Source: Akkermansia muciniphila (lineage in GTDB: Bacteria; Verrucomicrobiota; Verrucomicrobiia; Verrucomicrobiales; Akkermansiaceae). From it: a stretch of DNA of 64,000 nucleotides. Each line of letters opens with the position of its first letter. The first letter of the stretch is position 1. The notes under the pieces are model-generated. The model saw nothing but the letters and a program-made list of their open reading frames with translations, did no database searches and was not told the DNA's origin. Below, in pieces: positions 1 to 64,000 of this stretch. The stretch lies in assembly GCA_947624785.1 (NCBI GenBank), contig CANQLV010000005.1, positions 160,978-224,977 on the forward strand. Reading direction: 5' to 3'. A program made the position numbers and the translations under genes.

Positions 1-2
1 CC

Positions 3-674
3 GTGGCGCATGTGTCGCAAACCGTCAGGGAGGCGTTTGAACGGCGCTTTGGAGCGCATGCCGGGTCCGTCGTCCTGCACAATCCGGTGGACCGGGATGC
101 CGTACGCTCCGGAGCCGCCGCCGCGGAGGAAGTGCCGGAAAAAAGGCGTTTCCGCTTTGTTTCCGTGGGGCGTCTGGAGGAACAGAAGGGCTTTGACCGG
201 CTGATTGCCGCGCTGGCCCGCTTGAAAGAGCGCGGATGGCAGGCGGAACTGGTGATTCTGGGGGAAGGAAGCCGTAGGCGGGAGCTGGAAAGCCAGGCCG
301 CCGCCCTGGGAGTGGCGGACTCCGTGCTGATGCCCGGCTTCCGCGAGAATCCCTACCCGTGGATGGCCTCCGCCGATTTATTCGTATGCAGCTCCCGCAG
401 CGAGGGAATGAGCACCGTGGTCACGGAGGCGCTGGTGCTGGGCCTGCCTGTTCTGGCCGTGGAGTGTTCCGGCGTGCGGGAACAGCTTGGCATGGGAAGG
501 TTCGGGCGCATTGTGGAAAATCATGATGAGGCGCTGGCTGGCGGCATGGAGGACTTCCTGTCCGGCAGGGAATCCTGTGAAGAGTGGAGGGAAAGGGCGG
601 CCCGGGGGGGCGAGGCGGTTGCTTATGAAAGCGCCGTGCGGAAGGTGGAACATTTGCTGGAGGAAATGAAATGA
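3..674 (+). CDS. Glycosyltransferase family 4, C-terminal part (5' truncated by window)
   Basis: C-terminal GT-B nucleotide-sugar-binding half of a GT4 glycosyltransferase, acting in the cytoplasm on a lipid-linked glycan. The visible protein begins at the conserved stretch that precedes the second Rossmann fold (AHVSQTVREAF), so the N-terminal acceptor domain lies outside the window and position 3 is not a true start. The GRLEEQKGFDRLI loop, ILGEGSRRRELE and the EX7E motif in SRSEGMSTVVTEAL are intact. It is a paralogue of the next gene, sharing NPYP, CSSRSEG and CSGVREQLG. Its stop overlaps the next start by 4 bp (ATGA), so the operon begins upstream of the window. Sugar specificity cannot be read. 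Confidence 0.9.
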   Translation: MAHVSQTVREAFERRFGAHAGSVVLHNPVDRDAVRSGAAAAEEVPEKRRFRFVSVGRLEEQKGFDRLIAALARLKERGWQAELVILGEGSRRRELESQAAALGVADSVLMPGFRENPYPWMASADLFVCSSRSEGMSTVVTEALVLGLPVLAVECSGVREQLGMGRFGRIVENHDEALAGGMEDFLSGRESCEEWRERAARGGEAVAYESAVRKVEHLLEEMK

Positions 675-1819
675 AGAAGGTGGCGTTTTTTGTCAACAGC
701 CTGTCCGGCGGCGGTGCGGAAAAAATTCTGCAAACTCTGCTGAACCGCTGGAACGGAGACCGGTGGCAGGTGGTCCTTTATTCCGTCAGGAAGGAGGACA
801 TTCCGCCCGGCTACCCCCGGAATGTATCCGTCCGTTTTCTGTTTGACGCCTTCCGGGAGGAGGACGGCCCCTGGGCGCGCCTGTCCGTCAAAATCAGGAA
901 CGGCCTGAAATTGCTGGTTTACAGGCATTTTCCCCCTTCCGTCTTCTACCGCTTGTTCATCCGCGGAACCTATGACGTGGAGGCGGCCTTCATTGAAGGC
1001 TACGCCACGCGGATAGCCGCCGGCTCCCCCCATGCCGGAAGCCGGAAACTGGCCTGGGTCCATATTGACCTGGCCGCCAACCACTGGACGCTGCCGGCCT
1101 ACCGGAACGCTGAAGAGGAAAAGGCCGTTTACCGCCGTTTTGACACGGTGGCCTGCGTCTCCCGGGATGTCCGGGACTCCCTGCTGGCCCTGGCCGGCCC
1201 CTTGCAGGGCGCCCGGGTGGTTTACAACCCCGTGGACGTTCCGCGCGTCAGGGAAAAGGCTGGGAAATCCGTTCCGGAACGTCCGGAGGGGGATGTCCTG
1301 TTCTGCGCTTCCGGCCGTCTCGTCCGCCAGAAAGGCTTTGACCGGCTGGTGACGGCGTGCCGTTATCTGGCGCAGGAGGGCTTCTCCTTCCATCTCTGGA
1401 TTCTGGGGGAGGGGCCTGAAAGGAAGGCGCTGGAGCGCATGATCGCGGAGGGGAACTTGCAGGGCAGGATATCCCTGCTGGGGCAGCTGGAAAATCCGTA
1501 TCCCTACGTGAAGGCGGCGGACTGGCTGGTCTGTTCCTCCCGCAGCGAGGGGTATTCCACCGTGATTTCCGAGAGCCTGATTCTCGGCACGCCCGTGGCG
1601 GCCACGCTGTGTTCCGGAGTCAGGGAGCAGCTTGGGGACGGGGAATTCGGGCTGATTGCGGAAAACCACGTGCTGGGGCTTTACCGCGCCCTGGAAGATA
1701 TTCTGACGGGAAAGGCGGACCGACGGGACTACTGCGGGCGGGCGCTCCGCGGGGGAGCCCGGTTTGACCTGGATGGGCAGATGAATGCCGTGAAACGGCT
1801 TTTTGAAGAAACGTGCTGA
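671..1819 (+). CDS. Glycosyltransferase family 4
   Basis: Full-length GT-B glycosyltransferase of 382 aa. The N-terminal domain opens with the glycine-rich SLSGGGAEKILQ loop typical of GT4 enzymes. The C-terminal domain has SGRLVRQKGFDRLV, ILGEGPERKALE and an EX7E motif (SEGYSTVISESL). It probably transfers a hexose from a nucleotide sugar to the growing surface polysaccharide on the inner leaflet. The start is fixed by the ATGA overlap with the preceding gene, and the following GT2 gene begins 6 bp after the stop. Close similarity of its C-terminal half to the preceding gene suggests tandem duplication. Donor and acceptor are unknown. Confidence 0.92.
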   Translation: MKKVAFFVNSLSGGGAEKILQTLLNRWNGDRWQVVLYSVRKEDIPPGYPRNVSVRFLFDAFREEDGPWARLSVKIRNGLKLLVYRHFPPSVFYRLFIRGTYDVEAAFIEGYATRIAAGSPHAGSRKLAWVHIDLAANHWTLPAYRNAEEEKAVYRRFDTVACVSRDVRDSLLALAGPLQGARVVYNPVDVPRVREKAGKSVPERPEGDVLFCASGRLVRQKGFDRLVTACRYLAQEGFSFHLWILGEGPERKALERMIAEGNLQGRISLLGQLENPYPYVKAADWLVCSSRSEGYSTVISESLILGTPVAATLCSGVREQLGDGEFGLIAENHVLGLYRALEDILTGKADRRDYCGRALRGGARFDLDGQMNAVKRLFEETC

Positions 1820-1825
1820 ATTGCC

Positions 1826-2851
1826 ATGCCCTCCGTATCCGTCATCATTCCCGTGTTCAACGCCGCGCCTTTTCTTGAAAAATGCGTGGGCTCCGTGCTG
1901 GAACAGACCTTTACGGATTTTGACATCTGCCTGGTGGATGACGGGTCCACGGACGGGAGCGGCCCGCTGTGCGACAGGCTGGCTTCCGGGGACGAGCGCG
2001 TGCGGGTCATCCATCTGGACAGGAACATGGGGGTTTCCGCCGCCAGGAACCGCGGCATGAAGGAAACGGACGGAAGATGGCTGTGCTTCATTGACGGGGA
2101 TGACTGGGTGACGCCCTCCTACCTTCAGGAACTGGTCTCCGCCGTGGAGGACGGGGCCTGCGACCTGGTGGTGGAAGGGCTGTGTTCCGTCCGCGCCGGG
2201 AAAAAGGATGAAGTGACGGTGCCGCAGCCCATGGAACTGGACGCCAGGCCCGGAGAGGAGGAAGCTTGGGTACGGCTGTTCCGCTCCTTCCTGCTCTTTG
2301 GCCCGGTGGTGAAATTGTACCGCCGCACCCTGCTGTCCCGGCATTCCATCCGTTTTCCGGAGGACGTTTCCTATGGAGAGGATCTGATGTTCAACATGGC
2401 GTACCTGAAATACATCAGGCGTTTGAGAACGGTGGACAAGGCCGGATACTTCTACCGCCGGGCAGAGGAAGGCACCCTGTCCACACGCTTTGTCCCGGAA
2501 AAATTCATCTGGATTGTCAGGCAGTTCCGCCTGGAGCGGAAATACTTCCATACCAGGGGGCTGGAAGGGGCGGCGGTCGAGGAATACCTGGCCTTCCGCT
2601 GGTGGGGGCTGGTGTACAACGCCCTGTTTGAAATATACCGTTTCCGGGACCGGTACGGCCTGGCGGGGCGCATGAAGGCGGTGAGGACCATTGTGGGAAC
2701 GCCGGAAAACAACCTGCTGCGCGCCTATCCCGGGGTGTTCCGCTGTCCCGGGTGGATGAGCATGTGTTTATTCAACCGCTGGCCTTTCTGCCTGTTCCTG
2801 CTGATGGAAGGGGCGCGTGCCGGAAAAAATAAATCGAATGGGCATGCATAA
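1826..2851 (+). CDS. Glycosyltransferase family 2
   Basis: GT-A fold glycosyltransferase of 341 aa. The N-terminus SVIIPVFNAAPFLEKC is the family hallmark, followed by VDDGSTDGS (nucleotide binding) and the metal-binding DxD-type motif FIDGDDW near residue 95. The second half carries the usual LYRRTLL and YGEDLMFN region, in which the ED pair is the expected catalytic-base zone of this clade. It ends with a hydrophobic stretch and a basic tail, suggesting membrane association. It lies inside the polysaccharide operon and its 3' end overlaps the pyruvyltransferase gene. The sugar transferred cannot be inferred. Confidence 0.92.
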   Translation: MPSVSVIIPVFNAAPFLEKCVGSVLEQTFTDFDICLVDDGSTDGSGPLCDRLASGDERVRVIHLDRNMGVSAARNRGMKETDGRWLCFIDGDDWVTPSYLQELVSAVEDGACDLVVEGLCSVRAGKKDEVTVPQPMELDARPGEEEAWVRLFRSFLLFGPVVKLYRRTLLSRHSIRFPEDVSYGEDLMFNMAYLKYIRRLRTVDKAGYFYRRAEEGTLSTRFVPEKFIWIVRQFRLERKYFHTRGLEGAAVEEYLAFRWWGLVYNALFEIYRFRDRYGLAGRMKAVRTIVGTPENNLLRAYPGVFRCPGWMSMCLFNRWPFCLFLLMEGARAGKNKSNGHA

Positions 2852-4007
2852 GATTCTTTTATATCCCCATGGAGGCAGCGGCAATCACGGCTGCGAGGCG
2901 ATCGTCAGGTCCACGATGCTGCTGCTCCGTCCCGAACAGGGCGTTCTGTTCTCCTCCGCGTGCGGGGAAGACAGGCGTTACGGGCTGGAACAGGCGGTGA
3001 AGGTGCTGCCGGAACAGCGGCCCATCCGGAGGTGTTCCTCCGGGTATGCGGGCGCGTGGCTGCGGCGGCGCGTGCTGGGCGTCCGTGACGCCTTTGACCG
3101 GCTCGCGTTCGGCGGCATCGTGAAGGAAAGGGCGGACCTGGCCCTGTGCAGCGGAGGGGACAACTACTGCTACGGGGAGCCCGTGCATATCTATTTGCAG
3201 AACGACCTGCTGCGCCGCGCCGGCGTGCCCACCGTCCTGTGGGGGTGTTCCCTGGAACGGAAGGACATGAAGGGGAGGATGCTGGAAGACCTCCGGGCCT
3301 TTGACCTGATTGTGGCGCGGGAATCCCTGACCTGCGACGCCCTGCGGGAATGCGGGTGCTCCCGCACGGTGCTGTATCCGGATCCGGCGTTTGCTCTTCC
3401 GGTGAAGGAGGCTCCTCTGCCGGAAGGCTGGAAGGCGGGGAACATGGCCGGCGTCAACGTCAGTCCCATGATTATCGGCCATGAGGGAAGGGCCGGAGCC
3501 GTGATGGAAAACTATGCGCGGCTGGTGGAATACCTGCTGGAAGCTACGGAGATGAATGTGGCCCTCATTCCCCATGTGGTATGGCCCGGCAACGACGACC
3601 GGAAGCCGCTGGGCGAGTTGGAGGAGCGTTTCCGGCACACGGGGCGTGTCGTCATGGTCGGGGACGCGCCCTGTGAGGAACTGAAGGGTTATATCTCCCG
3701 GTGCCGTTTCCTGGTGGCCGCCCGCACCCACGCCTCCATTGCCGCCTATTCCACGGGCGTGCCCGCGCTGGTGGCGGGGTATTCCGTGAAAGCCAGGGGG
3801 ATTGCCCGCGATTTGTTCGGGACGGAAGACGGCCACGTGCTGCCCGTGCAGGTTCTGGATGATCCTGACGAACTGCGGAAGGCGTTTGTCCGGATGATGG
3901 AAAGGGAAGATGACCTGAAGGCCGCCTATGCCGAGAAAATTCCCGCGTACCGGGAACGCTTGGCCCATCTGCCGGGGGAACTTTCAGCCCTGTTGAAACG
4001 GTCATGA
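2838..4007 (+). CDS. Polysaccharide pyruvyltransferase family protein
   Basis: WcaK/CsaB-like protein of about 389 aa. Enzymes of this family transfer a pyruvyl group from phosphoenolpyruvate to a sugar of a surface glycan, adding negative charge. Recognisable features are the N-terminal PHGGSGNHGCEAI glycine-rich segment, the central CSGGDNYCYG block and the C-terminal ARTHASIAAYSTGVPAL motif that contains the family's conserved histidine. The open frame extends up to a GTG at 2817, but the ATGs at 2838 or 2844 give the usual N-terminus (MHKILLYPHGG). The gene overlaps the preceding GT2 gene by 8-14 bp and the next gene by 4 bp. Confidence 0.85.
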   Translation: MGMHKILLYPHGGSGNHGCEAIVRSTMLLLRPEQGVLFSSACGEDRRYGLEQAVKVLPEQRPIRRCSSGYAGAWLRRRVLGVRDAFDRLAFGGIVKERADLALCSGGDNYCYGEPVHIYLQNDLLRRAGVPTVLWGCSLERKDMKGRMLEDLRAFDLIVARESLTCDALRECGCSRTVLYPDPAFALPVKEAPLPEGWKAGNMAGVNVSPMIIGHEGRAGAVMENYARLVEYLLEATEMNVALIPHVVWPGNDDRKPLGELEERFRHTGRVVMVGDAPCEELKGYISRCRFLVAARTHASIAAYSTGVPALVAGYSVKARGIARDLFGTEDGHVLPVQVLDDPDELRKAFVRMMEREDDLKAAYAEKIPAYRERLAHLPGELSALLKRS

Positions 4008-5194
4008 TTGCGTATGTTTCCATCTTGTCCGTCCTGCTCCTGCTGGTCCTGGCCGTGGTCTGCGTGGACGCCTGGCGCTTCCTGGGGACGCTGGCGGGGC
4101 GCTTCCATATCGGGCGCTGGCAGGACCGGCGCGCGTGGCAGGAGGCCCTGGCCCGGACGGCGGCGGCATGGACGCGGCGCATGCCGGCCGTTCCCAAGAG
4201 GGACCAGGGCAGGCGCATCCTGTGGGAGATGGCGCGGGGAACCTACGCGGACGCCGCCATTCAGGGGTGGCAGGCGGCGGGATTGTTCCTGGGGCTGCAT
4301 GCCTATGCCGCGGACAGGAAGGATGAGGCGTTGAAGGAAAGGCTGTGCCGCAGTCTGGAGGAACATGAACTGGTGAAGAATTGCCTGGCCGTTCCGGAGC
4401 CGGAACGGTGGGAGGCGGACCGTCTGCTGCTGGATTACGCCGTGCTGGAGGCCGGATGCCGCGGAGCGGACCGGGTGGCGGAGGCTTCCGCAGCGCTGCT
4501 GGAATCCCTGCGGACGGAGGCGGGAACGCTGGCCTACAGGCGCAGGCAGCCCGGCGTGCGTTACGTGGATACGATCGGGCTGGCCTGTCCTCTGGCGGCC
4601 TCCTGCGCGGCACGTACGGGAAAAGAGGAATACTGGAACCTGGCGGTGAAGCAGGTGGAGGAATATGACATGGCCCTGCTGCCGGGTTCTTCCTTCCCCG
4701 CCCACGGCTTTGAAATGGAGCGCGGCTACCCGCTGGGGCTGTATGACTGGTCCCGGGGCCTGGGCTGGTATGCGCTGGGGTTGTGTGAGCTTTACCGCCT
4801 GATGGCTCGGCACGGGAGGCCGGAGGCGGATGGAATGGCCCGGCGCATTCTGGAGCTGGCGGAGGAACTGCTGCCCCTGCAAAAGAAAAACGGCGGCTTC
4901 GGCTGGATGGTCGCCAGGCCGGAATCCGTCTTTGAATCTTCCGGAACGGCCCTGCTGGGCCTTCTGCTGCTGGCCGCTTTCCGCATTTCCGGAGAGAAGC
5001 GTTTTCTGAAAGCCGCCTTCCGTGCGGAAAAGGCGCTGATGGGAGTGACGCGCCGCGACGGCGTGCTGGACATGTGCCAGGGGGATACCAAGGGCATCGG
5101 CATGTATTCCGACGTGTGGAACCTGATGCCGTTCGCCCAGGGAATGGCCCTGCGGCTGGGCGTGGAACTCAACGGGGAGGAGGGGAAGGCGTGA
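4004..5194 (+). CDS. Membrane-anchored GH88/GH105-like (unsaturated glycuronyl hydrolase fold) protein
   Basis: 396-aa protein with one N-terminal membrane segment (about residues 3-24, rich in Val and Leu), then a helical domain resembling six-hairpin glycosidases of the YteR/GH105 type. Supporting motifs are RYVDTIGLACPLAASCA, EEYDMALLPG and LYDWSRGLGWYALGL; the last matches the family's W-x-R-G-x-G-W-Y segment. In a biosynthetic operon such a protein may trim or edit the polymer, although the family classically removes unsaturated uronic acids from lyase products. It is joined to its neighbours by 4-bp overlaps on both sides. The fold assignment is fairly firm; the substrate is unknown. 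Confidence 0.72.
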   Translation: MIAYVSILSVLLLLVLAVVCVDAWRFLGTLAGRFHIGRWQDRRAWQEALARTAAAWTRRMPAVPKRDQGRRILWEMARGTYADAAIQGWQAAGLFLGLHAYAADRKDEALKERLCRSLEEHELVKNCLAVPEPERWEADRLLLDYAVLEAGCRGADRVAEASAALLESLRTEAGTLAYRRRQPGVRYVDTIGLACPLAASCAARTGKEEYWNLAVKQVEEYDMALLPGSSFPAHGFEMERGYPLGLYDWSRGLGWYALGLCELYRLMARHGRPEADGMARRILELAEELLPLQKKNGGFGWMVARPESVFESSGTALLGLLLLAAFRISGEKRFLKAAFRAEKALMGVTRRDGVLDMCQGDTKGIGMYSDVWNLMPFAQGMALRLGVELNGEEGKA

Positions 5195-6705
5195 GAACGC
5201 TGAACTCCGGCAAGAACTTTCTGGTGACCGTCAGCCTGATGGCCACGATGACCCTGCTGGGTTTTGTGACGCGCAAGCTGTTCGTCAATGAAATCGGCGT
5301 GGAATACCTGGGCCTCAACGGCCTGCTGACCAACATCTTGGCGGCGGTGACGCTGCTGGAATCCGGCTTCGGGACCAGCGTGGTCTTCCACCTCTACAAG
5401 CCGCTGGCGGAGAACGACCGGCCGCGCATCCTCTCCCTGCTGCAATTCTACCGCAAGGTGTACCGCATCATTGCCGCCGCCGTCCTTGTGCTGTGCCTGT
5501 GCCTGTATCCGTTCCTGGGCTGTTTCATCAAGGACGAGGGGCATCTGGACTACCTGGCGCTGGTTTATTTCATCTTCGTTTTCAACTCCATCCTGCCGTA
5601 CCTGACGGCGTACAAGAATTCCCTCATCAACGCGGACCAGAAAAATTACAGGCTGGGCGCCATCAACTTCGTCTACCAGGTGGGGCTGAACCTGTCCAAG
5701 CTGGCCATCCTGTACTACACGGGCAACTACGTCCTGTACCTGGTGGTGGAATCCCTGTTCCTGGCGGGGTTCAACGTGGCGATGGTGCGCAAGGTGGACG
5801 CCCTGTACCCCTACGTCAGGAGCAAGGTCTCCCATGCGCTGGACGCCGTGACGAAAAGCCAGATCGTCGTCAACGTCAAGGCCCTGTTCCTGCACAGCGT
5901 GGGCGGCTACTTCATGCATTCCACCAGCAACATCGTCATTTCCAGCTTCGTGGGGCTGGCGGCGGTGGGCTTCTATTCCAACTACATGCTGGTGGTGGGG
6001 ACCATCTCCACCTTCATCATGCAGGTGATCAACAGCATGGCGGAAAGCGTGGGCAACCTGATCGCCAGTGAGGACAGGGGGCATGTGTACGAGATTTTCA
6101 AGCGGGTTTTCCTGATCAACTTCCTGATTTCAGGGGTGTCCTCCATCGTTCTGCTGAACACGCTGAATCCCTTCATCGTCTGGTGGCTGGGGCCTGAATA
6201 CATGCTCTCCGGGGCCTGCTCGTTCGTCATCATCCTGAACTTCTTCGTGGTGGGCATGCGGCGTTCCGCCATGGTGTTCAAGACCAAGGCGGGCATCTTC
6301 CACCAGGACCGGTACTCCCCGCTTCTCCAGGGCGTGATCAACGTCGTGCTGTCCGTCACGCTGGTGCAGTGGTGGGGGATTACGGGCATGCTGCTGGCCG
6401 CGACGCTCAGCCTTCTTTCCATCGGCGTCTGGCAATTCCCCCGGCTGGTGTACAGGCATGTATTCCACCAGCCCCTGAGGCGGTACTTCGTCACGTACGG
6501 ATGGTACCTGCTGCTGGCGGCGGCGGGATACGCGCTGACGTACCCCCTGTGCGCCCGTTCCTATTTTTCCTCCCCCTTGGCGGACCTGTTCATGTGGGGC
6601 ATCATTTCCGTAGCCATTCCGCTGGGGCTGGACGTTCTCGTCCTGTTCAGAACTCCCCCCTTCCGCGGGCTGATGGGCCACATGCGCACGCTGGTATGCA
6701 GATGA
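5191..6705 (+). CDS. Wzx-type polysaccharide flippase (MATE/MOP superfamily)
   Basis: Polytopic membrane protein of about 504 aa with roughly 12-14 hydrophobic segments, the expected size and layout for a lipid-linked oligosaccharide flippase. It opens with NFLVTVSLMATMTLLGFVTR and IGVEYLGLNGLL, typical of the Wzx/oligosaccharide-flippase group. The frame stays open back to 5074, but that part overlaps the preceding gene. The GTG at 5191, overlapping the upstream stop as GTGA, is the sensible start. The gene's own stop overlaps the next start. It would export the repeat units assembled by the surrounding transferases. No polymerase is present in the window. Confidence 0.88.
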   Translation: MRTLNSGKNFLVTVSLMATMTLLGFVTRKLFVNEIGVEYLGLNGLLTNILAAVTLLESGFGTSVVFHLYKPLAENDRPRILSLLQFYRKVYRIIAAAVLVLCLCLYPFLGCFIKDEGHLDYLALVYFIFVFNSILPYLTAYKNSLINADQKNYRLGAINFVYQVGLNLSKLAILYYTGNYVLYLVVESLFLAGFNVAMVRKVDALYPYVRSKVSHALDAVTKSQIVVNVKALFLHSVGGYFMHSTSNIVISSFVGLAAVGFYSNYMLVVGTISTFIMQVINSMAESVGNLIASEDRGHVYEIFKRVFLINFLISGVSSIVLLNTLNPFIVWWLGPEYMLSGACSFVIILNFFVVGMRRSAMVFKTKAGIFHQDRYSPLLQGVINVVLSVTLVQWWGITGMLLAATLSLLSIGVWQFPRLVYRHVFHQPLRRYFVTYGWYLLLAAAGYALTYPLCARSYFSSPLADLFMWGIISVAIPLGLDVLVLFRTPPFRGLMGHMRTLVCR

Positions 6706-7889
6706 AACGTATATTCATAGCCATTCAATACATGGAGCTGGGGGGCGCGGAACGCGCTCTGCTGGGGCTGCTGGATGCGCTGGACGCCTCCCGCTTCCGC
6801 GTGGACCTGTTCGTTTACCGCCATTCCGGGGAGCTGATGCCGCTGATTCCGGACAAAGTCAACCTTCTGCCGGAACTGCCCGCCTACCGCGCGCTGTCCC
6901 GTCCGGTAAAGGACATCCTGAAGGAAGGAAGGCTGGGCATTGCCGCCGCGCGCCTGTGGGCCAAGTGGCGTTCCGCCCGTTTTGGAAAACGGCTGGAAGG
7001 CCGGGAAAACTACGCCGTCTTTGACGATGCCGCCGCCGCCGTCTCCCCGTTTCTTCCTTCCCTGAAAAAGCTGGGCGTGTATGACTTGGCCATCAGTTTC
7101 CTGACGCCCCACCGCATTGTCCGGGACAAGGTGCTGGCCCGCAGGAAAATAGCGTGGATTCACACGGACTACTCCTCCATAGGAATCAATGTGGAGCGTG
7201 AATTGCCGGTTTGGCGCAGCTATGACCGCATCATCTCCATTTCCCCCCAGGCCGGGAAGGGATTCCTGTCCCGCTTTCCGGAGCTGGAGGATAAGCTGGT
7301 GGAGCTGGAAAACATCGTTTCCCCGGAAGCGGTGAGGGAACAGGCCGCGCTGGAAGACGTTTCCACCGTGATGGAGGGGGCCCCGTGCCTGTGCACGGTA
7401 GGAAGGTTCTCCCGTGCCAAGGGAATGGACCGCGCCGTCAGGCTGGCCGCGCGCCTGGTGGGAATGGGGATGGAAAATCTGCGCTGGTACCTCATCGGCT
7501 ACGGGGATGAAATGTCCCTGCGCCGTGAAATTGCCGCCTGCGGCATGCAGGAACACGTGGTCATTCTGGGTAAAAAGGCCAACCCCTACCCGTACATGGG
7601 CGCCTGCGGGCTGTATGTGCAGCCGTCCCGGTATGAGGGAAAGGCTGTAGCGGTGAGGGAGGCGCAGATATTGGGACGGCCCGTAGCCATTACAAACTTT
7701 CCGACCTCCGCCGGGCATCTGGAAGACGGCGTGGACGGAGTCATCATCCCCAATGACGAGGACGGCGCCGCGCTGGCCCTGTTCCGGCTGCTGAATGATG
7801 CCGGAAGGCTGGAACGGCTGTCCGCGGCATGCCGGAGCCGGGACTACGGCAACCGTGATGAAATCCTGAAACTGGAGGCATTGATCTGA
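6702..7889 (+). CDS. Glycosyltransferase family 4
   Basis: GT-B glycosyltransferase of about 395 aa. The N-terminus KRIFIAIQYMELGGAERALL has the glycine-rich acceptor-side loop, and residues near 235-330 contain GRFSRAKGMDRAVRL and ILGKKANPYPYMG. The EX7E region here is YEGKAVAVREAQ, in which the second acidic residue is retained. The ATG at 6702 overlaps the flippase stop (ATGA); an ATG six bases upstream is the alternative. The next gene starts 1 bp after the stop. Cytoplasmic or peripheral membrane enzyme of the polysaccharide pathway; donor unknown. Confidence 0.9.
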   Translation: MKRIFIAIQYMELGGAERALLGLLDALDASRFRVDLFVYRHSGELMPLIPDKVNLLPELPAYRALSRPVKDILKEGRLGIAAARLWAKWRSARFGKRLEGRENYAVFDDAAAAVSPFLPSLKKLGVYDLAISFLTPHRIVRDKVLARRKIAWIHTDYSSIGINVERELPVWRSYDRIISISPQAGKGFLSRFPELEDKLVELENIVSPEAVREQAALEDVSTVMEGAPCLCTVGRFSRAKGMDRAVRLAARLVGMGMENLRWYLIGYGDEMSLRREIAACGMQEHVVILGKKANPYPYMGACGLYVQPSRYEGKAVAVREAQILGRPVAITNFPTSAGHLEDGVDGVIIPNDEDGAALALFRLLNDAGRLERLSAACRSRDYGNRDEILKLEALI

Positions 7890-7890
7890 C

Positions 7891-9006
7891 ATGGGAAGAA
7901 GGCTCTTGTACATCACCAATGGCATCACCGGGGCGGGAGGGCTGGAACGGGTTCTCTCCGTCCGGACGCGCCTGCTTGCGGAACGGTACGGGGATGAAAT
8001 TCACATCATGACGCTGAATGAGGAAGGGAAGGAGCCTTTTTATGATTTCTTCCCCGGCATCCATGTCCATGACGTGCGCATGCAGGGGCGTCCCGCCGCC
8101 CGGCTGAAGGCCTGGGTATATGGCATCCGGAAGACGGTGCGCGCCGTGGAACCGGATGTCATTGCCGTCTGCGACGACGGGTTCAAGGGCTTTTGGATGC
8201 CCCTCCTGCTGACGGGCTGCCGCTGTCCAATAGTGTATGAACGCCATGTTTCCCGGCTGATCCAGGCGGACGGACTGAAATCTTCCGCCGTCAGGAGCGT
8301 GGAATTTGCCATGATGCGCTTTCTGGGAAAACGCTTTTCCCGTTTTGTGGTGCTCACGCCCGGGAACAGGGAGGAATGGCCCATGGACAACGTGGAAGTT
8401 ATTCCGAATCCCCTGCCGTTTTATCCGCCGGTTCCCTCTTCCGGAGAGGCAAGGCGGGTGATTGCAGTCGGCAAGATTTCCCCCCAGAAAAACTACGGCG
8501 CCCTGCTGGAAGCCTGGAAAAAGGTGCATGGAATATTCCCTGACTGGAAGCTGGACTTGTTCGGCGCGGAGGCGGATGGCGGAAAACTGCGGGAAGAAAT
8601 CCGCAGGGAAGGGCTGGAAGGCAGCTTTTTGCTGCATCCTCCCACGCGGGAAATCATGCAAGAGTATTTGGGTTCCTCCATCTGCGCGATGTCTTCCCGG
8701 TATGAGGGCTTCGGCATGATGCTGGCGGAGGCCATGGCGTGCGGAGTTCCGTGCGTGGCCTTTGACTGCCCCTGCGGTCCGGGAGACATCATCAGTCATG
8801 GGGAGGACGGCCTGCTGGTGCCGCCGGGGAACGTGGATGAACTGGCGGCCTCTTTGGAACTTCTGATGGGTGATGAAAAATTGTGCGCCTCCATGGCCGC
8901 GAAGGCCCGGGAAAACGTGAAGCGTTACGCGGCTGAAACGGTGACGGCCCGATGGGACGGCCTGTTCCGCCGCATGCTGGAAGAAGGAAAGGAGGGCATG
9001 CCATGA
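7891..9006 (+). CDS. Glycosyltransferase family 4
   Basis: 371-aa GT-B enzyme. It begins RRLLYITNGITGAGGLERVL, then shows VGKISPQKNYGALLEAW in the donor-binding domain and an EX7E motif in YEGFGMMLAEAMACGVP. The downstream FDCPCGPGDII segment is typical of a GT4 clade found in many polysaccharide loci, and it recurs in the transferase at 12053, so these two are paralogues. The stop overlaps the next start as ATGA. Likely an alpha-hexosyltransferase using a UDP-sugar (family inference). Confidence 0.92.
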   Translation: MGRRLLYITNGITGAGGLERVLSVRTRLLAERYGDEIHIMTLNEEGKEPFYDFFPGIHVHDVRMQGRPAARLKAWVYGIRKTVRAVEPDVIAVCDDGFKGFWMPLLLTGCRCPIVYERHVSRLIQADGLKSSAVRSVEFAMMRFLGKRFSRFVVLTPGNREEWPMDNVEVIPNPLPFYPPVPSSGEARRVIAVGKISPQKNYGALLEAWKKVHGIFPDWKLDLFGAEADGGKLREEIRREGLEGSFLLHPPTREIMQEYLGSSICAMSSRYEGFGMMLAEAMACGVPCVAFDCPCGPGDIISHGEDGLLVPPGNVDELAASLELLMGDEKLCASMAAKARENVKRYAAETVTARWDGLFRRMLEEGKEGMP

Positions 9007-10043
9007 TTTCCGTCATCGTTCCCGTTTACAACACGGAGGCCTATCTGCCCCGCTGCATGGAAAGCATCCTGAACCAGACGTACCGGGATCTTCAGGTCGT
9101 CTGCGTGAATGACGGTTCTACGGACGGCAGCGGTAGGATTCTGGAAGAACTGAGCCGCCGGGACGACCGGGTACAGGTGGTATTCCGGCAGAACTCCGGA
9201 TTGTCCGCCTCCCGCAATGCCGGGATGGAACTGGCGCAGGGGGAATACGTCATGTTTGTGGACGCGGACGACTGGCTGGACGAACACGCCTGCGCGGACG
9301 CCATGGAGGCCATGATGCGCCATGATGCGGACGTCGTCTTCTGGAGCTACTGCCGGGAGTATGAAACGGCGTCCGCCCCGGTGCTGTTCTGGCCGGACGA
9401 ACGGGTATTTGAAGGGGAATCCCTGGAATGGCTGAGGAACCGGCTTCTGGGGCCGTCAGGTTCCGAGCTTGGGCGGCCGGAACGGCTGGATTCCTACGGT
9501 ACCGCTTGGGGAAAGCTCTACAGGGGCAGCCTCTTCCGGGAAGGGGAAGCCTCTTTTGTGGATACAGCCTTCATCGGTTCCGCGGAAGACGTGCTCTGCA
9601 ACCTCTCCCTGTTTGGAGCCGCCCGCAGGGCGGTGTACATCCCCTCCACCTTCTACCATTACAGGAAGACGGCGGCGGGAGCCCTGACCAAGCGGTACAA
9701 GCCGGAATTGGTGGCCCAGTGGGAGGAACTCTTCCGCCGCATGGAACGGCACGTGCGGGAAACCGGAGCTTCCGCGGAGGCGGAACAGGCCCTGCGGAAC
9801 CGCATGGCTCTTTCCGTCATCTTCCTGGGCCTGAACATCTGCGACGCTCCGGTTTCCTCCGTCCGGAAATGCCGTGCTCTTCATGAACTGCTGGAAAGGG
9901 ACTGGTGCAGGGCGGCCGTGAAGGAACTGCCCGTGGCGTCTCTCCCCCCCCATTGGAAAGTGTTTTTCCTGACCGTGAAGCTGGGGTTTGTTCCCGGCTT
10001 GTACCTGCTTCTTCTGACCATTAAAAGAATTCTGGCAAAATGA
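9003..10043 (+). CDS. Glycosyltransferase family 2
   Basis: 346-aa GT-A enzyme starting MISVIVPVYNTEAYLPRC, with CVNDGSTDGSG and the metal-binding FVDADDWLDE near residue 90. The C-terminus ends in a hydrophobic helix (VPGLYLLLLTIKRIL) that could dock the protein on the membrane. The open frame extends to 8952, but the ATG at 9003 overlaps the previous stop (ATGA) and gives the canonical N-terminus. The next gene is again joined by an ATGA overlap, which indicates translational coupling throughout this part of the operon. Confidence 0.92.
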   Translation: MISVIVPVYNTEAYLPRCMESILNQTYRDLQVVCVNDGSTDGSGRILEELSRRDDRVQVVFRQNSGLSASRNAGMELAQGEYVMFVDADDWLDEHACADAMEAMMRHDADVVFWSYCREYETASAPVLFWPDERVFEGESLEWLRNRLLGPSGSELGRPERLDSYGTAWGKLYRGSLFREGEASFVDTAFIGSAEDVLCNLSLFGAARRAVYIPSTFYHYRKTAAGALTKRYKPELVAQWEELFRRMERHVRETGASAEAEQALRNRMALSVIFLGLNICDAPVSSVRKCRALHELLERDWCRAAVKELPVASLPPHWKVFFLTVKLGFVPGLYLLLLTIKRILAK

Positions 10044-11158
10044 CCCCTCAACGAGTGCTCATGGTATTCACTATCATGAACCGCGGCGGCGCGGAAACGA
10101 TGGTGATGAATTACTACCGCCACATTGACCGCGGCAGGCTCCAGTTTGATTTTCTGGTGCACCGGGAGACGCCCGGCATTTATGAAGAGGAAATCCGGGA
10201 ACTGGGAGGGCGGATTTACAGGCTGCCGCCCATCACCCTGTCCGGGCTGGCGGGATATAGGGAAAAAATAGCGGCGTTCTTTGAGGAGCACCCGGAATAC
10301 AGGCTGGTTCACGGCCACTGCTCCGAGCTGGGCTACTGGGTGTACCGGGAGGCGGCGGCGCGGAACATTCCCTTCATTGCGGCGCATGCCCACAGTTCCC
10401 CGCTGGGGATTGATAAAAACTCCCTGTCCCGCTTCGTGCTGAAGCTCCTCATGAGGCCGTACCTGACGCACCGATTTACGTGCAATGAATTGTGCGGACG
10501 CTGGCTTTTCGGCCGCAAAGGGGTGCGTGACGCCATCGTCGTCCGGAACGCCATTGACGCGGACAAATTCCGCTACTCTCCGGAAGTCCGGGAGCAGGTG
10601 CGGAAGGAAATGGGCTGGGAAGGCAAACTGGTGGTGGGCCACATCGGCAACTTTTCCTGGCCCAAGAATCATGAATTCCTGCTGCGCGTGTTTCATGCCC
10701 TGCTGGCGGTCAGGCCGGACGCCCTGCTGGCGCTGGCGGGAAGCGGCGGGGAAGGGGAGGAAAAGATACGGAGAGAAGCGCAGCGCCCGGAATGGGGCGG
10801 AAAAATCCGCCTGCTGGGCGGCAGGGATGACGTGGCCGCTTTGGTGCAGGGCATGGACGTTTTTGTCTTTCCCTCCTGGTTTGAAGGCTTCGGGATAGCG
10901 ATGCTGGAAGCGCAGGCGGCGGGGCTGCCCGTGGTGGCGTCCGACCGGGTGCCGGAGGACGGTGCGGTGGTTCCGGGCCATGTGAACTTCCTGTCCCTGA
11001 AGGAAGCTCCCTCCGCATGGGCGCGGAAGATCGCGGAATTGGCGGATGGCTGGCAGCGGACGGATACCTCCGCCGTCATTCGGAGGGCCGGGCTGGACAT
11101 CGTCCAAAATGCGGAAAAACTTCAGGAACTGTACCTGTCACAGGGAGGCGAATCATGA
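10040..11158 (+). CDS. Glycosyltransferase family 4 (EpsF-like)
   Basis: 372-aa GT-B glycosyltransferase. The N-terminus VLMVFTIMNRGGAETMVMNYYRH, the VHGHCSELGYW segment and AHAHSSPLG are typical of EpsF-like GT4 enzymes. The C-terminal half has IGNFSWPKNHEFLL, the LLGGRDDVAALVQGMD region and an EX7E motif in FEGFGIAMLEAQAAGLP. Both ends overlap their neighbours by 4 bp. It acts in surface polysaccharide assembly at the inner membrane. Substrates are not deducible from sequence. Confidence 0.92.
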   Translation: MTPQRVLMVFTIMNRGGAETMVMNYYRHIDRGRLQFDFLVHRETPGIYEEEIRELGGRIYRLPPITLSGLAGYREKIAAFFEEHPEYRLVHGHCSELGYWVYREAAARNIPFIAAHAHSSPLGIDKNSLSRFVLKLLMRPYLTHRFTCNELCGRWLFGRKGVRDAIVVRNAIDADKFRYSPEVREQVRKEMGWEGKLVVGHIGNFSWPKNHEFLLRVFHALLAVRPDALLALAGSGGEGEEKIRREAQRPEWGGKIRLLGGRDDVAALVQGMDVFVFPSWFEGFGIAMLEAQAAGLPVVASDRVPEDGAVVPGHVNFLSLKEAPSAWARKIAELADGWQRTDTSAVIRRAGLDIVQNAEKLQELYLSQGGES

Positions 11159-12045
11159 AACCGCTGCTGACCGTTTTTACGCCTGCATTCAACAGGGCGG
11201 ACTGCCTGCGCCGTTGTTATGAAAGCCTGCGGCGGCAGACCTGCCGCGAGTTTATCTGGCTGGTGGTGGACGACGGCTCTTCCGACGGCACCGGAGAGCT
11301 GGTGCGGGGATGGATGAAGGAGGGGGAGCTGGAAATACGCTACCACTATCAGGAAAACGGCGGCATGCATACGGCCCACAATGCGGCCTATGAGCTGGTG
11401 GAGACGGAATTGAATGTCTGCCTGGATTCCGACGACCGGATGCCGGAAGACGCCGTGGCCTCCATCCTGGAATTCTGGGAACGCCACGGGAACGACCGTG
11501 TGGCCGGGCTGGTAGGGCTGGATGCGGACGTGGAGACGGGGGAACTGATCGGCACCGCATTTGAAGCGGATGCACGGGAAACGACATTGACCGGGTTTTA
11601 CGCGGCGGGAGGCCGGGGGGACAAGAAACTGGTGTACCGGACGGCCTTGATGAAACAGCTGCCGCCGTATCCCGTCTTTCCCGGTGAAAAATACGTGGGG
11701 CTTGGTTATAAGTACATGCTGGCGGATCGCATCGCTCCGTTGCTGACCATGAACAAGGTGCTTTGCCTGGTGGAATACAGGGAGGACGGTTCCTCCAGAA
11801 ACATGTTCCGTCAATATGTGCTCAATCCCAGGGGATTCGCCTTCCTGCGGAAGGAGGGCATGCAATATCAGCCTTCAAGGTTCCGCCGCTTTCTGGAAGC
11901 GGCGCATTACGTATCCGCCTCCCTGCTGGCCCGCAATCCGCGTTTTCTGCAGGAATCCCCTCGGCCGTGGTTGACGCTGGCAGCAGTGCCCTTGGGCGCG
12001 GCTTTAATGGTCCTTATCATCGTCAAAAATAAAAGAAAGGGATAA
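11155..12045 (+). CDS. Glycosyltransferase family 2
   Basis: 296-aa GT-A enzyme beginning KPLLTVFTPAFNRADCLRRC, with VVDDGSSDGTGELV, the NGGMHTAHNAAYE block and a CLDSDDRMPE metal site. This pattern (TPAFNRA, ENGGMHTAHN) marks a GT2 subgroup distinct from the other three GT2 genes here. One hydrophobic segment near the C-terminus (LAAVPLGAALMVLIIV) followed by KNKRKG suggests a membrane anchor. The frame is open from 11017, but the ATG at 11155 overlaps the previous stop and gives the standard start. The next gene begins 7 bp downstream. Confidence 0.9.
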   Translation: MKPLLTVFTPAFNRADCLRRCYESLRRQTCREFIWLVVDDGSSDGTGELVRGWMKEGELEIRYHYQENGGMHTAHNAAYELVETELNVCLDSDDRMPEDAVASILEFWERHGNDRVAGLVGLDADVETGELIGTAFEADARETTLTGFYAAGGRGDKKLVYRTALMKQLPPYPVFPGEKYVGLGYKYMLADRIAPLLTMNKVLCLVEYREDGSSRNMFRQYVLNPRGFAFLRKEGMQYQPSRFRRFLEAAHYVSASLLARNPRFLQESPRPWLTLAAVPLGAALMVLIIVKNKRKG

Positions 12046-12052
12046 CCGGAAG

Positions 12053-13213
12053 ATGAAGATTGCCTATGTACTGGATGATCTGGACGCGGCAGGCGGCATT
12101 CAGGCCGTGACGCGCGCCAAGGCCGCCGCTCTGGCCGCCGTTCCCGGCAATGAAGTGACGCTGGTGACGGCCAACGATTCCCGTCAGACCGCTTCCTCCC
12201 TGCCTTTCGGCGTGAAGGTGGTCCATCTGGGGATCAACTACTATGAAGACGATTGGAAGGGCTTCCTGTATGTGCTGAAAGGAATTCTCGTCCGGCGCAG
12301 GAGGCATGCGAAAGCTCTGCGGAAAGTTCTTGACGAACTGCGCCCGGACATCGTCGTGTCCGTAGGGCAGTCGGAAAAATTCATGATTCCGCGCCTGTCA
12401 CGCGGCAAGCCGTGGAAAACCGTGCGCGAATTCCATTACTCCGGAACGTACCGGAAGGATTACGCCCGTCTCCAGGGGGGATGGAGGGCGCGCGCGGTGG
12501 CCGCCGTCTCCGACTTCTATGAATTCGGCCTCGGGAGGGGAACTTATGACGCCACGGTGGTGCTTACTGGGCAGGACCGGGAAGAAAACTGGAAGGGAAG
12601 GAAAGGGGTCCATGTCATTCCCAATCCATGCGTGTGGAGTCCGGAAAAGGCTTCTTCTCTCGATCAGCCGCGTGTGGTGGCCATAGGGCGACTGGTTCCG
12701 GTAAAGGGATTCGACCTTCTGATACGCGCTTGGGAAAAGGTGGCTGCCGTCCATCCGGACTGGGAACTGGAAATCTGGGGAGACGGGCCGGAACGTGAAC
12801 CGCTGGGGCGCTTGATCCGGGAAAAAGGGCTGGAAGGAAAGGTTTTGTTGCGCGGAGCTACGGCCGATGTCCGGGAAAAACTGCTGCAATCCTCCATGCT
12901 GGTCTTTTCCTCCCTCTTTGAAGGATTCGGCATGGTGCTGGTGGAGGCTATGGCGTGCGGCGTGCCGTGCGTGGCCTTTGAATGCCCGTGCGGGCCGCGG
13001 GATGTCATTTCCCCGGAAAAGGACGGCCTGCTGGTGCCCCCCGGAAACACGGAGGAACTGGCGCGCGCCATCATCCGGCTGGTGGAGCATCCGGAAGAGA
13101 GAAGCCGCATGGGGGAAGCCGCGCGGCGGAAAGCGGCTCGTTATGCGCTGGATTCCGTCTGCTCCGCCTGGATGGACCTCTTCCATGAATTAAACACCTC
13201 TGCAACACACTAA
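12053..13213 (+). CDS. Glycosyltransferase family 4
   Basis: 386-aa GT-B enzyme. The N-terminal AYVLDDLDAAGGIQAVTRAKA carries the GT4 glycine loop, and IGRLVPVKGFDLLIRAW and IWGDGPEREPLGRLI form the donor site. The EX7E motif lies in FEGFGMVLVEAMACGVP, followed by FECPCGPRDVISPEKDG. It is closely similar to the transferase at 7891. Short gaps (7 bp before, 17 bp after) keep it in the operon. The exact linkage formed is unknown. Confidence 0.92.
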   Translation: MKIAYVLDDLDAAGGIQAVTRAKAAALAAVPGNEVTLVTANDSRQTASSLPFGVKVVHLGINYYEDDWKGFLYVLKGILVRRRRHAKALRKVLDELRPDIVVSVGQSEKFMIPRLSRGKPWKTVREFHYSGTYRKDYARLQGGWRARAVAAVSDFYEFGLGRGTYDATVVLTGQDREENWKGRKGVHVIPNPCVWSPEKASSLDQPRVVAIGRLVPVKGFDLLIRAWEKVAAVHPDWELEIWGDGPEREPLGRLIREKGLEGKVLLRGATADVREKLLQSSMLVFSSLFEGFGMVLVEAMACGVPCVAFECPCGPRDVISPEKDGLLVPPGNTEELARAIIRLVEHPEERSRMGEAARRKAARYALDSVCSAWMDLFHELNTSATH

Positions 13214-13230
13214 CCTTTATATTCAAGACC

Positions 13231-14298
13231 ATGCCTCTCGTTTCCATCATCATTCCCTGCTACAACGTAGCCCCCTTCATGAAAAAATGCCTGGATGCCG
13301 TCTGCGCGCAGACGCTCCGGGACATTGAAATCATCTGCATCAATGACGGATCCAGGGACGGAACATTGGACATCTTGCGGGAATACGAAGCCGGAGATGA
13401 ACGTTTTATCGTCATTGACCAGCCCAACGCGGGCGTGGCGGCGGCGCGGAATGCCGGGCTGGATGCCGCTTCCGGGGAATACATCGGCTTTGTGGACCCG
13501 GACGACTGCATTTCCCCCGTCATGTTCCAGCGCCTTCATCTGGCGGCGGAGGAGTACCGGGCGGATATTGTCTGCATGGGCGCCACGATTGTGGGGGACA
13601 TGCCTCTTTCCGTCCGCTGGAGCATGCTCAACGGGCTGCAATGCCCGGAATGGCATTGTGACCATTACGACTTTGCGACGATGGGGCCGTTCAGCGAGCT
13701 GTGCTGGGACAAGCTGTACCGGGCGGAATTTCTGAAGAAAACGGGTCTCCGTTTCCGGGCGGGAATGCGGCAGGGCAGTGACGCCCTCTTCAACAACCTG
13801 CTCCAGCCCTATGTGAAGAGGATCGTGAAAATACCGGACTGCCTGTACATCTACCGTCCTACGCGGCCGGACTCCCTGGTGAACGTATACAAGGCCCCGG
13901 ACAAGAAAGGCTCCGGCTTTTACCCGGCTCTGGAACGCATTGACCTGATTGCGGAGGCCTACCGGGAACAGGGTGTTCTGGAAAAAGCCAGGATCACGGT
14001 GCTGAACTGGCTGAACGGCAGCATCCAGCTCTTTTCCTCCAACCTGCTGAACCAGACGGCGCGGGAAAAAAAGGAAGCCCTGGACGCCGTGAGGGCGCTG
14101 CTGGACAAGTATGGATGGCGTGAATTTGCCCGGTCCCCGGAATCGCCCTTCCGCCTGCTGAAACACATTGCTAAGGGAAACGACCTCCGCGTGCGGTGCG
14201 CGCTGTTCGGCATCTACCGCGTCCTGCATTCCCGCATGGGAACAAAGCTGGTGGACCTGTGCACCCGCATCATCAACCTGCGCGGAAGCGCCCGGTGA
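13231..14298 (+). CDS. Glycosyltransferase family 2 (last gene of polysaccharide operon)
   Basis: 355-aa GT-A enzyme starting PLVSIIIPCYNVAPFMKKC, with CINDGSRDGTLDIL, AARNAGLDAASGEYIGFVD and the metal-binding FVDPDDC. The middle holds ELCWDKLYRAEF, common to this GT2 subgroup. It ends 17 bp before the 3' end of the convergent protease gene, so it closes the polysaccharide operon. I see no clear intrinsic terminator in the short gap. Confidence 0.92.
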   Translation: MPLVSIIIPCYNVAPFMKKCLDAVCAQTLRDIEIICINDGSRDGTLDILREYEAGDERFIVIDQPNAGVAAARNAGLDAASGEYIGFVDPDDCISPVMFQRLHLAAEEYRADIVCMGATIVGDMPLSVRWSMLNGLQCPEWHCDHYDFATMGPFSELCWDKLYRAEFLKKTGLRFRAGMRQGSDALFNNLLQPYVKRIVKIPDCLYIYRPTRPDSLVNVYKAPDKKGSGFYPALERIDLIAEAYREQGVLEKARITVLNWLNGSIQLFSSNLLNQTAREKKEALDAVRALLDKYGWREFARSPESPFRLLKHIAKGNDLRVRCALFGIYRVLHSRMGTKLVDLCTRIINLRGSAR

Positions 14299-14314
14299 AG
14301 AAGCCGGGAGGGGC

Positions 14315-15277
14315 TTATTTACCGGAGGAAAGGTTTGCTTCCGGTTTGGGCTTGAGCAGGCAGTCGTAAAACGGGGTATAAAGCAGGTTGTTGGGAATCA
14401 GGTAGATATATCCTTCCCTGGAATCATAGACCATATTGAACCGTTTCAGCAGGTTATTGCCCATAACGCCGTCCATTTCCGCGCTGCTCTGGGTGCCTCC
14501 CGTGACGGTGGAAAAAGCGCCGGGAATGAGGGGAAGCTTGCAGTCGCCGAGTTGAATACTGTCGAAAAGGACGTTTTCCAGAACTCCGGTATTGGGGTCC
14601 GAGCTGGAAATGCGGGAAATGGAAAACGGAGTCTGGCTTCCCAGCAAATGATGTTTTTTCACGAAGGGGGTGTTCAGGTCCAGAACACGGTCGGAGCCGG
14701 TATCCACGGATAAGCGGAGCTGGTGGGTTTTCCCGTTGACCGTCACCTGTCCGGGGACGACGGGAATTCCCATTACGTATTCAATCTTCAGGCGGATGGC
14801 GTGGGGAGGGGGAGTATAGGAACCGTGCGGGTACAGGTAAATTTTCCGGTCCGTGTAATTCACCTCCGTGACCTGCTGTTGGATAAACCACAGCCCCAGC
14901 ACGCCGTCCCACTGGTCCGGCGAGTAGGGAATGGCAATAAAGGGGACATGCTCCATGGATTGCCCGCCGATGGAAAATTTGTTTTCCGTGCTTTTGCGGA
15001 CTTCTCCGGACCCCGTAGCGCCGTGGTTGACGACGGTTTCATTGAACTCCATGGGAATTCCCTTCAGGGAATTGGTGCTGATGACCATGGCGGTAGCCCC
15101 CGTATCAAAAAGGAAACGCAGGGGATGGCTGCCGTTGACGCGCCCGTTCACGTAAATGCGGCTGGCAGTGCCCAGTTCAAAGGGAATGCTTGCAGCAGGA
15201 GTATTTTCGCCTGACACCGGAAGAGTGCACGCCATTAAAATGAAAAAAAATGTCAGGATTTTTCCCATGTATTTCAT
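14315..15277 (-). CDS. Secreted retropepsin-like aspartic protease with two DTG motifs
   Basis: About 320 aa, starting at MKYMGKILTFFFILMA, which forms a signal peptide ending near PVSGE. Two aspartic-protease signatures are present: FLFDTGATAMVIS and LSVDTGSDRVLDL, roughly 125 residues apart. A single chain could therefore fold pepsin-fashion with one Asp from each lobe, instead of as a retropepsin homodimer. Bacterial members of the gag-Asp-like clan are mostly periplasmic or cell-surface proteins of unknown substrate. The open frame extends upstream to 15310, but that prefix precedes the signal peptide and is unlikely. It sits between the polysaccharide operon and the AT-rich island, in the same direction as the island genes. 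Confidence 0.75.
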   Translation of the reverse strand: MKYMGKILTFFFILMACTLPVSGENTPAASIPFELGTASRIYVNGRVNGSHPLRFLFDTGATAMVISTNSLKGIPMEFNETVVNHGATGSGEVRKSTENKFSIGGQSMEHVPFIAIPYSPDQWDGVLGLWFIQQQVTEVNYTDRKIYLYPHGSYTPPPHAIRLKIEYVMGIPVVPGQVTVNGKTHQLRLSVDTGSDRVLDLNTPFVKKHHLLGSQTPFSISRISSSDPNTGVLENVLFDSIQLGDCKLPLIPGAFSTVTGGTQSSAEMDGVMGNNLLKRFNMVYDSREGYIYLIPNNLLYTPFYDCLLKPKPEANLSSGK

Positions 15278-15485
15278 TTTCCCGAATGGGCAGTTGTTCA
15301 ATTTTTCCAAGAGGATATGAAGAACGGCATTCCGGGATGCCTGTATATCCTCCGGTGCGCGCCGCTTATAGCAAATGCGCTATGAGGCAACAATGTAAAA
15401 TCATTTTAAATGCTAAAAACTTCAGAAGGATGTTTCTATTTGGCCGGGATGTCTTGGATAAGGCAGGTTGATCAAAAGAAGCATA

Positions 15486-18400
15486 TCAGCTATTAGAGGA
15501 ATATAGTTTCTGATGAAGAATCTTGAACACCCCGCTATTTCTCCATGCCTTTGCATTGCCGATTACATAAATGACTTCTTTAGCACGGGTTGCTGCCACA
15601 TTTAAAAGGTTGGGGGTTTTTCCTGCCCAGAAACGCGCTCCGGCTTGTTCCATTTCAGGAGCTCCAAGAACAAAAATGACTGCCTCAGCTTCTCTGCCCT
15701 GAACAGTATGAACTGTTCCTATGTGTTCCTGGGACCACTGATAGGAATCGTGAACCCATCCTTTCAGGACGGAAGAGTTCTCCAATAAAGAGCGTAACCC
15801 ATTCTGCACATCGACAAAGGGGGTGATGATATATAAATCCGGTTCGCATCCTCCATTTCTTATGGTTTGCAAAAGGCGGATGACATGTTGTCCTTCCTCT
15901 CTGGACCATTTGCCGTCGGCACTCCCTTCCACATGAATCCAGCGTGAAGGACCTGCTGCTTGAATGATGGAGGAAGGTCCGGGAACTTTGCCTTGTACCA
16001 TCATATTGTCGTAGGCGACCGCATTGGAGATGGAGAACATGGGCTCGGCGCACCTGCGATGGACAAGAAGAGGTACTCCGACTTCTCTCGTTCCATCAGG
16101 TGTTTCAAAGCGTCCGATATAAGTTGTCGTCCGGTCCGCGAGAGTTTGAGCAGAAGCTTCCGGAGCATTGTAAATATTGGCGTTAACGCCAAAATGATTG
16201 CATATGGTTCTGGTCAGGTGATCAGGTAATACGACAATCGGTTCAATTTGCATTGGATCCCCAACGATGACGGCACGTTTGGAACGCAGCAGCGCTCCTA
16301 CAGCCGCCTGTGGAAGGGCCTGCCCGGCTTCATCAATGAGAAGCCATCCAAGTTCTTTTTTTGCTACCCCGGCAAACATGGCGCTGAAGGAAGCGAATGT
16401 CGTGGAGACCACGGGGACAATGAGAAATAAAGTCGCCCATAAATCGTTGATGAGAGTATCCTTTTCAGAGGGTCCAAGAGATTTGTTGCCGGAATTGTCA
16501 AAAAATGCACAGCAATTGTGGCGTATTTGTTTTGCGGCTCCGTCAATGAAGGCTTTGTGAAGCATCATGGAGGCTTCATAAAGGTCTCCCCGCAGACGTG
16601 TTATCCGGGAGTCTAACCAGGGAACACTTGTCTGGCGTTGTTCATGAGACTGGGAGAAGTAGTCTGCATCAATAAAAGTTCCGGTATGTTTCCGGGTATA
16701 CTCGGAGTAATGTTGAGTCTTATCGTTTTTTTGATCGGAAAGATGGTTCAGTGTTTCTTCTTCCTCCAATATCCTTTTTTTCAAAGAAGTTCGTTGTTCC
16801 TTCAGATGAAGAAGTTGCTCGTTCGACTGGCTAAGGTCCTTTTCTGCAGATTGAAATGTCTTTTCCGCGATGGAGGTGGCATGTGACCATTCCCGGTAAA
16901 TGGAAGGGAAAAATAAACGGCGGAAAAATCCCGGTTTCCGGGCTCTAAGTTCATTGTATTTCAGCGTTAAATCATGCAAGGAAAGCTGTTTCCGGGTAAT
17001 ATCCTGTTCTTTCCGTTTAAATGTTTCTTCCAGTTGTTGATGTTCCTCTGTTAATTGAAATAAGTTTTTTTCATGTTCCTTTATTTCCTCAACATGCCAA
17101 CAAATTTCACTGTACAGGTCGTGAATAGTTTGCAACCGGGAGAGTTCTTTATCTACTACCTTGAGGATTTCAAGAAAATGCTGTCTGGCCTTATGCCACC
17201 GTTTCAGTGCTTCTTCATGATCTTTGGGGGCGTCTTCTTGCTCAATAATGGGAGCAACACATGTTGTGTCTGTCCCATTGTCATTGGAAAGACTACCTAT
17301 GTACCTGAGATATGTCTGTAATCCGTAATTTTTATCCCACCAAAATTGCTCCCGGAAATGAAAGCGATTGGACGATTTTCCAAGTGCAGCGCTAATGATA
17401 CCCCATGTTTTTCTGGAAAACAGGGCATCGGATATCGTGGAAAAGTATCCTTTTGGAAAACATTCTTCTGCTACTGCATTGCGTCCCGGCAATTCCTGGC
17501 TAATGTTTTCTACCGCCTTGTTATTGGAAGAGGCGATGACGATTTCGAAACCCTTCAATTTAGGTGAAAGAGAGTATAGGTAGAGACAAGCACTGCCTCT
17601 TTTCACCTTTTCACCAGAATACTTGAAGGCGTCTTCAGGATCGTTAAAGTCAGCCATCGCCTTGGCTCTTTCAAAGACGATGCCTGCGATGATATCCCGG
17701 AGCAAGGTGGTTTTCCCTGTTCCCGGTGGTCCATTTACGGCGAGGATGCCTCCATTTTGTAATTCAGAGAGGGCGATGTTGACAGCACATTGTTGAAGTG
17801 GCGCTAGGGAATGCCGTCCCTGGCCGGGCCATGCAGCCAATGGGAATAGAAATGGAGAAAGGATTTGCCTGACGGCGGAAGGGTCGTGCAGGAGATCCCA
17901 ACGCTCAAGGGGCGGCAACATTCCGAGATAGCGTCTCAGATTATCCGGAAGCCTTTTTTTCTGTGACAACCGTTTGGCCCAGTCGAGGTCCTTAAGAAAA
18001 AATGAGTTGAGTAAAGGAGGTTCCGGGGCTTCTTTGAGCTGGTTCCACTGGTACATGCGCAGGATAAAGGATGGTTCCTTCACTAAAGCCCTGTCCAGGC
18101 TGAGGGTGGTGACCAGCCAGCTGTAAGCGTCCATGATATCGGATGAATGAAGAGGCTGCAAGTTCCCGTCCTCATCCCTTCTGCTTAATCTGGAGGTAAG
18201 TTTGTTGATGAGGTTCTCCTCGGCCAGCGGCCACTGCTCCAGACGGCGTAAATCACCTTTTAACGCGATGGGAACACCCCATCCAAAACTGGAAATGGCG
18301 ATAGAATTCTGCCCTGCAATTTTTCCTGTTACGTCTACAATGACGCTGGCTAGTATTGCTTCCCCTGAAGGGGACGGCCGTTGTTCCCGGGAGTCTGAAT

Positions 18401-18761
18401 AAACGTTAAGCAGTTCTTTCACGGCTCCCACCATGGAGATGGAGCCGAGAATAATTTGGTAATAAATCCGGTAGCCCGGTCGGAAATTTTTGTCTTTATA
18501 TTCCCAGGGTAGGAACCGGTCTTTAAACCGGATAACATTTTTAGAGTTTCCATCACATAAACTCTCCGGTTTACGGAAAGTCATGGGAGATAAGACCTCC
18601 ATGGCGATCCAGGAGTTGAGTACAGCTTCTGAAGGAGAAAATTCGCGATCAGCATCTGTGAGCGGAGTTCTTTCCAACGTCATGGTGTTGACGTGGGGAT
18701 GGTCGGGACTGGAATTTTTTTCTTCCACGTGCTCTTCCTTGTTTACTTGTTGAACCTCCAT
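15486..18761 (-). CDS. UPF1-like superfamily 1 helicase (AAA_11/AAA_12)
   Basis: 1091-aa SF1 helicase. About 330 N-terminal residues match no domain I recognise. Walker A is GPPGTGKT (344-351). A charged coiled-coil insertion follows at about 540-690, then a DEAG Walker B (LLIDEAGQALPQ) near 810, motif V VHTVQGREAE near 1015 and motif VI TRAKEVIYVIGN near 1063. The core is the DNA2/NAM7/UPF1 group, which unwinds or translocates on DNA or RNA. Base composition is much more AT-rich than the flanks. It lies downstream of the STAND NTPase on the same strand, and its ATG overlaps the stop of a damaged small reading frame (TAATG). Large helicases of this type are frequent in antiphage islands; role here is inferred. 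Confidence 0.85.
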   Translation of the reverse strand: MEVQQVNKEEHVEEKNSSPDHPHVNTMTLERTPLTDADREFSPSEAVLNSWIAMEVLSPMTFRKPESLCDGNSKNVIRFKDRFLPWEYKDKNFRPGYRIYYQIILGSISMVGAVKELLNVYSDSREQRPSPSGEAILASVIVDVTGKIAGQNSIAISSFGWGVPIALKGDLRRLEQWPLAEENLINKLTSRLSRRDEDGNLQPLHSSDIMDAYSWLVTTLSLDRALVKEPSFILRMYQWNQLKEAPEPPLLNSFFLKDLDWAKRLSQKKRLPDNLRRYLGMLPPLERWDLLHDPSAVRQILSPFLFPLAAWPGQGRHSLAPLQQCAVNIALSELQNGGILAVNGPPGTGKTTLLRDIIAGIVFERAKAMADFNDPEDAFKYSGEKVKRGSACLYLYSLSPKLKGFEIVIASSNNKAVENISQELPGRNAVAEECFPKGYFSTISDALFSRKTWGIISAALGKSSNRFHFREQFWWDKNYGLQTYLRYIGSLSNDNGTDTTCVAPIIEQEDAPKDHEEALKRWHKARQHFLEILKVVDKELSRLQTIHDLYSEICWHVEEIKEHEKNLFQLTEEHQQLEETFKRKEQDITRKQLSLHDLTLKYNELRARKPGFFRRLFFPSIYREWSHATSIAEKTFQSAEKDLSQSNEQLLHLKEQRTSLKKRILEEEETLNHLSDQKNDKTQHYSEYTRKHTGTFIDADYFSQSHEQRQTSVPWLDSRITRLRGDLYEASMMLHKAFIDGAAKQIRHNCCAFFDNSGNKSLGPSEKDTLINDLWATLFLIVPVVSTTFASFSAMFAGVAKKELGWLLIDEAGQALPQAAVGALLRSKRAVIVGDPMQIEPIVVLPDHLTRTICNHFGVNANIYNAPEASAQTLADRTTTYIGRFETPDGTREVGVPLLVHRRCAEPMFSISNAVAYDNMMVQGKVPGPSSIIQAAGPSRWIHVEGSADGKWSREEGQHVIRLLQTIRNGGCEPDLYIITPFVDVQNGLRSLLENSSVLKGWVHDSYQWSQEHIGTVHTVQGREAEAVIFVLGAPEMEQAGARFWAGKTPNLLNVAATRAKEVIYVIGNAKAWRNSGVFKILHQKLYSSNS

Positions 18762-19097
18762 TATTTTTTCCTTTGAAGACGGAGTAGCTTCCTGCTTTGA
18801 TTCTGTTCCCTGAAAGTTGAAAAAGAAGTCTGGACCGTGCTTTTCTTTTCCAGTCCGTCGGTAGGTTTGGAGACTGCGTCAATGCACTTGTTCAGTCTTC
18901 AGCTCTGGGAGTGGTCCTGTATGTCAATTCTTCTTCCAGCATGTTGAGAAGATGGGATCGGTGGATTCTGCCTCAAACACCTTTTCCGGTTTTCCTATTT
19001 TTTTCTTAAAAATGGTTTGTCTTTCGTGACTGCACGTGTTGGATATTTGATGATAGGCGATTTATTGTAAATCAAATAACTTTGTTGATGATGTCAT
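18761..19097 (-). pseudogene. Probable broken small gene between NTPase and helicase
   Basis: No single frame spans this 337-bp gap, but three successive minus-strand frames read like one protein of about 105 residues. The first begins with a possible TTG at 19075 and contains SPIIKYPTRAVTKDKPFLRK and KVFEAESTDPIFST. The second, around 18942-18893, reads MLEEELTYRTTPRAED. The third reads CIDAVSKPTDGLEKKSTVQ and ends in TAA overlapping the helicase ATG. A further ATG at 19097, next to the NTPase stop, could be the original start. Joining them needs at least two frameshifts. It could be real decay, sequencing indels or chance. I recognise no family. Confidence 0.35.
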
Positions 19098-19098
19098 C

Positions 19099-22000
19099 TT
19101 ATGTCCGTTCAAAGGTATTGTACCAATCATCCAGATTTACATGCTTTTTCTGCAAGTGTTCAATGATGGCAAGAGACCGGTGTAAAAACTGTCCCTGATC
19201 AGATATTTCTCTGTTTTCTCCCTCCTTGAAAAGTTCCGTAATAACGGTAAGGATTTCAGAACCATAAAAGTACTGCCAATTTTCAGCGACTGTATTTTGG
19301 GATAAAATTTCCATTATTTCCAGGATATCATCTATATGATTGGGCGCCGCCTTTGCCATCCATGAAAAGAAGGAATGGTCCTTGATGCACATGGAAGGTT
19401 TTTTCTCCAGGATTATTTTTGCTAATTGGATGAGAGTGTGATCTTGAATCTCGGATGAACAAAATGTATGGATCAGAGTTGTTTCTCTGATTAACGCCTC
19501 TTTCTTTGAATCTAAAATAAATCTGATTTCTTCCAGACATTTATTGATGATATTTTTGCTTTCAGCGTCATGGCGATCTTCTAAGTTGGAAAGATATACA
19601 TTTAAAGCGCCTTTCCATGAGGTGTCTGTCCGGGCAGACTTCAGCTCTTCTTCAAAAATTTCTTTGGTAATTTTATTGGCTAGATAACATAAAGCCTCCA
19701 ATTGACCCCAGTTTTTCCCGATAGAGTCACTTTGAGATGCATGCATGGTCCTCAGATGAGGTATTACTAAATCAATTTCTTTGTGATAACAGTAATAGAG
19801 GTAACGGTAAACTTCATGTGTCCCGTATAGTTGTTCATCTGTAACTATTTCATTGAATAATTCCCATGCCATTTCCCGGTTATCATTCAATAACGGAAGC
19901 ATCCTATCTATGTAGAATGTTTTGACTGACAGATTTTCCATCACGGTAAAATCTCTGAGCAATTGCATGTGCTCGGAAGAGATTCCTTTCCCTCGTTTTT
20001 TTTCAAAAAGAGTGAAGGCTGCCTGGATTGTCGATCCTATGGGAGAATTCAACACTCTTCCTGTGTCGATTTTTTCTATCTCTTCCACATATTGATCAAC
20101 GTAATTGATAAATCTTTTTAAGTAGTTGATGATTTCCTGATACATCTTTTCATCTTCAAAAACGATCAGGGAACTGGCTTCCAACGCTGAAGCGATAGTT
20201 CTTTCACTGAAATCCGCCGTTTTTTTAATTAAAGATAAAATTGTATTCGCTATTCCCTGTGCCTCTGGTTTTTCTTTGGCTTCCCACTTGTCTGCTCTTA
20301 TATGACCATATAGGTAATGAAGATGGTCTGCAAGACCCCCTAAAACAGCGTTATGAATTTGATCATCCAGTTCCGTCCAATGCTTTTTCCATAGGTAGTC
20401 AAATTGTGTGGGAGCCATGCTAATAGCTTTCTGCAATTGATATTGAATGTGGGGATCTTCATGATCTAAGTGGTATGTTTGATAATTTATGTCATGAAAA
20501 TGTTTCAGTACTCGTAAAACTTCGTTTTCAGAAAAACACAGGAAACGTTCAGTAGGGACGGCTGAAGGAACATACCCTCCCGATATTCGGTCTGCATCGG
20601 CAGGAAGGCAGAGGTGTAGGGAGATACCTCCCCGTTTAGCTATATCGATGAAGGTAATAATTTTTTGTGTTTTCCATGGTTGGGGGATGATGTCGAGAAA
20701 TGTAAGAACTCTTTCTTTTTGCCATGGATCATCACTATTTTGATAAGTGTCGAAAAGTGGATCAATAATGGAAGATAGTTCTGCTTCATCGAGATATGGA
20801 GCGATTTGTTTTAATAATTGACTGGATTCATGAAGGAAGAAAAAATGTTTCTGGGTAATAAAATATCTGATGATTTGCTTGCTTTCCGTCAAATACTTTT
20901 CTGGATTAATTAGTAATGAGGAAATTACAATAAACATGAGAGCCGGATTTTTATCGACTGCCTGCATGAGATCTGGAAGTTTTTTTATCCACCATTCTCC
21001 CCCTTGTGCACTTTGCTCCACGCACGCTTTTCTGACCAGTATGATAAAAACGGAAAAGTTTTTTTCGTGGCTCATAAGAGTCAGATCTCCATACTCTGAA
21101 AGGCAATAATCAATGAATTCCTTGTCATCTTTTCCGGAATCATATAAATAATTTACCCATTGAATGATATGGTCCAGGCACTTTCCTAGTAAGCAGGAAG
21201 ATGATTTGATGGCGTTTTCCAGAAAATCGTGATTCTTTGAAAAATGCATCCCTGAGCACCTTAAGCTTTTTTGCAGTGTTTCGAGACATTCCGGAAGGTG
21301 ATGGTCATAGCCGTTTGCTATCCATGAGAAAAGTAAATCATCATATTTTTCTGTTTCTTCCTTGGGCATCTTCATCAAGATCCGTTCAACAGGGAAGGAT
21401 ACATATTCGTCTTGATAATGATGGCTTAAAATATTTTTTAGAAGGGGAAATGTTTCATTAATATTGGCGATATCATGTTTTTCAAGAGAAGAAATAATAT
21501 CTTTTTTCAAGCTTTCATGATCGGGCCAGGAGAATTCCAGTACGCTTAACCAAAAATCAGTAATTTCCTTTGGATGAGACTCATAAAATTCACTGGCTTG
21601 ATGGACCATCCATCCGAGCCAGTTTTCATTCTCTGACTGGCAAATCGCATCAAACCAGTCTTTTCTCAAAAATAGGAACCATTCGTATTGCTTGATGTTT
21701 CTGAAGAACAGCAAAAACAACTCATTTTTTGACTGGAACAGGTAACGAACCAGTGCTTGATCATCGGGTTCCGGAATGACCTCTGCAAGAGAAGAAACCA
21801 TCAGCCTTTTCAAATGGAAGGCGACTTGGTTGGAATCCAGAAGTCCTCTTAATTCCTGTCGGAATTGTTCAGGGTTATGACTCCTGAGGTAAAAGAAGTA
21901 TGTTCTGACAATGGGCCGTACAAAGGGAACAGGAGGCAGTTCTCCTGCGTATGCAGACAACGTTTTTCCTTGCCGGATGGCGTTCCTTACCAAAATGAGA

Positions 22001-23694
22001 TCCAGATAGGTTTGATGGCCGAATCTTAACTTGGAATATCCCGATTTCTCGAGAATATGGAGGCTTTGCAAAATACGAATATCTTCCCCCTGCAATTTCG
22101 TTTCCTCTTCCATGATTTCCATTCTGTGACGGTCCAGCATTCTCAGCGCAATCTCATGAAGAGATTTTTCGATTTGTTTGCGGGAAGGTTCTCCCATTTT
22201 TTCATTCAGGGAAAACTTCAAATATCCGGACAGAAGGTCGATGTCATTCGATTGAGTAGGGACCATTCCCTGCTGACGAAGTTCATGATAGATCCAAAGC
22301 ATGCAGGGTGATGAAAGGAGACATTTCTGTCTGTCACCCACTTGAGAGGCATTCCAGCCCCATTTTTCAAAAAGCGGAACAATCTCCTCCTTCCAGTCCC
22401 AGGGTTTTACAGAGATACGTTTTTCCCAGGGGATAGCCCGTAGACGAGAGTCATAGGCAGCATCAAACGTTCTACAGGAAGCGACGATAAAAATATTGGG
22501 GATATTTCTAAGTTGATCAATCAGGGCGGAAAAGTATCTGAAAGCAACGCCGCCCGTTGAGATGGCGATGACGTCAAGAGAATCCATGGCAACGACGACA
22601 GGATGCCATTCAGCAAACCGGGCTATTTTTCGAAAAAGGTCGTGATCCAGTTCCTGGGATATCCTGCCTGCGTCGTTCCCGATGCCGTCAAATTCCTTGG
22701 TTTGAAGGTAGATGACGTTGTATGAAGTGTCTGGATCTTGTTCCAGCTGATCGACAAGATTAAGGAGAACGCAACTTTTTCCGGCGCCAGGTCCTCCTTC
22801 AAGCAATATGGTCTTGTTTCCGGCATCAAGATGCTGAAGAATTTCTTTCACTTCCGGCCGAGGAATTCTTTCCCCTCCTATTTCCCTGAGAAAGCTACTT
22901 CGGCCGATGGCAGAAATTCTCTGGATCTCTTCTCTCAGAATTTCTACGGGATACCGGGGTGCTAAACAAATACCGTTCCGTACGAATTTTTCCAGCACAT
23001 CCTGGCGGGTGATGAAGGAAGAGTCGGTACATCTTGATTCCAATCCAATTTTTTTCTCCCGGGCGTTGGCCTTTGCAATCAGCTCCAGCACTGCGTCCAG
23101 AGCTGCATCCGCATTGGTCGCTATGGAAGAAAGGTGTAGGAGGGTACATTTCCTGATAATTTCCTGTTCAATGGTTCTGAAGAAAAGCGTTTTTAAGAAT
23201 TTCCAAAGTTCGGTGTCTTCTTCCTGAACATCCAGGACTTCTTTCAATTTTTGATAAATGGCGTTTATTGTTGCATTGTTATCGATGGCGGTGTGGATGA
23301 GTGATTGTACATCGGGATAGGAACGGGATTCTTCCGCCAGTTTTCCCAAGTCACCGAATCCGTCTTGACAATAAAAATCAATGGATTCGATATCATCAGC
23401 TCTTTTGAAGAGGTTCCATGCCTTCTTCAGTTCTGCCCCCAATCCGTGGATAGTCCAATCCCTGCGGGCTGTCTGGTTTTTTTTACACTGGCAGTAGGTT
23501 TTTCTACCTGATTCATAATGAATAATAAAGTCTTCTACTTCTATTGGGCCGCCATCCAGGACGCGTGTTGATTCAATTTCCATCCGGACGATTTTTTGTC
23601 CGCTCTTTTCATCCATCATCTCGGCAATATATTGGGCGACCAGCAAATTCTGGTATCTGTCACCCTTATGAGATTCAACTGCGCTTCTACTCAT
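19099..23694 (-). CDS. Avs-like STAND NTPase with N-terminal PD-(D/E)xK nuclease domain
   Basis: 1531 aa from the ATG at 23694. N-terminal residues 1-110 look like a Cap4/Mrr-type restriction-endonuclease fold: GDRYQNLLVAQY, acidic E54/D55, then Q69-C70-K71 in place of (D/E)xK. A P-loop follows (GGPGAGKS, 300-307), then Walker B (VVVAMDSLD, about 366-374) and a sensor-like SCRTFD near 406. The remaining roughly 1000 residues are helical repeat-like with no signature I can name. This order (nuclease, STAND NTPase, long repeat sensor) is that of Avs proteins, which recognise phage proteins and activate the effector. The frame is open to a GTG at 23790, but that lies in a terminator hairpin. AT-rich relative to flanks; followed by a broken small gene and a helicase. 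Confidence 0.82.
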   Translation of the reverse strand: MSRSAVESHKGDRYQNLLVAQYIAEMMDEKSGQKIVRMEIESTRVLDGGPIEVEDFIIHYESGRKTYCQCKKNQTARRDWTIHGLGAELKKAWNLFKRADDIESIDFYCQDGFGDLGKLAEESRSYPDVQSLIHTAIDNNATINAIYQKLKEVLDVQEEDTELWKFLKTLFFRTIEQEIIRKCTLLHLSSIATNADAALDAVLELIAKANAREKKIGLESRCTDSSFITRQDVLEKFVRNGICLAPRYPVEILREEIQRISAIGRSSFLREIGGERIPRPEVKEILQHLDAGNKTILLEGGPGAGKSCVLLNLVDQLEQDPDTSYNVIYLQTKEFDGIGNDAGRISQELDHDLFRKIARFAEWHPVVVAMDSLDVIAISTGGVAFRYFSALIDQLRNIPNIFIVASCRTFDAAYDSRLRAIPWEKRISVKPWDWKEEIVPLFEKWGWNASQVGDRQKCLLSSPCMLWIYHELRQQGMVPTQSNDIDLLSGYLKFSLNEKMGEPSRKQIEKSLHEIALRMLDRHRMEIMEEETKLQGEDIRILQSLHILEKSGYSKLRFGHQTYLDLILVRNAIRQGKTLSAYAGELPPVPFVRPIVRTYFFYLRSHNPEQFRQELRGLLDSNQVAFHLKRLMVSSLAEVIPEPDDQALVRYLFQSKNELFLLFFRNIKQYEWFLFLRKDWFDAICQSENENWLGWMVHQASEFYESHPKEITDFWLSVLEFSWPDHESLKKDIISSLEKHDIANINETFPLLKNILSHHYQDEYVSFPVERILMKMPKEETEKYDDLLFSWIANGYDHHLPECLETLQKSLRCSGMHFSKNHDFLENAIKSSSCLLGKCLDHIIQWVNYLYDSGKDDKEFIDYCLSEYGDLTLMSHEKNFSVFIILVRKACVEQSAQGGEWWIKKLPDLMQAVDKNPALMFIVISSLLINPEKYLTESKQIIRYFITQKHFFFLHESSQLLKQIAPYLDEAELSSIIDPLFDTYQNSDDPWQKERVLTFLDIIPQPWKTQKIITFIDIAKRGGISLHLCLPADADRISGGYVPSAVPTERFLCFSENEVLRVLKHFHDINYQTYHLDHEDPHIQYQLQKAISMAPTQFDYLWKKHWTELDDQIHNAVLGGLADHLHYLYGHIRADKWEAKEKPEAQGIANTILSLIKKTADFSERTIASALEASSLIVFEDEKMYQEIINYLKRFINYVDQYVEEIEKIDTGRVLNSPIGSTIQAAFTLFEKKRGKGISSEHMQLLRDFTVMENLSVKTFYIDRMLPLLNDNREMAWELFNEIVTDEQLYGTHEVYRYLYYCYHKEIDLVIPHLRTMHASQSDSIGKNWGQLEALCYLANKITKEIFEEELKSARTDTSWKGALNVYLSNLEDRHDAESKNIINKCLEEIRFILDSKKEALIRETTLIHTFCSSEIQDHTLIQLAKIILEKKPSMCIKDHSFFSWMAKAAPNHIDDILEIMEILSQNTVAENWQYFYGSEILTVITELFKEGENREISDQGQFLHRSLAIIEHLQKKHVNLDDWYNTFERT

Positions 23695-23765
23695 TGTTTT
23701 CCAATATTTTCTATACGCAATCTTCCTGATCAACAAAAAGGAATCAATATAATTCTGTTTTTCCC

Positions 23766-23795
23766 AAAAAAGCCGTGGCTTGTTCGCCACGGCTT
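23766..23795 (-). terminator. Intrinsic terminator between leader and Avs-like gene
   Basis: A perfect 10-bp stem (AAGCCGTGGC at 23770-23779 against its complement at 23786-23795) with a 6-nt loop, followed on the minus strand by a run of six T. It ends transcription coming from the tail-collar side about 70 bp before the ATG of the NTPase. It could end the tail transcript or attenuate NTPase expression. Confidence 0.75.
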
Positions 23796-24047
23796 GAAGA
23801 ACGGATTAGTTATTCCGCATCACAGGTTTAGACCTTTTCAAATGGTTGTTGCCATTGCCTGTTTTCCGTGTGTTGCTGCTTCATTTCCGGTTCCTCTCTT
23901 GGATCCATGGGATGGGCAATAGCCAAAGGTATTCTAGTCGTCATCACGGATGCACTGATATGATGGGGGCGTCAGCATGCTGACAACTTCAGTATGTTGT
24001 TCCATCTTCTCGTGTGAACTGTACTTTTATGCGAGACGTTTATGGAT
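23769..24047 (-). other. Non-coding leader of the Avs-like gene, possible small RNA
   Basis: This stretch between the tail-collar gene and the NTPase has no plausible ORF on either strand. It starts at the predicted start site of an extended -10 promoter and ends in the intrinsic terminator. Inside is a perfect 14-bp palindrome GTCAGCATGCTGAC (23971-23984), and beside it an inverted repeat ACAAC/GTTGT. A terminated transcript of about 280 nt is predicted. It may be an attenuator leader, a regulatory RNA or simply the 3' region of the tail transcript. Confidence 0.35.
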
Positions 24048-24053
24048 GAAACG

Positions 24054-24062
24054 ATTATAGCA
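24054..24062 (-). promoter_or_regulatory. Extended -10 promoter facing the Avs-like gene
   Basis: The minus strand reads TGCTATAAT, a perfect extended -10 element, preceded by nine consecutive T and an AT-rich tract. No convincing -35 is needed or seen. Transcription would start near 24047 and run through the leader and its terminator into the NTPase gene. Confidence 0.5.
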
Positions 24063-24086
24063 AAAAAAAATCTTATATTTTTTATA

Positions 24087-24845
24087 TTAGTATTTGATAA
24101 TAGGCATTAAAGCCATGTTGACGGGGCGGTTTTCGTCAGCCGTCGGAACAGAGTCGGATGCATCAAAAATTAGGTTGCCGGTATATTGGGCGGAGTAGTC
24201 CGCATGACCAGTATATCTTTGGTTGCTCCCTTTCGTTTTTGAAAACACACCAGCTCCTCCTGTCGAATTAGCTTGAATATACGTAAATAAGTTTCCTGTA
24301 ATATTACGGATAGCATCTCCCTGAATGCTGCCTATAGTTCTCTCTGTAGAAGTGGAACGGATGAACAATCCGTTGTCTTTTGTCAAGTCGGGAAGGGCAA
24401 AGGTCGTGACGCCGTCGCCGCCGTAGATGATGCTGATCGCCGCGTATAGTTCCGGGTATTGGCTGATTTGGAGAATGGTCCCGTTGCATTCCAGCCATCC
24501 GTCCGGCGCTACGCTGCCGCAAAACCACATGAAACAGCCCGGGGCCACACTGGAACCGCACGGACCTGCCGGGCCTGCCGGGCCTGTTTCTCCTTTGTCT
24601 CCCTTGTCCCCTTTGGGGCCTTGTGGACCGGGAAGCCCCTGGATGCCGGGTTCTCCTTTGGGGCCTTGGGGGCCTTCCGGTCCCGGGGCTCCCGGGTCAC
24701 CCTTGTCTCCTTTAGGTCCTTGGCCGCCTGAGTTCCATTTTTCCTTTTCCTGTGCCGTGACGTGAATGCTTGCGTTTCCTGCGTGAGCGGAAAATTCATT
24801 CTGCGTGGCCATCAGGATTCCGTTAATCGTGATCATCTCATTCAT
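24087..24845 (-). CDS. Phage tail-collar protein with collagen-like Gly-X-Y repeats
   Basis: 252 aa in three parts. Residues 1-38 form a leader containing [17 protein letters not shown]. About 18 uninterrupted collagen-type triplets follow ([12 protein letters not shown] and similar, roughly residues 42-95). Then comes a tail-collar domain with [20 protein letters not shown] and [14 protein letters not shown], as in tail fibres of many phages. The triplets should make a trimeric rod holding the C-terminal receptor-binding part. The gene is the last of a minus-strand run with two damaged tail-module genes and a 130-aa protein, so it is most likely a prophage remnant. Only its own frame looks intact. 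Confidence 0.85.
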
Positions 24846-24985
24846 GATTGTTGTCTAATTGGTTCGGGGTAACCCCGGCTGGTGAACATCCTGTTTTTCC
24901 TTGGATACATATCTCCTGATTACCCGGGAACCTGTTTCAGGGCGGACACCTTGCGGAAGGAATTTGCATGTATTTCAAAAAGAAA

Positions 24986-25203
24986 TCATCCCGCATGCAA
25001 CGTCAGGAGGAAACCCCACAAGGACAGAATACAATGATTCCATGTGCTTTTCTCCTTTTCCTGATTTTTCCACATCCATCCGTTCCTCTGGGCGGATGTC
25101 AGGCCGTCCCAAGCAAGGCAGCCGGAGATTTGCTTTTTACGTAGGCCGTGTACATGCCCTTGGCCATTGTCTCGGTGTGATTGCGTTGATTATTAGTAGT
25201 CAT
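24986..25203 (-). pseudogene. Frameshifted small phage-module gene
   Basis: An ATG at 25203 (MTTNNQRNHTETMAKGMYTA) opens a 34-codon frame that stops at 25099. Shortly before that stop the +1 frame takes over with LAWDGLTSAQRNGWMWK and continues to a stop at 24986. The pattern AYxK...LxWDxLTxxQRxGW is common in small proteins preceding tail-fibre genes, so the two pieces look like one protein broken by an indel. The interval 24846-24985 shows nothing further on either strand. Confidence 0.4.
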
Positions 25204-25215
25204 ATAATTATGTTG

Positions 25216-25625
25216 TTATTGGTTAGGGGTAGTGCAGTGTTTGAAGAACGCCACGGCGGCGGGGTCTGTGATGATGAATTCTTGGTATTGAACCGGGGTG
25301 AATATCCTGCGTCCGCCTTGTGCATTGACTGCCTCGACGCTTAAAGATATGGCCCCAATCATCTCAAACAGCCCTTCTTCCGTGATTGGCCATTTGGAAA
25401 GAGCACATGATCCAGCCGCACCCACACCTGGGCGGTTTGCCACGGCTCGGACAGTCCGACCAGTGTGGATACCTCGGAAGCCAGAGCCGGGGCCCGGTCG
25501 GCGGGAATGTCCATCTGCGTGAAGCGATCCGTGTGCGTGTAGCCAGCCGCATCCTGGTAAATGGCCGTCAGGCTGAATTATCCCCGCTCGCCGGGCTGGG
25601 GGAACTGTATTTGAGCGGTAATCAT
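25216..25625 (-). pseudogene. Decayed phage tail-module gene (in-frame stop plus frameshift)
   Basis: The ATG at 25625 reads MITAQIQFPQPGERG and then hits TAA. The same frame continues convincingly as FSLTAIYQDAAGYTHTDRF and EPWQTAQVWVRLDHVLFP. Near 25400 the protein-like frame changes, giving KWPITEEGLFEMIGAIS and TPVQYQEFIITDPAAVAFF up to a stop at 25216. One nonsense change (probably GAA to TAA) and one indel explain both breaks. The start lies 3 bp beyond the stop of the 130-aa gene, as in a tail operon. Family unknown. Confidence 0.65.
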
Positions 25626-25628
25626 GAA

Positions 25629-26021
25629 TCAAAGACTAGGGGGTTCATATATGCGGCACCAAGCCGCCAGTAAATCACCAGGGTAATATTCCAACGGACG
25701 AACAAGAGACTTAATGCCGTCTTTATCAGTAGCTAGAGATGCTTTGCTCGAAACAAATACCTCGTTGTAGCTATCCAGCGGAAACGTTGCATCCATCAAT
25801 CGATAAGCAACAAGAGGACGGTCCATCCCGGATAAATTCACTCCAACCAGCCACACCCCTTGATTGGAGCCACGACACGAAAAGGCGAGATAACGCAAGT
25901 TAAAGGATGATGGTATGTTGATAGTCGCTGACGTGCTTACAACCACAATCGGTTGGCTCAAAATACTGGCGCATGCCCTCTCTTGCCATTCCTGCGGCCC
26001 CAACACAACATTTTTCCACAT
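25629..26021 (-). CDS. Hypothetical protein of phage tail module
   Basis: 130-aa protein, MWKNVVLGPQEWQERACAS at the N-terminus, rich in beta-type residues (VVSTSATINIPSSFNLRYLAF) and containing LEYYPGDLLAAWCRIYEP. I recognise no named family. Its position directly upstream of the decayed gene at 25625, with a 3-bp gap, and two genes before the tail-collar protein suggests a baseplate or tail-fibre accessory role. Upstream lies only the terminator of tRNA-Pro, so the rest of the prophage is missing on this side. Composition is intermediate between the AT-rich NTPase gene and the core genes. Confidence 0.5.
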   Translation of the reverse strand: MWKNVVLGPQEWQERACASILSQPIVVVSTSATINIPSSFNLRYLAFSCRGSNQGVWLVGVNLSGMDRPLVAYRLMDATFPLDSYNEVFVSSKASLATDKDGIKSLVRPLEYYPGDLLAAWCRIYEPPSL

Positions 26022-26053
26022 TGACGTGTGGCTGTTCTAAAAATGGGGCAAAG

Positions 26054-26089
26054 CAAAAACCGCCGTAAGCTTTTCAACTTACGGCGGTT
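26054..26089 (-). terminator. Intrinsic terminator of tRNA-Pro
   Basis: A 12-bp stem (AACCGCCGTAAG at 26058-26069 with its complement at 26078-26089) and 8-nt loop. On the minus strand it is followed by TTTTT. It lies just downstream of the tRNA 3' end. Confidence 0.8.
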
Positions 26090-26094
26090 AAAAA

Positions 26095-26171
26095 TGGTCG
26101 GGTTGACAGGATTCGAACCTGCGACCCCCTGCACCCCATGCAGGTGCGCTACCAGACTGCGCTACAACCCG
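26095..26171 (-). tRNA. tRNA-Pro (anticodon GGG)
   Basis: The minus strand folds as a tRNA: acceptor stem CGGGTTG (26165-26171) pairs with 26099-26105. The D-arm contains TAGCGCAGTCTGGTAGCGCA. The anticodon stem CCTGC/GCAGG encloses the loop ATGGGGT, giving anticodon GGG. The T-arm is GCAGGTTCGAATCCTGT. The discriminator A is followed by an encoded CCA (26095-26097). The 3' end faces the AT-rich island, the usual geometry of a tRNA attachment site, although I found no second copy of the 3' end. Confidence 0.96.
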
Positions 26172-26273
26172 ATAAAATCAGACCGACCGGGGCCGTGTCT
26201 TGCGACGGCGAGGTGTATATAGGAAAACTTTAGTGTTGGCAAGAGTCTTTTTTCATAGCATACCTTTTTTGTC

Positions 26274-27317
26274 ATGAAGCAAGTTCAAGTTGCAGTCGTC
26301 GGAGCCAGTGGCTACACCGGGCAGGAGTTGTTGCGCATCCTGTTGAATCACCGCGGGGTGAAGCTGGTGTGCGCCACCTCCCGCCAGTATGCCGGACAGC
26401 CGCTGTGGGAGGTGTTTCCGCGTTTCCGGCAGGTTCCGGGCTCCGACCTGAAGTTTACGGATTCCGATGTGGACGCGATTGCCGCCACGGGCGCGGAGGT
26501 GGCTTTCCTGGCGCTCCCGCATGGCGTGGCCGCTTCCTATGCACGCGGCCTGGTGGACCGCGGCGTGCGCGTGATTGACCTGAGCGCGGATTTCCGTCTG
26601 GACAGCCCGGAGGTATACGAGGAGTATTACGGCAACGCCCATCCGGATACGGCCCTGATGCAGGAGGCCGTGTACGGCCTGCCGGAGTGGCGCCGGGAGG
26701 AAATTGCCCGGGCGCGCATCGTAGCTTCCCCCGGCTGCTATCCCACCAGCATCCTTCTTCCCCTGATTCCCCTGTTCAAGGCCGGCATTCTGGAGCCGGA
26801 GGACGTTGTGGTCTGCTCCGGAAGCGGCGTGAGCGGCGCGGGGCGCAAGTCGTCCATTCCCCTGCTGTTCTGCGAGTGCAATGAGAGTTTCCATGCCTAC
26901 GGCGTGCCGAAGCACCGCCATTTGAGCGAGATTGAGCAGGAGCTTTCCCATGCCGCCGGGGAGACGGTGGTGATGTCCTTTACCCCCCATTTGATTCCCG
27001 TGAATACGGGAATTTGCTCCACCATCACGGCCAGGGTGAAGAAAGGGGCGGATCCCGAGTCCGTCGGCCGCCTGCTGGAAGAAGCTTATGCGGCGGCTCC
27101 GTTCGTGCGCCTTCTGGGCCGCAACCAGCCTGCGGATACCAAGAATGTGACGCGGACGAATTGCGTGGACATCGGCTGGGCCCATGATCCCCGCACGAAC
27201 CGCGTGATTCTGATGAGCGCGGAGGATAATGTGGTGAAAGGCGCGGGCGGCCAGGCCGTCCAGTCCTTTAATATCATGTGCGGGTTCGATGAAACGGAAG
27301 GCTTGTGGGTCCTGTAG
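26274..27317 (+). CDS. argC: N-acetyl-gamma-glutamyl-phosphate reductase
   Basis: Third step of arginine synthesis: NADPH-dependent reduction of N-acetylglutamyl phosphate to the semialdehyde, in the cytoplasm. 347 aa, normal for ArgC. The N-terminal Rossmann motif is VVGASGYTGQELLR, and the catalytic cysteine is Cys155 in SPGCYPTS. GSGVSGAGRK and the HRHLSEIEQEL segment containing the conserved His also fit. It is followed after 32 bp by argJ, so the two form an arginine operon. It marks the return to the GC-rich core genome after the tRNA. Confidence 0.97.
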   Translation: MKQVQVAVVGASGYTGQELLRILLNHRGVKLVCATSRQYAGQPLWEVFPRFRQVPGSDLKFTDSDVDAIAATGAEVAFLALPHGVAASYARGLVDRGVRVIDLSADFRLDSPEVYEEYYGNAHPDTALMQEAVYGLPEWRREEIARARIVASPGCYPTSILLPLIPLFKAGILEPEDVVVCSGSGVSGAGRKSSIPLLFCECNESFHAYGVPKHRHLSEIEQELSHAAGETVVMSFTPHLIPVNTGICSTITARVKKGADPESVGRLLEEAYAAAPFVRLLGRNQPADTKNVTRTNCVDIGWAHDPRTNRVILMSAEDNVVKGAGGQAVQSFNIMCGFDETEGLWVL

Positions 27318-27349
27318 TTTTTTGATACGCTGAAAGGCACTTCAAGACG

Positions 27350-28603
27350 ATGAATGATTCATCTTATATTCCGGTTGACGGGGGTGTTTGCGCGCCCCAG
27401 GGCTTTTTGGGCAGCGCCGTAAGCTGCGGCATCAAGAAGCCTGCGGCCACGCGCCTGGACCTGGCCCTGATTTATTCCACGGAACCCTGCGTTTCCGCAG
27501 GCACGTTCACGACCAACCGCGTGCAGGCCGCCTGCGTGAAGGTGAGCCGTGAGCACCTCCGGAAGGAGAATATCCGCGCCATCGTGGCGAACAGCGGGAA
27601 TGCCAACGCCTGCACCGGAGCCCAGGGGGTGGAAGACGCCAGGGGCGAGTGCAGGAGCATTGCGGAACTTCTGGGGCTGAAGCCTGCGGAGGTGGCCGTG
27701 TGCTCCACCGGCGTGATCGGCCTGCCGATGCCCATGATGCGCATTTACCCGAAGTTCCCGGAATTGGCGGAAGGCCTTTCCCGCGACAAGGGGCACGAGG
27801 TGGCCCAGGCCGTAATGACCAGCGATACGAAGGAGAAGATCATCGCCATTGAATTCATGGTGCAGGGCAGGCCCGTGCGCATCGGCGCATGCTGCAAGGG
27901 CGCGGGCATGATCAATCCCTGCATGGCTACCATGCTGTGCTTTATTACGACGGATGCGGGCATTTCCCGCGACGTGCTGGAGCTGTGCGTGCAGTCCGGC
28001 GTGAAGAGTTCCTTCAATTGCATCACGATCGACGGCGACATGAGCACGAACGACACGGTGCTGGTGATGGCGAACGGCGCGTCCGGCGTGAAGCTGGAAT
28101 CCCCGGAGGATATTTACGCGTTCCAGCAGGCCCTGGCCCATGTGATGCTGGAGCTGGCCAAGCACATCGTGCAGGATGGCGAACGCGTGACCAAGTTTGT
28201 GACCGTGCATGTGACCGGAGGCCGTACGGAGGATGAAGCGAAGAAGGCGGCGGAAGCCGTCGCCAAGTCTTCCCTGGTGAAGAGTTCCTGGAACGGGAAC
28301 GATCCCAACTGGGGGCGCATTATCCATGCCGTGGGCTATTGCGGCGCGAAGGTGGATGAAGAGAAGATCGACATCGATATCGCCGGACTGGCCGCCTGCC
28401 GCGGCGGCATGCAGGCGGATACTCCGTCGGACGATTTGCGGCAGGCCGTGCAGGTTCCCGCGTTCCAGGTGGATATCAATTTGAACCGGGGCGAGTTTTC
28501 CCATACGGTGTATACCACGGATTTGTCTCCGGAGTATGTGGACTTCAACCGTTCCGAGTACGCGTATTGGAACCAGGCGAAGGCCGACGGCCTGACGCGT
28601 TAA
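27350..28603 (+). CDS. argJ: Bifunctional glutamate N-acetyltransferase/ornithine acetyltransferase
   Basis: ArgJ recycles the acetyl group from N-acetylornithine to glutamate in arginine synthesis. 417 aa, usual size. The autocleavage site is present as MATMLCF, with Thr194 the new N-terminal nucleophile after cleavage of the precursor into alpha and beta chains. Other signatures are NSGNANACTGAQG, CSTGVIGLPMP and the KSSWNGNDPNWGR block near the C-terminus. Because the acetyl group is recycled, a complete linear pathway through ArgE is not needed. Downstream is a Cys-cluster gene 11 bp after the stop. Confidence 0.97.
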   Translation: MNDSSYIPVDGGVCAPQGFLGSAVSCGIKKPAATRLDLALIYSTEPCVSAGTFTTNRVQAACVKVSREHLRKENIRAIVANSGNANACTGAQGVEDARGECRSIAELLGLKPAEVAVCSTGVIGLPMPMMRIYPKFPELAEGLSRDKGHEVAQAVMTSDTKEKIIAIEFMVQGRPVRIGACCKGAGMINPCMATMLCFITTDAGISRDVLELCVQSGVKSSFNCITIDGDMSTNDTVLVMANGASGVKLESPEDIYAFQQALAHVMLELAKHIVQDGERVTKFVTVHVTGGRTEDEAKKAAEAVAKSSLVKSSWNGNDPNWGRIIHAVGYCGAKVDEEKIDIDIAGLAACRGGMQADTPSDDLRQAVQVPAFQVDINLNRGEFSHTVYTTDLSPEYVDFNRSEYAYWNQAKADGLTR

Positions 28604-28614
28604 CCGCCGCAGTC

Positions 28615-29118
28615 ATGGCGCCGGGAAAGTGCCGTCATGGAAGAACGGAGGAAGCGGTTCCCTCCGCTGAAATGCTGATGGAAGTGCGGCGCCTTCTGGA
28701 TGAAGGCGCTCTCCGCTCTTCCCGGGCGCAGCGTTTCTGCACGGGCGTGGCGGATTGCTGCCGGTTCCGGCTGACAGGAGAGACGCCGCATGTGACGCTG
28801 GGGGAGGCGTGGGTGGCCTGGAAGGCGTGGCGCGCCGCCGGACGCACGCGCGTGGAGCTGCCGCCGGACGGAAGCTGCCCTTTTCTGAACGGACAGGGGA
28901 AGTGCATGATTTACCAGGGAAGACCGCTGGCGTGCCGCACTCATTTCTGCGTGTCTGCGGGTGGAGCTTTGCCACGGCGGGAAGTGATTGATCTAATTCG
29001 GGCGCTGGAGGATATTGACGCCGTGCTGGGCGGCGATGGAGCAGCCCGGCTGCCGGAGGCGGTGGAAAGGTTGTCCCGGAAAGGTCCGGCAGGCGGGAGG
29101 AGGAAGGGGCGGCGGTGA
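28615..29118 (+). CDS. YkgJ-family cysteine-cluster protein
   Basis: 167 aa from the ATG at 28615; an upstream in-frame start would overlap argJ. Cysteines are arranged as FCTGVADCCRF, then CPFLNGQGKCMIYQGRPLACRTHFC, the pattern of the YkgJ/CxxCxxCC family, which probably binds zinc or an iron-sulfur cluster. The function of the family is unsettled. The C-terminus is basic (RKGPAGGRRKGRR). It may be cotranscribed with argCJ because the gap is only 11 bp. Confidence 0.75.
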   Translation: MAPGKCRHGRTEEAVPSAEMLMEVRRLLDEGALRSSRAQRFCTGVADCCRFRLTGETPHVTLGEAWVAWKAWRAAGRTRVELPPDGSCPFLNGQGKCMIYQGRPLACRTHFCVSAGGALPRREVIDLIRALEDIDAVLGGDGAARLPEAVERLSRKGPAGGRRKGRR

Positions 29119-29278
29119 TGGAATGCAGCGGCTTCTTGATGAAGGCCGGAAGGCCTTTATTCCCGGGCGGATGTTTTCCCTTCAAGCGGTGGGGATATGT
29201 TTTTTCCCTGCGTCTTTTGATGATTGCTGTGCTGGGAAAAGGGATTCTCCGGTCCTTGTAAAAAGAAGGAGCGCTTTT

Positions 29279-30448
29279 TCAGGCCTCCGCATCCGGTTTT
29301 TTCTCTTTTTCCTGCTTGGAGGCCAGGTGGCGCAGAGCGCTGGAGGCCTTTTTGTTGCCGTGCCTGGCGGCTTTCTGATACCATTCCGCCGCCTGTTCGT
29401 CGTCCTGCGGAATGCCGTAGCCGTGGGCGTAGCAATTGCCCACATTGAACATGGCTGTGGCGTTGCCCTGTTCCGCCGCCTTGAGATACCATTTCAAGGC
29501 TTCCTCCCGGTTGACGGGCGTTCCCTTGCCGTTCAGGTGGCACCACCCCAGGTTGAGCTGGGCCGTTGTATGGCCCTGTTCAGCGGCCTTGGTGTACCAG
29601 TGGACGGCTTTGGCCATGTCCACTTCCATGCCCCGGCCGTTGCCGTAGCACCAGCCCAGCGTGTATTGAGCCGTGATCTGGCCCTGAAGGGCTGATTTGT
29701 GGTACCACACCAGCGCCTTGTCAATATTCGGCTGCACGCCGAAGCCGTTTTCATAACACCAGCCCAGGTTATACTGGGCCGTAGCGTGGTTCTGCATGGC
29801 GGCCTCCTCATACCAGTAGGCGGCTTTTTGCGGATTCCGGGGGGTGCCGCTTCCATTGCCGTAGCACCAGGCCAGGTTGTACTGGGCGCGGGGGTCTCCC
29901 TGTTCCGCGGCCTGCTGGTACCAGTACACGGCCTGTTCCCAGTTTTTCTGGCTGGCGCTGTTGGCGTAAATCCAGCCGAGGTTGAGCTGGGCTACCGCGT
30001 GACCCTGTTCCGCCGCTTTTTTGTACCAGGTGATGGCCTGGTGTTCGTCTTTTTCCACACCCAGTCCGTTGATGTAGCAGAACCCGAGGTCGAATTGCGC
30101 GGTGGGATGGCCTTGCTCGGCGGCTTTCCGGTACCAGTAAAAGGCTTTGTCATTATCCTGCGGGGCGCCTATGCCGTTGGAGTAGGCCCAGCCAAGGTTG
30201 AGCTGGGCTGTCACGTGGCCCAGTTCCGCCGCCTGCTGGTAGCAGTAAAAGGCTTCCTGCTGGTTTTCCGCTACCCCGCGCCCCTGTTCATAACTGATCG
30301 CCAGTTGGAACAGTGCCTGGGCGTCTCCTTTCAGGGCTATCTGCTGAAGGGTTTCTATATCGACGGAATAGGTCGAGACGGTGCTTTCCAGCTCGCCGTG
30401 GTTGTTGGAAGCGTCATTCATTTCACAGGTAACCGCACTGGAGAACAT
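29279..30448 (-). CDS. Sel1-like repeat (TPR-type) protein
   Basis: 389 aa, or 380 from the ATG at 30421. It consists of about nine Sel1-like repeats of 36 residues with the core A-E-Q-G-H-x-x-A-Q-x-N-L-G-W-x-Y-x-N-G. An example is AAEQGHTTAQLNLGWCHLNG. Such solenoids are scaffolds for protein-protein contacts. No signal peptide or membrane segment is visible, so the protein is probably cytoplasmic. The C-terminus is basic (ASKQEKEKKPDAEA). It stands alone between the arginine genes and the secreted protease. Confidence 0.88.
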   Translation of the reverse strand: MFSSAVTCEMNDASNNHGELESTVSTYSVDIETLQQIALKGDAQALFQLAISYEQGRGVAENQQEAFYCYQQAAELGHVTAQLNLGWAYSNGIGAPQDNDKAFYWYRKAAEQGHPTAQFDLGFCYINGLGVEKDEHQAITWYKKAAEQGHAVAQLNLGWIYANSASQKNWEQAVYWYQQAAEQGDPRAQYNLAWCYGNGSGTPRNPQKAAYWYEEAAMQNHATAQYNLGWCYENGFGVQPNIDKALVWYHKSALQGQITAQYTLGWCYGNGRGMEVDMAKAVHWYTKAAEQGHTTAQLNLGWCHLNGKGTPVNREEALKWYLKAAEQGNATAMFNVGNCYAHGYGIPQDDEQAAEWYQKAARHGNKKASSALRHLASKQEKEKKPDAEA

Positions 30449-30552
30449 TGGAACAATTCATGCTCTTCTGAACTTATGCGTTTCCCGATTCTGCACATTT
30501 CCCCGGTAAGAATCAAGACCCGTTTTTGAGAGAGAAGGGAGTCCGGAAGGCC

Positions 30553-31548
30553 TTACCGCAGGATGCGCCTGCGGCGGGACACGGTAAGGAATACGCCGCA
30601 GAGGGAGAGAAGTCCAGTGCCGGGTTCCGGAATCCTGAGGTCTCCCAGCGGGGCGGTGAAGCTTTGAAGTTCGCCCAGCCGGTTGCCGGTCAGGCCTGCT
30701 TCGTCGTAATTGTAGCCGTACACGTTGTTTTCACCGTCCACGCTGGTCAGATAGATGTGTTTCTCATCGTCCACGATGACTTTCTGCCGGAACATTCCCA
30801 ATGCATAGTCATCGGAATCCGTCAGGTAGATAATCAGGTTCCCTTCCGCGTCCATATCATAGCCCCACATGGTGATGGCGTGGCCGGTTCCGTACTGGCC
30901 GATGCTGAGCGTGGTTCCCCAGTTGTTGTTGATGCTGTTTTTCAAAACGCTGTAGATTCCGTCCCTAGTATCGCCCTCCCAGAAAGTGTAGGAGTTGAAG
31001 AGCGGGGTGTTGTCCGGCGTTCCCCATTCGTCGTAGGTCACGGTCAGGTTCAGCTCTTTCCAGTAGCCGCCTTCCGAGGAGGGGGCGTCCCTAATCGTGG
31101 AGTCGGTCCCATAAAAGGCGGAGGGAAGCATTCCTCCGTTGAACCACCAGTTGTAAGCCTGTTCCACGGACCCTCCCTTGTCAGTCCAGCTCGTCGTCAG
31201 GGTCTGGTAAACGCGCAGCTGGCAGGCTTCCGGCATATTGCCGTAAGTGGAGGATTTTCCGTTGGGAACCGTGGGGGAGAGGTCGCTTCTGGTATCCTGC
31301 CACCATTGAAGAACGTTGGAGGCCGCCGCTGCCCAGCAGAGCAGGCTGTCTACGGGATTGTCCGGGCTGTAGTAGCCGGAAGGACGGTCTGTAATGGAAC
31401 CGCTGCCCCACTTCCATTTGGTTTTCTTGTTGCAGTCATACCATCCGCCGGATTCAGAGACGTTTTCAAGGAATACGGGCGTGGCATGGAGTGTTTCAGG
31501 AAGAAGAAACAGCGCCAGCAGCGCTATGGGAAAGAAACGGGGATTCAT
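30553..31548 (-). CDS. IdeS/Mac-like secreted cysteine protease with PEP-CTERM tail
   Basis: 331 aa with a signal peptide (residues 1-22, ends LHATP). The catalytic region matches streptococcal IdeS/Mac (peptidase C66): Cys71 in LLCWAAAASNVLQWW, His223 in GTGHAITMWGYDMD, and Asp244/Asp246 in YLTDSDD. The spacing between His and the two Asp residues is within one residue of IdeS (H262, D284, D286). The C-terminus has the PEP-CTERM sorting signal: PEPG, a hydrophobic stretch and RRRR (about 305-331), so it should be processed by an exosortase such as the one at 49.5 kb and displayed at the surface. C66 enzymes cleave IgG hinges; the substrate here is unproven. Confidence 0.85.
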   Translation of the reverse strand: MNPRFFPIALLALFLLPETLHATPVFLENVSESGGWYDCNKKTKWKWGSGSITDRPSGYYSPDNPVDSLLCWAAAASNVLQWWQDTRSDLSPTVPNGKSSTYGNMPEACQLRVYQTLTTSWTDKGGSVEQAYNWWFNGGMLPSAFYGTDSTIRDAPSSEGGYWKELNLTVTYDEWGTPDNTPLFNSYTFWEGDTRDGIYSVLKNSINNNWGTTLSIGQYGTGHAITMWGYDMDAEGNLIIYLTDSDDYALGMFRQKVIVDDEKHIYLTSVDGENNVYGYNYDEAGLTGNRLGELQSFTAPLGDLRIPEPGTGLLSLCGVFLTVSRRRRILR

Positions 31549-31574
31549 CGGAAAAGCAGAGAGGAATTCCCATA

Positions 31575-31621
31575 TTGCTAGATAAAAGCCCGGAAAGCGT
31601 CAAGAGAATAATTATTATTCT
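31575..31621 (-). promoter_or_regulatory. Candidate promoter and palindrome before the IdeS-like gene
   Basis: On the minus strand TTGACG (31598-31603) is followed after 17 nt by TAGCAA (31575-31580), giving a leader of about 25 nt. Directly upstream of the -35 is an AT-rich palindrome, AGAATAA-N3-TTATTCT (31605-31621). This may be an operator or the weak end of the UvrA-like transcript. Confidence 0.4.
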
Positions 31622-31624
31622 TTC

Positions 31625-34126
31625 CTAATGGGAAAGAAGCCACGGCGCCGTAGGCGCTCCCGGCATGGCCGCTACGGCGGCGGGCGTTCCTTCCGCCACT
31701 ATGTTTCCGCCATGCCTTCCGGCTCCGGGGCCCATGTCCACCAGGTAGTCCGCGGCGTTCAGCAGGTCCTTGTGGTGTTCCACGCAGAGGATGGTGTGCC
31801 CGGCGTCCCTCAGGCGGAAAAGAGCCGTCAGGAGAAGGGCCACTTCATTGAAGTGGAGGCCGCTGGTAGGTTCGTCCAGAATGAAGAGGGCGCGCTTGCC
31901 GTCCTCCGCCAGTTTCCAGGCCGGTGCCTTGGCCAGCTCCGCGGCTATTTTGATGCGCTGGGATTCCCCGCCGGAGAGGGTGTCCGCCCGGCGGTTGAGA
32001 TTGAGATATCCCAGGCCTACGTCCTGCATGCTTTTCAGGATGGCGGCGGCCCGGGGCAGGGAGGAGAAGAATTCCGCCGCTTCATCCACCGTCAGCGCCA
32101 GCGCCTGGGCGATGGATTTTCCCTTCCAGGTGACTTCCAGCGTTTCCCGGTTGTAGCACTGGCCCTGGCAGGCGTCGCAGGGCATCGTGACGTTGCCCAG
32201 AAAGTTCATGTCCACTTCAATCATGCCCGTGCCCAGGCACCGTTCGCAGCGCCCCCCGCGGATGTTGGGGGAAAAGCGCGCCGCCGTGTATCCCCTTTGC
32301 TTGGAAAGAGGGAGCTGGGCGTAAAGGGGGCGCAGGACCTGGAGCAGTCCGGTGGCTGTGGCCGGCGTGGAGCGCGGCGTCTTGCCGATGGGCGACTGGT
32401 CGATGACGACGAGGCGGTTGAAGTGTTCCGAGCCCTGAACGCGGCGCGGAATGCCCTTTTTCCCGGGGATATCCTGCCTGACCGCGGGGATGAGGCAGTC
32501 CCGGACAAGGGTGGACTTTCCGGAACCGGAGGGGCCGGAGATGCAGGTCAGCGTGCCGACCGGGATGTTCAGGGTAACGTTGTTGAGGTTGTGCTTGTCT
32601 GCCCCGGCCAGGACCAGATGCCCGGTGGGAACCGTCCTGTGTGCGGAGGCGGGCATGCTCCGTTTGCCGGAGAGCCATGCTCCGGTGGGGCTGCCGGCGT
32701 TTTCCAGAATTTCCGGAAGGGTTCCTTGCGCCAGAATGCGGCCGCCGTTGGTCCCGGAGCCAGGGCCCATGTCCACCAGATGGTCCGCCGCGTTCAGGAT
32801 TTGTTCGTCGTGCTCCACCACCAGGACCGTGTTGCCCTGGTCCCGGAGTGTCCGGAGGGCGCGGAGCAGGCGGTCCGTATCGGCGGGATGCAGTCCGGCG
32901 GTTGGCTCGTCCAGGATGTAAAGCACCCCGGAAAGACCGCCGCCCATCTGGGATGCCAGGCGCGCCCTTTGCAGTTCCCCGCCGGAAAGAGTGTTTGCCT
33001 GCCGGTCCAGGGAGAGGTAGGAAAGGCCCAGTTCGTTCAGGAAGCGCACGCGCCTGTTGATTTCCGCCATGAGCGGGTCCAGCGCCGCCGCCAGGGCGGC
33101 GGGCGTCTTCAGCCGTTCCAGCTCTCCGGCCATGTCTTCCAGCGGGAGAGTCGTCAGCTCCGCCAGGTTATAGGCGCGGTCCGGCGTGTGCATGGTGACG
33201 GCCAGCGCCAGGGGGGAGAGCCGCTGGCCGCCGCAGGCGGGGCACGGGCCGTTTTCCCGCCCATTCAGGCCGGAGCCCTGGCAGGAGGGACACGCGCCCA
33301 GCGGGGAGTTGAAGGAGAAATGGCGGGGCGTAAGCTGGGGAAGCAGGAAGCCCGTTTCCGGGTTGCGGTAGCGGGTATGGAAGGCCTGGACGGCGGTTTC
33401 TTCCCCCGGCCTGGTGATGATGGTCCGCACCTCGTCCGGGTTGATCCGGAGAGCCGTTTGGAGGGAGTCCGCCAGGCGGGAGGCCGTGTTTTCACCGCGG
33501 ACGATGATGCGGTCGATGACCAGGGCGGCATCCGGCGGGGGAGGGGCCGGGGAGCCTATTTCCTCAATGTCCCGCATCTCCCCGTTCCAATAAACCCGCA
33601 GAAAGCCCAGGCGCTGGAAGTCGCCCAGCGTCGCCGCAGGGTCCTGGGCCAGCAGGGCTTCCGCCGGGGCGGCCAGGACCAGGCGCGTCTGTTCCGGCAG
33701 GGAGGCGAGTTCCGCCGCAATCTGGTCCGGACTTTTGCGCACCAGTTCCTTGCCCGTTTCCGGGTCATGGGGCGTGCCGGCGGCCGCATACAGGATGCGC
33801 AGGTAGTCCAGAATTTCCGTGATGCTCCCCAGCAGGGTGCGGGAGCTCTGCTGCCTGGCGGATTGTTCCAGGCACAGGGCCGGGGGCAGTCCGGTGATGC
33901 TGTCCACCTCCGGCTTCTCCGGCTGTTCCATGCCCTGTCTGGCGCGAGCCGAAAGACAGTCCAGGAAACGCCTGCGGGATTCGGAGAAAAGCGTGTCGAA
34001 CGCCAGGGAGGATTTCCCGGAGCCGGAAGGGCCGCTGAACACGATCAGCTTGTTGGAGGGAAGGTCCAGGTCCAGGTTCCGGAGGTTGTGCTGGCGTGCG
34101 CCGCGGATGGAGATGGGAAGGTTCAT
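31625..34126 (-). CDS. UvrA-like ABC-ATPase (excinuclease subunit A family, short form)
   Basis: 833 aa from the ATG at 34126; the open frame runs further up but overlaps the neighbouring gene. It has two ABC cassettes: Walker A GPSGSGKSS near residue 32 and GPSGSGKST near 530, and two signature/Walker B sets (NTLSGGELQRARLASQ with ILDEPTAGLHPAD; DTLSGGESQRIKIAAE with ILDEPTSGLHFNE). Both zinc modules are present (CPSCQGSG...CPAC and CERCLGTG...CDAC). At this size it is shorter than housekeeping UvrA (about 940) and fits the class II UvrA-like proteins. It starts 1 bp after the zinc-ribbon bactofilin stop, so the two are coupled. A second, canonical uvrA elsewhere is likely. Confidence 0.87.
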   Translation of the reverse strand: MNLPISIRGARQHNLRNLDLDLPSNKLIVFSGPSGSGKSSLAFDTLFSESRRRFLDCLSARARQGMEQPEKPEVDSITGLPPALCLEQSARQQSSRTLLGSITEILDYLRILYAAAGTPHDPETGKELVRKSPDQIAAELASLPEQTRLVLAAPAEALLAQDPAATLGDFQRLGFLRVYWNGEMRDIEEIGSPAPPPPDAALVIDRIIVRGENTASRLADSLQTALRINPDEVRTIITRPGEETAVQAFHTRYRNPETGFLLPQLTPRHFSFNSPLGACPSCQGSGLNGRENGPCPACGGQRLSPLALAVTMHTPDRAYNLAELTTLPLEDMAGELERLKTPAALAAALDPLMAEINRRVRFLNELGLSYLSLDRQANTLSGGELQRARLASQMGGGLSGVLYILDEPTAGLHPADTDRLLRALRTLRDQGNTVLVVEHDEQILNAADHLVDMGPGSGTNGGRILAQGTLPEILENAGSPTGAWLSGKRSMPASAHRTVPTGHLVLAGADKHNLNNVTLNIPVGTLTCISGPSGSGKSTLVRDCLIPAVRQDIPGKKGIPRRVQGSEHFNRLVVIDQSPIGKTPRSTPATATGLLQVLRPLYAQLPLSKQRGYTAARFSPNIRGGRCERCLGTGMIEVDMNFLGNVTMPCDACQGQCYNRETLEVTWKGKSIAQALALTVDEAAEFFSSLPRAAAILKSMQDVGLGYLNLNRRADTLSGGESQRIKIAAELAKAPAWKLAEDGKRALFILDEPTSGLHFNEVALLLTALFRLRDAGHTILCVEHHKDLLNAADYLVDMGPGAGRHGGNIVAEGTPAAVAAMPGAPTAPWLLSH

Positions 34127-34127
34127 G

Positions 34128-34766
34128 TCACGTAAGCCGGGTGAAGGAGCCCTGGTGCGCGCCCCCCTCCTCAATGATGAGGCGGCGCGCCGTGATGTCC
34201 CCCAGGAATTTGGCGTGCCGGTGGATGGTAACGGTTTCATCCGCCGTGAGCGTTCCTTCCAGGGAACCCTGTATCCAGATGTTTTCCACCTGGATGGCTC
34301 CTGTGACCAGCACCGTCGTCTTTTTTTCCACCACCAGCCTGCGGGCGGAGATGGAGCCGGAGATGTGCTGGTCCGTTTTAATCTTGCAGACGCCCCGGCA
34401 CAGAAAATCGCCGGACGCCCTGCCGTATAAGACCAGGTCCCGGCATTCGATGTTCAGTCCCTTCAGGTCTGCATTGGCCTGCACGGTGACGCTTCCGCAG
34501 GTCTGCACCTTCGTTCTGTGCGTCCTGCTGTGCAGAATGACATCGTCCAGCTTGATGTAGGCGGAGCAGTGGCCGCATCTGGCGGAAACGGCCGTGACGG
34601 GAACGGAAGTGCTTTTGCGGCAGGAGAAGCATTCCACCTCCCGGGTGGGGGCAGGCCTGCTTTCCGCGGCTGCCGGGAGTGTCCAGGGAGGAGCCGGAGC
34701 GGGACGCCTGATTTTTCCGGAAGGCGCGCTGCTGGTTCGTGGAACGGGATGGAAGGAGGGAGTCAT
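34128..34766 (-). CDS. Bactofilin-family protein with N-terminal zinc ribbon
   Basis: 212 aa. Residues 45-70 hold a two-CxxC zinc ribbon (CFSC...CGHC). The C-terminal half is a polymer-forming bactofilin/DUF583 beta-helix, seen in repeated hydrophobic rungs such as VQANADLKGLNIECRDLVLYG and ISGSISARRLVVEKK. Bactofilins self-assemble into filaments that position envelope enzymes. The zinc ribbon before the bactofilin domain is uncommon and may tether a partner. It is translationally coupled to the UvrA-like gene and lies 73 bp after a second bactofilin gene. Confidence 0.78.
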   Translation of the reverse strand: MTPSFHPVPRTSSAPSGKIRRPAPAPPWTLPAAAESRPAPTREVECFSCRKSTSVPVTAVSARCGHCSAYIKLDDVILHSRTHRTKVQTCGSVTVQANADLKGLNIECRDLVLYGRASGDFLCRGVCKIKTDQHISGSISARRLVVEKKTTVLVTGAIQVENIWIQGSLEGTLTADETVTIHRHAKFLGDITARRLIIEEGGAHQGSFTRLT

Positions 34767-34838
34767 GGAACAAAGAGGGCGGCAAAAGAACGATCCGTTC
34801 CTTTGACGCCCCTGAAAATGGCTGGTGGAAGGTTTTTC

Positions 34839-35435
34839 TTATTCCGCGTCAATGTCCAGCGTGCTCTGGCTGGTCGGAGCGGGGGCTTCCGGTTCCGGAG
34901 TAAAGGTGTGAACGGGGGCCGCCTTCTTCGCGGCGGAGGCTCCGGCGGTGCCCACCGTGGGGGCGCCTACGGTGGAATGGCCGATGAAGATCGCGCCGCC
35001 TTCAATAGCCAAGGAGGCGGCCTGGATGTCGCCTACGAGTTCCGCCGTGCTTTTCAGCTCCACGCGGTCCGTGACCGTCACATTGCCGATGACCTTGCCG
35101 TGGATGATGACGGACTTGGTGTTGATTTCCGCGCGGATGACGGCATTCTGGCCTACGGAAAGCACGCCTTCGGAAGAAATGTCGCCTTCAACGGTGCCGT
35201 CAATCAGCAGGTCGTCGGAAAAACGCAGGGAGCCGACAACCTCCACGTCGGAGTTCAGAACGTTGCGGGTCAGTTGCTGGACGCGCGTGGTGGGGGCGTA
35301 GGAAGCGGGGGATGGCACGGCTTCCGCAACCGGTTCGGGGGTGTCCTGGCTCTTGGCTACGTCCATCCAGCTGGGGGTGGATTCAGGATTCTTGTTGCCC
35401 TTGGGGGCGGGAACGGTGGTGAATGATCCAAACAT
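34839..35435 (-). CDS. Bactofilin
   Basis: 198 aa from the ATG at 35435 (MFGSFTTVPAPKGNK); longer frames to 35525 seem unlikely. A disordered Pro/Ala-rich head is followed by the bactofilin domain, VLNSDVEVVGSLRFSDDLLIDG, VEGDISSEGVLSVGQNAVI and later rungs, and then an Ala/Pro-rich tail. It is a cytoskeletal polymer at the inner membrane, typically involved in cell shape or stalk/envelope organisation. It is divergent from the membrane protein at 35644 and heads the minus-strand run with the zinc-ribbon paralogue. Confidence 0.88.
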   Translation of the reverse strand: MFGSFTTVPAPKGNKNPESTPSWMDVAKSQDTPEPVAEAVPSPASYAPTTRVQQLTRNVLNSDVEVVGSLRFSDDLLIDGTVEGDISSEGVLSVGQNAVIRAEINTKSVIIHGKVIGNVTVTDRVELKSTAELVGDIQAASLAIEGGAIFIGHSTVGAPTVGTAGASAAKKAAPVHTFTPEPEAPAPTSQSTLDIDAE

Positions 35436-35643
35436 GGCGTTAAAAAGAGGGGGTGAAAGGTAAGGTGGGAGCTCTTGAAACTCGTCCGGTTTAATGTACA
35501 TCACCCGCTTGTGGATGTGAAACAATTTTCTCCGGAAGGGATAAAAAAATGTGTCTGTTTTTTATCGTTGCGTTACCCTTGGCGTTCCGCTAGTGTTTGA
35601 CCATCCTTCCGCAGTTGTTTTCTGTGGATATTTCCGGTTTAAA

Positions 35644-36657
35644 ATGAGTGATTTATCTGACAATAGGCCGCCCCTTTCCCCTGCCGCGCGCAGGAGCGGC
35701 GGAAAAGCGGGCGGCGCGCTGGGGCGCATTCTTTCCGTCATCTTCTTCATGATGGCGCTGGGGCTGTTTTTCGGAGGCCTTTTTTTCTGGCTCCAGAAGC
35801 GCCAGGCGTCCCGGGATTCAGGGGCCGCCGCGCGGATTTGCGCCACGCCGGAGATGTTGTCCGGGGAATTGCACGCTACGCTGAAGGACAAGGTGGACTA
35901 CAGTTTCTGGCCTCCCTGCCACATTCCCCCGATGGAGCGGCAGGACCTGCTGCGCAGCTGCCTGGTGGAGGCGCAGAAATATTTGAGCGCCCAGGACGTG
36001 GTCCAGAAATCCTCCTTCGTGTGGAGTTCCCTGCAATCGCTTCCTTTGATGGTCAGGCATTACGCCGTATCTCCGCCTGAGGTGATCGCCAGCAAGCCCG
36101 TGGGGCCTAAAAGTTTCGCCGTGCTTGAGGTGGAGGGCCATCCCTGCGCCCAGCTGCTGATAGGCTTTGAAAAGACGCCCGACATGGAATTCTGCTTTTT
36201 CAAGGATGAACAGGACGGCTCCTGGAAGCTGGACTGGCAGCAGTTCGCCCGCTACCAGCCGGTGAACTGGGAGGATTTTGTCCGTGGAAAGGGGGAGGAC
36301 ATCGCGGAATTCCGCGTGTGGATGATCCGGGACCGCATGTCGGAGAATAAGGACAATTACGCGTTCAAGCTGATCGCTCCCGGAATGAACGGGTCGGAGG
36401 AGCGCAGCATTGCGCGGCCCATGGTTTATGTTCCCAGAAAATCGGAAACGGGCAAGCGCCTGTTTATGCTGTTTAAAATCAATGAGGAAATGGAGCATTC
36501 CCCATACCGGGTGCTGAACGCTAATGACGAGCTTGACATGCTCCGCGTGCGCGTCCTGCTTTCCCGCAGCAAGGAGCCCAACCGCAAGGGGGAATATTCC
36601 TTCACCCTGGTGAAGCTGCTCGGGGAAGGGTGGTACGGCCTTTCCTTCCCTGAATAA
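35644..36657 (+). CDS. Membrane-anchored hypothetical protein
   Basis: 337 aa from the ATG at 35644. The cytoplasmic head is Pro/Gly rich, with one transmembrane helix at about residues 26-48 (ILSVIFFMMALGLFFGGLFFW), then a large exported domain. That domain includes ATLKDKVDYSFWPPCHIPPMER, a stretch around MEFCFFKDEQDGSWKLDWQQF that resembles a scaffold for ligand or lipid binding, and a C-terminal strand-rich region ending GEGWYGLSFPE. I recognise no named family. It is divergent from the bactofilin gene and might depend on that scaffold, but this is inference from position only. Confidence 0.65.
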   Translation: MSDLSDNRPPLSPAARRSGGKAGGALGRILSVIFFMMALGLFFGGLFFWLQKRQASRDSGAAARICATPEMLSGELHATLKDKVDYSFWPPCHIPPMERQDLLRSCLVEAQKYLSAQDVVQKSSFVWSSLQSLPLMVRHYAVSPPEVIASKPVGPKSFAVLEVEGHPCAQLLIGFEKTPDMEFCFFKDEQDGSWKLDWQQFARYQPVNWEDFVRGKGEDIAEFRVWMIRDRMSENKDNYAFKLIAPGMNGSEERSIARPMVYVPRKSETGKRLFMLFKINEEMEHSPYRVLNANDELDMLRVRVLLSRSKEPNRKGEYSFTLVKLLGEGWYGLSFPE

Positions 36658-36722
36658 AGGGAAGGCGCGTTGTTCCATGAGAGGCCTTTTTCCGTTCCGT
36701 AATTTCCGCGGAGTTTGTTGTT

Positions 36723-37175
36723 TTACCGGCGGTGGAAATGGGGCGGCGGGCCGCCGCAGGCAGGCCTGGGGCGGCAGGGCCGCCAGCGGGGCCGGGGCGG
36801 CGGCCATGGCATTCCGCGCCGCGGATGCGCGGCATGGCGTCCGCGGCAGACGCCCGCAGGCCAGAAGGGGCCGTGATAATGCGGCCTGGGATTCCAGGCG
36901 GGAACGTAGCAGCCGCGGTAGATGCCCCTGATGACGTAGATGGGCATGCCTGCGGGGGTATAGGCGTAAATGGGCCGGCCGCATGCGGAATAGCCCCAGA
37001 TGGGGAATCCGGATGAGTCGTACAGGAGGCTGGCTTGTTTCCCCGGGGCCATGCGGATTTCTCCGTGCAGATGGATTCCGGCTTCCGCAACGGAGGCGGA
37101 GAAGGCCAGGAGGGCAAACAGGGCGCTCCCGGCGCAATAGGAAAGAAGGTGGTTTTTGACAGGGTTGTTTTTCAT
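36723..37175 (-). CDS. Small secreted protein with aromatic and Pro/Arg/His-rich tail
   Basis: 150 aa. A signal peptide is clear (MKNNPVKNHLLSYCAGSALF to about SVAEAG). The mature part has several short repeats with Tyr-Ala/Ile and Pro (FPIWGYSACGRPIYAYTPAG), and a C-terminus rich in Pro, Arg, His and Trp. The tail composition suggests metal or anion binding or a low-complexity cell-surface tether. No family is recognised. The GC-rich reading frame could partly be chance, but the signal peptide argues for a real gene. Confidence 0.55.
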   Translation of the reverse strand: MKNNPVKNHLLSYCAGSALFALLAFSASVAEAGIHLHGEIRMAPGKQASLLYDSSGFPIWGYSACGRPIYAYTPAGMPIYVIRGIYRGCYVPAWNPRPHYHGPFWPAGVCRGRHAAHPRRGMPWPPPRPRWRPCRPRPACGGPPPHFHRR

Positions 37176-37323
37176 CGGCTTCTTGAACGATGTTCAGGGG
37201 CGGTTATCCGGTAGAGCGGTGGCCGGGGCCTGTTTTGTGTAATTTTCCGCGCCCGTTTTTCCGGACGGGGCCGGAGGATAATCCCTTCTTGACCTGCGGG
37301 GACGTGGCGGGCAAAGTGGCCGC

Positions 37324-38115
37324 GTGACGAGATTCAGACCATGCATTGATTTACATGACGGGCGCGTGAAGCAGATCGTGGGCGGCTCCCTGACGCAGGA
37401 CGGCTCTTCCCTGCGCACCAATTTCGTCTCCGACCGCGGCGCGGCATGGTATGCGGATTTGTACCGCAGGGACGGCCTGCACGGCGGCCACGTGATCAAG
37501 CTGGGCCCCGGCAACGACCTTGCGGCGCGGGAAGCCCTGGCGGCGTGGCCGGACGGCCTCCAGGTGGGCGGCGGCATAACGCCGGAAAATGCGGAGGAAT
37601 GGATTTCAGCCGGAGCCAGCCATGTGATCGTCACCTCCTGCCTGTTTGATGCGGAGGGGAAATTTCTGGAGGGGAAGCTCAAGGATATTGTTTCCGCCGT
37701 GGGCGCGGAACGCCTGGTGCTGGATTTGAGCTGCCGCAGGGTTCCGGGCGGCTGGGCCGTGGCCATGAACCGGTGGCAGACCTTGACGGAACTCCGGGTG
37801 ACGGCGGAGACGCTGGACATGCTGGCGGAGCACTGCGCGGAGTTTCTCATTCATGCGGCGGACGTGGAAGGCCTCTGCACGGGCATTGACCGGGAACTGG
37901 TGGAGATGCTGGGAAGCTGGCGCCGCCTGCCCATGACCTATGCCGGAGGAATCAGCCGTATTCAGGATTTTGACGAGATAGACGCCCTGAGCGGCGGCGC
38001 GATGGACGCCACGGCGGGGAGCGCCCTGGACCTGTTCGGGGGCGGTCTTATCAGCTACGCGGACCTGGTGGCGAGGCAAAGCGGGAAATCCGGGACGGAA
38101 AGGCGCAAGGCATGA
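37324..38115 (+). CDS. hisA: ProFAR isomerase, eukaryote-type HisA
   Basis: Fourth step of histidine synthesis: isomerisation of ProFAR to PRFAR by a TIM barrel. The N-terminus FRPCIDLHDGRVKQIVGGSL, followed by HGGHVIKLGPGN, GLQVGGGITPENA and the C-terminal MTYAGGISRIQDF, matches the HIS6 type of fungi and plants more than common bacterial HisA. The catalytic Asp pair sits in CIDLHDG and in the IHAADVEGLC region. 263 aa, typical of that type. A GTG start at 37324 is used. It overlaps the next gene by 4 bp and is apart from hisB/hisH at 53.8 kb. Confidence 0.88.
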   Translation: MTRFRPCIDLHDGRVKQIVGGSLTQDGSSLRTNFVSDRGAAWYADLYRRDGLHGGHVIKLGPGNDLAAREALAAWPDGLQVGGGITPENAEEWISAGASHVIVTSCLFDAEGKFLEGKLKDIVSAVGAERLVLDLSCRRVPGGWAVAMNRWQTLTELRVTAETLDMLAEHCAEFLIHAADVEGLCTGIDRELVEMLGSWRRLPMTYAGGISRIQDFDEIDALSGGAMDATAGSALDLFGGGLISYADLVARQSGKSGTERRKA

Positions 38116-38402
38116 AGCTGGCCCTGAAAGTCATTCCCAACGCGAAGAAGAGCGAGGCGATGGGCTGGGAGGGCGATCCCCGTGCCGGGCGCGTGCTGAA
38201 GCTGCGCATTGCCGCGCCTCCCGTGGAGGGGAAGGCGAACAGGGCCGTCATCCTGTTCCTGTCCGCCTGGCTGGACGTTCCCCGGTCCGCCGTCAGCCTG
38301 CTGCGCGGAGAGTCAGCCCGGCTGAAAGTGGTGGAGCTGCCGGACGGCTGCGCGGAAAAGCTTGCCCGGCTGCTGCCTGCGGCAGGCGTTCCGGAAGCTT
38401 AG
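38112..38402 (+). CDS. DUF167/YggU family protein
   Basis: 96 aa, the family size. Motifs KVIPNAKKSE, LKLRIAAPPVEGKANRAVI and LLRGESARLKVVEL are those of YggU-like proteins, which are of unknown function and often sit beside YggT or rRNA-modification genes. Its ATG overlaps the hisA stop (ATGA), so the two are cotranscribed. The short region after the stop contains GGC-GGCC-type inverted repeats followed by a pyrimidine stretch, a possible weak terminator. Confidence 0.85.
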   Translation: MKLALKVIPNAKKSEAMGWEGDPRAGRVLKLRIAAPPVEGKANRAVILFLSAWLDVPRSAVSLLRGESARLKVVELPDGCAEKLARLLPAAGVPEA

Positions 38403-38502
38403 GGAGGCTGGCCGGAAGGCCGCCATTCCCTTTTCTGCATAGATGAGTTGCATCATGTTCCGGTCATCACGCGTCAAACGTCATCCATGTCTTAGCAGGC
38501 CG

Positions 38503-38531
38503 TTGACGCATTCGGTAAAAGTATCTACATT
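38503..38531 (+). promoter_or_regulatory. grpE-dnaJ promoter, possibly giving a leaderless mRNA
   Basis: TTGACG (38503-38508), a 17-nt spacer and TACATT (38526-38531). The expected transcription start falls at or next to the grpE ATG at 38538, leaving no room for a Shine-Dalgarno sequence. No CIRCE (HrcA) operator is seen in the gap. Confidence 0.5.
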
Positions 38532-38537
38532 GTCCGC

Positions 38538-39092
38538 ATGAGCAACGAAGAGAAAGAGAAGAACGCGGAAGCGGAAGAGCAGGAAGTTCTGGAACAGGCC
38601 CAGGACGCCCCCGCAGAGGAAAAAGGAGCGGAAGCTTCCCTGGAAGAGGAATTGCTTAAATGGAGGGATACCGCCATGCGCACCGCCGCGGAATACGACA
38701 ATTACCGCAAGCGCATGGTGAAGGAAAAGGAAGAATGCGCCAAGTTTGCCAACCAGCGCCTGCTGGAAGAACTGCTGCCGGTGATTGACAATTTTGAAAT
38801 GGGCATGGCGGCGGCCAGCGCGGACACCGCCTCCATGATTTACATCGGCATGAGCATGGTGAAGAAGCAGTTGGACGAATTCCTTTCCAGCAACGGCGTG
38901 AGCGCCATTGAACCGGTAGTGGGCAGCATGTTTGACCACGCCACGGAGGAAGCCCTCCAGCGCGAACCCTCCGACCAGCCTGAAGGCACCGTGCTCCGCG
39001 TCATCCGCAAGGGGTACAAGCTGAAGGACAGGCTTCTGCGCCCGGCAAACGTCGTGGTGGCCGAAACTCCGGAACCCGAACCGCAAGTTTGA
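38538..39092 (+). CDS. grpE: Co-chaperone GrpE
   Basis: Nucleotide-exchange factor for DnaK. 184 aa. An acidic disordered head with a Glu-rich coiled coil is followed by the long dimerisation helix (WRDTAMRTAAEYDNYRKRMVKEKEE) and the beta-wing domain that contacts DnaK (GVSAIEPVVGSMFDHATEEAL and GTVLRVIRKGYKLKDRLLRPA). It is the first gene of a pair with dnaJ (23-bp gap). dnaK is not in the window. The start is fixed by the only ATG consistent with the promoter. Confidence 0.97.
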   Translation: MSNEEKEKNAEAEEQEVLEQAQDAPAEEKGAEASLEEELLKWRDTAMRTAAEYDNYRKRMVKEKEECAKFANQRLLEELLPVIDNFEMGMAAASADTASMIYIGMSMVKKQLDEFLSSNGVSAIEPVVGSMFDHATEEALQREPSDQPEGTVLRVIRKGYKLKDRLLRPANVVVAETPEPEPQV

Positions 39093-39115
39093 CCGTTTTT
39101 TAACATTCACGCCAC

Positions 39116-40273
39116 ATGGCTAAGAAAGATTATTACGAGATCCTGGGCGTTTCCAAGGACGCCACTGATGATGAGATCAAGAAGGCCTACCGCAAGCTGG
39201 CCTTGAAGTACCACCCGGACCGCAATCCGGACGACCCTTCCGCGGAAGAGAAGTTCAAGGAGCTGGGAGAGGCCTACGAGGTGCTTTCCGATGCGGACAA
39301 GAAGGCCGCTTACGACCGCTTCGGCCATGCCGCCTTTGAACAGGGCGGTCCCGCCGCGGGCGGAGGCTATGGCGGAGGCGGGTTCCAGGACCCGATGGAT
39401 ATTTTCGCCCAGATGTTTTCCGGAATGGGCGGTTTTGCGGACATGTTCGGCGGTGGCGGCCACGGCGGCCAGAAGAGGTCCTCCAAGAGGCCCGGGTCCG
39501 ATCTGCGCTATGACCTGGACATTACGCTGGAAGAAGCCGCCAAGGGCTGCACCAAGAAGCTGGAAATTGAACGCCTGGTGACCTGCAAGGCCTGCCACGG
39601 CACCGGAGCCAGGGATGGAAAGGAAGCGTTCAAGACGTGTCCCACCTGCCAGGGGCGCGGCATCATCACCCAGCAGAGCGGCTTTTTCGTCCAGCAGTCC
39701 ACCTGCCCCACCTGCCACGGCACCGGGGAAATCATCTCGGACCCGTGCCCCGTCTGCCGCGGGGAAGGGCGCGTGAGGGAGGATTCCCACATCACCATCC
39801 GCATTCCCGCAGGCGTGGCCACGGGCAGCCAGCTCCGCATCGCCGGGGAAGGGGATGCCGGGGTGCACGGCGGCCCCACCGGGGACCTGCACGTGTTTAT
39901 TGACGTAAAACCGCACGATATTTTCCAGAGGGAAGGCAATGACCTGAGTTGCACGGTTCCGGTTCCTCTTTCCCTGGCCGTCTCCGGCGGCAAGCTGAAG
40001 GTTCCCACGCTGGAAGGCGCGGCCACCATCAAGCTGCCGGAAGGCACGCAGAACGGCATGATCTTCCGCCTGCGCGGCAAGGGCATGAAAGCCCTCCGCA
40101 GTTCGGACGTAGGGGACATGCTGGTGGAAGTGGAGGTGGAAATACCCACCCAGCTCAACAGGGACCAGATGGACAAGCTGAACGCCTTTGCCTCCACGGT
40201 GGATGAGAAGCGCAACCAGCCGGCGTGCGTGGCGTTTGCCGACAAGGCGGCGCGCTACCTGAAGAACAAGTAA
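39116..40273 (+). CDS. dnaJ: Chaperone DnaJ
   Basis: 385-aa type I Hsp40. The J-domain has KYHPDRNP with the HPD triad that stimulates DnaK. It is followed by a Gly/Phe-rich segment (FGGGGHGG type), four zinc-binding CxxCxGxG repeats ([32 protein letters not shown]) and the C-terminal substrate-binding domains. Partner of DnaK and GrpE in protein folding in the cytoplasm. Cotranscribed with grpE, and rsmE follows 21 bp downstream. Confidence 0.98.
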
Positions 40274-40294
40274 GGCCCGTTTTCCCTTTCACGC

Positions 40295-41032
40295 ATGGCT
40301 CGCTTTTATCTCCCGGCTTCGGAATGGGCCGCTCCCTCCTGGGAGCTGCGCGGGGATGAGGCGCACCACGCCGCCAAGGTTCTGCGCCTGAAACAGGGTG
40401 ATTCCTGCGTCGTCTTTGACGGCTGCGGCCGCGCCGCCCATGCCGTGGTGGCGGAACCTCCGCGCAGCTCCGGGGTGCTGCTGGCTCCGGGGGAGGAATG
40501 TCCTCCCACTCCGCAATTGGCCCATCTGACGCTGTGCCAGGCGGTCCCTAAAGGGGCTAACATGGACCTGATCATTCAGAAATCCGTGGAACTGGGTGTT
40601 TCCGCCATCGTTCCCCTCCTGACGGACCGCACGATCGTGCGCCTGAACGCGCGGGAGGCGGAGGCCAAAAGACGGAAGTGGCAGCGCATCGCCCTGGAGG
40701 CCTGCAAGCAATGCGGACAGAACACGCTTCCCGAGGTGGCGGCTCCCATTCCCTTTGCGGAATGGCTGCGCCGCGGAGCGCCGAAAGGGCTGAACGTGAT
40801 CGCCTCCCTGGCGCCCGGCGTGCGTCCGGTCAGGGACGTGCTGGAGGAAGCCCGCTCCCGCTCCGTGCGGAGAGCTTCCCTGCTGGTGGGGCCGGAGGGC
40901 GACTTTACGGACCAGGAGACGGCCATGGCGCTGGAGGCCGGATTCTCCCCAGTTACGCTTGGCCCCATCGTTCTCCGGGTGGAGACGGCCGCCTTCTTCG
41001 GGCTGGCCGCCATGCGGTACGCCCTGGACTGA
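40295..41032 (+). CDS. rsmE: 16S rRNA m3U1498 methyltransferase
   Basis: SPOUT methyltransferase of 245 aa that modifies U1498 of 16S rRNA with SAM. The N-terminal PUA-like part is visible as ELRGDEAHHAAKVLRL. The C-terminal knot carries LLVGPEGDFTDQETAMA and LGPIVLRVETAAFF, with the E-T-A pattern typical of RsmE. The common dnaJ-adjacent location fits. The next gene begins 22 bp downstream on the same strand. Confidence 0.95.
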   Translation: MARFYLPASEWAAPSWELRGDEAHHAAKVLRLKQGDSCVVFDGCGRAAHAVVAEPPRSSGVLLAPGEECPPTPQLAHLTLCQAVPKGANMDLIIQKSVELGVSAIVPLLTDRTIVRLNAREAEAKRRKWQRIALEACKQCGQNTLPEVAAPIPFAEWLRRGAPKGLNVIASLAPGVRPVRDVLEEARSRSVRRASLLVGPEGDFTDQETAMALEAGFSPVTLGPIVLRVETAAFFGLAAMRYALD

Positions 41033-41054
41033 ATTTTTCCCGATACGCATTCCC

Positions 41055-42047
41055 ATGTTCAAGAATCTCATTTTCGACTGGTCCGGCACCCTGGTGGATG
41101 ACCTGGCCCTGACGCTGGACGCGTCCAATTACGTTTTTTCCCAGTACGGAAAACCCTGCATGGACAGGGATGAATTCCGGGCGGAGTTCCAGCTTCCCTA
41201 TCCGGACTACTATGCCCGCGTACTGCCCCAGGCGGATTTGAATGAACTGGAAGACCATTTCCGGTACGCCTTCCGCGTTTCCAACGCGCCGGTGGAGGTG
41301 CTGCCGAACGCGCGGGAATTCCTGGAGTTCTGCCGCGCGCGCGGCGTGCGCTGCTTTATCCTCACCAGCGTGGACGCCAAGGAATTCGACATCCAGTGCC
41401 GGGAACTGGGCATGATGGAATATTTTGAAGCCATTCACGCGGGCATCCGCCATAAGGACGCCCATATCCACACCCTGCTGGCCCGGCACGGCCTGCATGC
41501 CCATGAAACCGCGTTCATCGGGGACATGCAGCATGACATAGAGACGGCCCACCATGCGGGCATCACGTCCATCGCCGTGCTGACCGGCTACAATGACGCC
41601 GCCCAGCTTTCCAAGGCCAGGCCGGACATCATCGTTCCGGACCTGCTTGTCCTGCGCACGCTGATGCGCCGCTATGCCCTGCCTTCCGACACGCAGGATT
41701 CCATCAACATCAACGGCCTGGAGCTGGATACCTTCATTGGCGTGCCGGAGGAGGAACGCGCCTCCATGCAGACCCTGAAGGCGGATATCACTTTTTATCC
41801 GGATGAAGCCCTCTCCGGCCTGAACGACGATTTTTCCAGGACCGTCTGTTATGATTCCATCGCCCGCGCCCTTAGGGCGGAAGCCATGGCGCGGCCCCGC
41901 AAGCTGGTGGAAACGCTGGCGGAGGACATGGGAAAGGTCTGCCTGAAGGAGTTCGGCGCGCGTCACGTGATCGTCACCCTGCGCAAGTTCATCCTGCCGC
42001 GGACGGACAGCGTTTCCGTGACGGTGCACGTTTCACGGCACCGGTAA
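41055..42047 (+). CDS. HAD-like hydrolase fused to dihydroneopterin aldolase (FolB)
   Basis: 330-aa fusion. Residues 1-210 are an HAD domain: motif I is DWSGTL, with the usual second Asp replaced by Ser, and the GDMQHDIETAHHAGI loop supplies motif IV. Residues 215-330 are FolB-like: LELDTFIGVPEEERAS with the Glu of the active site, YDSIARAL, KLVETLAEDM and TLRKFILP with the catalytic Lys. FolB makes 6-hydroxymethyl-dihydropterin in folate synthesis; the HAD half may dephosphorylate a pterin precursor, but its motif I resembles phosphonatase DWAGT. The start is the ATG at 41055, not the longer frame overlapping rsmE. Confidence 0.82.
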   Translation: MFKNLIFDWSGTLVDDLALTLDASNYVFSQYGKPCMDRDEFRAEFQLPYPDYYARVLPQADLNELEDHFRYAFRVSNAPVEVLPNAREFLEFCRARGVRCFILTSVDAKEFDIQCRELGMMEYFEAIHAGIRHKDAHIHTLLARHGLHAHETAFIGDMQHDIETAHHAGITSIAVLTGYNDAAQLSKARPDIIVPDLLVLRTLMRRYALPSDTQDSININGLELDTFIGVPEEERASMQTLKADITFYPDEALSGLNDDFSRTVCYDSIARALRAEAMARPRKLVETLAEDMGKVCLKEFGARHVIVTLRKFILPRTDSVSVTVHVSRHR

Positions 42048-42049
42048 AA

Positions 42050-43625
42050 GGGGAGGCTCCCTGCCGGATATCCGCCGCCTTCTCCGCGGGAATGTTTTTA
42101 CCGTCTTTGATGAAGGCGTTTTTCTCCGCCTTCACGTTGCCGGTATGGCGGGTGCGGATGGCGGTGCCGTTCCCGAGGTCAAACGTATTGCCGGTGATGG
42201 TGATGTTCCCGTGAACGTTCCCTTCCGGCTGTGGGGCGTGCGGCACGATCTGGATGACGGCCTCCCCGCATTGGATGAAGGTATTGCGGGAGATGGCCAT
42301 GTCCCTGGCCACGCCGGATTCGTACCAGCCGGAGGCGTCATCCTCCACCAGAATGGCGGCCATGCCCGTTTTTTTAACCGGCACCGTTCGATCAGCACCG
42401 GCTTTCTGGTGGTAAGCGGGAAGCCCCTGGTGGGAATGTGGCGGCAAACCGTGTTGCTGACGTGGACGGCGGGCGTCCGGCGTTCTGCACGGCGTCGTTG
42501 GGCTGGATGTTCCCGGGGTTGGGCTGCCGCAGCGTGAGTTCCATTTCCTTCTCATTGGGCTTTTTGATACCGGAAAGGGTATTGAAGGCGTAAGGATCCA
42601 GCGTCTTGCAGGAAACGTAGTCGATCCGGTCCCCCACCGCGAAGGCGTCAAAACCGAAGGTCTGGGGGTGCATTTTATTGGGCTCCGGCTGGTCCACGAT
42701 ATGCAGGTGGGTGCCGTGCACGTTGATGGCGTCGTCATGGGAGGCTCCCAGCACGCAGTCCCTGACGATGATTTTTCCCCTGCATCCGGAAAAATGCAGC
42801 TTGTCCGCCCAAGAGGAATTGGCGCGCAGGGAGCCGGGGCGGGGCTCCTTCCTTGAACGTGATGCTGATTTTTCCGGGGGACAGTTCTTCAATGACCGTT
42901 TTTCCCGGGTCAAAGCGGCCCTGGAAGGTGCCGGAGGCGGCATCGAAGACCTTGGAATATCCTCCCATCCGGAATTCCCAGCCGGGGCCGCGCCAGGTCA
43001 GGGAGCCGCCCTTCACCGTATACAGCGTGCCGTCCGGAATGGTCGCCTTCATGGTATTTCCGTCAACCTCCGTCACCAGGAATTCGCCCATGGTAGGGTG
43101 CAGGTAATCAAAGCCCAGGCCGTTCAGGGAAACGTTTTCCGCGTGCTCCATGCAGACGAAGATGGCTTTCCCTCCAGCAGGATGTCAGTGGCTCCCGGTT
43201 TGCCCTCCAGCAGGCGGATGGCCATGGCCTTGGCCTCGTTGGGCGCGTCATTAGTGTTGGAAATCTGCGGCTTTCCGGTGACCAGGCCCCCGTGCTTGAA
43301 GACGTGCCTGCCGGGCATGAACCGGATGGCGACCGGGCCTGCCTGGAGCCCTCTCCCATGAGCGCCAGGGAAGCCTCATGCTCTCCAGGCTGGATGACGA
43401 GCGTATCCCCGCGCGACATGATGAGACGGTTGGCCGGGGCCGTGCCCTTCCAGGCCGTGGCGGGGGAAGTTCCGGGGTTGCCGTCGCTTCCCTTGGACGG
43501 ATCTATGTACCAGCATGGTTCCCGGCGGATTGCGTGCGCTGCGCCCGTTCCGGGTAGCCCGCCGCCGCGCAAAGCCCGGTTAGTGCCGTGAGAACAAGAA
43601 GCGGGGCGCCTGCGGAAGTTTGCAG
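42050..43625 (-). pseudogene. GH110-like exo-alpha-galactosidase, multiply frameshifted
   Basis: Five minus-strand frames together read as one right-handed beta-helix protein of about 520 residues. From the 5' side: a signal peptide (LLVLTALTGLCAAAG near 43580); WYIDPSKGSDGNPGTSPATA; GLVTGKPQISNTNDAPNEA; ENVSLNGLGFDYLHPTMGEF; GASHDDAINVHGTHLHIVDQ; then AILVEDDASGWYESGVARD with NTFIQCGEAVIQ. The DDAINVHGTH segment, with its adjacent Asp pair, matches the GH110 alpha-1,3-galactosidases of gut bacteria that remove blood-group-B galactose. At least four frameshifts separate the parts, so no functional enzyme is expected. It ends facing the HAD-FolB gene. Confidence 0.72.
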
Positions 43626-43728
43626 GCTACGCTCCTGCGGGAGCGCGGCTTTCTGGACAAGCGTAATGCCCGCAGGGCCGGGGGGAAAAGGCCGCGGTTT
43701 TTTTCCCTGTGCGCCGGGAGAGCGGCCC

Positions 43729-44649
43729 TTACTTTTCATCCTTCCTGCCGGGGCGGGAAAGGAAGCCGAGCAGCTTGTCATAGTACGCCTTGGACTTGTC
43801 GTAGTAGGACTGGGGGTCGATGTCCAGCTTGGTGCGGAACAGAAGCCAGAGCTTGTGGAAGGTGTTGACGCGGTAGCGGATGTCGAAGATGCGGAAGCCG
43901 CCCGCCTTCATTTTGTCCAGAATGGTGTGGTAGATGAGCGCCATGGCCTGGGCCGGGATGAGCGCGGCCTTGTCTTCCGGGCGGAGGCGGTTGTATTCCT
44001 CCTCCGCCTCCGCGAAGAACTTTTCCGCCAGGTCCGCCTCATATTGCAGCAGTTCCTGAAGCTGGGGGGAATAGACTCTGCCGCGCAGGTCTTCCAGAGT
44101 GTAGCCGAAACGGTCCATGTCTTCCCTGGGAAGGTAGATGCGGTTGGATTTGCCGTAGTCTTCTGCCACGTCACGGATGATGTTCACCATTTGCAGCGCG
44201 TGCCCCAGGGCGATGGCGTAAGGATAGGCGGCTTCTCCGGCGCCCATGATGCGGGCGGAGGTGAGGCCCACGCAACAGGCCACGCAGTAGGTGTAGTCCA
44301 GCAGTTCGTCACGGTTCAGGGGCTGCTGCTGGCAGATGTCCGAGCGGCAGCCTTCAATCAGGTGCAGCATGGGGGTGGTGTCCAGCTCCAGGTCCTGAAT
44401 GAGGGCGATGATGTCTTCTTCCAGCTCCGTCAGCTCCAGAACGTCTCCGCCGTTGATGACTTCTATCCAGCGGTTCAGGGCGTCGTGGCGTTCTCGGGGC
44501 GTCATGCCCGGTTCGTCCACGATGTCGTCCACCGTGCGGCAGAAGGCGTAAAATTCCGCCATGTGGCGGCGTTCTTCTTCAGGAAGGTCAATGAGGGCGA
44601 AGGCCAGGTTGGACTTGGCCTTGCTTGTAATAGTCTGAGCTTGAGTCAT
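43729..44649 (-). CDS. Squalene/phytoene synthase family protein
   Basis: 306-aa head-to-head prenyl transferase. The two aspartate-rich metal sites are DDIVD near residue 41 and NIIRDVAEDYGKSNRIYLP near 155. YCVACCVGLTSARIMG is also typical. It condenses two C15 or C20 prenyl diphosphates (squalene, hopanoid or carotenoid precursors) at the membrane. No hopene cyclase or desaturase is near, so the product is open. It lies 40 bp downstream of lepB on the same strand, and convergent sequences at its 3' end belong to the GH110 pseudogene. Confidence 0.87.
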   Translation of the reverse strand: MTQAQTITSKAKSNLAFALIDLPEEERRHMAEFYAFCRTVDDIVDEPGMTPRERHDALNRWIEVINGGDVLELTELEEDIIALIQDLELDTTPMLHLIEGCRSDICQQQPLNRDELLDYTYCVACCVGLTSARIMGAGEAAYPYAIALGHALQMVNIIRDVAEDYGKSNRIYLPREDMDRFGYTLEDLRGRVYSPQLQELLQYEADLAEKFFAEAEEEYNRLRPEDKAALIPAQAMALIYHTILDKMKAGGFRIFDIRYRVNTFHKLWLLFRTKLDIDPQSYYDKSKAYYDKLLGFLSRPGRKDEK

Positions 44650-44688
44650 GTCTTGACGGGGAAAACGTGCCTGCGGAGGGGCTGGAAA

Positions 44689-46011
44689 TCAGGGGATAAG
44701 CCCCCAGTGGGAAGTGAAGGGCCACAGGCAGAAGCTGGCGGGGCCTACGATGTTGTATTGGTGAACGGGCCCCCAGTACCGGGAGTCGAAGGAGTTTTCA
44801 CGGGTGGAATTGTCGCCCAGGGCCACGTATTCACGCAGGTAGGGGCGTTTTTTATCATTGGAAAGGTGCACGGTGCCCCCTTCCGTGATGTAGGCCCTCC
44901 CGTCCAGCAGGCTGAGGGGGGCGGGAAGGGCCACATAGCCGCAGGGCTGGTAGGGAGGCTTGCCGGAGGCCACCCTCTGGATGGTCCATTCCGTGGCCGG
45001 TTTTCCGTTGACGATCAATTGGGAGTCACTGATGGACAGGGAATCCCCCGGTACGCCGGAGAGGCGTTTGACGTAGTGCGTTCCGCCTTCCTGCCCGGTG
45101 CTGCTTCCCTTGTTGGCGATGCCTTCAATGCCGCGCGTGTCAAAGACGAAGACTTCCCCGCGCTCCGGCTTGCGGAAGTGGTAGGCCATCTTGTTCACCA
45201 CGATCAGGTCACCGGCGTCAAAGCGGGCGTTCACGATCGTATCCCCCGTCAGGTAGCTTCTGAACGGCGTGTGCCGTTCGGACTCGAAGCGCGGTTCCTG
45301 GTTGAGGAAGTAGCGGCGCGTTTCCGCCTCCGCCGCTGGAATTTCCAGCTTGGAGCCGTCGTCGAAAATCACGTTGGTCACCGTGAGCAGGAGGTATTTG
45401 GTGCCGGGTTCAAAGCGGACGATTTTCTTTTCCTTGGAGGCCGTTTCATGCACATAGGAGCCGCCGTACAGGATCATGTCCCCGATTTTCTTCATCAGGG
45501 TGGGGTCTCCCTCCTGGGGGACGGCGCGGATGCCGTTCAGGGAGGGCTGCATGGAGCCGGTGGGGATGCGGAAGGGCTGGACTACGTAGGCGCGCAGACC
45601 CAGGAAAATGGCCAGGATCACGAACAGGACTTCCACGTTTTCCGCCAGGCCGGAAAGCAGCGCGCCGGGAATGGATTCCAGCGTGGATTCCATTTTGGCG
45701 GTGATGGTTTCCACCTGCTGCCTGTCCCCCCTGCGGAGGCCCGTTTTGAGCAGGGTGCGGCTCTCTTCAAACTCTGCCAGGCGCTCGGGCGGCAGAAGGT
45801 CGCGGTTGTAATTGATGTAGCGGCGCACCGCTTTCAGGGCCATGCGCCCTTTCCGGCGCCATTTGGGCGTAAACCAGGCCAGGGGATGGTCCAGAATAAA
45901 CACCAGGATGGCGTTTGCGGCCGGAAAACGGTCGTAAAGAGTGGCCAGGATGGACTTGTGCGGGCTGTTCATGAGGTGCTGTTGCCATGATGCCCCGTCC
46001 TGAGGCGTCAT
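44689..46011 (-). CDS. lepB: Signal peptidase I with internal insertion
   Basis: 440 aa, longer than typical LepB (about 320 or less). A hydrophobic segment (VEVLFVILAIFLGLRAYVV) precedes the catalytic Ser near residue 153 in IPTGSMQPSL. The catalytic Lys is near residue 313 in YVKRLSGVPGDSL. Roughly 100 extra residues lie between Ser and Lys boxes, including YGGSYVHETASKEKKIV. The C-terminal ALGDNSTRENSFDSRYWGPV box is standard. It cleaves Sec signal peptides at the inner membrane. A start at the second Met (MNSPHKS) is equally plausible. Confidence 0.9.
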   Translation of the reverse strand: MTPQDGASWQQHLMNSPHKSILATLYDRFPAANAILVFILDHPLAWFTPKWRRKGRMALKAVRRYINYNRDLLPPERLAEFEESRTLLKTGLRRGDRQQVETITAKMESTLESIPGALLSGLAENVEVLFVILAIFLGLRAYVVQPFRIPTGSMQPSLNGIRAVPQEGDPTLMKKIGDMILYGGSYVHETASKEKKIVRFEPGTKYLLLTVTNVIFDDGSKLEIPAAEAETRRYFLNQEPRFESERHTPFRSYLTGDTIVNARFDAGDLIVVNKMAYHFRKPERGEVFVFDTRGIEGIANKGSSTGQEGGTHYVKRLSGVPGDSLSISDSQLIVNGKPATEWTIQRVASGKPPYQPCGYVALPAPLSLLDGRAYITEGGTVHLSNDKKRPYLREYVALGDNSTRENSFDSRYWGPVHQYNIVGPASFCLWPFTSHWGLIP

Positions 46012-46027
46012 GGAAGTCTATTTTACG

Positions 46028-47404
46028 TTACGGCAGCCCCATTTTGCCCGGATTCAGCAAATTTCTGGGATCCAGGGCGGATTTGACCAGTTCGTGCAGA
46101 TGGAAGGCTCCTTCTCCCACGGCCTCCCGGAACCATTTGGCCTTCGCCAGGCCGATGCCGTGTTCCCCGGTGATGGTGCCCCCGTGTTCCAGCACCCAGT
46201 GGAACAGCCTGTCCACGCAGGAGTCCGCCAGGGCCTTCTTCTCCGGGTCCGCGTAATCGTCCACCATGATGTTGGTGTGAATATTGCCGTCTCCGGAATG
46301 GCCGAAGCACGCGATGTCCAGCCCCGTTTCCCGGTTCATGGCCTCGCAGAATTCCACCAGGTCCACCAGGCGGGACCTGGGGATGACGATGTCTTCATTC
46401 AGCTTGGTCATGCCGGTGGCTTTCAGGCTGTAGGAGAATTCCCTCCGGAGCTGCCAGATGGCTTCCGCCGCCTCCTCCGTATCCGCGCGCAGGATGTCGG
46501 TCGCGCCGCATTCTTCCAGCAGGACGCAGAGGGAATCCAGTTCCTCACGCACGGCTGCCTGCCTGCCGTCCACTTCCACGATCAGGTGGCCGCGGCTGCC
46601 GGAGGGCAGGGCGCTGTCCCCCAGGTAGGCCCGGGCGGCGCGGAGGGTGAAGCTGTCCGTTATTTCCAGGGCGGAGGGAAGGTGCCCGCTGTTCAGGATG
46701 CGCTGCACGGCGGCGGCGGCCAGCGGGAACTGAGGGAAGCTGGCGCTGAGCGCGCCGAAGGCTTCCGGATGGGGGATGATCCGCAGAATGGCCCGGGTGA
46801 CGATGCCCAGCATCCCTTCCGAACCGATGAAAAGGTCCCCGAGGTCGAAGCCCGTTTTGTTCTTGTGGGTGCGTCCCCCGCATTCCACCACTTCCCCGCT
46901 GGCAAGCACTACGGTCAGGCCCAGCACGTAGGCCTTGGTGACTCCGTATTTCAGGCACCTGGGGCCGCCTGCGTTCGTGGCGATATTGCCGCCGATGCTG
47001 CATTCCTTCCTGGACGCCGGGTCCGGTGGGTAGAACCAGCCCAGCGCGCGGGCTTCCCTCTGGAGGTCCGCCGTGATGACGCCGGGTTCCACCACGGCCA
47101 CGCCGTCTTCCGGGGAGATTTCCAGAATGCGGTTCATCCGTTCCAGGGAAAGGCTGATGCCTCCGCGCAGGGGAACGCAGCCCCCCACGTATCCCACGCC
47201 GCCGCCGCGGGCCGTGACGGGGATGTTCATGGAAGAGGCATAGCGCATCAGCAGGGAGACGTCCTCCGTGCTTTCCGGGAAGACGACTGCCTCCGGCAGC
47301 ACGGACGCGTACCATTTGTCCCCGGCGTGCGCGGCCAGCACATCCGGAGCCCCGGAGACCTTTTCAGGCCCCAGGATGCGGGAAATGTCTTCTTCCAAAG
47401 ACAT
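46028..47404 (-). CDS. FAD-binding oxidase, GlcD/D-lactate dehydrogenase type
   Basis: 458-aa VAO-family flavoprotein. The N-terminal FAD domain has PVTARGGGVGYVGGCVP, PDPASRKECSIGGNIATNAGG and the LGLTVVLASGEVVE region. The C-terminal part ends with GEHGIGLAKAKWF, the His-containing motif of glycolate oxidase subunit GlcD. Likely oxidises D-2-hydroxy acids (glycolate or D-lactate) and passes electrons to the quinone pool through partner proteins that are not in the window. It starts 3 bp after the preceding gene, forming a two-gene operon. Confidence 0.87.
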   Translation of the reverse strand: MSLEEDISRILGPEKVSGAPDVLAAHAGDKWYASVLPEAVVFPESTEDVSLLMRYASSMNIPVTARGGGVGYVGGCVPLRGGISLSLERMNRILEISPEDGVAVVEPGVITADLQREARALGWFYPPDPASRKECSIGGNIATNAGGPRCLKYGVTKAYVLGLTVVLASGEVVECGGRTHKNKTGFDLGDLFIGSEGMLGIVTRAILRIIPHPEAFGALSASFPQFPLAAAAVQRILNSGHLPSALEITDSFTLRAARAYLGDSALPSGSRGHLIVEVDGRQAAVREELDSLCVLLEECGATDILRADTEEAAEAIWQLRREFSYSLKATGMTKLNEDIVIPRSRLVDLVEFCEAMNRETGLDIACFGHSGDGNIHTNIMVDDYADPEKKALADSCVDRLFHWVLEHGGTITGEHGIGLAKAKWFREAVGEGAFHLHELVKSALDPRNLLNPGKMGLP

Positions 47405-47407
47405 GGA

Positions 47408-47992
47408 TTACTTGAGGATGGGGGTGCAGAAGCAGTCCGGGCGGTGGAAGTCCGGATTGCCGGAAAGGTCGTCCGCCGTGGTCAGGAAAATCTGGTCCGG
47501 GGTGTCCAGGATGAACGTGGCGGCCAGCTTGCAGTCGCGTACGTCCACGCCGCGCAGTTCGTTCAGCGGAATGCGGGCCATGGCGCACCAGCCCTCGTCC
47601 GTCAGGATGCTCTTGGTATCCACGGCCAGCGGGGCGGGAATATCTTCATTGGCCCGGCGGGTGTCGGAAAAGGCGCAGGCCCACCACGCTCCGTTGGGCG
47701 CAAGGTTGAATTCCCAGTAATTGGTGCCGTCCCCGGCGGCCATGAACCATTCCGCCAGGTCGTACCTCCAGAGTTCCGGCAGGAACTGGCCGGGCCGGGC
47801 GTCCGGATGGACGGTGGCTTCCTTGCTGCGGGAGGCCAGGAACCAGAGGTACTCGCCGTCCGTCGCGAAGGCGAACTCCGCGCTTGGCTCCACGTCGTAT
47901 CCGAACCAGTCGTTGACGAGTTCCTGGCGGGGCAGGGAGGCAAGCTGGTCAAAGCTTCCGTTGAAGGCCCATTGGTGAATGATTACTTGCAT
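47408..47992 (-). CDS. Putative CBM9/DOMON-like beta-sandwich protein
   Basis: 194-aa protein without a signal peptide. The layout WAFNGSFDQLASLPRQELV, FGYDVEPSAEFAFATDGEYL, GDGTNYWEFNLAPNGAWWA and WCAMARIPLNEL resembles carbohydrate-binding CBM9/DOMON-type sandwich domains, here apparently cytosolic. It is coupled by a 3-bp gap to the GlcD-like oxidase. A binding role for a sugar acid or related ligand fits this context but is not shown. I assign it only by the typical strand pattern. Confidence 0.5.
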   Translation of the reverse strand: MQVIIHQWAFNGSFDQLASLPRQELVNDWFGYDVEPSAEFAFATDGEYLWFLASRSKEATVHPDARPGQFLPELWRYDLAEWFMAAGDGTNYWEFNLAPNGAWWACAFSDTRRANEDIPAPLAVDTKSILTDEGWCAMARIPLNELRGVDVRDCKLAATFILDTPDQIFLTTADDLSGNPDFHRPDCFCTPILK

Positions 47993-48072
47993 ACCATCAC
48001 ATTTGGACAGTTTGCAGCTTTTATCAAGCCAGAACGTCTTATGGGCTTGGATATTGACGTGATTTCTCCATC

Positions 48073-48738
48073 ATGGGCTCCGTCATGCATTTTCAAAGGA
48101 CGCTGAACCTGCTGTCCCGCGGAAGCGCTCCCGGTTACCTGGCCGTGTTCATCGGAGGCTTCGGGGACGTGGTGGCGGGCTGCCTGAGCCGGGTGGAAAA
48201 GAGGTTTCCCGGTTTTTTGCCGGGGGTGGCGCATGCCACGGCCTATTACCACTGGGACGGGGGCGGCTGCGGCGTGTTCCTGGACAGGTGCGGAAAAATT
48301 GCGGCGGAGCTGGAAGAGCTGCGCCGGGAATGCCCCGGGCTGCCCGTCGTGCTGGTGGGCCACAGCTATGGCGGCTCCTGCGCGGTGGAAGTAGCCAGGC
48401 GACAAGCGGTTCAGGCCGCTCCGCTCTGCCTCCTGACCATAGACGCCGTGGCGCGGCGGCAGAAAAACGCGCGCCCGGCCTGCGTGGAATGGTGGGGAAA
48501 TGCCTACCTGCGGGACGGAGGCGGCTTCATGGACGTGGTGCCCAGGATCGGCGGCCGCTGGGGGCACTGCGCCGGGGCGGACGCCAACCTGGCTTTTTCC
48601 GGCTACCGGCGAGACCGGAAGGGCCGCCTTTATTCCCACCGGAGGCCCGCTCCCATGCTGTATGAAGCTCCCGCGGAAGAAACGCGCAGCCTTTTCCAGG
48701 CGGCATCCGCGTGGCTGGAAGGCAGAATTCCGGGCTGA
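48073..48738 (+). CDS. Alpha/beta hydrolase-like protein
   Basis: 221 aa, no signal peptide. The nucleophile elbow is GHSYGGS near residue 98. Earlier parts include GYLAVFIGGFGDVVAGC, which serves as the oxyanion side, and TIDAVARRQ may supply the acid. The His is likely in GRWGHCAGADANLAF. Such hydrolases act on esters, thioesters or lipids; none of these can be chosen here. An in-frame ATG four codons downstream is an alternative start. It faces the EpsI-like gene convergently with an 8-bp gap. Confidence 0.7.
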   Translation: MGSVMHFQRTLNLLSRGSAPGYLAVFIGGFGDVVAGCLSRVEKRFPGFLPGVAHATAYYHWDGGGCGVFLDRCGKIAAELEELRRECPGLPVVLVGHSYGGSCAVEVARRQAVQAAPLCLLTIDAVARRQKNARPACVEWWGNAYLRDGGGFMDVVPRIGGRWGHCAGADANLAFSGYRRDRKGRLYSHRRPAPMLYEAPAEETRSLFQAASAWLEGRIPG

Positions 48739-48746
48739 CCGCCGCG

Positions 48747-49469
48747 CTACCGGTCCAGCTCGTCCCACTTCACCAGTTGGGAAAGAAGCTGGCTGATGAG
48801 GCGCTCCGTCTGATTACGGGCTTCCTCCTCAGGCACTCTGATCTTGTCCCCGTACGCGGTGGAAATCTGGAAGTAGCACCAGCGCTGGTCCACGCCGTAC
48901 AGCACCCTGTCCTTCATATCCGTCAGGGTGCGGGCCAGGTGGTCCTCCGTCATGTGGTGGTGGCCGATGAACACGTAATAGTGCATGCTGTCCAGGATGA
49001 TGGGCCGCGGCTGGTCCGGAGTGATGTTCTGCTGGGATTTCAGCTTGGTCATCCTGATGGTTCCGTGGCCTTCCACGGGCACCTCCACCTTGGTTCCCGT
49101 CAGGTTGAAATGACCCTGGGCCGGAAGGCAGCGTTCCGGGCGGTGGATGGAGTTGTTCAGGTCATGGCCGGATTTGACGATGGAGACGCGGCACAGCACG
49201 GGCGCGGTTTCCGGCGCGTCCAGGCTGATGGGGACTTCCTGCACGTAATCCGCCTTGGAAAATTCCGTGTCCGGCGCCAGGATGCCCCGTTCCTGTTCAG
49301 ACTCCTGCCGGCGCGTGCCGTGCCAGCCGTCCGGATTCATGCCTGTGGGGAGGGCCATGCTGATGGATGAATCCTGCACCTCTCCCTTGCGCGGCATCAG
49401 GTAAATGCCACCGAGCGTGACGGCCAGCAGGAGGGGAAGGACGAAAATCTTGAGCGTTTTAATGTTCAT
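48747..49469 (-). CDS. Exosortase-associated EpsI-like protein (DUF3485)
   Basis: 240 aa with an N-terminal membrane segment (IKTLKIFVLPLLLAVTLGGIY). The exported part contains SIVKSGHDLNNSIHRPERCLPAQGHFNLTG; the H-x-P-E-x-C-L-P-x-x-G pattern is the hallmark of EpsI/DUF3485. EpsI proteins accompany exosortases and are required for exopolysaccharide or PEP-CTERM systems. It lies 14 bp behind the exosortase gene on the same strand and is the second gene of that pair. It sits in the periplasm, anchored in the inner membrane. Confidence 0.87.
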   Translation of the reverse strand: MNIKTLKIFVLPLLLAVTLGGIYLMPRKGEVQDSSISMALPTGMNPDGWHGTRRQESEQERGILAPDTEFSKADYVQEVPISLDAPETAPVLCRVSIVKSGHDLNNSIHRPERCLPAQGHFNLTGTKVEVPVEGHGTIRMTKLKSQQNITPDQPRPIILDSMHYYVFIGHHHMTEDHLARTLTDMKDRVLYGVDQRWCYFQISTAYGDKIRVPEEEARNQTERLISQLLSQLVKWDELDR

Positions 49470-49483
49470 GGCGGCGGAAACGC

Positions 49484-50434
49484 TTATTGGGACTTGTTCA
49501 TTTTAACGACCAGCTTCTTGCGCCGGGACGGCTTCCAGATCAGCTCCCCGGCCAGCAGGGAGTGGACGGCCGCCAGGCCGAGAAGGCAGATGGGGAAGAA
49601 GAACAGCAGGCCGGACCAGTCATGCCAGGTTTTCGCGGCAAACTCGGGGTCCCCGTATTCCGCCAGCACTACAATGCTGGTGATGCGGACGCCGTTGCCG
49701 ATGACGGCCAGGGGAATGGCGCTGAGGAAGAGCACGCATTTTTTCCAGAACTTCAGGTCGGACAGGTAGGCCCAGGCGGCGGACAGCATGAGCAGGGCCA
49801 TCAGGGAGCGCATGCCGCTGCATCCTCCTGAAATGTTGAAGGCGTCCCAGTGGCCGCCGGTGGAGCGGATGTTGGTGCCTTGCAGGTAGGTATCCACGCC
49901 GAAGAGGGCCGCGCCCAGGTGCCCCAGCTCCGTGGCGACGATTTGCAGCTCCACCGTGGCCTGCTGGAAGGAGGGAAGGGGAATGCACAGCCAGAAAAAG
50001 AGCAGGGGGAAGGCGCACAGCCTGGCGATCCGCGGCCCGGCCAGGTACCAGGCTCCGCCCAGCAGGATCAGGGGAAGCGCGCCCACGGCCACGCGGGGCT
50101 GACCCACGCGGAAGGAGAGCGCCAGAAGAAGGGCCGCCGGGATGAAAAGAATCAGCCCGCGCCAGTCCATGCGCCTGGGTGCCTGGGCAATCTTTTTCCT
50201 GGCGTGGTACAGCATGAAGGCGATGATGGGAACCACCAGCCAGCCGTGTTCGTAATCCGTCTGCTTGTTCCAGGAGGAAACGAGCCACTGGATGCTGCTT
50301 TCATTCCCGGTGGAACCGAATTCGGGAAACGCCAGGTAGGGCAGCGCCAGCAGGATGGCGCACACGGCCAGGGCGGCGATCATGGGGACGGTTAGAAATC
50401 TCTCTTTGGCATCTGGAACGGGGGAACCCATCAT
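49484..50434 (-). CDS. Exosortase (PEP-CTERM sorting transpeptidase)
   Basis: 316-aa polytopic membrane protein with about eight hydrophobic helices. The catalytic triad of exosortases is present: Cys near residue 205 in FNISGGCSGMRSL, Arg near 248 in IGNGVRITSI, and His in TWHDWSGLLFFF. It recognises PEP-CTERM tails, cleaves them and attaches or releases the protein during export. The IdeS-like protease at 30.6 kb is the only PEP-CTERM target visible in this window. EpsI follows directly. Together with the polysaccharide locus at the left end it fits the known exosortase/EPS association. Confidence 0.93.
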   Translation of the reverse strand: MMGSPVPDAKERFLTVPMIAALAVCAILLALPYLAFPEFGSTGNESSIQWLVSSWNKQTDYEHGWLVVPIIAFMLYHARKKIAQAPRRMDWRGLILFIPAALLLALSFRVGQPRVAVGALPLILLGGAWYLAGPRIARLCAFPLLFFWLCIPLPSFQQATVELQIVATELGHLGAALFGVDTYLQGTNIRSTGGHWDAFNISGGCSGMRSLMALLMLSAAWAYLSDLKFWKKCVLFLSAIPLAVIGNGVRITSIVVLAEYGDPEFAAKTWHDWSGLLFFFPICLLGLAAVHSLLAGELIWKPSRRKKLVVKMNKSQ

Positions 50435-50516
50435 GGAGAAAAATCAAATTGTGAGAATTAAGTATTGCGATTATGTGGACCTGTGTTCAGAATGCGTCCG
50501 CTTTTCAGTTTCCGGT

Positions 50517-51446
50517 ATGAAGATTATCAGCGGTACAGCACACAGAGAACTTGCGGAGCGCATTGCGCAAAGCGTAGGCATTCAGTTGACGGACGTCACG
50601 GTGAACACTTTCCCCGATGGAGAAAGTTTTGTAAAGATAAATGAAAACATCCGCGGCAAGGATGTTTTCCTCATTCAGCCCACCTGCCCCCCCACCAACC
50701 ATAACATCATGGAATTATGCGTGATGGTGGACGCCGCCCGCCGTGCCAGCGCCGGACGCATCACCGCGGTGGTTCCCTTCTTCGGGTACGCCCGCCAGGA
50801 CCGCAAGGACCAGCCCCGCGTTCCCATTACCGCCAAGCTGGTGGCCAACCTGCTGACCGCCGCCGGCGTGGACCGCGTGCTGACCATGGACCTGCACGCC
50901 GCCCAGATCCAGGGCTTCTTTGATATTCCGGTGGACCACCTGTACGCCGCTCCCGTTTTAATCCGCCACCTGCGCGAACACTATGTAAAGGACCTCCAGA
51001 ACCTGGTCGTCGTTTCCCCGGACGTGGGCGGCGTGAAAATGGCCCGCGCCTATTCAGACGCCCTGGGTGCGGAGCTGGCCATCGTCGCCAAGCACCGCGT
51101 CAACGCCACGCATGTGGAGGCCATGAACGTCATCGGTGACGTGGAAGGCCGTGACGCCGTCCTGATTGACGACATGACGGAGACCGCCGGCACCCTGTGC
51201 GCTGCCGCCAACATCCTGAAGGAACGCGGCGCCCAGCGCGTGTTTGCCTGCGTGTCCCACGGCGTGCTGGGGGACATGGCCCGCGAACGCATTGCCGGCT
51301 CCTGCATTGAACGCGTTCTTACTTCCGACACCGTTCCCATGGCCTATGGCCCCAAGGTGGACTGCATCAGCGTGGGCGACCTGCTGGGTCATGCCGTGCA
51401 GCGCATACATGACGGAGAATCCGTATCATCATTATTTGACATTTAG
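50517..51446 (+). CDS. prs: Ribose-phosphate pyrophosphokinase
   Basis: Forms PRPP from ribose-5-phosphate and ATP for purine, pyrimidine and histidine synthesis. 309 aa from the ATG at 50517; an in-frame ATG at 50433 would add a tail atypical for PrsA. Signatures: GTAHRELAERIAQ, FPDGESFVKINENIRGKDVF, the FGYARQDRKDQPR active-site loop, VVVSPDVGGVKMA and the PRPP-binding VLIDDMTETAGTLC. A standard bacterial class I enzyme, divergent from the exosortase and upstream of rplY. Confidence 0.96.
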   Translation: MKIISGTAHRELAERIAQSVGIQLTDVTVNTFPDGESFVKINENIRGKDVFLIQPTCPPTNHNIMELCVMVDAARRASAGRITAVVPFFGYARQDRKDQPRVPITAKLVANLLTAAGVDRVLTMDLHAAQIQGFFDIPVDHLYAAPVLIRHLREHYVKDLQNLVVVSPDVGGVKMARAYSDALGAELAIVAKHRVNATHVEAMNVIGDVEGRDAVLIDDMTETAGTLCAAANILKERGAQRVFACVSHGVLGDMARERIAGSCIERVLTSDTVPMAYGPKVDCISVGDLLGHAVQRIHDGESVSSLFDI

Positions 51447-51494
51447 CCAATTTTAGTGCAGAGTCCTGCGCCCTGACCTGAGTACCGGTTTACG

Positions 51495-51533
51495 CGGGTT
51501 CAGAAATCCCGGCGGGGCCTCTGCCTGAACCCG
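51495..51533 (+). promoter_or_regulatory. Inverted repeat in prs-rplY gap
   Basis: CGGGTTCAG (51495-51503) pairs perfectly with CTGAACCCG (51525-51533), with an internal short GC-rich stem. No T-run follows, so it may be a 5' leader structure of rplY instead of a terminator. Confidence 0.35.
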
Positions 51534-51579
51534 ATTAGGAAACATTATCAATCAACACTCAATATTGCCTCTATAAAAC

Positions 51580-52185
51580 ATGGCTACATCCCATTCCCTC
51601 AAGGCCGAAACGAGAGCCTGCGGCTCCGGTAATCTGAAGCAACTCCGCAGCCAGGGCCTGGTCCCCGGCGTGGTTTACGGTCCCGGTTTTGACAACGTCA
51701 ATATCCAGGTTGACGCCCGCGAACTCTCCCGCATGCTGGCTTCCGCCGTTTCCGAACACATCCTGGTGGCCCTGGACATCGACGGCAAGATCGTGAAGGC
51801 CCTCCTCAAGGAAGTGCAGCACAACCCCATCACCAACGCCTGCCTGCATGTGGACTTCCAGGCCGTGACCGATACCACGGTCATCCACTCCATCGTTCCC
51901 GTTATTCTGGAAGGCGAAGCCGCCGGCGTAGCCCTGGGCGGCGTGCTGGACCAGACCATTCATGAACTGGCGATCGTCTGCCAGGTGAAAAACCTGCCGG
52001 AAGCCATTACTGCTGACATCTCCGGCCTGAAGCTGGGTGAAACCCTGCGCATTGCCGATCTCAAGCTGCCCTCCGGCGTGAACACGGAACTGGCCGGCGA
52101 CGTGATCGTGGCCATCGTGGAAGCCCCCCGCATTTCCAGTGAGGAAACCGCTCCGGCCGTTGAAGAAGCCGCTGCCGAGAAGTAA
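51580..52185 (+). CDS. rplY: Ribosomal protein L25/Ctc
   Basis: 201-aa long form of L25 (general stress protein CTC type). The N-terminal L25 domain binds 5S rRNA: LKAETRACGSGNLKQLR, GLVPGVVYGPGFDNV. The C-terminal TL5-like domain covers VHSIVPVILEGEAAGVALGG. The tail is acidic and Ala-rich. Separate transcription from prs is suggested by the 133-bp gap with an inverted repeat. It is closed by an intrinsic terminator 32 bp beyond the stop. Confidence 0.94.
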   Translation: MATSHSLKAETRACGSGNLKQLRSQGLVPGVVYGPGFDNVNIQVDARELSRMLASAVSEHILVALDIDGKIVKALLKEVQHNPITNACLHVDFQAVTDTTVIHSIVPVILEGEAAGVALGGVLDQTIHELAIVCQVKNLPEAITADISGLKLGETLRIADLKLPSGVNTELAGDVIVAIVEAPRISSEETAPAVEEAAAEK

Positions 52186-52216
52186 GCCTGAAACAGCCTG
52201 TTTTTTATCTCTCCGG

Positions 52217-52252
52217 GCCCGGAACCGTTTTTACGGCTCCGGGCTTTTTTTT
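52217..52252 (+). terminator. Intrinsic terminator after rplY
   Basis: A 12-bp stem with one mismatch (52217-52228 with 52233-52244) and TTTT loop, followed by eight T. It separates rplY from the coiled-coil protein gene. Confidence 0.85.
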
Positions 52253-52328
52253 GTCGCCAAGAGAGAGTCTTCTGGTAAAATGCAAGATACGTATTCGTCA
52301 GATTACTCTGGAAAAAAGCCTTAGATTT

Positions 52329-53555
52329 ATGAACAAGTCCCTCATATTGGCGTTGACCGCACTCGTTCCGCTTGCTGCGGCGGATGAAGTAAAACTCAAG
52401 GATGGAACCGTTTACAAGGATTGCACCGTGGAGGTGGAAACGCCGGAAAGCGTCAGCCTCCTGGTCCCCGTAGCCGGCGGGATCAAGGATTCCGTGACCG
52501 TTAAAAGGGAACTGGTTGAATCCATCAAGAAGGCGACTCCGGACGAACTGGAAGCCGCCAAGATCAACAAGACGTACGCCAAGCCGGAAACCATGAACGC
52601 CAAGGATCTGGAAAGCGCCCTGGCGGACCTGGACAAGACCATCAAGAAGAATCCCCAGGGGCTCGCCCATGACGCCGCCGTCAAGGCCAGGGCCAGAGTG
52701 GTGGTCCTGCTGGAGGAGAAGAAGCTGGTGGAAGGAGCCCAGGCCGCCCAGGAAGCCAAGGAGGAGGCGGAAGTGACCGTGCGCACCAAATACGACCATG
52801 AGGCCAACAAGCTGTTGAAGCGCTTCAAGGCGCTTGCCGTGCGCAATCCCTACCAGGCCATGGCCGTGTACGACCGCCTGCGTGACGGCTACCCCGGCTC
52901 CGCCGCCCTGGCGGACGCCTATCCGGATGCCTCCAGAATCGCCGGCCAGCTCAACCGCAAGCTGGAGGTCATGATCGCCGCCAAGGAAAAAGCCCTGGAA
53001 AAGGAACGTGAAACCTTGAGAAAGGAAGAGGAAAAGCGCCGTGGAGACCCCAAGTTGACGAAGGAGCAGCGCCAGCTCCTGATGGACGCTTTCCAGAAAA
53101 GGCAGACCGCCATCCGGGAGCGTGAAAACCAGCTTACGGAAGTGCACCGGGCCTTGCGCAAGAAGGTCAAGGAGCGCGGGGACCGGTGGTTTGAACCTGC
53201 GGCCGGCTCTCTCGAGGCCATGAGGGACGTCAAGCTGGTGGCCGCTACGGATGCGGAACGCCTGAAAAACCAGGACCCGGAAAACGGGGCCGGTTCCGCC
53301 GCACTGGAAAAGGCCTGGAACCTGTGTGACGAGAAAAAATTTGACGAGGCCATGGAGGCCCTGACGGAGGTCCGCACCGCCCAGGTTCCCAGGGAATACT
53401 ATGAAGAACTGACGGAGACTGTGCGAGCAGGCCTGCAGGAACAGCGTGCCCGTGAACGCGCGGAACGTGCGGAAGCGGCGCGCAAGGCCCGTGAAGACCG
53501 GGACAAGAAGCGCCAGGAGGAACGGGCTGCCGCCGCCAAGGCCAGGAAAAAATAA
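52329..53555 (+). CDS. Secreted coiled-coil protein of unknown function
   Basis: 408 aa from the ATG at 52329. Signal peptide MNKSLILALTALVPLAAADE. Residues 18-60 form a small beta-rich part (VKLKDGTVYKDCTVEVE, SLLVPVAGGIKDSVTV), which looks like a short KOW/SH3-like strand set common in Verrucomicrobiota exported proteins. The rest is nearly all charged helix: EKEKALEKERETLRKEEEKR and a C-terminal Glu/Arg/Lys/Ala coiled coil ending AAAKARKK. It probably acts in the periplasm as a spacer or TPR-like scaffold. Family not recognised. Confidence 0.65.
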   Translation: MNKSLILALTALVPLAAADEVKLKDGTVYKDCTVEVETPESVSLLVPVAGGIKDSVTVKRELVESIKKATPDELEAAKINKTYAKPETMNAKDLESALADLDKTIKKNPQGLAHDAAVKARARVVVLLEEKKLVEGAQAAQEAKEEAEVTVRTKYDHEANKLLKRFKALAVRNPYQAMAVYDRLRDGYPGSAALADAYPDASRIAGQLNRKLEVMIAAKEKALEKERETLRKEEEKRRGDPKLTKEQRQLLMDAFQKRQTAIRERENQLTEVHRALRKKVKERGDRWFEPAAGSLEAMRDVKLVAATDAERLKNQDPENGAGSAALEKAWNLCDEKKFDEAMEALTEVRTAQVPREYYEELTETVRAGLQEQRARERAERAEAARKAREDRDKKRQEERAAAAKARKK

Positions 53556-53734
53556 TCCGGCTGTTTCCCGGAGAAAAGACCCTCCGGGAAGCGCCGCAGA
53601 AATGGCCTTCATGGACAGGATGGATCAAGTAAAGCTGGACCCATTCTGTCCGTCGGGCCTGTTCAGTCCATTTACCCCGCGTTGTTTGATATAAAAGCCT
53701 CCTGGAATTCTTCTGATGGCGGGGGCTCCGGTGG

Positions 53735-53767
53735 CATGGCCCTGTTACTGGGCCATGCGTTTTTTTG
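53735..53767 (+). terminator. Intrinsic terminator upstream of hisB
   Basis: GCATGGCCC (53735-53743) pairs with GGGCCATGC (53751-53759) around a 7-nt loop, followed by a run of T. It ends the coiled-coil gene's transcript. Confidence 0.85.
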
Positions 53768-53845
53768 TGCGGAAAAGCGGGCAAATCTTTACCCATGCGG
53801 TATTTCCTGCTTTCTTCCGCCGCGGCTTCGGTATAGAAAAGTCAC

Positions 53846-54436
53846 ATGAGGAACGCTTCTTGCAAACGGGTCACCGGTGAAACGGACATCAGCATGGAAC
53901 TGAACCTGGACGGCACGGGCTGCGCCGCCGTCGCCACGGGCCATGCGTTTTTTGACCACATGCTGGATTTGCTGGCTCGCCATTCCCTGATGGACCTGAC
54001 CCTCCAGGCCCGCGGCGACCTGGAAGTGGACGCCCACCACACGGTGGAGGACGTGGGAATCGTTCTGGGGGAATGCGTCAGGAACGCCCTGGGGGACAAG
54101 AAGGGAATTGCGCGCTACGGCTGTTCCCACCTGCCCATGGATGAAACCCTCACGCGCGTGGTGATGGACCTGAGCAACCGCCCGTATGTGGTTTTCCGCA
54201 TTCCGGAAAGCGGCCTTCCGGACGCTCCCAACTTTCCGCTGACCCTTTGCGAGGAATTCTGCCGCGCTCTCGCCAACAACCTGCGCTGCAACCTGCATGT
54301 GGAAGTGCTCTACGGCAGGGACGGCCACCATATTGCGGAATCCGTCTTCAAGGGCATCGCCCATGCGCTGCGGCAGGCCGCGGCCATTGACCCGCGTGCC
54401 GCCGGAACGCTGCCTTCAACCAAGGGAATGCTGTAA
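53846..54436 (+). CDS. hisB: Imidazoleglycerol-phosphate dehydratase
   Basis: Sixth step of histidine synthesis. 196 aa, the usual size for a monofunctional dehydratase. The manganese-binding histidine motifs are present: [26 protein letters not shown] and the later [15 protein letters not shown]. Hence it lacks the phosphatase domain of the enterobacterial fusion. It is followed by hisH after 4 bp, so hisB-hisH form an operon; hisA is at 37.3 kb. Confidence 0.97.
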
Positions 54437-54440
54437 GTCC

Positions 54441-55049
54441 ATGAAGCTTGGCGTGATTGACTACGGCGCGGGCAACCTCCGCAGCGTGCTGAACACCTTT
54501 GAGGCGGCGGGCGTGACCGGTCATCTGGTCCGCACGCCGGAGGACGCGGCAGGCGTGACCCATCTGGTTCTTCCCGGCGTGGGAGCCTTTGGAGACTGCG
54601 CGGAAAAGCTGCGCCGCCAGGAGCTGGTGCCGCTGGTCCGGACGTGGATAGAGCGTGACAGGCCTTTCCTGGGCATCTGCGTGGGCTACCAGGTTCTTTT
54701 TGAAAGCGGGGAGGAAGACGAACAGGTGCCCGGACTGGGCATCTTCAAGGGCCGCGTGGTCCGCTTTGCGGAATCGGAACTCAAGGTGCCCCACATGGGA
54801 TGGAACAGCGTGGCTCTTTCCAATCCCGCCGATCCCATCTGGAAAGGCATGGGGCGGGAGCCGTACTTCTACTTTGTGCACTCCTATTATCCGCAGCCGG
54901 AGGATGAATCCCTGGCGGCCGCCTTCTGCACCTACGGCGTGCGTTTTGCCGCCGCCATCAGGCGCGGCAACCTGGTCGCCACGCAGTTCCACCCGGAAAA
55001 AAGCCAGAAACTGGGCGTGAAGCTGCTGGAAAACTTCGTTTCCCTGTAG
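54441..55049 (+). CDS. hisH: Imidazole glycerol phosphate synthase, glutaminase subunit
   Basis: Class I glutamine amidotransferase that feeds ammonia to HisF. 202 aa from the ATG at 54441 (LGVIDYGAGNLRSV). The catalytic Cys is in PFLGICVGYQVLFE, and the His/Glu pair is in ATQFHPEKSQKLG. VPHMGWN and FVHSYYPQP also fit. The gene begins 4 bp after hisB. The partner hisF is not in this window. Confidence 0.97.
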   Translation: MKLGVIDYGAGNLRSVLNTFEAAGVTGHLVRTPEDAAGVTHLVLPGVGAFGDCAEKLRRQELVPLVRTWIERDRPFLGICVGYQVLFESGEEDEQVPGLGIFKGRVVRFAESELKVPHMGWNSVALSNPADPIWKGMGREPYFYFVHSYYPQPEDESLAAAFCTYGVRFAAAIRRGNLVATQFHPEKSQKLGVKLLENFVSL

Positions 55050-55204
55050 CCCGCAAATGGCGGAACCGGGACCGTGCGGGGTTCTTTTCCCGGAGGACGG
55101 GGCGGGGGAGGATTGCATTCTCCCTCTTTTGCGTTATTTTGGGGATAGTGATGACAAATTGAATGAACCGTATGCGAGGAATACGGTCTTATAAAAAGAC
55201 ACCC

Positions 55205-56845
55205 ATGAATAAATCATTCAGGTTAACAGGAGGGATTCTGGCATGCGCGTGCATGCTGGGCGGCCTTCCCGCACATGCAAATAATACCCCCACCAAAATG
55301 TCCGCTCAAGATTCTGCAACCATCCAGGTCCCGGCCCAGGGCCGCGGAAATTCCAGGGTAGAGTACCTTGGGCAGTCCATGGACCAGTTGATTTACGACT
55401 TCATGCAGGAGGAAAAAATTCCCGGCATGACCCTTGCGATTGTCCAGGCCCCCTACATTCCCCGCGTGGTAGGCTACGGCGTGTCCAACGCGGAAACGGG
55501 ACTGCTGGCTTCCACCAATACCTTGTGGCCTGCGGCGGAAATCTCCCAGGGATATGCCGCCATTGCCGCCTTCCAGCTTGTGGAAAAGGGAAGGATGGAC
55601 ATCCATGACAAGGTGTCCCGCTATGTTTCCGGCCTGCCGGAAGCCTGGCAGAATGTCTCCGTGCTCCAGCTCCTTCAGCATTCCTCCGGCATTCCGGATT
55701 ACAGGGAATCCCCCCAGTTCGATATAGGCCGGGATTACGATCCGGCGGAACTCCTTTCCCTGGTCAGGCTGAACGATCTGGAATTCCCCTCCGGAACGGA
55801 TGTGCGCCAGAGCGCCACGAACTTCCTGCTTCTCTCCATGGTCATTGATGCGGTGGCGGGCATGCCTTATGAGGAATTCGTCAGGGAAAACCAGTTCCAG
55901 CCCCTGGGCCTCCAGCACACCATGTTCGGGAAGGAGCTGGGAGCCGTGCAGCAGGACAACGTGCGCGAACACGGCAACAGGCATTCCCTGTTCAAGTCCC
56001 GTGTGGAATATGTGGACCCGGCGGAAACGGCGGCGGGTTATGCGGTGAAGGACGGCTCCATTAAATCCGTTCCGCCGCCCGCGCGCTCCTCCCTGCGCGG
56101 TTTTTCGGACATCTGGTCCACGCCGCAGGAAATCAGCTTCTGGGACATTTGCCTGGCCGGCTCCATCCTGGTGAAGGATGAAAAGCACCGGGACATGATT
56201 TACAAGCCCATCCGGCTGGACAACGGGAAAATCGTTCCGGCCATGGCCGGCTGGCAGTTCCCCCACCACAAGGGCCTGATGGATATCAAGGGCGGCGTTC
56301 CCGGCTTCTCCTCCTACATCTGCCGGTTCACGGCCCCGTCCGAACTCGTATGCGTGACGCTGACGGCGAACAAGGAGGGCGTGGACCTGACCAATCTGGC
56401 GCGCCGCATCGCCGGGGCGCTGGATCCCAAGCTGGGCTCCGCCCACCTGGACGACGATTTCCTGTATCTTTATGAAAGCGTCTTCGGCGTGGATGAAACC
56501 ATGGAGCGCATTGAAAAAATTCTGGCGGAAAAATCCATTCCCGTCTTTGCCAGGATTGACCACGGGAAGAACGCCCGTGAAGCCGGGCTGGAAATGCCCC
56601 CCTCCAAGGTCGTCATCTTCGGCTCTCCCAAGGTAGGCACCAACCTGATGCTGGAAAATCCGGGCATAGCCACGGAACTGCCCCTGCGCATTGCCGTATG
56701 GGAGGATAAGGAGGGCAGCACCTGGATCAGCTTTCCCCACATGGAAAAAATTGCCAGGGCATACGGCGTGGAAAATCTGCCTCCTGTTGCCCCCATCCGC
56801 CAGCTGCTGAGGAACATTGCCTCCAGGGCGGCAAACGTTTACTGA
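55205..56845 (+). CDS. Serine-hydrolase (beta-lactamase fold) pseudoenzyme fused to DUF302
   Basis: 546 aa from the ATG at 55205, with a signal peptide ending near PAHANN. Residues 45-400 are a beta-lactamase/PBP4*-type fold (MDQLIYDFMQEEKIPGMTLAIVQ, FQLVEKGRMDIHDKVSRYV, LQHSSGIPDYR). Where the SxxK catalytic motif belongs the protein has EISQ (WPAAEISQGYAAIAA), and the YxN motif region reads RQSATNF. Both catalytic motifs are therefore lost. Residues about 420-546 are a DUF302-like domain (PVFARIDHGKNAREAGLEMP, FGSPKVGTNLMLENPGIATE, LRIAVWEDKEGSTW). A secreted binding protein is likelier than a hydrolase. An upstream ATG at 55163 would put the signal peptide too deep. Confidence 0.8.
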   Translation: MNKSFRLTGGILACACMLGGLPAHANNTPTKMSAQDSATIQVPAQGRGNSRVEYLGQSMDQLIYDFMQEEKIPGMTLAIVQAPYIPRVVGYGVSNAETGLLASTNTLWPAAEISQGYAAIAAFQLVEKGRMDIHDKVSRYVSGLPEAWQNVSVLQLLQHSSGIPDYRESPQFDIGRDYDPAELLSLVRLNDLEFPSGTDVRQSATNFLLLSMVIDAVAGMPYEEFVRENQFQPLGLQHTMFGKELGAVQQDNVREHGNRHSLFKSRVEYVDPAETAAGYAVKDGSIKSVPPPARSSLRGFSDIWSTPQEISFWDICLAGSILVKDEKHRDMIYKPIRLDNGKIVPAMAGWQFPHHKGLMDIKGGVPGFSSYICRFTAPSELVCVTLTANKEGVDLTNLARRIAGALDPKLGSAHLDDDFLYLYESVFGVDETMERIEKILAEKSIPVFARIDHGKNAREAGLEMPPSKVVIFGSPKVGTNLMLENPGIATELPLRIAVWEDKEGSTWISFPHMEKIARAYGVENLPPVAPIRQLLRNIASRAANVY

Positions 56846-56891
56846 ACAAGGCTTCCCTGCTTCCGTGCACGGAAGGAACAGGCCATAAGAA

Positions 56892-56921
56892 AAGAACCGC
56901 CTCTTTAGGAAGGCGGTTCTT
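56892..56921. terminator. Bidirectional intrinsic terminator
   Basis: An 11-bp stem (56892-56902 with 56911-56921) and 8-nt loop, with T-rich tracts on both strands. It serves the plus-strand hydrolase gene and the minus-strand rpsF, which ends 47 bp away. Confidence 0.85.
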
Positions 56922-56967
56922 TTTGATGAAAAGCAAGGAGCGGATGCTTCGTCCGCATGGGCCGGCT

Positions 56968-57252
56968 TTAGCCGAGCACCTTGTAGTACTGAAGGTGAAT
57001 CTGGGGATTCAGGCGAAGGCGTTCGCGGATGGTCTTGATGGCGGAAGGTTCCGCAGAAAACGTGTAGGTCACGTACTGGCCGGCGGAAAGGTGGTTGGAT
57101 TCATAAGCGAATTCGCGGCGGCCGGTGTTTTCCGTGGCGGTGATGTCGGCGCCTTCTTCCTTCATCGCGGCGGCTACGGTATTGATCAACTCCTCAACGG
57201 GGGTTTCCGTACCCTTCATGTTGAATACGATAAGAGCTTCGTAATTTCTCAT
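56968..57252 (-). CDS. rpsF: Ribosomal protein S6
   Basis: 94 aa from the ATG at 57252 (MRNYEALIVFNMKGTETPVE), normal for S6. Signatures: the N-terminal RNYEALIVF strand, TENTGRREFAYESNHLSAG and YVTYTFSAEPSAIKTI. A primary binding protein of the 30S central domain. The longer frame to 57306 begins before the gene. Usual partners rpsR and rplI are not next to it. It is convergent with the hydrolase gene and ends in the shared terminator. Confidence 0.95.
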   Translation of the reverse strand: MRNYEALIVFNMKGTETPVEELINTVAAAMKEEGADITATENTGRREFAYESNHLSAGQYVTYTFSAEPSAIKTIRERLRLNPQIHLQYYKVLG

Positions 57253-57466
57253 GGTCTTGTGATAATTAGAAATGTGTCGTGCGAACGGTGCGCACCTTGC
57301 GGGCAAGTAAGGTGCAATGATTGTCTTCAGAAAGCAAGCCTATTTTTTACCTTGTTTCCGGGAACATGCCGTTTCCTGCGTTTTATTCCCGCCGGGAAGG
57401 GAAAGAATGGGGACCGCGGCAACGGAAGAGATTGACTTTTCCCGTACGGTTGCCAATCATCCATTC

Positions 57467-57724
57467 ATGGTGAAATTGTTCTGCATGGCGCTTCTTGCCG
57501 GGTGCCTCTGCTGCGGGAGCGCCCGTTCCGGCGTCCGGATGGCGGATGCGGCTCTGGTGATGAGCCTGTGCGGGACGTCTTTGGATGACTGGGCTGACGA
57601 CAATCCCTTTTCCGGTCGTGCGGAGATGGAGAGGGAACCCGTCATGGAATCCGCGTGGCTGTATTGGAGCTCCGCTCCGGACAGGGCTGCCCGGATATGG
57701 AGGGAATTGGCGGAAAAGGATTGA
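57467..57724 (+). CDS. Short lipoprotein-like protein, truncated relative of the next gene
   Basis: 85 aa from the ATG at 57467. The N-terminus MVKLFCMALLAGCLCCGSAR has a lipobox (LAGC), so it may be a lipoprotein. The C-terminus WLYWSSAPDRAARIWRELAE is plainly related to the end of the following protein (RYWVSAPERVARVWQEKL). It thus looks like a shortened paralogue. A longer frame is open from 57317. No family is recognised. Confidence 0.45.
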   Translation: MVKLFCMALLAGCLCCGSARSGVRMADAALVMSLCGTSLDDWADDNPFSGRAEMEREPVMESAWLYWSSAPDRAARIWRELAEKD

Positions 57725-57755
57725 AGCAAATTGCCATTCAACTATATTGTGCGGA

Positions 57756-58715
57756 ATGAACGTATGGCGTGCTGTGTTACTGTGCTGGGCGGTCTGTGTG
57801 GTTCCGTCAGTGGCGGAGGTCCGGATAGTGGATGTGGTGGGGGATGAAACGTTTACCAGGGCTCTGGAGACGATTGGCAGCCAGGTGAAGGATTCCTCCT
57901 CCTGCAAAAAAGTGGTCAAGGAATTGAACCGGGAGGCGGACCGGCTGGAAAAGGCGTGGCGGGAGGCGTTCATGTCCGGAGCCCCTACCACGCAGGAGTG
58001 GTGCCGTGTGGCTGGCGTGGATGTGCAGTTGTTCAGAAAAATGGAGGAAAGCAGGAAACGGGAAAAAAAGGAGGAGATAGTTTCCTTATCGGAATTGGAG
58101 GATGACGGCGTCATTACCCATGAGGAGGCGGAAGAGGGATTTTCTGCGCTGCGCAGGATGATGTGGGCGTCCAAGACGGCGATAGACTCCCTGGATGATT
58201 TCATAGCGCAGGCGGAACTGCCTCTGCCGTCATCCCCGGAGGGAGACTCCTATGAAAAGCTGCTGGCCTGGAAGTTGAATCCTGAATCTTCCCTGTCTTA
58301 TAAGATAGATCACGACCCGCTGGTCAACGGCAGTCTGGAAGAAACGCTGCAACGGTGCTGGAGTGGCGAAGTTCTGGGGTTGTTGACGGATACGGTTCAC
58401 CGGATTTCCCGGGAGAGGCGGTTTTTGTTAATCCGGTGTTATGCAGACCGGCAGGTGGAGATGGCGGAAAGGTTTTCCAGGCTTCCGGCCCTGACGCCTG
58501 AACAATGGTGCTGGTTCCAAAAGAGGGAGCATGACAGGGAGGCCTTGGAACGTTCCGCCACAGATCTGTTAACGATTGCTCTGCTTTTGTGGAATAAAGG
58601 AGAAGGGGAGGAAAGTGATCCCCTGATGGAAGAAACATTCCGTTACTGGGTGTCCGCCCCGGAACGGGTCGCGCGGGTGTGGCAGGAAAAACTCCGGAAG
58701 GAAGAAGGGCGTTAA
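57756..58715 (+). CDS. Secreted hypothetical protein
   Basis: 319 aa from the ATG at 57756, with signal peptide MNVWRAVLLCWAVCVVPSVAE. The mature part is helical and charged (KVVKELNREADRLEKAWREAF, MEESRKREKKEEIVSLSELEDDG). It ends with RYWVSAPERVARVWQEKLRK, shared with the upstream 85-aa protein. No family is recognised. It follows that gene by 31 bp and overlaps the 3' end of the convergent pdxA by 4 bp. A long frame open from 57585 is discounted because only the ATG at 57756 exposes the signal peptide. Confidence 0.6.
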   Translation: MNVWRAVLLCWAVCVVPSVAEVRIVDVVGDETFTRALETIGSQVKDSSSCKKVVKELNREADRLEKAWREAFMSGAPTTQEWCRVAGVDVQLFRKMEESRKREKKEEIVSLSELEDDGVITHEEAEEGFSALRRMMWASKTAIDSLDDFIAQAELPLPSSPEGDSYEKLLAWKLNPESSLSYKIDHDPLVNGSLEETLQRCWSGEVLGLLTDTVHRISRERRFLLIRCYADRQVEMAERFSRLPALTPEQWCWFQKREHDREALERSATDLLTIALLLWNKGEGEESDPLMEETFRYWVSAPERVARVWQEKLRKEEGR

Positions 58716-59581
58716 CGCGTCTGCGCCATCCGCACGGCCAGCTGGAAGGCGTGGATGGTGCTGGACGGATTGGCCTTTCCGGCGCCCGCCAGGTTGAAGG
58801 CGGTTCCGTGGTCCGGGCTCAGCCGGGGGCGGGGCAGTCCCAGCGTGACATTCACGGCGGTATGGAAGTCCACCAGCTTCAGGGGAATCAGCCCCTGGTC
58901 ATGGTAGGGGGCCAGCACGGCGTCATAGAGGCCTTCCACGGCGTCCCGGTACACGCAGTCCGGAACGGAGGGACCGTCAAATTCCGCGTCCGGATGAATG
59001 GCCCCCAGCCGTTCCACGGCCGGGGCAATAATAGTTCCGTCCTCGTCTCCGAAGGCGCCGTGTTCCCCGGCATGGGGGTTCAGAGCCGCCAGGGCGATGC
59101 GCGGGCGGAGGATTCCCTTGCGGAGGCAGAAATCTTTCAGCAGGGTTCCGATGCGGACCAGTTCCTCCGTGTTCAGCAGGGACGGCACGCTTTGAAGGGA
59201 CGTATGGATGGTGGCCAGGCCCACCGTCAGCCGTTTTCCGGTCAGGCACATGGCGTAATTGTCCGTATCCAGGCGTTCCGCGAAGAATTCCGTCTGTCCC
59301 GGCCAGCGGAAGCCTGCCTCGTGCAGGGTTTCCTTGCAGACGGGTGCGGTGACGACGGCGTCAACCGTTCCTTCCCGCAGGGCATGGGCCGCCTGTTCCA
59401 GATGGTCAAAGGCGTGTTTGGCGGATTCCGCATTCGGCCTGCCGAGGGGGACCTGCACCCTCTTGCCGATGAGGCGGTATTCCGCCCCTTCCGGGAGCTC
59501 TCCGGAGGCAAGCGCTGCGGAAATGACTTCCGGGCCTATGCCTGACTGGTCGCCCAGCGTGTACCCGATGACCGGTTTCAT
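58712..59581 (-). CDS. pdxA: 4-hydroxythreonine-4-phosphate dehydrogenase
   Basis: Pyridoxal-5'-phosphate synthesis, DXP-dependent route: NAD-dependent oxidation of 4-phosphohydroxy-L-threonine. 289 aa from the ATG at 59581, slightly shorter than E. coli PdxA (329). Motifs: GYTLGDQSGIGPEVISAAL at the N-terminus, ALNPHAGEHGAFGDED and APYHDQGLIPLKL with the metal-binding histidines, and LGLPRPRLSPDHGTAFNLAG. The longer open frame upstream reads as low-complexity and overlaps the small membrane-protein gene, so it is rejected. Confidence 0.95.
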   Translation of the reverse strand: MKPVIGYTLGDQSGIGPEVISAALASGELPEGAEYRLIGKRVQVPLGRPNAESAKHAFDHLEQAAHALREGTVDAVVTAPVCKETLHEAGFRWPGQTEFFAERLDTDNYAMCLTGKRLTVGLATIHTSLQSVPSLLNTEELVRIGTLLKDFCLRKGILRPRIALAALNPHAGEHGAFGDEDGTIIAPAVERLGAIHPDAEFDGPSVPDCVYRDAVEGLYDAVLAPYHDQGLIPLKLVDFHTAVNVTLGLPRPRLSPDHGTAFNLAGAGKANPSSTIHAFQLAVRMAQTR

Positions 59582-59600
59582 GGTGTGGAAAGTGGAGCCC

Positions 59601-59861
59601 TTACAATTCCGTGGCTTCCGGTATCCCCGCGGCGGGAGCCGGAACTTCTGCCGCAGGGGGAGCAGCGGCTTCCGCCGCCGGGGCTGCCTGGAGGGCGGCA
59701 GCCCGCTTCTCCATGTTGATGACCTGGGTGGTTTTTTCCGGCTCGTCAGGGTTGCGGAGTTCGAATTCCAGGTGGGAGTTGGTGGACCAGTGGTAGTAAA
59801 TGGTGGCGCCAAGGGCGGCCAGCACCAGAATCAGGAGAATGGAACCGAAGAAGGAGCGCAT
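59601..59861 (-). CDS. Small single-pass membrane protein with Pro/Ala-rich tail
   Basis: 86 aa. An N-terminal hydrophobic segment (FFGSILLILVLAALGATIYYHW) is followed by a short charged region (ELRNPDEPEKTTQVINMEKR) and an Ala/Pro-rich tail of about 35 residues, typical of a flexible linker. It lies 19 bp upstream of pdxA on the same strand. No family is recognised. The region 59862-60102, between it and the next gene, shows nothing clear on either strand. Confidence 0.55.
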   Translation of the reverse strand: MRSFFGSILLILVLAALGATIYYHWSTNSHLEFELRNPDEPEKTTQVINMEKRAAALQAAPAAEAAAPPAAEVPAPAAGIPEATEL

Positions 59862-60102
59862 GCCGTTACTGTGTCCTGACGGAAAGGGGAATTCAAGAAA
59901 TTATCAAGACCACCTGCATGAGCTGGAAACGCCGCAAACGGCCACGTAAAGCATCGTTGCGATGCGCGTCCATTTCCGGAAGGCGGCGGCGCGGAAAGAG
60001 AGCGCCCGGAAGCGGAGCGGCGGCCGCGCCGGCGCAGGCCGGCCCAATCCCGGCGTGGGGGCCAACCGGGAAAAGAGAAAGATGAAGACGGCGTGGAAAG
60101 AT

Positions 60103-60513
60103 TCAGGACAGGATTTTAACCGCAAGGAACAGAATAATGAGCAGGATGACGAAGCCGATAATCCTGCCCGCCATGCTGCCGCCTTCCCCGTGCTGCCCGC
60201 ACATGGGGCAATTCTCCGCGCCGTTCATGCCCCCGCACTCCATGCCGCACGCGCCGCAGGAGGAACATTCCTCCCCTTCCCGCGCGTGGTCTTCAAAGAG
60301 GATTTCCAGTTCGCGCACGGAAGGCTCCACGCCGGAAACGACGATTTCCCCGTCAATGGCGAGGGCGGGCAGCGGAGCGCCGACCTGCTCCGGAGAGGCT
60401 TCCGTTTCCCGCATCTCCGGCTTCATGCCCAGACGGTCCAGCGCCTGGCGGGCGTTGGCGCGCAGGGCGTTTCCCGGGAAATCCCGGTTGTGAAAAAATT
60501 GAATACTGGTCAT
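60103..60513 (-). CDS. Thioredoxin-like protein with Cys cluster and C-terminal membrane anchor
   Basis: 136 aa from the ATG at 60513. Residues 1-75 follow a small-redox (thioredoxin_3) pattern: IQFFHNRDFPGNALRANARQ and LPALAIDGEIVVSGVEPS. The active-site CxxC expected after the first strand is absent (HNRDFPG instead). A Cys-rich knuckle follows (CSSCGACGMECGG and CPMCGQH, roughly 82-105), perhaps a zinc or iron-sulfur site. A C-terminal transmembrane helix (IIGFVILLIILFLAVKIL) anchors the protein. It is divergent from the PBP-like gene. Confidence 0.6.
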   Translation of the reverse strand: MTSIQFFHNRDFPGNALRANARQALDRLGMKPEMRETEASPEQVGAPLPALAIDGEIVVSGVEPSVRELEILFEDHAREGEECSSCGACGMECGGMNGAENCPMCGQHGEGGSMAGRIIGFVILLIILFLAVKILS

Positions 60514-60684
60514 GGCGTGGGGGGCGGAATGCTTCCGTTTGCGGGAAACGGCTTCCTCCAACAAATAGGACAGGAGGCGAAAGGTCAATGCGTTTTTCCG
60601 TGTCATGACATATAAGTGTTGTACGGAAAACATTTTAGACTTTTCAAACGTGGGGGGAACGGGCACTATCCCGCCGGTCCCGCC

Positions 60685-61656
60685 ATGAAAAAGCTATCTC
60701 TATTCCTCTTGACCCTGGCCTGTGTATTCCAGTTCTCCGCCCAGGCGCAGGAACGGCCCAGTTACATCGCCATTGAGGCCAATTCCGGCAAACTCCTTTT
60801 CAGCTCCAACGCGGAAGCTAAAAGGCCCGTAGCCAGCCTCTCCCAGGTAGCCACCGCCATGGTGACGCTGGACTGGGTGGCCCGCACGCGCCTGCCGCTG
60901 GACACCTTCATCGCCGTGCCGCAGGAAGCCTTCGGCCTCCGCGCCGGAAATCCCATGGACCTCCAGCCGGGAGACCGCCTGACGCTCCGGGACGCGCTGT
61001 ATTCCACCCTGCTGGGCTCGGACAATGTGTCCGCCCTGACCATCGCCTCCTTTGTGGGCCGTGACCTGGTGTCCCGCCGGGGCGGCGGCGCGCCCATTGC
61101 CGCCTTCGTGACGGAAATGAACAACCTGGCCCGCTCCCTGAGAATGGCCAAGACGCGCTTCACCGCCCCTCACGGCCTGGACGCGGGCAACTCCGTTTCC
61201 ACCTCCTGCGCGCTGGACATGGCCCTGCTGGGCGTCTACAGCATGCAGAATCCGGCCTTCTGCTACATCGTTTCCCAGGCGAGCCGCCGCATCGGCGTGC
61301 AGTCCCAGACCAAGGGAATGACGATGTATGATATTTCCAACAACAACAAGCTCATGAGCTCTCCCGGCGTGGACGGCATCAAGGCGGGCTCCTCCCGCGC
61401 CGCCGGTCCCTGCCTGCTGCTCAGCGTGACGCGCAACGCGATCTCCCGCCGCAGCCCCCAGACGGGTACGGAGGTGATCTACCCGCAGCGCATGATTCTT
61501 GTGGTGCTCGGCTCTGCGAACCGTTATCCCCTCGCCAGGCAGATGATGGCCGACGGCTGGCGGGTGTGGGAAAACTGGCAGGCTTCCGGCATGGATATGA
61601 AGGACCCCAAAGAGTTTGTCCAGCTTCCTGTGAAATCTGGTACAGAAAAGAGATAG
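60685..61656 (+). CDS. D-alanyl-D-alanine carboxypeptidase-like protein (peptidase S11) lacking SxxK lysine
   Basis: 323 aa from the ATG at 60685 with a signal peptide (KKLSLFLLTLACVFQFSAQAQ). The fold is that of low-molecular-mass PBPs: IAIEANSGKLLFSSNAEAKR, then the catalytic-serine segment RPVASLSQVATAMVTLD, SDN in LLGSDNVSALTIA, and the KTG position as GIKAGSS. In the usual motif SxxK the Lys acts as base; here it is Gln (SLSQ), and KTG is KAG. Activity as a DD-carboxypeptidase is therefore doubtful. It may bind peptidoglycan without cleaving it. Confidence 0.82.
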   Translation: MKKLSLFLLTLACVFQFSAQAQERPSYIAIEANSGKLLFSSNAEAKRPVASLSQVATAMVTLDWVARTRLPLDTFIAVPQEAFGLRAGNPMDLQPGDRLTLRDALYSTLLGSDNVSALTIASFVGRDLVSRRGGGAPIAAFVTEMNNLARSLRMAKTRFTAPHGLDAGNSVSTSCALDMALLGVYSMQNPAFCYIVSQASRRIGVQSQTKGMTMYDISNNNKLMSSPGVDGIKAGSSRAAGPCLLLSVTRNAISRRSPQTGTEVIYPQRMILVVLGSANRYPLARQMMADGWRVWENWQASGMDMKDPKEFVQLPVKSGTEKR

Positions 61657-61660
61657 GAAG

Positions 61661-61689
61661 TAGACGGCCGCGGAATTTTCTGCTATAAG
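61661..61689 (+). promoter_or_regulatory. Promoter of the phosphofructokinase gene
   Basis: TAGACG (61661-61666), spacer of 17 nt, TATAAG (61684-61689), close to the sigma-70 consensus. Transcription should begin about 61696, leaving only a few bases before the ATG at 61701, again a very short leader. Confidence 0.5.
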
Positions 61690-61700
61690 AGGCACCGAAT

Positions 61701-62780
61701 ATGAACATCGGTGTTTTGAATAGCGGGGGTGACTCTCCCGGATTGAATGCAGTTATTGAAGGTGTGGTAGGCGCGGCTTCCCGCCGCGGCTGGAACGTTG
61801 TAGGTTTTTACGACGGGTTTGAAGGGCTTCTGTCAGAGGAGGGCAATGAACGGTTTGAATGGCTGACCCCTGTCTGCTGCCGCGGCTTGCGCGCCAAGGG
61901 AGGCACCATCCTGGGAACCGTGAACAAGGGGAACTTCGCCATCAAGGTGGGCGTGGACCAGAAGGGATCGATTGAACCCGCCGTGCTGGAAAAGACCAAG
62001 GCCACCATCCGGCGGCTGGGCCTGGACGCCCTGATCGTCGTGGGCGGGGACGGCTCCCAGTCCACGGCTCTTCTGCTTTCCGAGATAGGCCTTCCCGTGG
62101 TGGGGGTGCCCAAGACCATTGACAACGACCTGGGCGCGACCGATGTCACCTTCGGCTTCTACAGCGCCGTTTCCATCGTCTCCGAATCCCTGGACCGCTT
62201 GGAAACCACCGCAAACGCGCACCAGCGCATGATGGTGGTGGAAGTAATGGGGCGGCATGCGGGCTGGATTGCCCTGGAAGGCGGCATCGCCGGAAGCGCG
62301 GATGTGATTCTGCTGCCGGAAATTCCGTTTTCCATTGAAAACGTGGTGAAATGCATCAAGGCCCGGAAGGCGGCCGGGCAGCGGGAAATCCTGGTGGTGG
62401 TCTCCGAAGGCGCCCGCCTGGCGGACGAACTGGTGCTGCTGGATGAAAAGACCCAGGGGGAAGTGCGCCTGGGAGGCATCGGCAAGGTGATCTCCAAGAA
62501 ACTGGAGGAAGCCACGGGAATTGAAACGCGTTCCTGCGTGCTGGGCCATATCCAGCGCGGCGGCTCCCCCTGCGCCTATGACCGCATTCTGGGCGTACGG
62601 TTCGGCAGTTATGCCGTGGAGCTGGTGGAAAAGCGCAAGTTCAGCTGCATGGTCGCCCTCCGGGGAACGCAGATGACTGCCGTCCCCATTGAGGAAGCCG
62701 TGAAAACCCTGAAACTGGTGGACCCCGACTGCCAGCTGGTGCGCACGGCGCGCGACCTGGGCGTGTGCTTCGGGGACTGA
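61701..62780 (+). CDS. pfkA: 6-phosphofructokinase (group III-like)
   Basis: 359 aa, glycolysis. The N-terminal nucleotide-binding loop NSGGDSPGLNAVI and the catalytic PKTIDNDL are present. The phosphoryl-donor loop reads GGDGSQS, as in ATP enzymes, where the PPi type has GGDD. The next donor-selecting position is Lys (PKTIDND, as in PPi enzymes and some actinobacterial ATP enzymes), where E. coli has Gly. This mixed pattern is of group III PFKs. The donor cannot be stated from sequence. VVEVMGRHAGWIALEGG and LGHIQRGGSP also fit. It follows the PBP-like gene by 44 bp with its own promoter and has a strong terminator. Confidence 0.9.
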   Translation: MNIGVLNSGGDSPGLNAVIEGVVGAASRRGWNVVGFYDGFEGLLSEEGNERFEWLTPVCCRGLRAKGGTILGTVNKGNFAIKVGVDQKGSIEPAVLEKTKATIRRLGLDALIVVGGDGSQSTALLLSEIGLPVVGVPKTIDNDLGATDVTFGFYSAVSIVSESLDRLETTANAHQRMMVVEVMGRHAGWIALEGGIAGSADVILLPEIPFSIENVVKCIKARKAAGQREILVVVSEGARLADELVLLDEKTQGEVRLGGIGKVISKKLEEATGIETRSCVLGHIQRGGSPCAYDRILGVRFGSYAVELVEKRKFSCMVALRGTQMTAVPIEEAVKTLKLVDPDCQLVRTARDLGVCFGD

Positions 62781-62834
62781 CGTTCCCCATTTGCAGGCGA
62801 ACAACGCGGCCTCCTGCGGCGTTGATTGTTTTTC

Positions 62835-62870
62835 AACCGTATCCTGGAATCAGGATACGGTTATTTTTTG
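62835..62870 (+). terminator. Intrinsic terminator of pfkA
   Basis: A perfect 12-bp stem (62835-62846 with 62851-62862), GAAT loop and ATTTTTTG tail. The left arm lies just beyond the last codons of the convergent DUF805 gene, whose stop falls inside the hairpin. Confidence 0.9.
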
Positions 62871-64000
62871 CGGAAGCACGCCGTATTCATTGGGGCCGGG
62901 AGAGCTTTTAAGCAGCATCATGGATAGGAAAAGGATGGAAAACAGGTCCATCAGGTTGGAGGCCATCCCCAGGTAGCCCAGGTAGGGCGTCATGTCCTCC
63001 GGGATCAGGCGCAGCAGGAAAATCAGCAGGAAGGTGACGATGAAAATGAGGATGGGAATCAGAATGAATTTTCCGCTCAGGCTGCTGTCATGCAGGCGGC
63101 GTACGGCAACCGGCAGGTTGAACAGGATGTTGAGTCCCGCCACAGCTGCCAGAAGCTCCAGGGAAAGCATGCTCAGTTCTCCGGACTGGTAGAAAAAGTA
63201 AAAGGTGGGGTTGAAGCAGGCGTGCGCCAGCAGGATCAGGGTATCCTGAGGGTGGGTGGCGTACAGCAGGATTTGGCGGGAAGGGGAGACGTAAAAGCCC
63301 AGCGGGTTGCTGTCCACGTCTATCATGCTGTAGCCCAGCGGCAGGAACAGGAGGAGGGAAAGGAGGAAGAAGGACCAGAATTCCGCCCGGGAGGCGCGCC
63401 CGGACACCGTGGTCAGCTTCCGCAGGCTGATGAGCCAGTAAAGGTAAAACGGCGTGAAAGGCGGCTCCTTCCGTTCTCCGGAAGTGACGGCGGGATTTGC
63501 CGGCTGTGCGCCCGCGCGGCGGCAGTACTTGTTGCCGTCCGTCTTGCTTTCTCCCAGCGTCAGGTAGAAAAAGATCAGGTGCCCCAGGCCGAAGGGAAGC
63601 AGCGCGGAAAGAATCCAGAGGCCGCTCCTGCCCGTATCATGCAGGCGTCTGAATGCCGCCGCCGCGCAGGGGACGATCAGGGCCGCCCACAGGAGGATGG
63701 TCAGGGCGTCCCCGTAAACGCTCAGCCTTGTATCCGGAATGTGCAGCCAGTCCGTCAGGATGTAGCCTGCCAGGGCCGGAATCAGGGCCAGGAGGGGAAG
63801 AGCCATGAACCACCAGAATTCCGCCCGGGAAGTGCAGCCCCGGAAATCCGCGTAACGGCGGAAGCCTTTTTTCCAGCAGGAAAGGGGGGAAGCGGAGGAA
63901 GATGCCTGCGGGGAGGCTGGCGGAGCAGGAGAAGCAGGAGAAGCAGGAGAAGCAGGAGAAGCAGGAGAAGCAGGAGAAGCAGGAGAAGCAGGAGAAGCAG
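62850..64000 (-). CDS. Tandem DUF805 membrane protein with SPA-repeat N-terminus (runs off window)
   Basis: Two DUF805-type membrane domains: one with FWWFMALPLLALIPALAGYI and FRRLHDTGRSGLWIL, the second with SLRKLTTVSGRASRAEFWSF and VRRLHDSSLSGKFIL. Each has the conserved RRLHDxxxSG loop and several helices, and the second is followed by more hydrophobic segments. The open frame continues upstream of the ATG at 63806 through CTSRAEFWWF, so that ATG is internal and the real protein extends to the window edge. It begins with Ser-Pro-Ala triplets from a 9-bp repeat. The 5' end is missing. Function of DUF805 proteins is unknown. Confidence 0.75.
   Translation of the reverse strand, partial: ASPASPASPASPASPASPASPASPAPPASPQASSSASPLSCWKKGFRRYADFRGCTSRAEFWWFMALPLLALIPALAGYILTDWLHIPDTRLSVYGDALTILLWAALIVPCAAAAFRRLHDTGRSGLWILSALLPFGLGHLIFFYLTLGESKTDGNKYCRRAGAQPANPAVTSGERKEPPFTPFYLYWLISLRKLTTVSGRASRAEFWSFFLLSLLLFLPLGYSMIDVDSNPLGFYVSPSRQILLYATHPQDTLILLAHACFNPTFYFFYQSGELSMLSLELLAAVAGLNILFNLPVAVRRLHDSSLSGKFILIPILIFIVTFLLIFLLRLIPEDMTPYLGYLGMASNLMDLFSILFLSMMLLKSSPGPNEYGVLPQKITVS
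63925..64000. repeat. Tandem 9-bp repeat (GCAGGAGAA)n
   Basis: Eight full copies of GCAGGAGAA (63925-63996) and the start of a ninth, identical throughout, running to the window edge. On the minus strand it encodes Ser-Pro-Ala triplets at the N-terminus of the DUF805 protein. Copy-number changes would not shift the frame. Confidence 0.92.

Follow-up and report, generated by a model that had tools for sequence, protein, structure and literature searches.

The question

We begin by considering two long adjacent genes in the window (the whole 64,000-nucleotide stretch of DNA analysed here, from an Akkermansia muciniphila genome of 3.08 Mb). Akkermansia is a genus of gut commensals. An earlier note, made from the sequence alone, had described a 1531-aa nuclease-NTPase and a 1091-aa UPF1-like SF1 helicase on the same strand, in a phage-derived, AT-rich neighbourhood beside a tRNA, and had left it between a separate helicase system and a previously unreported partner. 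The question is therefore "do the two genes form one immune system, or do they merely travel together?" The reading that we favour, and consider probable, is an inserted two-gene block that carries an Avs-like sensor of phage proteins with a predicted nuclease, plus a UPF1-like helicase working on its own.

The inserted block

The features on which the argument depends are the following.

15195..24080, no strand assigned: approximate extent of the inserted block with both genes (window aligned to loci L124, L125 and L127)
15486..18761, minus strand: UPF1-like SF1 helicase, 1091 aa (Pfam AAA_11/AAA_12, PADLOC MkoC, structure model)
19099..23694, minus strand: Avs-like STAND NTPase, 1531 aa (open reading frame, homologue lengths, solved homologue 9n00)
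24087..24845, minus strand: phage tail-collar protein with collagen-like repeats, flanking the insertion and outside it (Pfam, PHROGs; present at both empty sites)
26095..26171, minus strand: tRNA-Pro(ggg), site of phage-derived insertions

Both open reading frames are as the earlier note had them, and so is the setting. The gene order is argC, tRNA-Pro, the phage tail-collar gene, the NTPase, the helicase and an aspartyl protease, with 337 bases (18762-19098) between the NTPase and the helicase. Measured in 2-kb windows, the block has a G+C content of 38-48%, as against about 60% outside it. A sister species (G047) has the same gene order and about 91% DNA identity across the block, while two others (G084 and G107) have the tRNA-Pro, the collar gene and the protease with nothing between them that aligns to the block. 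Because the block is present in the first and the site is empty in the other two, we take the NTPase and the helicase to have been inserted together, as a single discrete block of about 8.9 kb. On its low-coordinate side the block merges into the beginning of the protease gene (15310), where the sequence has diverged.

The same site holds other cargo elsewhere. In G055 it contains other genes that by inspection look phage-derived, and after them the 3' part of the tRNA is repeated (L126, 6859-6952, 90% identical), an arrangement suggesting that the tRNA was once used by a phage. In G038 the tRNA is present, and the alignment gives no match to the collar gene or the block. Promoter-like and terminator-like sites around the two genes are not commoner than in shuffled sequences.

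The NTPase

Two starts are available to the NTPase: a GTG at 23790 that gives 1563 aa and an ATG at 23694 that gives 1531 aa. We prefer the ATG because the eight closest homologues among the matches listed are 1524-1531 aa long and because the GTG falls, by inspection, inside a palindrome with T's after it (about 23766-23795). The interval first proposed for the pair, 15486 to 24062, is exact at the helicase end, and its other end lies 368 bases upstream of the preferred ATG. From this start the protein is divided into three parts, all on the minus strand.

22965..23694, minus strand: predicted Cap4/DUF4297-fold PD-(D/E)xK nuclease domain, residues 1 to about 243, with E39, D55, Q69 and K71 (model, fold matches, residue conservation)
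21925..22964, minus strand: STAND/NACHT-type NTPase module, residues about 244-590, with Walker A 300-307, DSLDV 371-375 and H560
19099..21924, minus strand: C-terminal region, residues 591-1531, predicted target sensor (full-length alignment to 9n00, identities)

The N-terminal domain had been read as PD-(D/E)xK-like from a few residues. The structure model predicts a nuclease fold of the Cap4/DUF4297 type with the D...QxK residues of that class, and its Foldseek matches are to HerA-linked DUF4297, Cap4, LmuA and a chain of the Hachiman complex, which agrees with the restriction-endonuclease-type fold that such a reading calls for. Among 73 full-length distant relatives, D55, Q69 and K71 are each kept in 72, E39 in 67 and C70 in 66; position 54, a glutamate in the window protein, is an aspartate in 72. 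The STAND module, placed earlier by its P-loop and Walker B motif, is likewise present: all 73 relatives have K306 of the Walker A motif and D371 of DSLDV, and, as in NLRs, helical and winged-helix segments accompany the Walker motifs. The supposed sensor of about 1000 residues measures about 940 and is covered by an end-to-end alignment with 9n00; its role as a sensor is a prediction.

The order of the parts (N-terminal effector, central STAND NTPase, long C-terminal region that would act as sensor) is that of the Avs (AVAST) proteins, and the best Foldseek matches for the model of residues 1-590, occupying the top four rows, are Avs3 and Avs4 (8dgc, 8dgf). The Avs identity holds as far as fold, residues and a solved homologue go, but not for profiles: none of the Avs profiles of PADLOC, whose library we take to contain Avs models, is matched by the window NTPase (E<=1) or by 16 relatives (E<=0.01). 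Because these profiles go unmatched, we use the label "Avs-like" rather than any of Avs1-5. From fold, residue conservation and the full-length solved homologue, the assignment of the predicted protein as an Avs-like nuclease-NTPase is well supported. It places a predicted NLR-like nuclease sensor in Akkermansia, and the PDB already contains a structure of a full-length relative.

Where do the close relatives of this protein differ? We compare them at the protein level in five blocks (residues 1-270, 271-600, 601-700, 701-1200 and 1201-1531), whose limits were set after the sliding identity profile had been viewed. The pair P0009 and P0010 is 100/99/100/64/97% identical over these blocks and the pair P0007 and P0008 is 99/99/98/76/89% identical, so that two pairs near-identical elsewhere differ by 24-36% in residues 701-1200. 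There P0009 and P0010 are about as far from each other as each is from the window protein (66 and 65%). The pattern is absent from P0005 versus P0006 (83/90/91/91/90%); the window protein and P0004 give 91/92/90/92/81%, and against G047 the greatest difference lies at residues 1201-1500, not 701-1200. The variation at residues 701-1200 is what an exchange of recognition blocks would give, as far as sequence comparison can tell. Relatives with differing central blocks would be natural swaps for finding the residues that choose the phage target.

The helicase

The helicase has Pfam matches above the cut-offs to AAA_11, AAA_12 and Viral_helicase1, and its best solved relatives are UPF1 and SMUBP-2. 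The motifs GPPGTGKT, DEAGQ, GDPMQIEP, TVHTVQGREAE and VAATRAK, which we take to be SF1 motifs, are intact by eye. A long two-helix insertion is predicted at residues about 515-691, in a poor model (mean pLDDT 71.7, pTM 0.62). The family is very large: 3615 of 7991 scored candidates match at E<=0.001, and so do 728 of 72,556 plasmid records at E<=1e-5.

Do the two genes belong together?

The main alternative to independent genes is a lineage-specific two-component system, in which the helicase would sense or remodel nucleic acid and gate the nuclease-NTPase, loosely in the manner of HamB and HamA; PMC12278908 describes the Hachiman helicase HamB as restraining the nuclease HamA. Several observations speak for it. 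In two species the genes are neighbours with a common orientation, inserted as one block, and both are found in the same 2 of 76 Akkermansia genomes (E<=1e-30), so that the pair does occur outside the source strain, in one other species. Relatives of both at 69% identity (P0009 and P0024) are listed under longest contigs of equal length (71,951 bases), perhaps a third, more diverged lineage with the two together. The match of the nuclease domain to a chain of the Hachiman complex points the same way, as does the lack, in the window helicase, of the N-terminal 90 or so residues of its longer relatives.

Against this stands the behaviour of each gene away from Akkermansia. A helicase (E<=1e-5) lies beside the distant NTPase in 0 of 84 loci, these being the 80 best of 103 genomic relatives and 4 viral contigs, with up to 10 kb of flank as far as each contig reached. 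A search with one helicase query at E<=1e-20 gives a relative in just 3 of the 37 NTPase genomes covered, where parts of the protein align at 34-42% identity. In the other direction, an NTPase (E<=1e-3) lies beside the helicase in 0 of 19 other loci, of which 5 have about 1.5 kb of flank and others stop at a contig edge. On both sides partners may have been missed, since contig ends cut the flanks at many loci. Two genomes of the same taxonomic family, G082 and G014, carry strong helicase matches (46% and 35%) and are outside the 4 of 195 genomes with an NTPase match. Moreover, a single event may account for both sister species having the pair at the same place. Because the pairing vanishes in the distant loci examined, the most likely description is a cassette of two defence-type genes that each stand alone; of the two options of the earlier note, the separate system is the better reading and the partner is weakly supported. 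We accordingly consider the two-component system unlikely.

A bolder version of the same idea, which we would call speculative and improbable, is that in Akkermansia a stand-alone receptor and a helicase became one immune system, the helicase licensing or restraining the nuclease and the recognition block being swapped between alleles through recombination, in the manner of hypervariable immune receptors. Among the papers listed on Mokosh, Avs/STAND/Cap4, bacterial NLR-like proteins, terminase sensing, and Akkermansia defence systems and prophages, we recognise none that describes the NTPase-helicase pair; if the helicase is truly a partner, the two would make up a STAND immune protein gated by a helicase, and of this too we found no description in the literature searched.

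How the block may work

We turn our attention to the working of the favoured arrangement, an Avs-like sensor and an independent helicase. According to PMC12931631, the nuclease of Avs1-4 cleaves phage and host genomes upon recognition of terminase or portal, and the C-terminal region of Avs2 is the sensor according to PMC12724215. By its likeness to Avs, the window NTPase may follow the same mechanism. In an infected cell, a phage protein (terminase or portal in the case of Avs proteins) would bind the C-terminal region; driven by ATP, the proteins would assemble through their STAND modules and so bring the nuclease domains together; and these would cut phage and host DNA, halting the spread of the phage. 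Recombination could swap blocks in the C-terminal region and so alter recognition. The helicase would be a second cargo gene, whose product unwinds nucleic acid or moves along it without the NTPase taking part.

Instead of a phage, some other signal such as plasmids or damaged DNA could be the trigger, the nuclease again being the output. This suits a nuclease fold that serves also in Lamassu (the LmuA match), but the architecture and the top fold matches are those of Avs3 and Avs4, which bind phage proteins, and the flanking collar gene is phage-derived; we judge such a trigger very unlikely. That the block is decaying, functionless cargo of a dead prophage, as surroundings resembling a prophage remnant (the tail-collar gene and fragments) might suggest, is scarcely credible when both long frames are open without internal stops, the catalytic residues are retained, and dN/dS against G047 (0.12-0.60 and 0.10-0.23 for the two genes, <=0.39 in 16 of 17 dN/dS windows) points to purifying selection on both genes.

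Comparison with known systems

Mokosh type II is the nearest system to the helicase: MkoC is its best PADLOC match (residues 315-1088 against positions 245-965 of the 1136-position profile, 245.7 bits), and the match ends before the last 171 positions. MkoC has a PLD-like domain, according to PMC10952713, whereas a Pfam scan at E<=0.1 gives no PLD family in the window helicase. We infer that the helicase is related to MkoC and has no recognisable nuclease domain.

Hachiman consists of the nuclease HamA and HamB, an SF2 helicase; here the helicase is UPF1-like SF1 and the nuclease is fused to a STAND NTPase, and no Ham profile of PADLOC is matched by the window proteins (E<=1). HamA is probably alike in the fold of its nuclease domain, from the match to the Hachiman chain. 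Cap4, LmuA and HerA-linked DUF4297 share both the fold and the D...QxK residues. Nucleases of these types, HamA included, have SAVED, SMC, helicase or HerA partners, and the window protein differs from Cap4, LmuA and DUF4297 in the fusion to a STAND NTPase.

The PADLOC candidate PDC-M54A resembles the NTPase region weakly (28.5 bits), with about 130 residues of its 1621-position profile aligned to the window protein; 12 of 16 family members match one of its profiles. Avs3 and Avs4 (8dgc, 8dgf) have the same N-terminal nuclease, STAND NTPase and long C-terminal region, but are only 12-15% identical to the window protein in the fold alignments, and both entries are missing from the 21 sequences that the NTPase family profile matches. 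The literature gave us no published title or function for 9n00 or 9n01. These structures and 9yix (an "AAA family ATPase" of 1523 aa) align with the window NTPase over the whole length (462 bits), and at 1880.7 bits against the family profile this protein is a distant member of the same family.

Genes on either side of the insertion

The inserted block, made up of the Avs-like nuclease-STAND NTPase (1531 aa) and the UPF1-like SF1 helicase (1091 aa), has the following neighbors in the window:

14315-15310, retropepsin-like aspartyl protease gene, adjoining the insertion
24087-24845, collagen-repeat tail-collar gene, adjoining tRNA-Pro

The protease gene is found in 8 of 59 genomes of the genus (E<=1e-20). 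In the site comparison, the tail-collar gene beside tRNA-Pro is retained in the sister species that has the same block (G047), in the two genomes with an empty site (G084, G107) and in G055, while G028 gives partial matches only and G038 has no match. At the tRNA-Pro locus of G055 (L126, 1793-6952), a set of genes that look phage-derived, as judged by eye, is flanked by tRNA-Pro on one side and by a repeat of the tRNA 3' part on the other.

Noncoding stretches around the NTPase gene

Immediately upstream of the NTPase gene, a palindrome followed by T's (23766-23795), which the terminator scan did not flag, is also present in G047. Within the gap between the NTPase and helicase genes, a stretch of about 145 bases (18870-19013) is absent from G047; in the genome that the window comes from, this stretch occurs once.

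Relatives of the two proteins

When protein identities are compared by segment, the relatives P0009/P0010 and P0007/P0008 differ by 24-36% over NTPase residues 701-1200, and each pair is almost identical elsewhere, as though a segment for recognition had been exchanged. On a Xanthomonas hortorum plasmid (L121, 6689-12598), a member of the helicase family is followed by an annotated restriction endonuclease gene and an NYN-domain gene. Four cyanobacterial plasmid genes (H42-H45; locus L123 for H42) align to the NTPase and C-terminal region only past the nuclease part, and two of the four are annotated as caspase family protein, suggesting that the effector has been exchanged.
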